Source: Candidatus Methylomirabilota bacterium
Lineage (GTDB): Bacteria; Methylomirabilota; Methylomirabilia; Rokubacteriales; CSP1-6
Assembly: GCA_036001065.1 (NCBI GenBank)
Contig: DASYUQ010000223.1
Coordinates: 1-37,597 of the forward strand
Reading direction: 5' to 3'
Length of the DNA stretch: 37,597 nt
The notes under the pieces: generated by a model
Told to the model about the DNA's origin: nothing
The model's database searches: none
What the model saw: the letters and a program-made list of their open reading frames with translations, nothing else
Part shown: positions 1-37,597 of the stretch, in pieces
Layout of the letters: each line of letters opens with the position of its first letter
How positions within the stretch are numbered: the stretch's first letter is position 1
Program-made: the position numbers and the translations under genes

Positions 1-363
1 GTTCAGCTCGATCTCCTCGGTCGCCATCGACTTGGTCTTGACCGCCATCCGCGCGCCCGCCCGCTTGGCGATCCCGAGGATGATGTCCCGCGCCTCCTCG
101 GCCGTGACCGCGTAGTGGGCATGACCGCCCAGCCGCTCCACGTTGTCGACCAGTCGCTCGAGGTAGTGATCCAGCCGCTGGAGGGTGGCTTCCTTGATCT
201 GGCGGGCCCGGTCGCGGAGGCGCTCGCCCTGGGGGAAGCCGTCGAAAGCCTCCCGCCGCAGCCCGATGAACTTGGTCGTCGCGATCGTCAGCGCTTCCTG
301 CAGGAAGGCGTCGTCGAGCGCCGCGGCGGCCCGCCGCCGGAAGGGGGCCGGGAGATCGCTCAC
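1..363 (-). CDS. lutB: LutB-type lactate utilization iron-sulfur protein, N-terminal part (cut by window edge)
   Basis: The reverse strand is open from a GTG at 363-361 to the window edge (121 codons). The start is supported by a GAGGAGGG ribosome binding site about 7 bases upstream, and no ATG lies near the N-terminus. The piece includes the stretch VKTKSMATEEIELN near residues 107-120, which matches the LUD-domain region of LutB/YkgF proteins. In that family LutB carries a LUD domain followed by two [4Fe-4S] clusters and works with LutA and LutC to oxidise L-lactate to pyruvate; here only the N-terminal quarter is present. LutA lies upstream on the same strand, but 625 bp of extra DNA with an IS110 remnant separates the two, whereas they usually abut. 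LutC, if present, would lie off the left edge. Confidence 0.85.
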   Translation of the reverse strand, partial: MSDLPAPFRRRAAAALDDAFLQEALTIATTKFIGLRREAFDGFPQGERLRDRARQIKEATLQRLDHYLERLVDNVERLGGHAHYAVTAEEARDIILGIAKRAGARMAVKTKSMATEEIELN

Positions 364-605
364 TAGACTACCCTCCTCAAGAGACGAGTGACGTCACTCG
401 CGGGGATACCCAGGTACTGCCCGCTCGGCGATCTTCGATCCTGCAGGCAATGGGCGATCGAGTTTCTTGGACGAACCGCGGTGGATCGCCGATCGTAGGG
501 GGTAACCGTGTTGGCAGCGTTCGGGGAGAGCCTGCATCGCTCGCCGCTCGACGGCCACGATGAGACCCGCTCCCCCGAATCAAATGAAGAGAGGCCCAGA
601 CCGGC
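364..605. other. Structured non-coding stretch upstream of lutB
   Basis: No convincing gene lies here; the open frames have no family resemblance. It holds the lutB ribosome binding site (about 371-378), a perfect 16-bp palindrome (385-400), and overlapping inverted repeats: 453-459 pairs with 484-490, and 426-433 pairs with 484-491. It may be the original lutA-lutB spacer with a regulatory site, or the outer left part of the IS110-like element that occupies 606-987. Confidence 0.4.
385..400. promoter_or_regulatory. 16-bp perfect palindrome upstream of lutB
   Basis: The sequence CGAGTGACGTCACTCG equals its own reverse complement. It lies 22 bases before the lutB start codon and just upstream of the lutB ribosome binding site. 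It could be an operator for a dimeric regulator, for example a GntR- or LldR-like factor, which are known to control lactate operons. No such regulator is adjacent, and an origin in the neighbouring mobile element is possible. Confidence 0.35.
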
Positions 606-987
606 CACAGGGTGTAGCGCCAGGGGCAACTGAAGCCCGGAGCGCCTGTCAGTGAGCGACCGGCAGGACCTCTCACCTCGCAGTGTCTCGCGGGCCCCGG
701 GAGGAGCGCAATGACATTCTTCGTCGGCCTCGACTGGGCGAGCCGGACGCACGCCGTCTGCGTCCTCGCCGACAACTCCCGCCATGCCTCGCCCTGGGCA
801 GCGGCGACCTACACCGCCGTGCGTCGGCGGGGCTGTGATCATCCCCATGCGATCCGCATCCTGGCCCGCGCGTGGGTTCGCGTCCTGTGGCGCTGCTGGC
901 AAGACCGCCGTCCCTGCGACTTCACCCTTCACCGTGCCGCCCAGCGCTTGGCCGCCGCGTGACCACTCGAGGGTTGACACAGGGTGT
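606..987. mobile_element. Internally deleted IS110-family element (non-autonomous derivative)
   Basis: The segment carries a small transposase remnant (711-962) with its own ribosome binding site. It is bordered by two copies of the 10-bp direct repeat CACAGGGTGT at 606-615 and 978-987. The right copy ends one base before the lutA stop codon. The 95 bases before the transposase start can form two small hairpins: GGGC/GCCC with loop AACTGAA, and CCTGTC/GGCAGG. In IS110-group elements a bridge RNA is encoded between the left end and the recombinase, so this leader is where it would be expected. The exact ends are uncertain; IS110 elements normally make little or no target duplication, so the 10-bp repeat may or may not mark them. 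Confidence 0.6.
711..962 (+). pseudogene. IS110-family transposase, internally deleted (83 aa)
   Basis: This is a DEDD-type transposase reduced to its two tips. Residues 1-24 match the IS110 N-terminus (VGLDWASRTHAVCV, with the first catalytic Asp in GLDW). Residues from about 25 match the extreme C-terminus (SRHASPWAA, then DHPHAIRILARAW and RCWQD). Full-length proteins are about 330-420 aa, so some 300 residues, including the remaining acidic residues and the catalytic serine region, are missing. The join is in frame and the ORF keeps a GGAGGAG ribosome binding site 5-6 bases before ATG. It cannot be an active recombinase. It lies on the strand opposite to lutA and lutB. Confidence 0.8.
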
Positions 988-988
988 C

Positions 989-1735
989 TCATCGCGCCTC
1001 CCCCTCCAGCAGTTCGGCCAGGTGCAGGGCCCGGACCTTCGACCCCCGCCGGCTCAGCCCGCCGCTCATCTGCATGAGACACCCGGCGTCGCAGGCGACC
1101 ACGCAGGTCGCGCCCGTCGCCTCGATGTTGACCAGCTTCTTGTCGAGGATGGCCGTCGACACCTCGGGCAGCCGCACCGAGAAGGAGCCGCCGAAGCCGC
1201 AGCACTCGTCGCCGCCGGGCAGCTCCACGAACTCCGCGCCCGCCAGCCCTTTGAGGATGGCGCGTGGGCTGGCGGCTTCCCCGAGGCCGCGCAAGAGGTG
1301 GCATGAGTCGTGGTAGGTGACGCGCCCGGGCACGGCGCTCCGAAACTCCGTCCGGCCCAGGACCGACACCAGAAACTGGGAAAGCTCGAACGTGCGGCTC
1401 GCCAGGCGCTCGGCCTCGGCCCGGAGGCCGGGCTCGCGCACGAGGCCCGGATACTCGTGCCTGACCATCCAGGCGCAGGAGCCCGACGGCACGACGACGT
1501 GTTGAGAATCGCGGAACAATGGGATCGTCCGCCGCGCGACCTCGGCCGCCTCGGCGTGATAGCCGGAGTTGAACAGGGGCAGGCCGCAACAGGTCTGGCC
1601 GCGGGGGAAGTCGACGTCGACGCCCAGGCGCCGCAGCAGGCGGACGATGCGGATGCCGACCTCGGGATAGAACATGTCCCCCAGGCACGTGACCATCAGC
1701 GAGGCCCTGATCGGAGCCTTTCCGGGTTCGCTCAT
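989..1735 (-). CDS. lutA: LutA-type (Fe-S)-binding lactate oxidation protein
   Basis: This 248-aa protein consists of two cysteine-rich CCG domains, the architecture of LutA/YkgE and of the C-terminal half of GlcF. The two CCG motifs are GQTCCGLP at Cys49-Cys50 and DECCGFGG at Cys178-Cys179; further cysteines lie at 17, 87 and 145. In the family it forms an L-lactate dehydrogenase complex with LutB and LutC in the cytoplasm. It follows the cupin gene by 55 bp and precedes lutB, from which it is separated by the IS110-like insert. No strong ribosome binding site is seen before the ATG at 1735, and the spacer contains a decayed hairpin repeat. A GlcF paralog role is less likely because GlcF is encoded separately upstream. 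Confidence 0.85.
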   Translation of the reverse strand: MSEPGKAPIRASLMVTCLGDMFYPEVGIRIVRLLRRLGVDVDFPRGQTCCGLPLFNSGYHAEAAEVARRTIPLFRDSQHVVVPSGSCAWMVRHEYPGLVREPGLRAEAERLASRTFELSQFLVSVLGRTEFRSAVPGRVTYHDSCHLLRGLGEAASPRAILKGLAGAEFVELPGGDECCGFGGSFSVRLPEVSTAILDKKLVNIEATGATCVVACDAGCLMQMSGGLSRRGSKVRALHLAELLEGEAR

Positions 1736-1736
1736 A

Positions 1737-1784
1737 GGTCGGAGGGGCCCTGGGAGCCCTCTTCGAGGCCTCCCCCAGTACGGG
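1737..1784 (+). repeat. Decayed third copy of the dispersed hairpin repeat
   Basis: The spacer between the cupin gene and lutA aligns with the central hairpin and linker of the two full copies at 6219-6321 and 18231-18335: GGTCGGAGGGG at the start and CCTCCCCCAG at the end are shared. The stem is shorter and imperfect (GAGGGGC against GCCCTC) and the outer hairpins are missing. The repeat lies in the opposite orientation to the surrounding genes. The 12-mer GGGTTCGCTCAT also appears twice nearby, at 1724-1735 and 1783-1794, covering the lutA start and the cupin stop. Confidence 0.55.
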
Positions 1785-1790
1785 GTTCGC

Positions 1791-2117
1791 TCATGCGCTG
1801 TGGGGCGGCGGGGGCGTGACGACGACGAGGGCCAGCAGCGGTGTCGTCCCCGTGTTGGCCAGGCCGTGGGCGGTCCCGGCCGGAGCCACCACCGCCTCGC
1901 CCGCGTCCACCGTCTCCTCCCGCCCGTCCAGGAAGACGCGCCCGCGTCCCTCGAGGACGAAGTAGATCTTGTCCTGGTCCTGATGGGCGTGCGGCTTCTG
2001 CTCCTGCCCCGGTGCCAGGCAGTAGAGGTCGAGCTGGGTGCGCGCCGTCGTCGCCAGCGCGATCTTCGCCATCTTGTCCGGACGGAACTCCGCGAGTTCC
2101 CTCACTCGGATCTTCAT
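1791..2117 (-). CDS. Small single-domain cupin protein
   Basis: This 108-aa protein is one cupin beta-barrel. Motif 1 is visible at about residues 42-56 (HAHQDQDKIYFVLEG, two His and one Glu as likely metal ligands) and motif 2 at about residues 75-85 (PAGTAHGLAN, third His). Such small cupins bind a metal and serve as sugar- or acid-binding proteins, isomerases or dioxygenases; the substrate cannot be read from sequence. It starts 7 bp after glcF and is followed by lutA, so it belongs to the glycolate/lactate oxidation operon and may bind or process a small organic acid. Confidence 0.8.
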   Translation of the reverse strand: MKIRVRELAEFRPDKMAKIALATTARTQLDLYCLAPGQEQKPHAHQDQDKIYFVLEGRGRVFLDGREETVDAGEAVVAPAGTAHGLANTGTTPLLALVVVTPPPPHSA

Positions 2118-2124
2118 GTCGGCC

Positions 2125-3387
2125 TCATGCCGTGAGCGCGCGGGCCACCAGCTCGACCGGGTGGACCACCTCGATGTCGAGCCCCCGTGCGCGACATCCC
2201 TTCGCGATCTGGAGCAGGCAGCCCGGGTTCGCGGCGGCCACGACCCGGGCTCCCGTCGCGAGGATGCGCGAGATCTTCATGTCCAGCAGCCGCTCGGCCA
2301 TCTCTGGCTCGACGAGATTGTAAACGCCGGCGCTCCCGCAGCAGAGCTCGCTGTCGGCCAGCGGGACGAGTCGCAGGCCCGGAACGCGGGCCAGCAGGGC
2401 GCGGGGCTCGCTCCTCAGCTTCTGGCCGTGAGCCAGGTGGCAGGCATCGTGGTACGTCACCGTCGTCTCCAGCCGGCCGAGCGGCAGCTCGACGTCGACG
2501 AGGAGCTGGCTGACGTCTCTCACGCGTCGAGCGAGCGCTCCGACCTCGGCGGCCTCGGGCAGCCAGTGGCCGTACTCCTTCATGGCCGACCCGCAACCCG
2601 CGGCATTGGTGACGACGTAGTCGAGGTCCCCGGCGAACTGCGCCGCCAGGGCCCGGGCACGTCGCCGGAACGCTTCGAGCCGCCCCCCGTGCAGATCGAG
2701 CGCGCCACAGCAGCCCTGCCCGCGCGGCACGACGACGTCCCAGCCGGCGAAGCTCAGCAGGCGGGCCGTGTCGCGGTTCACCCGCGGGTACAGGTGGCGC
2801 TGCACGCAGCCGGTCAGCAGCCCGACGCGCCCGCGGCGCCGACCCCGGGCGGGAATCAGCGCGGGCAGCGGATCGCGCTGCGGCACCGGGGGCAGCAGCG
2901 CCTCCATCGCCGCCAGGCGCGGCACCAGACGCAGCAGGCCACTGGCGCGGATCAGGCGCTGAAGCCCGAGGCGCTGAGAGAGGCGTAAGGCGCCGAGGAG
3001 CAGGCCCACGCGGCCGGGATGGGGGAACACGGCGAAGACCAGCCGCTTGAGCAGGCGCGGTTGAGACGACAGCCCGCGGCGCGCCAGCTGCGAGCGCGTG
3101 GCCTCCATCAGGGCGCTGAAGGGCACCCCCGCCGGGCAGGCGCTCTCGCACGCGCGACAGCCGAGGCAGAGATCCATGTGGCGCGCGAAGGCTTCCGTCG
3201 GCTCGAGCCGCTCCTCGGCGGCGGCCCGCATGAGGTAGATGCGCCCGCGGGGTGAGTCCATCTCCTCGCCGAGCACGCGGTAGGTCGGGCACTGCGGCAG
3301 GCAGATGCCACAATGCACGCACGCGCGGATCCCGTCCAGGCTGGGGAGGTCGGGCGCGGTGAAAGCTCCCAGTCGAGCACCACTCAT
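2125..3387 (-). CDS. glcF: Glycolate oxidase iron-sulfur subunit GlcF
   Basis: This 420-aa protein has two ferredoxin-type [4Fe-4S] motifs, at Cys23/26/29/33 and Cys74/77/80/84, followed by two CCG domains (GQGCCGALD and ELCCGSAG). This is the standard GlcF layout and length. It accepts electrons from the flavin subunits GlcD and GlcE and passes them to the membrane quinone pool. The start is the ATG at 3387, which shares one base with the glcE stop (TGATG), so translation is coupled. A longer open frame upstream lies inside glcE and is not real. The stop is 7 bp before the cupin start. Confidence 0.93.
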   Translation of the reverse strand: MSGARLGAFTAPDLPSLDGIRACVHCGICLPQCPTYRVLGEEMDSPRGRIYLMRAAAEERLEPTEAFARHMDLCLGCRACESACPAGVPFSALMEATRSQLARRGLSSQPRLLKRLVFAVFPHPGRVGLLLGALRLSQRLGLQRLIRASGLLRLVPRLAAMEALLPPVPQRDPLPALIPARGRRRGRVGLLTGCVQRHLYPRVNRDTARLLSFAGWDVVVPRGQGCCGALDLHGGRLEAFRRRARALAAQFAGDLDYVVTNAAGCGSAMKEYGHWLPEAAEVGALARRVRDVSQLLVDVELPLGRLETTVTYHDACHLAHGQKLRSEPRALLARVPGLRLVPLADSELCCGSAGVYNLVEPEMAERLLDMKISRILATGARVVAAANPGCLLQIAKGCRARGLDIEVVHPVELVARALTA

Positions 3388-4715
3388 CACAGGCCCCCGA
3401 CGAAGCGGCCGGGATTCAACAGGCGCTGGGGATCGAACTCGTCCTTCAGCGCGCGCATGAGCGTGAGCGCCGCGGGGTCGATCGCGCCCCAGGGATCCAC
3501 GCCGGCCCGGAGGACGGCCGGCCCGCTCTGGATCACCACGCTGCCCTCGAAATCGCCGACGAACGCCCGCAGCCGCTCGACGAACCCGGCGGCGGCCTCC
3601 AGATCGGCGCCCGTGAGCGTGAGCGTGACCCGGAGCGTCCCCAGCGCCGCGCAGCCGGTGATCATCAGGGCGGCGTCCGAGCCCAACCCATCGTGGCCGC
3701 GCTCGATCAGGTCCACCGTGTCGGCGAGGCGGCTCGTCAGCGACGCGACCTGGAGCACCATCTGCCCGTCGCTCCTCGTGAAGGCGCGGTCGTAGCGCTC
3801 CCAGAAGGCCGCGGGCGCGCCGGCGGCCCCGCCCCCCGCCCGGCGGGCGAAGTCCTCGACCAGCGCGCCCTGATCGCGCACGGCGGCCTCGACGCTTCCA
3901 ATCGCGACGGCGACGGCGGCCCGGGCCGGGGTGGCGGCGCATGCGCGCAGGGCCGCTTCATTCAGAAGCTCGACGCGGCTCGGCTGCAGCGGCGAGTCCA
4001 GTACGCGCGCGACGAACGCCTGGGCCGCCCCCGTGGAGGGAAAGGCGGCGAGCCACGTCAGCTCGGACTCGGGCATCGGGTGCAGTCGAAGCGTGAGCTC
4101 CGTGAGCACGCCGAGGGTACCGAGCGATCCGACCATCAGCTTGGGCACGTCGTAGCCGGTCACGGACTTCACCACCCGGGAGCCACCCCAGGTGGACACG
4201 CCGCCGGCCGCGACGAAGCGCACACCCAGCAGGAGATCGCGGAGGGTGCCGTAGCGGGCCCGGAGCGGACCGTGGGCGTTGGTGGCGACGAGGCCGCCGA
4301 TCGTCCGCGACTGCCAGGCCGGCGGATCCACCGGAAGCCACTGGCGCCGGGCGGCCAGCCGCGCGGCCAGCGCTCCGGCGGTGATTCCCGCCTCCACGCT
4401 CACGGTGAGATCGTCGGGGTGGTCTTCGATGATCCTCGTCAGGCCACGCATGTCGAGCACGGCGTCCAGCCGCACGGGGGGACGACCCAGATCGAGGGCG
4501 CTGCCGCTGCCCCGCGCCACCACCGCGAGCTTCTCGTCGTGAGCCAGCGCCAGGACGGCGGCCACCTGCTCCAGCGCCGCCGGGCTCACCACCCACCGCG
4601 GCGCGTGCCCGTCGATGGCCGCCGCGGCCAGGAGGCGGGGCTCGGCGCTCACGCGCTCACGGCCGACGATCTCGGCAAGGGTGCCCTCCAGGGACCGGGT
4701 GGAGACACTCATCAC
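3387..4715 (-). CDS. glcE: Glycolate oxidase FAD-binding subunit GlcE
   Basis: This 442-aa protein has an N-terminal FAD-binding type 4 domain (about residues 35-215, with ARGSGSALDLG and RTIGGLVATNAHGP) and a C-terminal oxidase region ending in the typical LMRALKDEFDPQRLLNPGRF. It is a paralog of GlcD and is needed for GlcDEF activity. Two starts are possible: GTG at 4715 and ATG at 4712, one codon apart; the longer is given. The gene starts 9 bp after glcD stops and overlaps glcF by one base. E. coli GlcE is shorter (about 350 aa), so this one has extra length in the cap region. Confidence 0.9.
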   Translation of the reverse strand: MMSVSTRSLEGTLAEIVGRERVSAEPRLLAAAAIDGHAPRWVVSPAALEQVAAVLALAHDEKLAVVARGSGSALDLGRPPVRLDAVLDMRGLTRIIEDHPDDLTVSVEAGITAGALAARLAARRQWLPVDPPAWQSRTIGGLVATNAHGPLRARYGTLRDLLLGVRFVAAGGVSTWGGSRVVKSVTGYDVPKLMVGSLGTLGVLTELTLRLHPMPESELTWLAAFPSTGAAQAFVARVLDSPLQPSRVELLNEAALRACAATPARAAVAVAIGSVEAAVRDQGALVEDFARRAGGGAAGAPAAFWERYDRAFTRSDGQMVLQVASLTSRLADTVDLIERGHDGLGSDAALMITGCAALGTLRVTLTLTGADLEAAAGFVERLRAFVGDFEGSVVIQSGPAVLRAGVDPWGAIDPAALTLMRALKDEFDPQRLLNPGRFVGGL

Positions 4716-4724
4716 GCAGGCTCG

Positions 4725-6170
4725 CTAGATCCAGCTTCCGGTGGGCAGGACCGGACGCGATGGCCTGAATCCCTCGCCGCAGGCCGGGTGGGACGGCAGC
4801 AGCTTCTCGGGATTCATGATCCCGCCGGGATCGAAGACGCGCCGCAGGCGGTACATGAAGTTCAGGTCGGCCTCGGCGTACTGGAGCGTCAAATTCTTGG
4901 CCTTGTCCACGCCCACCCCGTGCTCGCCGGTCACGCTGCCTCCCAGCCCGATGCAGGCGTGGAGCAGTTCTTCGTTGGCCTGAACCGCCCGCGCCAGCTC
5001 CTCGGGCTGGCGGTCGTCGTAGCAGATCAACGGGTGCAGGTTGCCGTCACCCGCGTGGAAGACGTTGGCGATCAGCAGGCCGTGGCGGGCGGCGATGGTT
5101 TCCATCTCCCGCATGATCTGGGGGAGCTTCGAGCGCGGGACTACGGCGTCCTGCAGCAGGTAGCTCGAGGTCAGTCGACCGACGGCCCCGGCCGCCTCCT
5201 TGCGTCCCTTCCAGAGAAGCGCCCGCTCGGCTTCGTCGCGCGCCACGCGCACCTCGAGGGCGCGATGCCGGCGGCAGAGGGCCGCGCAGCGCTCGCCCTG
5301 GACTTCCACCTCCGCCCTCGGCCCGTCCAGCTCGATGAGCAGCACCGCGCCCGCGCTATCCGGGTATCCCGCGCCCACGCCGGCGTTGATGGCGCGGATG
5401 ATGACCGCGTCGAGCATCTCGAGAGCGGCCGGGACGATCCCGGCCGCGATGATGTCCGAGACCGTTTCGGAGGCCTCCACGATCGTGGCGAAGGAAGCCA
5501 GCACGGTCTTCACCGCCTCGGGGGCGTGGAGCAGGCGCACCGTGATGGCGGTGACGAGCCCGAACGTCCCCTCGCTTCCCACCGCGACACCCGTCAGGTC
5601 GTAGCCCGGGTGGTCCATCACCTTACCGCCGAGGTGGACGAGCTCGCCGCGGCCCGTGACCATCTCCAACCCCAGGACGTGGTTGGTGGTGATGCCGTAT
5701 TTCAGGCAGTGCGGCCCCCCGGCATTGGTCGAGACGTTGCCGCCGATGGACGACACCATCTGGCTCGAGGGATCGGGGGCGAAGAAGTAGCCCCGATCGC
5801 TCACCGCCCGGGTAAGCGACAGGTTGATCAGCCCCGACTGCACGGTGGCGCAGCGGTTGGCGAGATCGATCTCGAGAATCTGGTCCATGCGGTTCAGGGA
5901 GACCATGACGCCCCCGCGAGGCGCCATGGCGCCGCCGATGAGCCCGGTCCCCGACCCCCGGGGCACGACGGGCAGGCACTGGCGCCGGCAGAGGACGACG
6001 ATCGCCTGCACCTGCTCCGTCCGGGTCGGCAGCGCCACGGCGTCGGGCATCCCCTTGTAGAAGGTATGCATGTCGCACTCGTAGACGAGACGTCCTTCGG
6101 GCGTCGTGACGAGCCCCTCGGGACCCAGGATACGCTCCAGCTCTTTGACGACGGCGGGGCTTAGTGGCAT
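4725..6170 (-). CDS. glcD: Glycolate oxidase subunit GlcD (FAD-linked oxidase)
   Basis: This 481-aa flavoprotein would oxidise glycolate, or a related D-2-hydroxyacid such as D-lactate, to the 2-oxoacid. Visible motifs are the FAD-binding stretch PRGSGTGLIGGA (about residues 70-81), SSIGGNVSTNAGGP, HAGDGNLHPL and GEHGVG. Length and order match GlcD. It is the first gene of glcDEF-cupin-lutAB. Substrate specificity between glycolate and D-lactate cannot be settled from sequence; the complete D-E-F set favours glycolate oxidase. About 150 bp with a triple-hairpin repeat separates it from korB, so it may have its own promoter. Confidence 0.92.
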   Translation of the reverse strand: MPLSPAVVKELERILGPEGLVTTPEGRLVYECDMHTFYKGMPDAVALPTRTEQVQAIVVLCRRQCLPVVPRGSGTGLIGGAMAPRGGVMVSLNRMDQILEIDLANRCATVQSGLINLSLTRAVSDRGYFFAPDPSSQMVSSIGGNVSTNAGGPHCLKYGITTNHVLGLEMVTGRGELVHLGGKVMDHPGYDLTGVAVGSEGTFGLVTAITVRLLHAPEAVKTVLASFATIVEASETVSDIIAAGIVPAALEMLDAVIIRAINAGVGAGYPDSAGAVLLIELDGPRAEVEVQGERCAALCRRHRALEVRVARDEAERALLWKGRKEAAGAVGRLTSSYLLQDAVVPRSKLPQIMREMETIAARHGLLIANVFHAGDGNLHPLICYDDRQPEELARAVQANEELLHACIGLGGSVTGEHGVGVDKAKNLTLQYAEADLNFMYRLRRVFDPGGIMNPEKLLPSHPACGEGFRPSRPVLPTGSWI

Positions 6171-6191
6171 GGCGCTTCCATAAGCGGCACT

Positions 6192-6197
6192 AGTTTA
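6192..6197 (-). promoter_or_regulatory. Possible -10 element for glcD
   Basis: The reverse strand reads TAAACT about 21 bases before the glcD ATG, an AT-rich patch in otherwise GC-rich DNA. No good -35 hexamer sits at 16-18 bases, so the call is weak. It would allow glcDEF-lutAB to be transcribed apart from korAB. Confidence 0.25.
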
Positions 6198-6218
6198 CCT
6201 CGGGCAGTGATCGCGGTG

Positions 6219-6321
6219 TTCGAGCGCCGGCGGAGCCGGCGCAACTCGGTCCTGGGGGAGGTCTCGGAGGGGGCCGTCGAGGCCCCCTCCGACCAGAAAG
6301 GGGGGCAAAGCCCCCCTTCGA
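6219..6321 (-). repeat. Triple-hairpin dispersed repeat, copy 1 (after korB)
   Basis: Three perfect hairpins follow one another. 6224-6231 pairs with 6235-6242 (8 bp, loop GGA). 6264-6275 pairs with 6281-6292 (12 bp, loop GTCGA). 6298-6306 pairs with 6310-6318 (9 bp, loop AAA). The linker GGGGGAGG lies between the first and second. The block begins directly after the korB stop codon. No run of T follows, so it is not a classical terminator, but it could stop or attenuate transcription or protect the korAB message 3' end. Confidence 0.8.
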
Positions 6322-6322
6322 G

Positions 6323-7348
6323 TCAGATCTTCCAGGTATCTCCCGACGTGAGGAGCTTGGCGATGTCGCCGGGGCCGCGCTCCGAGATGGCGCGCTGCTC
6401 CTGATCGAGGAGGATCTCCTCGTACACGGGCGCCTCCACCGCCGTCAGCACACCCATCGGAATGGGAAACTCCGGGGCCCAGAGGTCGGCCAGCAGCTTG
6501 GCCGCGTTCACGTTCTTCTCGTCGTGTACCCAGAGGGCGCTGGCCGGCACGCTGGCGGCCGGTGCGACCTTGGGGATGACGCCGTCCATGATGACCGCCT
6601 TGCGATCGTCGGGCGGGCCGAAGAGCAGCGGCTTGCCCTGCTCCAGGCGGAGCTCGTACTGCAGCTTGGACTCCTTTTCGTACAGCGCGTTCCAGGCGAG
6701 GTCGTTGTACACGTTGCAGTTCTGCAAGATTTCGAGGAACGCCGTGCCCTTGTGGTGGGCTGCGCGCTTGAGCATCTCCTCGATGTGCTTGACGTCGCGA
6801 TCGACCGTTCGCCCGACGAACGTGGCGCCGCAGCCGAGCGCGAACGCCAGCGGGTTGACGGGCCGGTCGGCCGAGCCCAACGGCGTGGACTTCGTCACCT
6901 TGCCCAGCTCGCTGGTCGGCGAGTATTGCCCCTTGGTGAGCCCGTAGATCCGGTTGTTGAAGAGGAGGATGGTCAGGCTCACGTTGCGGCGAAGCACGTG
7001 CAGCATGTGGTTGCCGCCGATGGAGAGCCCATCGCCGTCGCCGGTGACCACGAAGATCTTGAGATCGGGCCGGGCCAGACGCAGGCCCGTGGCGACGGCG
7101 GGCGCCCGACCGTGGATCGTGTGGAACCCGTAGGTGTTCATGTAGTACGGGAACCGGCTGGAGCAGCCGATCCCGGAGATGAAGACGATGTTCTCCTTGG
7201 GGATGCCGAGGTCGGGCATCGTCTTCTGGACCGCGCTCAGGATCGCGTAGTCCCCGCACCCCGGGCACCAGCGGACGTCCTGGTCCGATTCGAAGTCCTT
7301 CTTCGTGTAGCGCCGGGCTTCGGCCGCCCCCGCTCCGCTCACGCTCAT
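6323..7348 (-). CDS. korB: 2-oxoacid:ferredoxin oxidoreductase beta subunit (KorB)
   Basis: This 341-aa thiamine-diphosphate subunit carries WCPGCGDYAIL (Cys28 and Cys31, cluster ligands with a later Cys) and the TPP/Mg motif GDGDGLSIGGNH. With KorA it converts 2-oxoglutarate, or a related 2-oxoacid, plus CoA and oxidised ferredoxin to the acyl-CoA, CO2 and reduced ferredoxin. The length matches two-subunit KorAB enzymes of actinobacteria and Aquificales. The ATG at 7348 overlaps the korA stop by four bases (ATGA). A longer upstream open frame lies within korA and is a shadow. Activity on pyruvate cannot be excluded. Confidence 0.92.
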   Translation of the reverse strand: MSVSGAGAAEARRYTKKDFESDQDVRWCPGCGDYAILSAVQKTMPDLGIPKENIVFISGIGCSSRFPYYMNTYGFHTIHGRAPAVATGLRLARPDLKIFVVTGDGDGLSIGGNHMLHVLRRNVSLTILLFNNRIYGLTKGQYSPTSELGKVTKSTPLGSADRPVNPLAFALGCGATFVGRTVDRDVKHIEEMLKRAAHHKGTAFLEILQNCNVYNDLAWNALYEKESKLQYELRLEQGKPLLFGPPDDRKAVIMDGVIPKVAPAASVPASALWVHDEKNVNAAKLLADLWAPEFPIPMGVLTAVEAPVYEEILLDQEQRAISERGPGDIAKLLTSGDTWKI

Positions 7349-9216
7349 GACGCGCTCTCGAGGAGTTGCTTGATGGTCTCGTAGATTTCGTCGGTCGCCA
7401 GGGGTAGGCCGCGCACGCGGTTGAAGCCGACCGCGTCCACCAGGTACTCGGCCCGTAGCACGCGCACGAGCTGACCGCTGTTGATCTCGGGCACCAGCAC
7501 CTTGCGGTACTCGCGCAGGATGTGGCCGAGGTCCGGTGGCAGGGGGTTGAGGTAGCGCAGGTGGACGGAGGCGATCGACTTCCCCTCCATCTGGGCGCGC
7601 TCGACCGCCGCGGTGATGGCCCCGTAGGTGCCGCCCCAACCGACGACCAGAAGGTCTCCGGTGGCCGGGCCGTTGATCGACGTGGGCGGGATCTCCTGGG
7701 CCACCCGGCGCACCTTCTCGGCGCGCGTGCGGACCATGTGGTCGTGGTTGTCCGGGTCGTAGGAGATGTTGCCCGTCACGTCCTGCTTCTCGATCCCGCC
7801 GATGCGGTGCTCGAGCCCCGGCGTGCCCGGCCTCACCCACGGCCGCGCCAGCGTCGCCGGATCGCGCAAGTAGGGGAAGAACCCCTCTTGCTCGGTCCGG
7901 AACTGGACGTCGATGGGCGGCAGGCTGTTGACGTCGGGGATGGGCCACGGCTCGGAGCCGTTGGCGAGGAAGCCGTCGCTCAGCACGATCACCGGCACCA
8001 TGTACTTGGTGGCGATGCGCACCGCCTCGTAGGCGATGTAGAAACAGTCGCCCGGCGTGGCCGGCGCCAGCACGACGACCGGCGACTCGCTGTTGCGGCC
8101 GTAGAGGGCCTGCATCAGGTCGGCCTGCTCGGTCTTGGTAGGCATGCCCGTCGAGGGGCCTGCGCGTTGAATGTTGAAGACGACCAGGGGGAGCTCCGAA
8201 GTGACGGCCAGACCGATGGCCTCGCCCTTCAGCGCGATGCCGGGCCCGCTGGAGCCCGTCACGCCGATCGCCCCCCCGAACGCGGCGCCGATCACCGCCG
8301 TCACCGCGGCGATCTCGTCCTCGGCCTGGATCGTCCGGATCCGGAACCGCTTGTGCATCGCCAGCTCTTCGAGGATGCCGCTGGCCGGCGTGATCGGGTA
8401 CGCGCCGTAGACGACGGGCAGCTTCGAGCGCTGCGCGGCGGCCAGAAGCCCCCAGGCCAGCGCCCGGTTGCCGGTCATGGCGCGGTAAAGGCCCGGCGGC
8501 AGCTCGGCCGCCTCCACCGCATAATGCTCGGCGAAGATCTCTGCCGTCTCGCCGAAGGCGTGACCCGCCTTGAGGACGCGCGCGTTGGCCTCGGCGATGA
8601 CCTGGTTCTTCGCGAACTTCCTCTTGATCCACTCGAGCGTCGGCTCCAGCGGTCGCGTGTAGATCCAGGAAACCACGCCCAGGGCGAAGAAGTTCTTGGT
8701 GCGCTCCTTCTCCTTCTGGTTCAGCGCCAGGTCCTTGATCGCCTCCAGGGTGAGGGCCGTCATGTCCACTTTGTGCAGGCGATAGCGCTCGGCCAGCGCG
8801 GGGTCGTCCAGCGGATTCGAGGGGTAGCCGGCCTTGTCGAGGTTCCGCTTGTCGAACGCGTTGGTGTTGACGATGAGGAGCCCACCCGGCTTCAGATCGC
8901 TCACATGCACCTTCAGCGCCGCCGGGTTCATCGCCACCAGGCAGTCGAGCCGATCCCCCGGCGTGTAGACGCGCTGGCTGCCGAACTGGAGCTGGAAGCT
9001 GGAGACGCCGAAGAGCGTGCCGGCGGGGGCCCGGATCTCCGCCGGGAAGTTCGGAAGCGTGGCGATGTCGTTGCCGGCCCAGGCCGATTCCGTCGTGAAC
9101 TGCTCGCCCGTGAGCTGCATGCCGTCGCCGGAATCTCCGGCGAAGCGGACCACGGCGCGGTCCAGCTCCTTCAGCTGTTTTGCGGCGGTCCGGGCGGGAG
9201 CCACGGTCTCGCTCAT
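7345..9216 (-). CDS. korA: 2-oxoacid:ferredoxin oxidoreductase gamma-alpha fusion subunit (KorA)
   Basis: This 623-aa protein fuses the gamma domain (about residues 15-195, beginning VVRFAGDSGDGMQLTGEQF) to the alpha, pyrimidine-binding domain (about 220-620). Visible in the second part are YPITPASGILEELA, QAEDEIAAV, and TGSSGPGIALKGEA. This fused arrangement is typical of two-subunit KorAB. The last 30 residues contain the conserved EINSGQL region. It has an AGAGGA-like ribosome binding site and a good promoter about 150 bp upstream. The pair supplies or uses low-potential ferredoxin in the oxidative or reductive TCA cycle. Confidence 0.92.
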   Translation of the reverse strand: MSETVAPARTAAKQLKELDRAVVRFAGDSGDGMQLTGEQFTTESAWAGNDIATLPNFPAEIRAPAGTLFGVSSFQLQFGSQRVYTPGDRLDCLVAMNPAALKVHVSDLKPGGLLIVNTNAFDKRNLDKAGYPSNPLDDPALAERYRLHKVDMTALTLEAIKDLALNQKEKERTKNFFALGVVSWIYTRPLEPTLEWIKRKFAKNQVIAEANARVLKAGHAFGETAEIFAEHYAVEAAELPPGLYRAMTGNRALAWGLLAAAQRSKLPVVYGAYPITPASGILEELAMHKRFRIRTIQAEDEIAAVTAVIGAAFGGAIGVTGSSGPGIALKGEAIGLAVTSELPLVVFNIQRAGPSTGMPTKTEQADLMQALYGRNSESPVVVLAPATPGDCFYIAYEAVRIATKYMVPVIVLSDGFLANGSEPWPIPDVNSLPPIDVQFRTEQEGFFPYLRDPATLARPWVRPGTPGLEHRIGGIEKQDVTGNISYDPDNHDHMVRTRAEKVRRVAQEIPPTSINGPATGDLLVVGWGGTYGAITAAVERAQMEGKSIASVHLRYLNPLPPDLGHILREYRKVLVPEINSGQLVRVLRAEYLVDAVGFNRVRGLPLATDEIYETIKQLLESAS

Positions 9217-9367
9217 CGATCCATCGTCCTCTCGTCGGTTCGAGTGATCAGATCAAGCGCCGTCACGCACCTGCCTCGACACGCACGCGTCGGGCGTGCC
9301 TCACCGGCGGGGATTGCGCTGGATCCCGGACTGCTTGGGGAATTCGCCCCCGGGCAGACCTGAAATC

Positions 9368-9396
9368 ATTTTATCGGAGCAGCGCGGAAAGGGCAA
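9368..9396 (-). promoter_or_regulatory. Sigma70-type promoter for korAB
   Basis: On the reverse strand TTGCCC (9396-9391) and TAAAAT (9373-9368) are separated by exactly 17 bases, close to the sigma70 consensus and the most AT-rich patch of the spacer. The start point would be near 9361, leaving a leader of about 145 bases before korA. The leader contains a short hairpin (GCACGC/GCGTGC). Confidence 0.6.
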
Positions 9397-9426
9397 GAAT
9401 TCCTCGCGGTTAGACCGCCGTACCGC

Positions 9427-9951
9427 CTAACCGGCGTCGATGCGCCCGGGGTGCTTGATGGTGTCGCCGGGGGCCAGGTTCAGCACGGCCTCCGGGAATA
9501 GATTCCCCAGCCACCGGATGACGTCGCTGACCGTGACCACGCCGACCGGGCGTTGCTCGGCGTCGACTAGCGGCACGGTGCGGTAGCCGGCGACGCCCAT
9601 GCAGTGGATCGCGTAGGCCACGCGCTGGGATACGGAGAGCGCCTCCGGATTGGGCGTCATCACCGCGCTGAGCGGCGTGCGCCGGACATCGAGGGCCTTG
9701 CCGGCGACGCGGTTGAGCACGTCCCGCTCGGTGAAGATCCCCGTGAGCCGTCCCTGGGCGTCGACCACCAGCACGCCCGCCTGATGGCGGGCCAGCATGC
9801 TCTGCACCGCCTCGTGGACCATTGCCGTCTCCCGCAGGCAGATCGGCTCCGCGGGTGACAGCACCGCGATCGTGTCGTTGAACAGGGCTCCCCGGATCTC
9901 CCGGAGCTCGCCTTCGATCTCCTCGCTGTACTCCTCCTCGAACTCGTTCAT
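9427..9951 (-). CDS. CBS-domain pair protein
   Basis: This 174-aa protein has two consecutive CBS domains, roughly residues 30-95 and 95-155, with the hallmark HQAGVLVVDAQGRLTGIFTERD in the first and GYRTVPLVDAEQRPVGVVTVSDV in the second. An acidic N-terminal tail (residues 1-18) precedes them. CBS pairs bind adenine nucleotides such as AMP, ATP or SAM and act as energy sensors or regulators of partner proteins. There is no attached catalytic domain. Its place just upstream of korAB suggests, but does not prove, a sensor role for that pathway. A GGGGGTGG ribosome binding site precedes the ATG. Confidence 0.85.
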   Translation of the reverse strand: MNEFEEEYSEEIEGELREIRGALFNDTIAVLSPAEPICLRETAMVHEAVQSMLARHQAGVLVVDAQGRLTGIFTERDVLNRVAGKALDVRRTPLSAVMTPNPEALSVSQRVAYAIHCMGVAGYRTVPLVDAEQRPVGVVTVSDVIRWLGNLFPEAVLNLAPGDTIKHPGRIDAG

Positions 9952-10039
9952 GCCCCACCCCCTGCCGGCATCGCGCCAGCCCGGTGTCCAGCATCGTAGT
10001 CCCCCCCGGCGCCCAGGGCAACGCGGCGTTTGCGCGGGC

Positions 10040-11170
10040 TCAGAGCTCGAGCAGCGTCCCTTTGGGAAAGCTGGTCAGGTTGCGGCACCCGCCGGGCTCG
10101 ACGACTACCATGTCCTCGATCCGGACTGCGCCCCAGCGTGGATAGTAGAGTCCGGGCTCCACCGTCATCACGTTGCCCGCCTCCAGGCACCAGTCCACCT
10201 TGCCGATCCGCGGCGGCTCGTGGATGTCGAGCCCCACGCCGTGACCCGTGCCGTGGAAGAACCCCTGGTTGCGCCCGTCGACCACGCCCGTCTCGAAGCC
10301 CCGGCGCTGGAGCACCTGCGCCACCTCGGTATGCACGGCGAGCCCGGAGGTCCCTGCCCGGATCAGCTCGATCCCTCGGAGCTGGGCGGCCAGGACCGCG
10401 TCGTACATGCCCTTGAGGGCGTCGGAGGCGCGGCCCTTGACGACGGTGCGCGTCATGTCGGCGAAGTAGCGGCTCGAGGACGAGCGCGGGAAGATGTCGA
10501 AGACGATCGACGCGTGCGGCCGGATCGGGCCGGAGCCCTCGTTGTGAGGGTCGGCGCCGTCGGCACCGCAGGCGATGATCGTGTGCTGGGCGACGCAGTC
10601 GTTCTCCATCAGCGCGACGTTCACGATCTTCCTGAGATCCTCCGCGGTCAGCGGGCGCCCGTTTCGGTAGACGAGGTCGCCCCGGATCTCGCCCTGGCGG
10701 AGCGCGTCGAGGGCCGCCTGCAGCGCCGCTTCGGTGTGGCGCTGGGTGGCTGCGATCGCCGCGACCTCCTCCGGCGACTTCCGGAGGCGCTCGGGGAAGA
10801 GCGGGTCGGGCCGCGCACTCACGCCGATGCCGCGCTCGCGGAGCCGGTCGGCGTACTCCAGGGGAAACGACGCCGGTACCGCCACCTGCCCGAGCCCGAG
10901 GTCCTCCAGCAGCAGTGTGACCACGTCGGCGAGGTGCGGCCGCGGCCAGCGCTGGCGGGCCTTGCTCTCGTACGCCGAGTAGGAGAGCACCTCGTCGACG
11001 CGCGCCTGGGCGCGCGCCCGGTCGATCTCGAGGTCGGTCATGAGCAACAGCCGCCGCCCCCCGACGTCCACGTACACGAAGGGGTCGGGGGCCAGGAAGC
11101 CACAGGCGTAGTAGAGGTTCGAGTCGGCTTCGCTCGACGCGATGATGAGCAGGCTGTGGGGCTCGGTCAT
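10040..11170 (-). CDS. M24 family Xaa-Pro aminopeptidase/dipeptidase
   Basis: This 376-aa metallopeptidase has an N-terminal creatinase-like domain (about 1-130) and a pita-bread catalytic domain (about 135-365). All five metal ligands of the M24 family can be placed: Asp225, Asp238, His310, Glu338 and Glu352 (motifs FDIFP, YFADMTR, HGTGHGVG, TVEPG, IEDM). It would release N-terminal residues before proline or cleave Xaa-Pro dipeptides in the cytoplasm. The exact peptidase type (PepP or PepQ) cannot be told. It starts 10 bp after the LysR gene ends, so the two are probably cotranscribed. Confidence 0.88.
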   Translation of the reverse strand: MTEPHSLLIIASSEADSNLYYACGFLAPDPFVYVDVGGRRLLLMTDLEIDRARAQARVDEVLSYSAYESKARQRWPRPHLADVVTLLLEDLGLGQVAVPASFPLEYADRLRERGIGVSARPDPLFPERLRKSPEEVAAIAATQRHTEAALQAALDALRQGEIRGDLVYRNGRPLTAEDLRKIVNVALMENDCVAQHTIIACGADGADPHNEGSGPIRPHASIVFDIFPRSSSSRYFADMTRTVVKGRASDALKGMYDAVLAAQLRGIELIRAGTSGLAVHTEVAQVLQRRGFETGVVDGRNQGFFHGTGHGVGLDIHEPPRIGKVDWCLEAGNVMTVEPGLYYPRWGAVRIEDMVVVEPGGCRNLTSFPKGTLLEL

Positions 11171-11180
11171 CCTCGATCCC

Positions 11181-12095
11181 TCAGCGGTGCGCGGCGACCT
11201 TGGGGGGGGCCGCGGCGTTTGACTCCTGCAGGAGCTCGATGAACCGGCTCACGGCTGGCGGCAGCCGCTTCTGGCGCCGGTGGATGATCCCGACCGGGCG
11301 GACGAGATCGGGAATGCCGAAGGGCACGACCGAGAGCGTCCGGATTCCCGCCTCCTTCTCCACCGTGTGCCGGGGCAGGATGCTGACGCCCGCGGCGATC
11401 ATGATCGCCTGCTTGATGGTCTCGATGTTGTCGAACTCCATCACGATGTTCGGCTTGACGTTGTACTGGCGGAGCGCGCGGTCGATCGCCTTGCGGATCG
11501 TCAGCTCGCGGTCGAACGCCACGAACGGCTGGCCGTTGAGGTCCGGGGGCATGACGGTCCGGCGCCGCCCCAGCCGGTGGTTGGGATGGCACACGAAGGC
11601 CATGGGCTCCGAGCGCAAGGGGACCACCGAGAGCGCGCGGTCGGCGGGCGGATAGGACATGATGCCGACGTCCGCCTCGCCGTTGAGGACGGCCTCGACG
11701 ACCTTGTGAGGGTGCAGGCACTCCAGCTGCACGCGGGCATTGGGGTACAGGGACATGAACCGCTGGAGGTGATGGCTCATGTCGTGCAGCCCCACGGAGT
11801 AGATGGCGGCCACCCTCACCGTGCCGTCCACGCGCGCCTTCACGGAGGCCACTTCCGCCTTGGCCTTTTCCCAGGCGTCCAGCAGCGCGCGACAGGCGCC
11901 GTAGAACGCCTGCCCCTCGGCGGTGACCACGAAGGGCCGTTGGGTCCGGTCGATCAGGGGGACCCCCAGCTCCCGCTCCAGCTGCTGCATCGCCTGACTG
12001 GCGGCCGACTGGGAGACGAAGTTCTGCTCGGCCCCCCGGGAGAAGCTCCGGAGGCGGACGATGTCGCAGTAAAGTCGCAGGGTCTCCAGGTGCAC
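11181..12095 (-). CDS. LysR-family transcriptional regulator, divergent from gltB
   Basis: This 304-aa protein has an N-terminal winged helix-turn-helix (residues 1-60, FSRGAEQNFVSQSAASQAM) and a LysR substrate-binding domain (about 88-295). The start is GTG at 12095, set by the conserved N-terminus; no ribosome binding site is visible, and a TATGAT box ends 6 bases upstream, so the message may be leaderless. It diverges from gltB across 123 bp that hold a palindromic T-N11-A site. By analogy with GltC of Bacillus subtilis, a LysR protein controlling divergent gltAB, it may regulate glutamate synthase and itself. The effector is unknown. Confidence 0.88.
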   Translation of the reverse strand: MHLETLRLYCDIVRLRSFSRGAEQNFVSQSAASQAMQQLERELGVPLIDRTQRPFVVTAEGQAFYGACRALLDAWEKAKAEVASVKARVDGTVRVAAIYSVGLHDMSHHLQRFMSLYPNARVQLECLHPHKVVEAVLNGEADVGIMSYPPADRALSVVPLRSEPMAFVCHPNHRLGRRRTVMPPDLNGQPFVAFDRELTIRKAIDRALRQYNVKPNIVMEFDNIETIKQAIMIAAGVSILPRHTVEKEAGIRTLSVVPFGIPDLVRPVGIIHRRQKRLPPAVSRFIELLQESNAAAPPKVAAHR

Positions 12096-12101
12096 GCCCG
12101 G

Positions 12102-12107
12102 ATCATA
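12102..12107 (-). promoter_or_regulatory. -10 element of the LysR gene, suggesting a leaderless transcript
   Basis: The reverse strand reads TATGAT with its last base 6 bases before the GTG start at 12095, so transcription would begin at or next to the start codon. No strong -35 box is present at 17 bases; the palindromic LysR site at 12110-12124 occupies the spacer, a position suited to autoregulation. Confidence 0.4.
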
Positions 12108-12109
12108 CC

Positions 12110-12124
12110 ATTAGACTCTCTAAT
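12110..12124. promoter_or_regulatory. Palindromic LysR-box (T-N11-A) in the lysR-gltB spacer
   Basis: ATTAG, five bases, CTAAT forms a 15-bp inverted repeat with the T-N11-A spacing typical of LysR-family binding sites. Related half-sites are CCATTAG (12108-12114) and CTAATGG (12152-12158); the latter overlaps the -35 region of the gltB promoter. Two sites about 40 bases apart fit the recognition/activation site pair of LysR regulators. Confidence 0.6.
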
Positions 12125-12147
12125 ACCTACCATACGATTTTTTCGGG

Positions 12148-12176
12148 CTGACTAATGGTCCGGCCTCGGGTAGTAT
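12148..12176 (+). promoter_or_regulatory. Promoter for gltBD
   Basis: CTGACT (12148-12153) and TAGTAT (12171-12176) are separated by 17 bases. The predicted start lies near 12183, about 36 bases before the gltB ATG. The -35 box overlaps the half-site CTAATGG, as in LysR-activated promoters. Confidence 0.55.
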
Positions 12177-12218
12177 CGTGCAACTCTTCACAAAAGGCCC
12201 TAACAGAGGGATCACAGG

Positions 12219-16782
<4,564 letters not shown>

Positions 16783-16790
<8 letters not shown>

Positions 16791-18228
16791 GGTCACCGGC
16801 TTCCTCGAGATCAAGCGCAAGAAGCCACCGGCTCGTCCCGTCCCGGAGCGGATCCGCGACTGGAAGGAGGTCTACCTCCCCGACCCCGAGGACGATCTCA
16901 AGAAGCAGGCGGCGCGCTGCATGGACTGCGGCATCCCCTTCTGTCACCAGGGCTGCCCGCTCGGCAATCTCATCCCCGACTGGAACGACCTCGTGTACCG
17001 CAGCCAGTGGCAGGACGCGATCCAGCGGCTGCACGCGACGAACAACTTCCCGGAGTTCACCGGCAGGCTCTGCCCGGCCCCCTGCGAGGGCTCGTGCGTG
17101 CTCGGCATCAACGACGACCCCGTCACCATCAAGGTCGTCGAGAACACGATCATCGAGCGCGCCTGGGAAGAGGGCTGGGTGGTGCCTCAGCCGCCCGCCG
17201 TCCGGACCGGCAGGAAGGTCGCCGTGGTGGGCTCGGGCCCGGCCGGGCTCGCCGCCGCCGATCAGCTGAACCGGGCCGGCCACTGGGTCACCGTGTTCGA
17301 GCGCTCCGACCGTATCGGCGGCCTGCTGCGCTACGGCATCCCCGAGTTCAAGATGGAGAAGCGCTTCCTGGACCGCCGCCTGCAAGTCCTCGAGAAGGAG
17401 GGGATCACCTTCCGGACCAACGCGGACATCGGCGGCGGCGTGCCGGCCCGGGAGCTCCTGGGCGAGTTCGAGGCCATCGTGCTGGCCTGCGGGGCGGGGT
17501 GGCCCCGGGACCTCGCAGTGCCCGGACGCGAGCTCCGCGGCATCCACTTCGCCATGGACTACCTCACGCTCCAGAACAAGCGCTGTGAGGGGGATCCGGT
17601 CCCCGACGAAGGGTTCATCACCGCCAATGGCAAGCGGGTCGTCATCATCGGCGGCGGCGACACCGGCGCCGACTGCCTGGGCACGGTGCACCGGCAAGGT
17701 GCGATCTCCGTGCACCAGTTCGAGCTGCTGCCGAGGCCGCCCGACGCGCGTGCCTCCGACAACCCCTGGCCCCAGTGGCCCAACATCTTCCGCGTCTCCT
17801 CCGCCCACGAGGAGGGTGGCGAGCGCGTCTATGCCGTCTCGACCCAGCGCTTCATCGGCGACGAGCAGGGACACGTGAGGCAGCTTGAGGCACTGAAGGT
17901 CGAGATGGCTCGCGAGGGTGGCCGGATCGAGTTCAAGCCGATCCCGGACACGGAGTTCACGCTGGAGGTCGATCTCGTGCTGCTGGCCATGGGCTTTCTC
18001 GGTCCCGAGCGGAAGGGGCCTGTCGAGGAGCTGGGGCTCAGGCTCACCGAGCGGGGCAACGTCTGGCGTGATCAGAAGTGGATGACGAGCGTCCCTGGCG
18101 TCTTCACGTGCGGCGACATGCAGCGTGGTCAGTCACTGATCGTGTGGGCGATCGCCGAGGGACGCTCCTGCGCCCACGGCGTCGATCTTTACCTGATGGG
18201 GGCGTCGGAGCTGCCCGCGCCGATTTAG
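16783..18228 (+). CDS. gltD: Glutamate synthase small subunit (GltD)
   Basis: This 481-aa flavoprotein takes electrons from NADPH and feeds them to GltB. Two N-terminal cysteine clusters bind [4Fe-4S] centres ([14 protein letters not shown] and CPAPCEGSC). Then come a FAD dinucleotide fold ([12 protein letters not shown], about residue 149) and an NAD(P)H fold ([15 protein letters not shown]), and a final [14 protein letters not shown] motif for FAD. The start is GTG at 16783, which fits the conserved [11 protein letters not shown]-terminus and overlaps gltB by 8 bases; an in-frame start further upstream would lie inside gltB. A triple-hairpin repeat follows the stop. Confidence 0.95.
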
Positions 18229-18230
18229 AC

Positions 18231-18335
18231 CCGGAGGGGGGCTCCGCCCCTCATCCTCGTCGGAGGGGGCCTTAGCGGCCCCCTCCGAATCCTCCCCCAA
18301 CGGGATCGATGGCGCGGGCAAAGCCCGCGCTCGAA
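18231..18335 (+). repeat. Triple-hairpin dispersed repeat, copy 2 (after gltD)
   Basis: The block begins two bases after the gltD stop and ends against the next gene's ribosome binding site. Hairpins: 18238-18242 with 18246-18250 (5 bp, loop TCC); 18260-18271 with 18277-18288 (12 bp, loop TTAGC); 18312-18319 with 18323-18330 (8 bp, loop AAA). CCTCCCCC lies between the second and third. Compared with copy 1, read in the direction of transcription, order and orientation are the same. The 12-bp stem is identical, and the outer stems differ by changes on both arms that keep pairing. Confidence 0.8.
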
Positions 18336-18346
18336 AGGAGGTGGCC

Positions 18347-18835
18347 ATGGCGCTCAATCACACTGATCGTGAGGTGCTCATCGAGCGGTATGCGGAGGGT
18401 CCAGGGCGGCTGAAGGCGGCGCTGGCCACCGTCCCCGACGGAGCCGCGAAGTGGCGGCCGGCGCCGGGCGAATGGTCGGCCCACGAGGTGATCTGCCACT
18501 GCGCCGATTCCGAGACCAACGCTGCCGCTCGAATTCGCTATCTCCTCGCCGAGAAAGACCCCCTCATCCTCGGCTATGACCAGGCAGCGTGGGCGGTGCG
18601 ACTCGATTACCACAGCCACCCGCTCGGGCCGGCCCTGGCGACCGTCGAGGCGGTGCGCGCCAACACTGCGGTGGTGATCCGCTCGTTGCGGGAGGACGCC
18701 TGGCGGAGGGAAGGTCGCCACACGGAATCCGGCCGGTACACCGCCGAGGACTGGCTGCGGATCTACGCAGAGCACCTCGACATCCACGCCCGCCAGATCG
18801 AAAACACCGTGGCGGCATACCGGGCGCGCCGCTAG
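18347..18835 (+). CDS. DinB/YfiT-like putative metal-dependent protein
   Basis: This 162-aa protein is a DinB-superfamily four-helix bundle. The likely metal-binding histidines are visible in WSAHEVICHCADSE (about residues 43-56) and EHLDIHARQIE (near 145-155). Members include mycothiol- and bacillithiol-dependent transferases and damage-inducible proteins; no specific substrate can be assigned. The ATG at 18347 is preceded by a strong AAGGAGG site. It lies downstream of gltD across the hairpin repeat and seven bases upstream of a broken hydrolase gene. Confidence 0.8.
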   Translation: MALNHTDREVLIERYAEGPGRLKAALATVPDGAAKWRPAPGEWSAHEVICHCADSETNAAARIRYLLAEKDPLILGYDQAAWAVRLDYHSHPLGPALATVEAVRANTAVVIRSLREDAWRREGRHTESGRYTAEDWLRIYAEHLDIHARQIENTVAAYRARR

Positions 18836-18842
18836 CGCTGGC

Positions 18843-19591
18843 GTGCTCGCCGTCAGCGCGGCCCTTCCCGACGAGGCCAGCGACCGCCCCGCCATCGTCC
18901 TCATCCATGGCGCCGCCAACTCGGCGCGCGTGTGGACCTTCTGGCAGCAGGAACTGGCCCGGCGCGGTTGGCCCGCCTACGCGCTCGATCTCCGGGGCCA
19001 CGGCGCGAGCACTCCCCTCGACCTCTCGCGCACGACTATGACCGACTACGCGGACGACGTGTCGGCGCTGGTGGGCCAGCTCGCGGCCAACCCCGTGGTG
19101 ATGGGCTGGAGCATGGGCGGGCTCGCGGCCCTGATCGCCGCGGCCCGCGGCGGCGCCCTGGCGTACGTCGGCCTGGCGCCGAGTCCGCCGGCCCGGGCGC
19201 GCCACACCTCGCCGACGCTCCGCTCGGGGGTCTTCGGCGCCGAGGAGTACGGGATCGTGAGCGGCGATCCGGGCGATCAGCCAGCGATGCCCGACCTCGA
19301 TCTCGAGGAGCGCGCGATCGCGCTCGCCTCGCTGGGGCCGGAGTCGCGCCATGCTCGGGATGACCGCCGGGCGGGCATCGTGATCGCTGACCTTCCCTGC
19401 CGGCGTTCATCGTTACCGGCTCGGCCGATCCGACGTTCCCTCGCCGCACCTACGACGACCTCCCGTTGGCCGCGGAGTTCCTCGAGGCCGAGGGCGCCTC
19501 ACACTGGGGGCTGGTCCTCAACCGCCGGATCCTCGCGTCGCTGATTCCCGCGGTCGCCGCGTGGATGGAGAAGAAGGCCGCGGGTCGCTAG
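18843..19591 (+). pseudogene. Alpha/beta hydrolase with a frameshift
   Basis: The first frame (from GTG at 18843) encodes the N-terminal two thirds of an alpha/beta hydrolase: oxyanion-loop LIHGAANSARVW and nucleophile elbow GWSMGG. Near 19398-19402 homology jumps to the -1 frame, which continues CPAFIVTGSADPTF (acid Asp) and EGASHWG (catalytic His) to a TAG at 19589. Read alone, the first frame ends in Arg/Ser-rich nonsense at 19544. Insertion of one base at the junction restores a normal protein of about 250 aa. It may be a true mutation or an assembly error; the well-kept second half argues for a very recent event or an error. Substrate unknown. Confidence 0.75.
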
Positions 19592-19777
19592 CGCGGCCAG
19601 CCCCCGGGCGCCTCCCGGAGAAATGCTCCGGCTCCCGGGAGAACCTCCCCGGGCTTCCCAACCCTCCCCGCTGGTCGCGACAGCGAGACCAAGTGTTCTG
19701 CTGACTTAGACGTGGGTGGGCCTGGCATCTCGCTTGCGGCATCGGCCCCGGGGACATATCCCCAGGAGGACATCGTG
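19592..19777. other. Spacer between hydrolase and fecR-like gene with hairpins
   Basis: No gene is seen. At 19611-19645 CTCCCGG and CCGGGAG can pair around an inner CGGAG/CTCCG hairpin, a possible terminator for the gltBD side without a T run. A small hairpin (GGGGA/TCCCC around CATA) lies just before the AGGAGG site of the next gene. Confidence 0.4.
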
Positions 19778-20725
19778 ATGCCAACGACTTGCTACGTCAC
19801 CCTTCTGATGGTCGCGCTCGTGCTTCTGCCGGCGCCGGTCCTTGCTCAGGCCACGCGAGCCGGCATCGTCACGGCTCTGCAGGGCCATGCGACAGTCGCC
19901 CATCTCGCGTCCAAGCAGCCCGCGCCGCTCAAGTTCAGGGACGACGTGTTCCTCAATGACCGCATCACTACTGGCGACAGGTCGCTCGCGCGCGTCCTCC
20001 TAGGTGGGCGGGCCACGGTCACCGTCCGCGAACGCTCCATTCTCGCCATCACCGCGGCACCGGGAACGGCCACACTGGACCTGCCCCACGGCAAGCTCGC
20101 TCTGGCGGTCGCCAGGGACGCGATGAAGCCCGGCGAGTCCATCGAGATCAGAACGCCGAACATCGTGGTCGCCATCCGCGGCACGGTCGTCGTGGCCGAG
20201 GTCTCACCCGGTCGCGCCACGGACGGTACGCTGGATGTCACGGTCTTCACGGTCCTGCGCGGGACCGTCGAAGTTCTTCAGCTCGACGCCGTTTCTCGCC
20301 GTCCGCTGGGTCCTCCGCTGACCCTCGGAGCCCTGCAGAGCATCACCGTGACCGGCTCGGCGCCGCCGCAGCTCCGGACCATCACGCCCGAGGCGGCCCA
20401 GAAGATCGCCAATGACTACAGGACCCCGCCGGCCCCCGTGGCGACCGCTGCCGTCGCCGAGAGCGAGGCCCAGAAGGCGGCCAGCCGCGTCGACGCACTG
20501 GTGCGGGGCCTGGCGCCGGACCTGTCGGGCACGACTACCCCCGTCACCTCGACGTCGGGCGCGCTCTCGACGTCCACCTCGGGCCTGACGTCGACGACCT
20601 CGGGCACGCTCTCTACGACCTCGGGCACGCTCTCCTCCACGACGTCGAGCGTGTTCTCGAAGACGTCGGGGGTTCTCAACACGACGACCTCGGGCCTGGG
20701 CACGCCAACGCTGCCGCTCAGGTAG
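19778..20725 (+). CDS. Secreted FecR-domain protein with Ser/Thr/Gly repeat tail
   Basis: This 315-aa protein has a signal peptide (hydrophobic residues 8-22, likely cut after VLA). A FecR domain follows (about residues 30-165: FRDDVFLNDRITTGDRSLARVLLGG, then IRTPNIVVAIRGTVVV). The C-terminal 55 residues are made of imperfect heptads such as TTSGTLS. FecR domains occur in periplasmic anti-sigma regulators and in many exported proteins of unknown role; here there is no membrane anchor or sigma-factor neighbour. The start is ATG 19778 with AGGAGG 8 bases upstream; an upstream in-frame start has no such site. The gene converges on moaA. Confidence 0.8.
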   Translation: MPTTCYVTLLMVALVLLPAPVLAQATRAGIVTALQGHATVAHLASKQPAPLKFRDDVFLNDRITTGDRSLARVLLGGRATVTVRERSILAITAAPGTATLDLPHGKLALAVARDAMKPGESIEIRTPNIVVAIRGTVVVAEVSPGRATDGTLDVTVFTVLRGTVEVLQLDAVSRRPLGPPLTLGALQSITVTGSAPPQLRTITPEAAQKIANDYRTPPAPVATAAVAESEAQKAASRVDALVRGLAPDLSGTTTPVTSTSGALSTSTSGLTSTTSGTLSTTSGTLSSTTSSVFSKTSGVLNTTTSGLGTPTLPLR

Positions 20726-20789
20726 CGCGCGCGACAGCCTGGGAACGACGCCGGCGAGCGTCCGTACCGGCGTCCTCGGGGGTGGGAAG

Positions 20790-20816
20790 CACCCGCGGCT
20801 TTATCCGCCGCGGGTG
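20790..20816. terminator. Hairpin between fecR-like gene and moaA, with the moaA stop in its loop
   Basis: CACCCGCGGC (20790-20799) pairs perfectly with GCCGCGGGTG (20807-20816) around the loop TTTATCC. The moaA stop codon (TAA, reverse strand, 20803-20801) lies in the loop. The stem is symmetrical and sits between convergent genes, so it could end transcription from both sides, though no T run follows. Confidence 0.5.
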
Positions 20817-21826
20817 TGCATCTCCAGATGCGGGTCTCGCCGCAGTTCGCCGATCTGGATGAGGGGTCCGCGGTCACGGGCGGCGAGGCGCTCCTCGGCG
20901 CCCCGATCGGTCCTGGCCGTCCAGCGTCCGACGATGAGCGAGGCCAGCTCCTCCCGGCTCGCCCCCCGGCGCAGCGGGCCACGCAGGTCCGTCCCCGCCA
21001 GGGCGTAGAGGCACAGATACCACATCCCGTCGGCCGTCAGCCGGCTCCGGTCGCAGGCGCGACAGAACGGCGCCGTCGTCGAGGCGATGATCCCGAAGAC
21101 CGTGCCGTCGGGCAGCCTGAAACGCTCCGCCGGCGCCGTGCTCTCCGGCTCGGGGACGGGCTCGACGCGGCCGTAGCGCTGCTCGAGCACGCCGAGGATC
21201 GCGGCGCGCGAGACGACCTTGTCCATGGACCAGCGCGTGGCGCCGCCGACGTCCATGTACTCGATGAACCGCACCTCGGCCGGTACGCGCCGGCCGAACT
21301 CGATCAGATCCCCCAGCTCGTCGTCGTTCACGCCGCGCATGACCACCGTGTCGAGCTTGGTGCCCCTGAGGCCGGCGCGGGTCGCAGCCGCGATGCCCTC
21401 CAGCACCTGGGCGTGCGTCGATCGGCGGGTGAGCGCGGCGAAGCGCTCGGCCTTCAGCGTGTCCAGGCTGACCGTCACTCGATGCAGACCGGCCTCGGTG
21501 AGGGCCTGGGCCTGGTCGGCGAGCAGCACCGCGTTGGTGGTGATGGCCAGGTCACGGAGGCCCGGCTTGGCCGCCAGCAGACGCACCAGCGTCGGCAGAT
21601 CGCGCCGCAGGAGCGGCTCGCCGCCGGTGAGCCGCACCTTGTCCACGCCCAGCCCGATGAAGACGTCGACCAGCGCGCTGATCTCCTCGAAGTGGAGAAT
21701 CGCCTCCCGGGGCAGCCAGACGTAGTCTTCCTCGGGCATGCAGTACTGGCACCGTAAATTACAACGGTCCGTCACCGATAGCCGGAGGTTCTGGAGCGGG
21801 CGCCCGAGCGTGTCGCGAGCCGTCAT
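20801..21826 (-). CDS. moaA: GTP 3',8-cyclase (MoaA)
   Basis: This 341-aa radical SAM enzyme performs the first step of molybdenum cofactor synthesis, turning GTP into 3',8-cyclo-7,8-dihydro-GTP. The N-terminal cluster is Cys22/Cys26/Cys29 (CNLRCQYC), followed by the SAM motif TGGEPLLR. The C-terminal cluster cysteines lie in [10 protein letters not shown] and the Cys about 14 residues later. The protein ends in the essential Gly-Gly (HTRGG). Length fits the family. It starts 10 bp after the HemQ-like gene. No other moa gene is near. Confidence 0.95.
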
Positions 21827-21836
21827 CGCGTCGATG

Positions 21837-22523
21837 CTACCCCAGCGCCTGGAGAATTTCCTCGAGCGGGTGCCGCGCGCACGTGTGCTGAGGCGTGTCG
21901 CGTACCGTGTAGCGGCTGGCCTCGGTCTCCCGGAGCTGCATGAGCAGGGTCACGAACTCTTTGGGATCGTCGCCCTCGAAGGCGACCACGAAGTCCTGGT
22001 CGTCCATTCCGAAGGAGTAGGCCGTGTTGATCCGGATGGCCGGGAACCGGTGACCGGTGCGGATGTGCTCGGCCATCATCCGGCGTCGTTCCTCCATCGG
22101 CAGCAGGTACCACTCGCGCGTCTTCACGAACGGGTAGACGAAGAGGTACTTCGACTGGCCCGGCTGCATCGTGACCACCGCCTCTTCGTCGGGATGGGCC
22201 TTCACGTACTGTGACTCCCGCGTGACGGCCAGGTAGGTGTAGGTGTTGTCGAGATGGGGCGCCATCGCCGTCGTGCGCAACCCCTCGGTCAGCGCCTGGA
22301 TGGGCGGCAGCTCGCGCGAGCTCAGCCACAGCAGGAAGTCGGTGTCCCTCCGCAGGCCGATCGTCGAGTAGGCGCGAATGGTCAGGCGGTTCTTGAAGTC
22401 GTCGATCTTGGCCAGATACTCGGCGATTGCGCGGCTCTTGTCGGCCTTGGCGAGCGTGAACCAGGACGGCCGCGCCTTGAAGAAGGTGTAGAGCATACAG
22501 TAGCCGGGCGGTGTCTGTTCCAC
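21837..22523 (-). CDS. hemQ: HemQ/chlorite dismutase family heme protein
   Basis: This 228-aa protein belongs to the Cld family. The heme-binding half has [13 protein letters not shown], then EHIRTGH (probable proximal His), and [18 protein letters not shown]. In Gram-positive and many other bacteria such proteins are coproheme decarboxylases making heme b; the Cld branch detoxifies chlorite. The key distal Arg of true chlorite dismutases is not evident, so HemQ is more likely. The start is GTG at 22523 with AGGAGG 6 bases upstream, overlapping the end of the radical SAM gene. No other heme gene is in the window. Confidence 0.8.
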
Positions 22524-22533
22524 GCGCGTCCTC

Positions 22534-24237
22534 CTAGCCCACCGGGTGCGGGGCGGCCTCGGCCCGGGCTCGTTCCCACTCCCGGATCAGTCCGGCCTTC
22601 TTCACGCCCACGTCGAAATGATCCCACGGCAGCCGCTCGTCGACCGGGCGCTCCCGCGTCGTGTAGAAGGCGGCGTCGGCGTCCCACTCCCGGAGGGCCC
22701 GCCGCCAGTCGCCCTCCAGGCGGGTGGCCAGCTCCAGGAAGTCTCCGACGCGTCGGTCGCCCCGCGCCAGCAGCGCCTGGAGCGCGGCCTCGCGGGGGTT
22801 CTCGTGCAGGACGCGCACGTTGGGGAAGCGCCGCGCCGCGCGCTTGATGATCTCCAGCTTGTTCTGCAGGGACTCCACCGTGTCGAACGGCGCCCACTGA
22901 AACGGCGTCCAGGGCTTGGGGACGAAGGACGAGATCGACAGCGTCAACCGGCCGAAGGGTTTGCCGTGGGGGTCGAGGACCCGCAGCCGCTCGAGCATCC
23001 GTTGCGCCAGGTCGGGGATCGCCTCGACGTCCTCCAGCGTCTCGGTGGGCTGGCCGATCATGAAGTAACACTTGAGGTTGGGGATCCCGTGGCCCCGGAT
23101 CAGCGCGCAGGCGGCGTAGAGCTGCTCGTCGGTGATCATCTTGCGGATCGCCCGCCGCAGGCGCTCCGTCCCGGCCTCCGGCGCGACCGTCAGCGTCCGG
23201 TGGCCACCGCGCGCCAGCGACGCCACCAGGTCGGGGGTGAGGCTGTCGGCGCGAAGCGAGGAGATGGACAGCTCGAGCCCCTGATCTTCCACCACCTTGA
23301 GCAGGTCGCCGATCCACGGGTAGTCGGAGACACAGGCGCCCACCAGCCCGATCCGCCTGCCGTCGGCATCCTTCGCGATCTTCGCGATCGTCTCCGTGAG
23401 GGAGGCCACCGAGCGGTGCCGGACCGGCCGGTACACCTGGCCCTCGAGGCAGAAGCGGCAGCCGCGGCCGCACCCCTTGCCGACCTCGAGCAGCGCCATG
23501 TGCCCGTATTCCGCGTGGGGTGTCTTCACCAGCGAGATCGTCTCGAAGCGGTTGACGTCGCTGAGCCGGCGCTTGGTGACGATCCCGGGCGCCCCCTCGC
23601 CCGGCAGCACCGCGGCCACCGTGCCGTCGGGCTGGTAGGACATCGTGTACCGGTCGGGCACGTAGATGCCGGGAATCGTCACGAGCCGGTCGAGGAAGCT
23701 CTGACGCTCGCGGTAGCCCTCGCGATAGGCCTGGATCAGCTCGCCGACGAGCTCCTCGCCCTCGCCGACGGCGATGAAGTCCATGAAGGGCGCCATGGGC
23801 TCGGGGTTGGAAAACGCGCACACGCCCCCCATGAGCACGAGCGGGTCGTGCGAGCCGCGGTCGGCGGCGCGCAGCGGGATCCCCGCGAGGGCGAGAAGCC
23901 TGAGCGCGTTGATGTAGTCGCCCTCGTAGGTGATCGAAAAGCCGATCATGTGGAAGTCCGACAGGGGTCGCAGTGACTCCAGCGAGAAGGGCGGGGTGCT
24001 CGTCCGCCTGAGCTCGTCGGCATCCTCGGGGTCGGGCAGGAACACCCGCTCGCAGACGACGTCGGGCAGCTGGTTGAGATACCAGTAGATCGTCTGGAAG
24101 CCCAGGTTGGACATTCCGACGGCGTAGGTGTTGGGGTAGACGAGGGCGACGGGGACCTTGCCGCCCCAGTCCTTGCGGATGGTGCCCTGCTCCTGCGCCA
24201 GCCGCCCCTGAGTTTTTTTCTTTAATGACCAGGACAT
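22534..24237 (-). CDS. TIGR03960-type B12/radical SAM protein
   Basis: This 567-aa protein has an N-terminal cobalamin-binding-like region (residues 25-200, VALVYPNTYAVGMSNLGFQ) and a radical SAM domain with the cluster motif CGRGCRFC near residues 254-261. The C-terminal motif HFDVGVKKAGLIREWERA is typical of TIGR03960. In other bacteria this protein is followed by, or fused to, a DUF2344 partner; none is found here. The substrate is unknown. A run of A (AAAGAAAAAAAC) near codon 6 encodes Lys-Lys-Lys and could be a slippage site. It lies between rtcB and hemQ with short gaps. Confidence 0.88.
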   Translation of the reverse strand: MSWSLKKKTQGRLAQEQGTIRKDWGGKVPVALVYPNTYAVGMSNLGFQTIYWYLNQLPDVVCERVFLPDPEDADELRRTSTPPFSLESLRPLSDFHMIGFSITYEGDYINALRLLALAGIPLRAADRGSHDPLVLMGGVCAFSNPEPMAPFMDFIAVGEGEELVGELIQAYREGYRERQSFLDRLVTIPGIYVPDRYTMSYQPDGTVAAVLPGEGAPGIVTKRRLSDVNRFETISLVKTPHAEYGHMALLEVGKGCGRGCRFCLEGQVYRPVRHRSVASLTETIAKIAKDADGRRIGLVGACVSDYPWIGDLLKVVEDQGLELSISSLRADSLTPDLVASLARGGHRTLTVAPEAGTERLRRAIRKMITDEQLYAACALIRGHGIPNLKCYFMIGQPTETLEDVEAIPDLAQRMLERLRVLDPHGKPFGRLTLSISSFVPKPWTPFQWAPFDTVESLQNKLEIIKRAARRFPNVRVLHENPREAALQALLARGDRRVGDFLELATRLEGDWRRALREWDADAAFYTTRERPVDERLPWDHFDVGVKKAGLIREWERARAEAAPHPVG

Positions 24238-24283
24238 CGGCTCACTCTATCACATCCGCTCGCGGCCGCCCTGCGGCGCGCGT

Positions 24284-25690
24284 TCATCCCTTGATCACCG
24301 CGATCGGCCTCAGGCGGGCCACGCGCGTCGAGATGCCGAACCGATGGACGACCTCCACGACGTCTTTCACGTCCTTGTACGCCTCGGGCATCTCCTCGGC
24401 CAGAGCGTCGCGACCGGTGGCGCGGGCCAGGACGCCCTGTCCCTCGAGTTCCCTCGCGATCGAGCGGCCACGGGCGGCCTTGACCGCGGCCGTCCGGCTC
24501 ATCACGCGGCCGGCGCCGTGACACGTGCTGCCGAACGTCTCCCGCATCGCGACCTCGGTGCCGAGCAGGACGAAGGAGTAGCGTCCCATGTCACCCGGCA
24601 CCAGCACCGGCTGGCCCGGGAACGCCCGGGTGGCGCCCTTGCGGTGGACGAGGAGCCGCCGCCGCTGCCCGTTCACTTCGTGCTCCTCCTCTTTGGCGAT
24701 GTTGTGGGCGACGTCGTAGACGGTTCTCATGCCAAGCTGGTGCGGCGTGAGTCCCAGGGTCCGCGTGAACGCCTCGCGCGCCCAGTGCGTGATCACTTGG
24801 CGGTTCGCGAAGGCGAAGTTCGCCGCCGCCCGCATGGCGCCGAGATAGGTTCGGGCTTCCTCCGAGTCTACCGGCGCGCAGGCGAGCTGGCGGTCGGGCA
24901 CGGCGATGCCGTAGCGCTTGAGCGCCCGCTCCGTCAGCCTCAGGGAATCCGTGCAGACCTGGTGGCCGAGTCCGCGCGAGCCGGTATGGATCAACACGGT
25001 GACCGCGCCCTCGCTCAGCCCCAGGGGCGCAGCCGCGGCCTCGTCGTAGACCTCGTCGACGACCTCGACCTCGAGGAAGTGATTCCCCGACCCGAGCGTT
25101 CCGAGCTGGCGCCGCCCCCGCTCGAGCGCGTGCTCGGAGACGTGCTCGGGCTGCGCCCCGGGAATGCATCCGTTCGACTCCAGCCGCTCGACGTCGTCGC
25201 CCTCGCCCCAACCCTGCCCGACCGCCCACGCCGCGCCCGCTTCCATCACCTGCCGGAGCTCCCGGGCGCCGAGCTTGACGCGCCCTTGGGACCCCACCCC
25301 GGTGGGAATGGCCGCAAACAGCGCATCGACGAGCGACGCCACGCGCGGGACGACCTCCGCCTGCCCGAGCTCGGTCCGGAGGAGCCGCACACCGCAGTTA
25401 ATGTCGAAGCCGATCGCTCCGGGGCTCACCACGCCGCGCACCGCGTCGGTGGCAACCACGGCGCCCACCGGCAGCCCGTAGCCCTGGTGGATGTCGGGCA
25501 TCGCCAGCGCCGCCTTCACGATACCGGGCAAGGTGGCCCCGTTCGCCAGCTGCTCCAGGGAGGCGTCGTTCCGGATCTGCGCCATCAGCAGCTCGTCGGC
25601 GACGATGAGGGCAGGCACGCGCATCCCGGGCCGGGCGTCGGGCGGGATCCGCCAGAGATAGGGTCCGACCTGTTCGACCTTCACGCCCAT
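24284..25690 (-). CDS. rtcB: RtcB family RNA ligase
   Basis: This 468-aa enzyme joins 2',3'-cyclic phosphate or 3'-phosphate RNA ends to 5'-OH ends using GTP and Mn. Metal and catalytic motifs are all visible: FDINCGVR (Asp and Cys ligands), GSGNHFLEV, HTGSRGLGHQV, AHNIAKEEEH, and the guanylated histidine in STCHGAGR. The start is ATG at 25690 (MGVKVEQVGPYLWRIP); an upstream extension has no family resemblance. No archease or RtcA gene is adjacent. In bacteria RtcB serves RNA repair, including rejoining of cleaved tRNA or rRNA. Confidence 0.95.
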   Translation of the reverse strand: MGVKVEQVGPYLWRIPPDARPGMRVPALIVADELLMAQIRNDASLEQLANGATLPGIVKAALAMPDIHQGYGLPVGAVVATDAVRGVVSPGAIGFDINCGVRLLRTELGQAEVVPRVASLVDALFAAIPTGVGSQGRVKLGARELRQVMEAGAAWAVGQGWGEGDDVERLESNGCIPGAQPEHVSEHALERGRRQLGTLGSGNHFLEVEVVDEVYDEAAAAPLGLSEGAVTVLIHTGSRGLGHQVCTDSLRLTERALKRYGIAVPDRQLACAPVDSEEARTYLGAMRAAANFAFANRQVITHWAREAFTRTLGLTPHQLGMRTVYDVAHNIAKEEEHEVNGQRRRLLVHRKGATRAFPGQPVLVPGDMGRYSFVLLGTEVAMRETFGSTCHGAGRVMSRTAAVKAARGRSIARELEGQGVLARATGRDALAEEMPEAYKDVKDVVEVVHRFGISTRVARLRPIAVIKG

Positions 25691-25745
25691 GTCGTTGTCA
25701 TTGTAGCGGGCACCTGTCGCCCCGGGGCGTGAGGCGCGCGGCTGC

Positions 25746-26561
25746 TCAGCTCGCGGTGGCGGGAGTCGCCCGGCGGCGCGTCCAGGCCAGCCCAATCACG
25801 GCGACGACGACTCCGACCACGCTGGCGAGCTGCGGCACCCGGAAAGAGCCGAGCCAGAAGCTGTCCAGCCTCAGCGACTCGATCGCGAAGCGCCCCACGG
25901 AGTAGAGACCGATGTAGACGAAGAAGAGCGCCCCTGGCCGCTCCCGCAGCCGCGGGCGGAGCCATGCCACCAGCATGAGGAAGACGGCGAAGTCCCAGAG
26001 CGACTCGTAGAGGAAGGTCGGATGGAAGTATTCGTACTGGGCGTAGCCGGGCGGGCGATGCGCCGGCGAGATGTAGAGCTTCCAGGGAAACTCCGTCGGG
26101 CGACCGAACGCCTCCTCGTTGAAGAAGTTCCCCCATCGCCCGATCGCCTGCCCGATGGCGAGGCCCGGCCCCGCCACGTCCAGACTGCGGAGCACCGGCA
26201 GCCGCCACCGGTAGGCGAGCCACACGCCGACGAGCGGCCCCAGAATGAGACCGCCGTGCATGGCGAGCCCGCCCTCCCACACCGCGACGATCTTGGTCGG
26301 GTACTGGCCGTAATAATCCCAGTTGAAGATCACCTCGTACAGCCGCGCGCCCAGCAGCCCGGCCAGGATGGCCCACTGCGCCGCGCTGATGATATCGTCG
26401 GCCGGCAGGCCGTCGCGGCGCGCCTGGCGGTGGCCGAGCCAGAGGCCGACGACGATTGCGGTGGCCATCAGGATGCCGTACCAGCGGATGACCAGCGGCC
26501 CGATCTCGAAGGCGATGGCTCCGGGGGAGGCGAACATCTCAGGTAAGATAGCCTGGCGCAT
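25746..26561 (-). CDS. lgt: Prolipoprotein diacylglyceryl transferase (Lgt)
   Basis: This 271-aa membrane enzyme transfers diacylglycerol from phosphatidylglycerol to the lipobox Cys of prolipoproteins. It has about seven membrane segments and the family signature GRWGNFFNEEAFG, preceded by GLAIGQAI. Two starts are possible: ATG at 26561 (given) and ATG at 26537; neither has a clear ribosome binding site. With the first, only 12 bases separate it from the divergent DUF218 gene. PgsA, which supplies the phosphatidylglycerol pathway, is also in this window. Confidence 0.93.
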   Translation of the reverse strand: MRQAILPEMFASPGAIAFEIGPLVIRWYGILMATAIVVGLWLGHRQARRDGLPADDIISAAQWAILAGLLGARLYEVIFNWDYYGQYPTKIVAVWEGGLAMHGGLILGPLVGVWLAYRWRLPVLRSLDVAGPGLAIGQAIGRWGNFFNEEAFGRPTEFPWKLYISPAHRPPGYAQYEYFHPTFLYESLWDFAVFLMLVAWLRPRLRERPGALFFVYIGLYSVGRFAIESLRLDSFWLGSFRVPQLASVVGVVVAVIGLAWTRRRATPATAS

Positions 26562-26573
26562 GTCCGTCGTCCA

Positions 26574-27215
26574 ATGAAGCTCCGACGCCTTCGGCGCGCG
26601 GTCCCCCTGCTCCTCGTCGGCGTCTTCGCCGTCCTGCTCGTCCTCGGCGTCCAGGCGGTCGGCCCGTTCCTGGTGGTGGCCGATCGCGTCGAGCCCAGCG
26701 ACGCGATCATCGTGCTCGAGGGCGGGACCCCGGCCCGCGAAGTCGAGGCGGCCGCCCTCTACCGGCGCGGGCTGGCGCCCGTCGTCGTTCTCGCGCTGGC
26801 GCGCGACCCCACCCCGGTGGCGCGGCGACTGGCGGGCGAGCCCGTATTGCAAGAGAGGGCGGCGCGGGCCCTGCAGTACGCGGGCGTTCCCCGGCAGGCG
26901 ATCGTGAGGCTGGAGCGGCAGGTCGACAACACCGCCCAGGAGCTGCAGGTCGACTTCGAGCACGCCCGCGCCCGCGGCTTCCGGCGCGTGATTCTCGTCA
27001 CGTCACCTCAGCACACCCGTCGCGTTCGCGTCGTCTGGAACGCGCGCTATCAGGCGAGGATCCCGGCGCTCGTCCATCCGACTCCCTACGAGCCCTTCGA
27101 CCCCGGGCGGTGGTGGCGCTCCCGGCGGTACCTCGAGGACAGCCTCCACGAGCTGGCGGCCATCGCGCATTTCCTCCTCGGTAGCCCCCTGCCGACGTTC
27201 GACCGCAGGGAGTAG
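26574..27215 (+). CDS. YdcF-like (DUF218) membrane protein
   Basis: This 213-aa protein has a basic N-terminus and one membrane segment (residues 10-30), then a DUF218 domain: PSDAIIVLEGG (about 43-53), a middle RQVDNTAQELQ with the family's acidic/Asn patch, and LVTSPQHTRRVRVVW. Members include SanA and YdcF; they are linked to cell-envelope permeability but have no proven reaction. The extracytoplasmic side would carry the domain. The gene diverges from lgt and converges on the tRNA region. Confidence 0.85.
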   Translation: MKLRRLRRAVPLLLVGVFAVLLVLGVQAVGPFLVVADRVEPSDAIIVLEGGTPAREVEAAALYRRGLAPVVVLALARDPTPVARRLAGEPVLQERAARALQYAGVPRQAIVRLERQVDNTAQELQVDFEHARARGFRRVILVTSPQHTRRVRVVWNARYQARIPALVHPTPYEPFDPGRWWRSRRYLEDSLHELAAIAHFLLGSPLPTFDRRE

Positions 27216-27241
27216 GGCGCCGCCCGACGCTTACGACGGGA

Positions 27242-27616
27242 TCACGCGCGATCCTGACGGAACCCCTTGGGTACCGGTGTCAAGGCGCGGCGGGCTCGGC
27301 CATCAGCGCATGTCATGGCGGTCTCCACCCGCTCGATGACATCGCATTGCTTCTGGTTGAGGAAGACCCGGAGGACGTACGCGCGCGGGCCCTGCATGAT
27401 GTGACCATCACCGAGATACATGCCGAGCAGGTATGCGTCGGCTGGATGCTGGTGCTGGTGGTGGGAGTCGAACCCACACTGTACCGATTTTAAGTCGGTG
27501 GCCTCTGCCGATTGGGCTACACCAGCATACCGTTCGAGCCAATATCGCACGGTCGAGCGCGGAACCGCCAGGACCCGTGCGATCGCCTTCATGGCATGCC
27601 CACTGCGATGAAGCAT
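27242..27616 (-). pseudogene. Helix-turn-helix/LAGLIDADG-like ORF with a tRNA gene embedded in it
   Basis: This 124-codon frame starts at ATG 27616. Residues 1-30 form a helix-turn-helix (KAIARVLAVPRSTVRYWL). Residues 31-56 are the in-frame translation of a tRNA gene whose first base is the first base of codon 31. From about residue 59 comes AYLLGMYLGDGHI, a LAGLIDADG-like motif, then VLRVFLNQKQCDVIERVETAM. I recall a family of high-GC bacterial proteins joining such an HTH to a YLLGLYLGDGH domain; those continue to a conserved C-terminus that is missing here, where 23 unrelated residues end the frame. It is probably a truncated homing-endonuclease-type gene. Whether it is ever translated through the tRNA is doubtful. 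Confidence 0.55.
27450..27526 (-). tRNA. tRNA with anticodon UAA (Leu by codon), short variable loop, CCA encoded
   Basis: The reverse strand folds as a full cloverleaf: acceptor GCTGGTG/CACCAGC (7 bp), D-arm GCC/GGC with a GG-containing loop, anticodon stem ACCGA/TCGGT with loop CTTAAAA (anticodon TAA), variable region ACAGT (5 bases), T-arm GTGGG/CCCAC with loop TTCGACT, discriminator A, and CCA encoded in DNA. UAA would decode the leucine codon UUA, but bacterial leucine tRNAs carry a long variable arm, which is absent. The three-pair D-stem with GGCAGA is rather leucine-like. It lies inside the HTH/endonuclease-like ORF. Confidence 0.8.
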
Positions 27617-27639
27617 CAGCGCATGGCCGCTGACGGGTG

Positions 27640-27693
27640 GCCGGCGATCGCCGGCGCGGCCATCCGGACCACGGCGCCCCAGACCACGGCGCC
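27640..27693. repeat. Palindrome and direct repeats upstream of the HTH ORF
   Basis: GCCGGCGATCGCCGGC (27640-27655) is a perfect 16-bp palindrome 24 bases before the HTH start codon. Next to it GACCACGGCGCC occurs twice (27667-27678 and 27682-27693). The group could be an operator for the HTH protein, a terminator for the Gly-Cys tRNA transcript, or the end of an inserted element. The rest of 27617-27768 shows nothing else recognisable. Confidence 0.45.
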
Positions 27694-27768
27694 GGCTCCT
27701 CGGCGACACGGCCACGGGCGATTCGTCGGCAATGACGCCAACCCGCGTCGACAACCGAGAAAGAAAAA

Positions 27769-27844
27769 TGGAGGCGGCGAGCGGATTCGAACCGCTGAAT
27801 AGAGGTTTTGCAGACCTCCGCCTTAACCACTTGGCTACGCCGCC
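27769..27844 (-). tRNA. tRNA-Cys (anticodon GCA), CCA encoded
   Basis: The cloverleaf is complete: acceptor GGCGGCG/CGCCGCC, D-arm GCC/GGC, anticodon stem GAGGT/ACCTC with loop CTGCAAA, T-arm GCGGT-like with TTCGAAT, discriminator U73 as required by cysteinyl-tRNA synthetase, and encoded CCA. It lies 30 bases downstream of tRNA-Gly on the same strand. Confidence 0.93.
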
Positions 27845-27874
27845 TTCAGGCGGGCCCGAATCGGCGTGAGGCGG

Positions 27875-27949
<75 letters not shown>

Positions 27950-27972
27950 GTCCCCGGCGCCGACAGCGCCCT

Positions 27973-27978
27973 ATATTA
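27973..27978 (-). promoter_or_regulatory. Possible -10 element of the tRNA cluster
   Basis: The reverse strand reads TAATAT about 24 bases before tRNA-Gly, the only AT-rich patch between galT and the tRNAs. A clear -35 box is not seen at 17 bases. Confidence 0.35.
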
Positions 27979-27999
27979 CCATGGCGGTCTCGGCGCCAC

Positions 28000-28998
28000 T
28001 CACTCGCCCGCCTCGCGGAGGGCCGCCGCGGCGTCCTCGGGCGCGACCGGATTGATGAAGAAACCGCTGCCCCACTCGAATCCGGCGATGCGGGTCAGCT
28101 TCGGGATGATCTCCAGGTGCCAGTGGAAGTGGTCGAGCGTGGGCTCGTGCAGGGGCGCGCTGTGGAGCATGAAGTTGAACGGCGGGTCGTTGAGCGTGCG
28201 ATTCATGCGCCCCAGGAAGTCCCGCAGCACGCCCGCCAGCGCGCGCAGGTCGTCCACGCCCGACTCCTCGAACGCCGAGCGATGGCGCGCGGGCAAGATC
28301 CATGTCTCGAAGGGAAACCGCGGGGCGAACGGGGCCAGGACCGCGAAGCCGTCGGCGTCGAGGACGAGGCGCCGCCGGCCCCGGCGCTCCTGGCGCAGGA
28401 TGTCGCACCACACGCAGCGCTCCTTCATCTCGTAGTACTTGGCGGCGCCGGCCAGCTCCTCGCCCACCATGATCGGGATGATGGGCGTCGCGATGAGCTG
28501 GGAGTGCGGGTGCTCGAGCGAGGCGCCGGCCGCCTCCCCGTGGTTCTTGAAGATCAGGACGTACTGGAACCGGGCGTCCTTCTTCAAATCCAGCACGCGC
28601 TCCCGAAAGGCGAGCAGGATGTCGGCCACGGCATCCACGGACATCGTGGTCAGCGACGCCGCGTGCTCGGGCGACTCGATGACGACCTCGTGGGCGCCGA
28701 TGCCGTTCATCCGGTCGAACGCGCCCTCGCCCGAGGGCTCGAGCTCGCCCTCGATGCGCAGCGCGGGGAACTTGTTGGCGACGACGCGGAACGACCAGCC
28801 CGGCCCGTTGGGCTCCCCGCCGGGCGGCCGGCCGGCCAGGATTTCGGGCGGCGTCGTGTCCTCGTGGCCGGCGCAGAACGCGCAGTTCGTCAGTCGCGGC
28901 CGGGCGGGCTCGGGCCCGAAGTCGGACGGCCGCCGGGCGCGGTCGGCGGCGATGATCACCCACCGCCCGACGACGGGATCCTTCCGCAGCTCAGACAT
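28000..28998 (-). CDS. galT: Galactose-1-phosphate uridylyltransferase (GalT)
   Basis: This 332-aa HIT-superfamily enzyme swaps UMP between UDP-glucose and galactose-1-phosphate, or a related sugar phosphate. Zinc ligands are Cys39 and Cys42 (CAFC). The active-site motif is His163-Pro-His165-Ser-Gln, with His165 the uridylylated residue; near the C-terminus is DHFHWHLEIIP. The length fits bacterial class I GalT. It is the last gene of the hslVU-arg-lipid series, 16 bp after gpsA. Related GalT-like enzymes can act as ADP- or UDP-sugar phosphorylases, which cannot be excluded. Confidence 0.9.
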   Translation of the reverse strand: MSELRKDPVVGRWVIIAADRARRPSDFGPEPARPRLTNCAFCAGHEDTTPPEILAGRPPGGEPNGPGWSFRVVANKFPALRIEGELEPSGEGAFDRMNGIGAHEVVIESPEHAASLTTMSVDAVADILLAFRERVLDLKKDARFQYVLIFKNHGEAAGASLEHPHSQLIATPIIPIMVGEELAGAAKYYEMKERCVWCDILRQERRGRRRLVLDADGFAVLAPFAPRFPFETWILPARHRSAFEESGVDDLRALAGVLRDFLGRMNRTLNDPPFNFMLHSAPLHEPTLDHFHWHLEIIPKLTRIAGFEWGSGFFINPVAPEDAAAALREAGE

Positions 28999-29014
28999 CT
29001 GGCGCTCCGGACAT

Positions 29015-30004
29015 TCAGTCGTCCTCCGGCCGCGCCGCGCGTCCCAGCAGCGAGGCCAGCGCGTCGCGCGGCGGTTTCTTGTCGAAGAGCACGGCGCCGA
29101 CCTCGGCGCAGATCGGCAGGCTCACGCCGTGGCGGGCGGCCAGCGCCAGCGCGGAGGCGACCGTGCGCGCGCCCTCGGCGATCATGCGCGTTTCGCCCTC
29201 GACGGCGGCCTGCGTCCTACCGCGCGCCAGCGCGATGCCGAGCCCCCGGTTGCGTGAGAGGCTCCCCGTGCAGGTCAAGACGAGATCGCCCATCCCGGCC
29301 AGGCCGGCCAGCGTGCGCGCTTGCGCGCCCAGCGCCACCGCCAGCCGCGTGATCTCGGCCAAGCCGCGGGTGATCAGGGCGGCGCGGGCGTTCTCCCCCA
29401 GGCCGAGGCCGTCGGCGAGGCCGGTGGCGATGGCGATCACGTTCTTGAGCGCGCCGCCGACCTCGACGCCGGGGACGTCGCGGTTGGTGTAGAGCCTGAA
29501 CTCCCGGCTGCCCAAGATCGACTGCAGGCGGGCCGCGAGCGCTTCATCGCGCGAGGCGACCACGGAGGCGGTGGGCTGCCCCAGCGCGACCTCGCGGGCG
29601 AAGGTCGGGCCCGACAGCGCCGCCAGGGGCGCCCCTGGGTAGCGCTCGAGGAGGATCTCGCTCATCCGCCGATGCCGCTCGGGATCGAGGCCCTTCGTCG
29701 CAGAAACGATCGGCACGTCCGGCGGGATCCCTCCGACGTTCTTGAGGGTGGCCGCGAAGAACTCGGATGGGACCACTACGATCACCACGGCGGCGTCCCG
29801 CACCGCTTCGCCCGGATCCCCGGTGGCTTGGATGCCGGGCGGGCACTCGACGTCGGACAGGTAGAACGGGTTCCGCCGCGCGTTCCGGATCCCTTCGACC
29901 ACCTCGGGCTCGCGCGCCCACAGGCGGACGGCGCCGCCGGCCCGGGCCAGGTGGATGGCCAGGGCCGTGCCCCAGCTCCCGCCCCCGATGACGCCGATCG
30001 TCAC
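29015..30004 (-). CDS. gpsA: Glycerol-3-phosphate dehydrogenase [NAD(P)+] (GpsA)
   Basis: This 329-aa enzyme reduces dihydroxyacetone phosphate to sn-glycerol-3-phosphate, the backbone of phospholipids. The N-terminal Rossmann motif is GGGSWGTALA (residues 7-16); the active-site Lys lies in VGGALKNVIAIATGLADGL, and LAGMGDLVLTC follows. The start is GTG at 30004, overlapping the plsY stop in a GTGA. PlsY acylates its product, so the two are a functional pair. Confidence 0.95.
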   Translation of the reverse strand: MTIGVIGGGSWGTALAIHLARAGGAVRLWAREPEVVEGIRNARRNPFYLSDVECPPGIQATGDPGEAVRDAAVVIVVVPSEFFAATLKNVGGIPPDVPIVSATKGLDPERHRRMSEILLERYPGAPLAALSGPTFAREVALGQPTASVVASRDEALAARLQSILGSREFRLYTNRDVPGVEVGGALKNVIAIATGLADGLGLGENARAALITRGLAEITRLAVALGAQARTLAGLAGMGDLVLTCTGSLSRNRGLGIALARGRTQAAVEGETRMIAEGARTVASALALAARHGVSLPICAEVGAVLFDKKPPRDALASLLGRAARPEDD

Positions 30005-30597
30005 GCCCGCCGCTCGCCGAGTCGGCGCTCGCTGCCGGCCAGCAGCCGAGCGATGTTTTCATGATGGCGCAGGACCACGATCGTCGCCGCGACGGCGCAG
30101 GCGGCTACCGTGGCCAGCGGATAGCCGAACAGCAGCGCGCCCACGGGAACGCAGAGCGCCGCCATCAGGGATCCCAGCGAGACGTAGCGGAAGGTCATGG
30201 TGACGGCGACCCACGTGACGGCGGCGGGCAGGGTCGCCAGCGGAACGAGCTTGAGGAACGCCCCCAGGCCGGTGGCCACGCCCTTGCCGCCGCGGAAGAG
30301 CAGGAACACCGACCAGCAGTTGCCCACGATGGCCGCCACCGCCGCCGACGCGGTGATTTCCGGCGCGGCGCCCCCCAGCGCTCCGCCGGCGGCGACGGCG
30401 ACGTAGCCCTTCGCGACGTCGCCCACCAGCGTGAGCAGCGCCGGCACCCGCCCCGCGGTTCTCAGCACGTTGGCGGCGCCGATGTTGCCGCTGCCCTGGC
30501 GCCGGATGTCGCCGATGCCGAAGGCGCGGGCGACCAGGAACCCGACCGGCACCGCCCCGATGAGGTACGCGGCGACGACCGCGGCCAGCGTGGTCAC
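30001..30597 (-). CDS. plsY: Glycerol-3-phosphate acyltransferase (PlsY)
   Basis: This 198-aa integral membrane enzyme uses acyl-phosphate to make lysophosphatidic acid. Five to six hydrophobic segments are visible, and the three conserved motifs appear: RRQGSGNIGAANVLR (about residues 33-47), LLFRGGKGVATGLG, and RHHENIARLLAGSE near the end. The start is GTG at 30597, overlapping the pgsA stop as GTGA; a longer frame upstream lies inside pgsA. Its stop overlaps gpsA in the same way. Confidence 0.94.
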   Translation of the reverse strand: MTTLAAVVAAYLIGAVPVGFLVARAFGIGDIRRQGSGNIGAANVLRTAGRVPALLTLVGDVAKGYVAVAAGGALGGAAPEITASAAVAAIVGNCWSVFLLFRGGKGVATGLGAFLKLVPLATLPAAVTWVAVTMTFRYVSLGSLMAALCVPVGALLFGYPLATVAACAVAATIVVLRHHENIARLLAGSERRLGERRA

Positions 30598-31163
30598 GAC
30601 CAGCGTTCTTCGCCCGGCACGATCGCGCGGTAGTCGGCCTTCCGGAAGAAGCGGTAGAAGTAGTCCACGGCGGAGACGACCGTGAGGCCGAGGGCCACCC
30701 ACAGCACGGTGGTGGCGGCCATGTGGAAGGCCGGCGAGCCCACGCTCTTCTCGATGATCAGCATCGTGATCGCGACGTACTGGCTCACCGTCTTCCACTT
30801 CGCCAGGCGCGAGGCGGGGACGATCACGCCCACTCCGGCCGCGACCGCCCGCAGCCCGGTCACCGCCAGCTCGCGTCCGATGATCACCACCACGATCCAC
30901 GCCGCCAGCTTGTCGATCTGGAGCAGCGAGACCAGGGCGGCGGCGACCAGCAGCTTGTCGGCGATGGGGTCCAGCAGCGTGCCGAGCGTGGTGACCTGGT
31001 TGCGCCGCCGCGCCAGCACGCCGTCCGCCCAGTCCGTGAGCGCGGCCAGGATGAAGATTCCGGCGGCGATCGCCGCGTGGACGCGGGAGGACGAGATCAG
31101 GAAGACGATCAGCAGCGGGACGGCGACGATGCGCGTGAGCGTGAGACCGATCGGTAAGTTCAC
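30594..31163 (-). CDS. pgsA: CDP-diacylglycerol-glycerol-3-phosphate 3-phosphatidyltransferase (PgsA)
   Basis: This 189-aa membrane enzyme makes phosphatidylglycerol phosphate. The CDP-alcohol phosphotransferase signature is complete: TDWADGVLARR, then G and two Asp in TLGTLLDPIADK. About four to five membrane segments are seen. The start chosen is GTG at 31163 (MNLPIGLTLTRI), which overlaps the comB stop as GTGA; another GTG six codons upstream at 31181 is possible but less usual for the family. Confidence 0.92.
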   Translation of the reverse strand: MNLPIGLTLTRIVAVPLLIVFLISSSRVHAAIAAGIFILAALTDWADGVLARRRNQVTTLGTLLDPIADKLLVAAALVSLLQIDKLAAWIVVVIIGRELAVTGLRAVAAGVGVIVPASRLAKWKTVSQYVAITMLIIEKSVGSPAFHMAATTVLWVALGLTVVSAVDYFYRFFRKADYRAIVPGEERWS

Positions 31164-31915
31164 GTCACCACCACCCCGCACGAGTATCGCGGCCCCGGAA
31201 CCACCTTGTCAACGTCGGCCCGGTAGACGGGGACGAGGGTTGCCGTGTCGAGCATCAGGCAGGCCGCGACGTCGGCGGCGCGCCCGACCCGCGCCAGGTG
31301 GCGCGCCCACGGCGAGGCCTCGGCGAGCTGGGCCAGGTCGTGGCCGTACTGACGGCCCACGCGGAGCGCCTCGACTGCGGTAGCCGTCGCCGACGCGCCC
31401 GGCTCCTCGCGGAGAAGCCGCTCGACCAGGAGACCGGCACAGACATGGTCCTCGAGCGACACGGCGCCCCGCTGGCCGGCGCAGAGCACGGTCACGTCGC
31501 GGCGTCCGGCCCGCGCCCACGCCGCGGCCGCGCTGAGGTTCACCAGCGCGCCGACCCCGACCGCGGGCGCGCCGCGGGCGGCCAGGAGCGCGCGGGTACC
31601 GTTGCTGGTGGTGAAGACGACGATGGTATCGCGGACGCGGTCCGGCGTGAACTCCAGCGGCGAGTTGCCGAGGTGGAAGCCCGGGATCGCCTGGCCCCGG
31701 CGCTCACCGGCCACCAGGACGCTGGCGCCGGGAAGGCTACGGGCCCGCCGCCGCGCCTCCTCGGCGTCGGCCACCGGGACGATCGCGGCGCAGCCGTTGG
31801 CGAGCGCGGCGATCATGGTGGTGCTGGCCCGGAGCACGTCGACGACCAGCACGGTCGAAGCCCGGAGCTGGGACGGGTTCAGCGCCTCAGCCGTGGGCGC
31901 GACGTCGATCAGCAC
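31160..31915 (-). CDS. ComB-like 2-phosphosulfolactate phosphatase family protein
   Basis: This 251-aa protein matches the ComB family: VVDVLRASTTMIAALANG near the N-terminus, LVAGERRGQAIPGFHLGNSP and FTTSNGTRAL in the middle. In methanogens ComB removes phosphate from 2-phosphosulfolactate during coenzyme M synthesis. ComA and ComC are not present here, and the gene sits between argG (3-bp gap) and pgsA (GTGA overlap), so its substrate may differ. Starts with GTG at 31915. Confidence 0.85.
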   Translation of the reverse strand: MLIDVAPTAEALNPSQLRASTVLVVDVLRASTTMIAALANGCAAIVPVADAEEARRRARSLPGASVLVAGERRGQAIPGFHLGNSPLEFTPDRVRDTIVVFTTSNGTRALLAARGAPAVGVGALVNLSAAAAWARAGRRDVTVLCAGQRGAVSLEDHVCAGLLVERLLREEPGASATATAVEALRVGRQYGHDLAQLAEASPWARHLARVGRAADVAACLMLDTATLVPVYRADVDKVVPGPRYSCGVVVT

Positions 31916-31918
31916 GCC

Positions 31919-33116
<1,198 letters not shown>

Positions 33117-33127
<11 letters not shown>

Positions 33128-34036
33128 CCAGGGATCCGCCCAGCAGCTCCAGGATGATCGCCTTCTGCGCGTGGAGCCGGTTCTCCGCCTGGTCGAGCAC
33201 AATACTTCGTGAGCCGTCCAGCACGGCGTCGGTGATCTCCTGGCCGCGGTGGGCGGGCAGGCAATGCATCACCAGGGCGGAGGGCTTCGCGAACCCGACC
33301 AGGGTCTCGTTCACCTGGTAGCGAGCGAACGCTTCGAGCCGCCGCTCGCGCTCGGCCTCCTGCCCCATGCTGATCCAGACGTCGGTGTAGAGCACGTCGG
33401 CGCCGGCGGCCGCCTCGCGGGGATCGTGGGTGACCGTCAGCCGGCCGCCCAGCCGGCGCACGGTCGCCTGCACGTTCGCGTCCGGCTCGTAGCCCGGTGG
33501 ACAGGCGGCGGTGAGCGTGGTCCCCAGCAGGCCCCCGAGCAGGAGCAGCGAGTGGCACACGTTGTTGCCGTCGCCGATCCAGGCCAGCCGCATCGCGGCC
33601 ACGTCGATGCCGCGCTCCCACAGCGTGAAGTAGTCGGCCAGCGCCTGGCAGGGGTGCTCGAAGTCGCTGAGCCCGTTGATCACGGGGATCGTCGCGTGGC
33701 GCGCCAGCGTCTCCACCGTGTCGTGCGCATAGACGCGGGCGGCGATGCCGTCGACCCAGCGGGACAGGTTGCGGGCCACGTCGGGGACCGACTCGCGCGT
33801 GCCCATCCCGATCTCCTGGCCGGCCAGGTGGACGGCCCGCCCGCCGAGCTGGACGATCCCCACCTCGAAGGTGACGCGGGTCCGCAGGGACGGCTTCTCG
33901 AAGATCAGGGCCATCGTGCGCCCGGCCAGCGGCGCGCCCCGGCTGCCCGACTTCCAGCGCTGCTTGAGCGCCCCCGCCACCCGGAAGAGGTGGAGCGCCC
34001 GCTCGCGCGTCAGATCGGCGGCCGAGACGAAGTGGC

Positions 34037-34040
<4 letters not shown>
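33117..34040 (-). CDS. argF: Ornithine carbamoyltransferase (ArgF)
   Basis: This 307-aa enzyme makes citrulline from ornithine and carbamoyl phosphate. The carbamoyl phosphate motif reads SLRTR (residues 51-55; STRTR in most), HPCQALAD binds the carbamoyl group, and HCLPAHRG contains the catalytic Cys. The start is GTG at 34040, overlapping argD in a GTGA. Confidence 0.95.
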
Positions 34041-37503
<3,463 letters not shown>

Positions 37504-37507
<4 letters not shown>

Positions 37508-37597
37508 AGCGTCTCCACGGTGATGTGGTCGTTGGTGTACACGCAGATGCCGGCGGCGATGCGCATGGCCTCCATGGCGATCGCCTTGGCGTCGAGG
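37504..37597 (-). CDS. hslV: ATP-dependent protease peptidase subunit HslV, C-terminal end (cut by window edge)
   Basis: The last 30 codons of a gene enter from the right edge and stop at TGA 37506-37504. The sequence [19 protein letters not shown] followed by TVETL is the typical HslV C-terminus. The catalytic N-terminal Thr lies outside the window. It is directly coupled to hslU by a GTGA overlap. Confidence 0.9.

Follow-up and report, generated by a model that had tools for sequence, protein, structure and literature searches.

A short tRNA-Leu gene nested in frame within a decayed HTH-LAGLIDADG gene, and a family of putative homing endonucleases linked to tRNA-Leu genes

The Rokubacterial locus described here raises the question of how a complete tRNA gene comes to lie inside one open reading frame, between the coding sequences of two protein domains. 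In the window, by which we mean the whole 37,597-nt stretch of DNA analysed, the frame opens on the minus strand at 27616 with 30 codons of an HTH segment (27527..27616; MLHRSGHAMKAIARVLAVPRSTVRYWLERY), enters on a codon boundary a 77-nt short (class-I-like) tRNA-Leu(UAA) gene with an encoded CCA (27450..27526), and reads on as HQHPADAYLLGMYLGDGHI through the start of a LAGLIDADG domain (27311..27449; HPADAYLLGMYLGDGHIMQGPRAYVLRVFLNQKQCDVIERVETAMT), which is in frame with both. Comparison with a congener (G001) identifies the remainder (27242..27310) as a remnant of the 3′-end of the gene, read out of its original frame up to the stop at 27242. ARAGORN, Rfam and the translation agree on this placement of the tRNA exactly between the HTH and the LAGLIDADG-like segment, as it had first been read from the letters, and the tRNA scores 61.1 bits against RF00005 (cut-off 29). 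Profile searches upheld the protein similarities in part: the HTH passes Pfam HTH_23 (24.7 bits; cut-off 24.6) and relatives of the gene match LAGLIDADG_3, but the LAGLIDADG stub of the window itself gives a weak match (E 0.26). Also on the minus strand are tRNA-Cys(GCA) (27769..27844) and tRNA-Gly(GCC) (27875..27949), the first and second neighbours in a conserved Gly-Cys-Leu slot.

An open frame through the tRNA is by itself weak evidence, because 32 of 48 unrelated, non-nested short tRNA-Leu genes are also open in the nested-type frame, and we rejected it as an argument. What carries weight for the nested layout is the common frame of both protein parts together with the lack of a stop after the HTH. 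Two genera of Rokubacteria and two phage contigs have the HTH, tRNA and LAGLIDADG segments in a common frame, and the relatives lie at tRNA-Leu genes, which exceeds what chance would give; a chance arrangement is rejected. In the genus of the window, nested copies are present in its own genome (G000) and in G001, whose DNA is ~91% identical to the window at the locus. The second genus is represented by G070 (= L096/L164), in which the HTH, a short tRNA-Leu(UAA) and LAGLIDADG follow one another in one frame with codon spacing equal to that of the window genus at both the HTH/tRNA and the tRNA/LAGLIDADG junctions; the LAGLIDADG parts of the two genera are strongly diverged (dS ~1.6). An exact-pattern search of the phylum returned nested copies only in these three genomes, plus two abutting class-II cases, and no further nested case was found among 400 Chloroflexota. 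All three Rokubacterial copies are now broken. Relative to G001, the window gene has lost 390 bp at the junction 27310/27311, a deletion that takes out the second LAGLIDADG motif and leaves no full enzyme encoded, confirming the decay that had been suspected from the missing conserved C-terminus; the G001 copy is itself frameshifted, as is the C-terminus of the G070 copy.

Intact relatives with the same layout, which the preliminary description expected to define an unusual tRNA-linked mobile element, do exist, as two singletons on metagenomic viral contigs in IMG/VR. L311 (IMGVR_UViG_3300035698_014118) carries an intact 245-aa ORF with a tRNA-Leu(CAA) inside it at 3109-3182, and L313 (IMGVR_UViG_3300025012_000028) an intact 256-aa ORF with a tRNA-Leu(UAA) inside it at 3124-3198. 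In both, the order is HTH, short tRNA-Leu, LAGLIDADG, the frame offset is 0, the start codon lies ahead of the HTH (in L313 with AAAGGA a few bases 5′ of the ATG), and the tRNA begins on a codon boundary right behind the HTH. Their tRNAs pass Rfam, with nested tRNAs scoring 51-61 bits, and every nested tRNA found is of the short kind. Further IMG/VR scans gave no third nested case, although they added more relatives. The residues encoded by the tRNA align with a part of the non-nested relatives, their linker, that is not conserved, and in the AlphaFold model of L313 the only stretch with pLDDT <50 is residues 45-66, which nearly coincides with the tRNA-coded residues 43-67, the HTH and nuclease domains folding confidently on either side. 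The tRNA-coded part is thus predicted to form a disordered linker between two well-folded domains. Of the three arrangements considered at the outset, an endonuclease gene that carries the tRNA in its linker fits best, because the tRNA-coded residues fall in an unconserved linker that is predicted to be disordered. Another form of overlap is found on a viral contig (L317/L328), where a short tRNA-Leu(CAA) overlaps the stop codon of the endonuclease gene by 7 nt.

Non-nested relatives are single-chain HTH-LAGLIDADG proteins. Full members have ~250 aa and consist of an N-terminal HTH, a variable linker that often contains CPxC, and a LAGLIDADG_3 domain; Pfam detects LAGLIDADG_3 in 59 of 65 full relatives and HTH_23 in 57. 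The motifs YLLGxYLGDG and RGLxxSDG are conserved among the 65, with G79, D80, G81, D180 and G181 invariant (LGDG is invariant, SDG nearly so). An AlphaFold model of the protein (pLDDT 94.4) adopts a predicted homing-endonuclease fold, its best solved matches in Foldseek being I-Tsp061I (E 4.5e-9), then I-AniI, I-HjeMI and I-DmoI, and pairwise dN/dS values of 0.10-0.14 indicate purifying selection. The protein tree of the bacterial members mostly tracks host groups, with switches of tRNA class within Streptomyces and Actinomadura. Two strains labelled Streptomyces atratus (L111 and L122; JCM 3386 and OK807) hold endonuclease alleles from different tree clades, hinting at allele exchange or misnaming. 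Two Chloroflexota members (L090 and L112) have an N-terminus that is not an HTH and is NUMOD-like by eye (WSKGLTAPTDARVARAAQANRGQRRGPY), which suggests that the DNA-binding module may have been exchanged.

A LAGLIDADG-only query of one-genome-per-species data gave 563 relatives. At 78 of the best 80 of these 563 (from Actinomycetota, Chloroflexota and Rokubacteria) the nearest tRNA gene is tRNA-Leu, and the median distance to tRNA-Leu from the estimated gene body in this set is ~75 nt. Where the preliminary description had envisaged, as its undoing, homologues that never lie near tRNA genes, we found the opposite, with homologues nearly always at tRNA-Leu. Among 198 evenly drawn Actinomycetota genomes, an independent sample, 17 matched (one weak match within a long ORF was excluded); 16 of the 17 full or partial members adjoin tRNA-Leu, with anticodons CAA, TAG or CAG, and the remaining one adjoins tRNA-Trp, with a tRNA-Leu ~1 kb off. 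Overall, the linked anticodon is CAA mostly in Streptomyces, Actinomadura and Chloroflexota, TAG in the divergent mycobacterial members, and TAA in Rokubacteria and some Chloroflexota, and CAG also occurs. Viral members comprise ~10 non-redundant IMG/VR loci with a tRNA-Leu beside, overlapping or inside the gene, and one redundant IMG/VR group in which the adjacent gene is tRNA-Met and a tRNA-Leu lies at a distance of 0.8 kb. Neither INPHARED phages nor PLSDB plasmids matched a Streptomyces query, and INPHARED phages did not match a phage-type query either. Many of the linked tRNA-Leu genes, cellular and viral, retain the long variable arm. The family gene is found on either side and either strand of tRNA-Leu; because it may thus precede, follow or enclose the tRNA, and on either strand, the hallmark of the site is the tRNA-Leu gene and not any one junction.

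In Rokubacteria the slot tRNA-Gly(GCC), tRNA-Cys(GCA), tRNA-Leu(UAA) is conserved and its third gene varies. In seven genomes it is a canonical class-II tRNA (GCCGGGGTGGCGGAACTGG), and we detected no endonuclease gene with it. In others it is a class-II tRNA whose acceptor reads GGGGGCG and which LAGLIDADG usually follows. The third form is the short GCTGGTG tRNA, which either still has HTH and LAGLIDADG or has lost them. Comparison of these slots shows replacement of the resident tRNA-Leu(UAA) by either of two unrelated tRNA-Leu alleles that arrived with the gene. Some of the class-II copies have LAGLIDADG without an HTH. The gene can be lost and the tRNA kept: in G023 only a stub of the nuclease is left behind the short tRNA, in G062, G083, G086, G087 and G026 the short tRNA alone is retained, and the gene is likewise gone from beside a retained tRNA at L180, L182-L186 and L215. 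In many Rokubacterial slots (for example L165, L169, L171 and L183) a small conserved gene (...HQALVFKSDEGHLxTWVQYIDKWIGGAN...) lies between tRNA-Cys and tRNA-Leu. In Streptomyces, the slot beside pyk (pyruvate kinase) has, adjoining the gene, a tRNA-Leu(CAA) that is short or, in S. albogriseolus, class II. L215 was considered as a clean empty Streptomyces site and rejected, as it is a deletion that leaves a 3′ stub. The mycobacterial tRNA-Leu(TAG) site is occupied, cleanly empty, or marked by remnants, with a full gene or a fragment at 22 of 48 examined loci, some of these fragments being short and weak. Because the family gene occurs on either side and strand of tRNA-Leu, and because there are clean empty mycobacterial sites, the second of the initial options, that the tRNA gene was the target, is supported at the level of the family.

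The tRNA of the window has a 5-nt variable loop (ACAGU), A73 and A15-U48, and is without the long variable arm that makes canonical bacterial tRNA-Leu class II. A 2023 review places this long arm on tRNA-Leu everywhere but in animal mitochondria, and gives the E. coli leucine identity elements as A73, A14, A15-U48, G18G19 and A20a, the variable arm not being among them (PMC9976931). Since these elements exclude the arm and the full set, as read from the sequence, is present in the window tRNA, charging need not fail without the arm, and the short tRNA may be charged with leucine and used to read UUA. In a census of the genome of the window, the Leu TAG, CAG, CAA and GAG genes are class II, and only the short tRNA was found for UAA. 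The short-variable-loop tRNA-Leu(YAA) signature is present in 53 of the 198 Actinomycetota genomes (e.g., L193-L222). Both mycobacteria that we checked (G050, G051) have a Leu(CAA) match of the short-variable-loop type, and the genomes of three Streptomyces that we checked have no Leu(CAA) match besides the linked short tRNA. A short-loop tRNA-Leu(TAG) has been noted in mycobacteria, in tRNA clusters that include HNH endonuclease genes (PMC6582537). Most of the sampled Actinomycetota short tRNA-Leu genes have no HTH-LAGLIDADG gene within 1.5 kb, so the element is only a candidate origin of the short tRNA.

The decayed gene in the window probably belongs to a family of HTH-LAGLIDADG homing endonucleases that targets tRNA-Leu and spreads with its own divergent tRNA-Leu. 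We infer cleavage, its site, homing and translation through the tRNA from the arrangements above. The protein would cut the tRNA-Leu gene or its immediate flank in a chromosome or phage that lacks the element, and repair from the element-bearing copy would install the endonuclease gene and the linked divergent tRNA-Leu, displacing the resident allele; the simplest account of this would be that the endonuclease recognises tRNA-Leu DNA and that repair co-converts the adjacent tRNA. The endonuclease gene may later decay while the tRNA stays, and we propose that the tRNA is retained because no other tRNA by then reads its codon. Where the gene is nested, which is rare, the uncut transcript would yield an endonuclease whose HTH and nuclease are joined by a tRNA-encoded linker, and the processed transcript would yield the tRNA. 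The linked allele would have to escape cutting, and the sequence divergence of linked alleles fits this. In mycobacteria, however, the tRNA-Leu(TAG) alleles that have the gene do not differ consistently from those that lack it, D-arm variants occurring in both, which weakens the idea of a resistant linked allele and gives no support to a resistance signature at a specific tRNA position. We speculate, tentatively, that the element is a natural cleave-and-rescue system, in which the endonuclease destroys the tRNA-Leu gene of the host and brings a recoded, cut-resistant rescue tRNA. Its most compact form would be the one nested in frame, where one stretch of DNA is both a functional tRNA and a protein linker, and repeated rounds would have swapped class-II for armless tRNA-Leu lineage-wide. 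The observations suggest a selfish element of a kind not yet reported, by which essential tRNA genes are swapped.

The protein could instead be a domesticated HTH-LAGLIDADG regulator or tRNA-Leu maintenance factor, comparable to WhiA, that controls tRNA expression or copy and does no homing. Because the tree largely follows host groups and dN/dS is low (~0.1), long vertical residence or domestication is possible, and the HTH present in most members and the intact genes of Streptomyces and mycobacteria would also fit. We nevertheless consider this unlikely given the patchy presence of the gene (17 of 198 Actinomycetota), with a single genus showing both clean empty sites and remnants, the conserved nuclease-type motifs, the existence of phage members, the variable position and strand relative to the tRNA, and the swapping of the tRNA in place. 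The resemblance to WhiA, in which an HTH and a LAGLIDADG-like domain are also joined in one protein, is limited: the HTH of WhiA is C-terminal and its nuclease residues are lost, whereas the family here has an N-terminal HTH and conserved motifs, and WhiA is absent from the best 50 Foldseek matches. It is more doubtful still that the tRNA is advantageous cargo, an armless tRNA-Leu dodging defence nucleases that cut variable arms, which the endonuclease merely spreads or amplifies as SegB does with tRNA-Tyr. Short tRNA-Leu genes are indeed nested in or beside several viral members, but many linked tRNA-Leu genes, cellular and viral, are long-armed, the bacterial copies are chromosomal, and we know of no defence system here that cuts tRNA-Leu variable arms. 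tRNA genes are common insertion sites and the frame through them is often open, yet a reading of the tRNA as a mere hot spot or landing marker, as for integrases, with the nested frame a by-product of insertion, is disfavoured and very improbable, as the family makes hardly any use of tRNA isotypes other than Leu, integrases play no part, the exchange extends to the tRNA body itself, and HTH, tRNA and LAGLIDADG share a frame without an HTH stop in four lineages. Equally remote is the third initial option, a split of one transcript by RNases P and Z into HTH and endonuclease messages for two separate proteins: the tRNA looks processable by its Rfam scores and LAGLIDADG occurs without an HTH in some class-II Rokubacterial copies, but none of the nested cases has a separate stop for the HTH and all preserve the frame, the intact phage ORFs start ahead of the HTH, and non-nested relatives are single chains.

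For a homing endonuclease family that targets tRNA-Leu, the reading we prefer, SegB of phages T4 and T6 is the nearest precedent, as an endonuclease that cuts in tRNA genes beside its own gene. SegB cuts inside tRNA genes at the motif RAWTSGAAC and promotes inheritance or amplification of the tRNA region (PMC13096335). Like the family here, it is a free-standing homing endonuclease encoded beside tRNA genes, but it has the GIY-YIG and not the LAGLIDADG fold, has no preferred tRNA isotype, and is not reported nested in frame with a tRNA, whereas the present family keeps to tRNA-Leu and most of its members are chromosomal. I-Tsp061I, I-DmoI and I-AniI share its fold and two conserved motifs but are intron-encoded; here there is an N-terminal HTH, the site is a tRNA-Leu gene, and no group I intron was found, an Rfam scan of the window, L311, L313, L164 and L111 returning tRNAs only. 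The group I introns of tRNA-Leu(UAA), whether or not they carry homing endonucleases, are likewise mobile elements that exploit a conserved tRNA-Leu gene, but here an intron is lacking and the tRNA gene is uninterrupted, with the endonuclease gene around it or directly alongside. Searches of open-access full texts turned up no account of this family, of its link to tRNA-Leu, or of a tRNA nested in frame. The nested tRNA is the most unusual feature of this family of putative homing endonucleases. If the proposed mechanism is correct, selfish endonuclease genes can capture and swap tRNA genes on which decoding depends, in a natural counterpart of engineered cleave-and-rescue drives that would offer a route for change in tRNA structure and a candidate source of armless bacterial tRNA-Leu. 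The nested layout would then make the gene dual-coding, its tRNA also serving as the linker of a protein, with the regulatory consequence that one transcript gives either tRNA or mRNA. For annotation, HTH-LAGLIDADG genes would mark tRNA-Leu loci.

The genome of the window contains a further unusual tRNA gene (L075:246-331; G000:C76:9845-9930). ARAGORN calls it tRNA-Pro(UGG), but its body resembles tRNA-Leu, with a Leu-type D-loop, a long variable arm and A73, and a normal tRNA-Pro(UGG) lies on the same contig; the element could be a chimeric, mistranslating tRNA. Just upstream of it is a second tRNA-like element (G000:C76:9692-9798; 36.7 bits).
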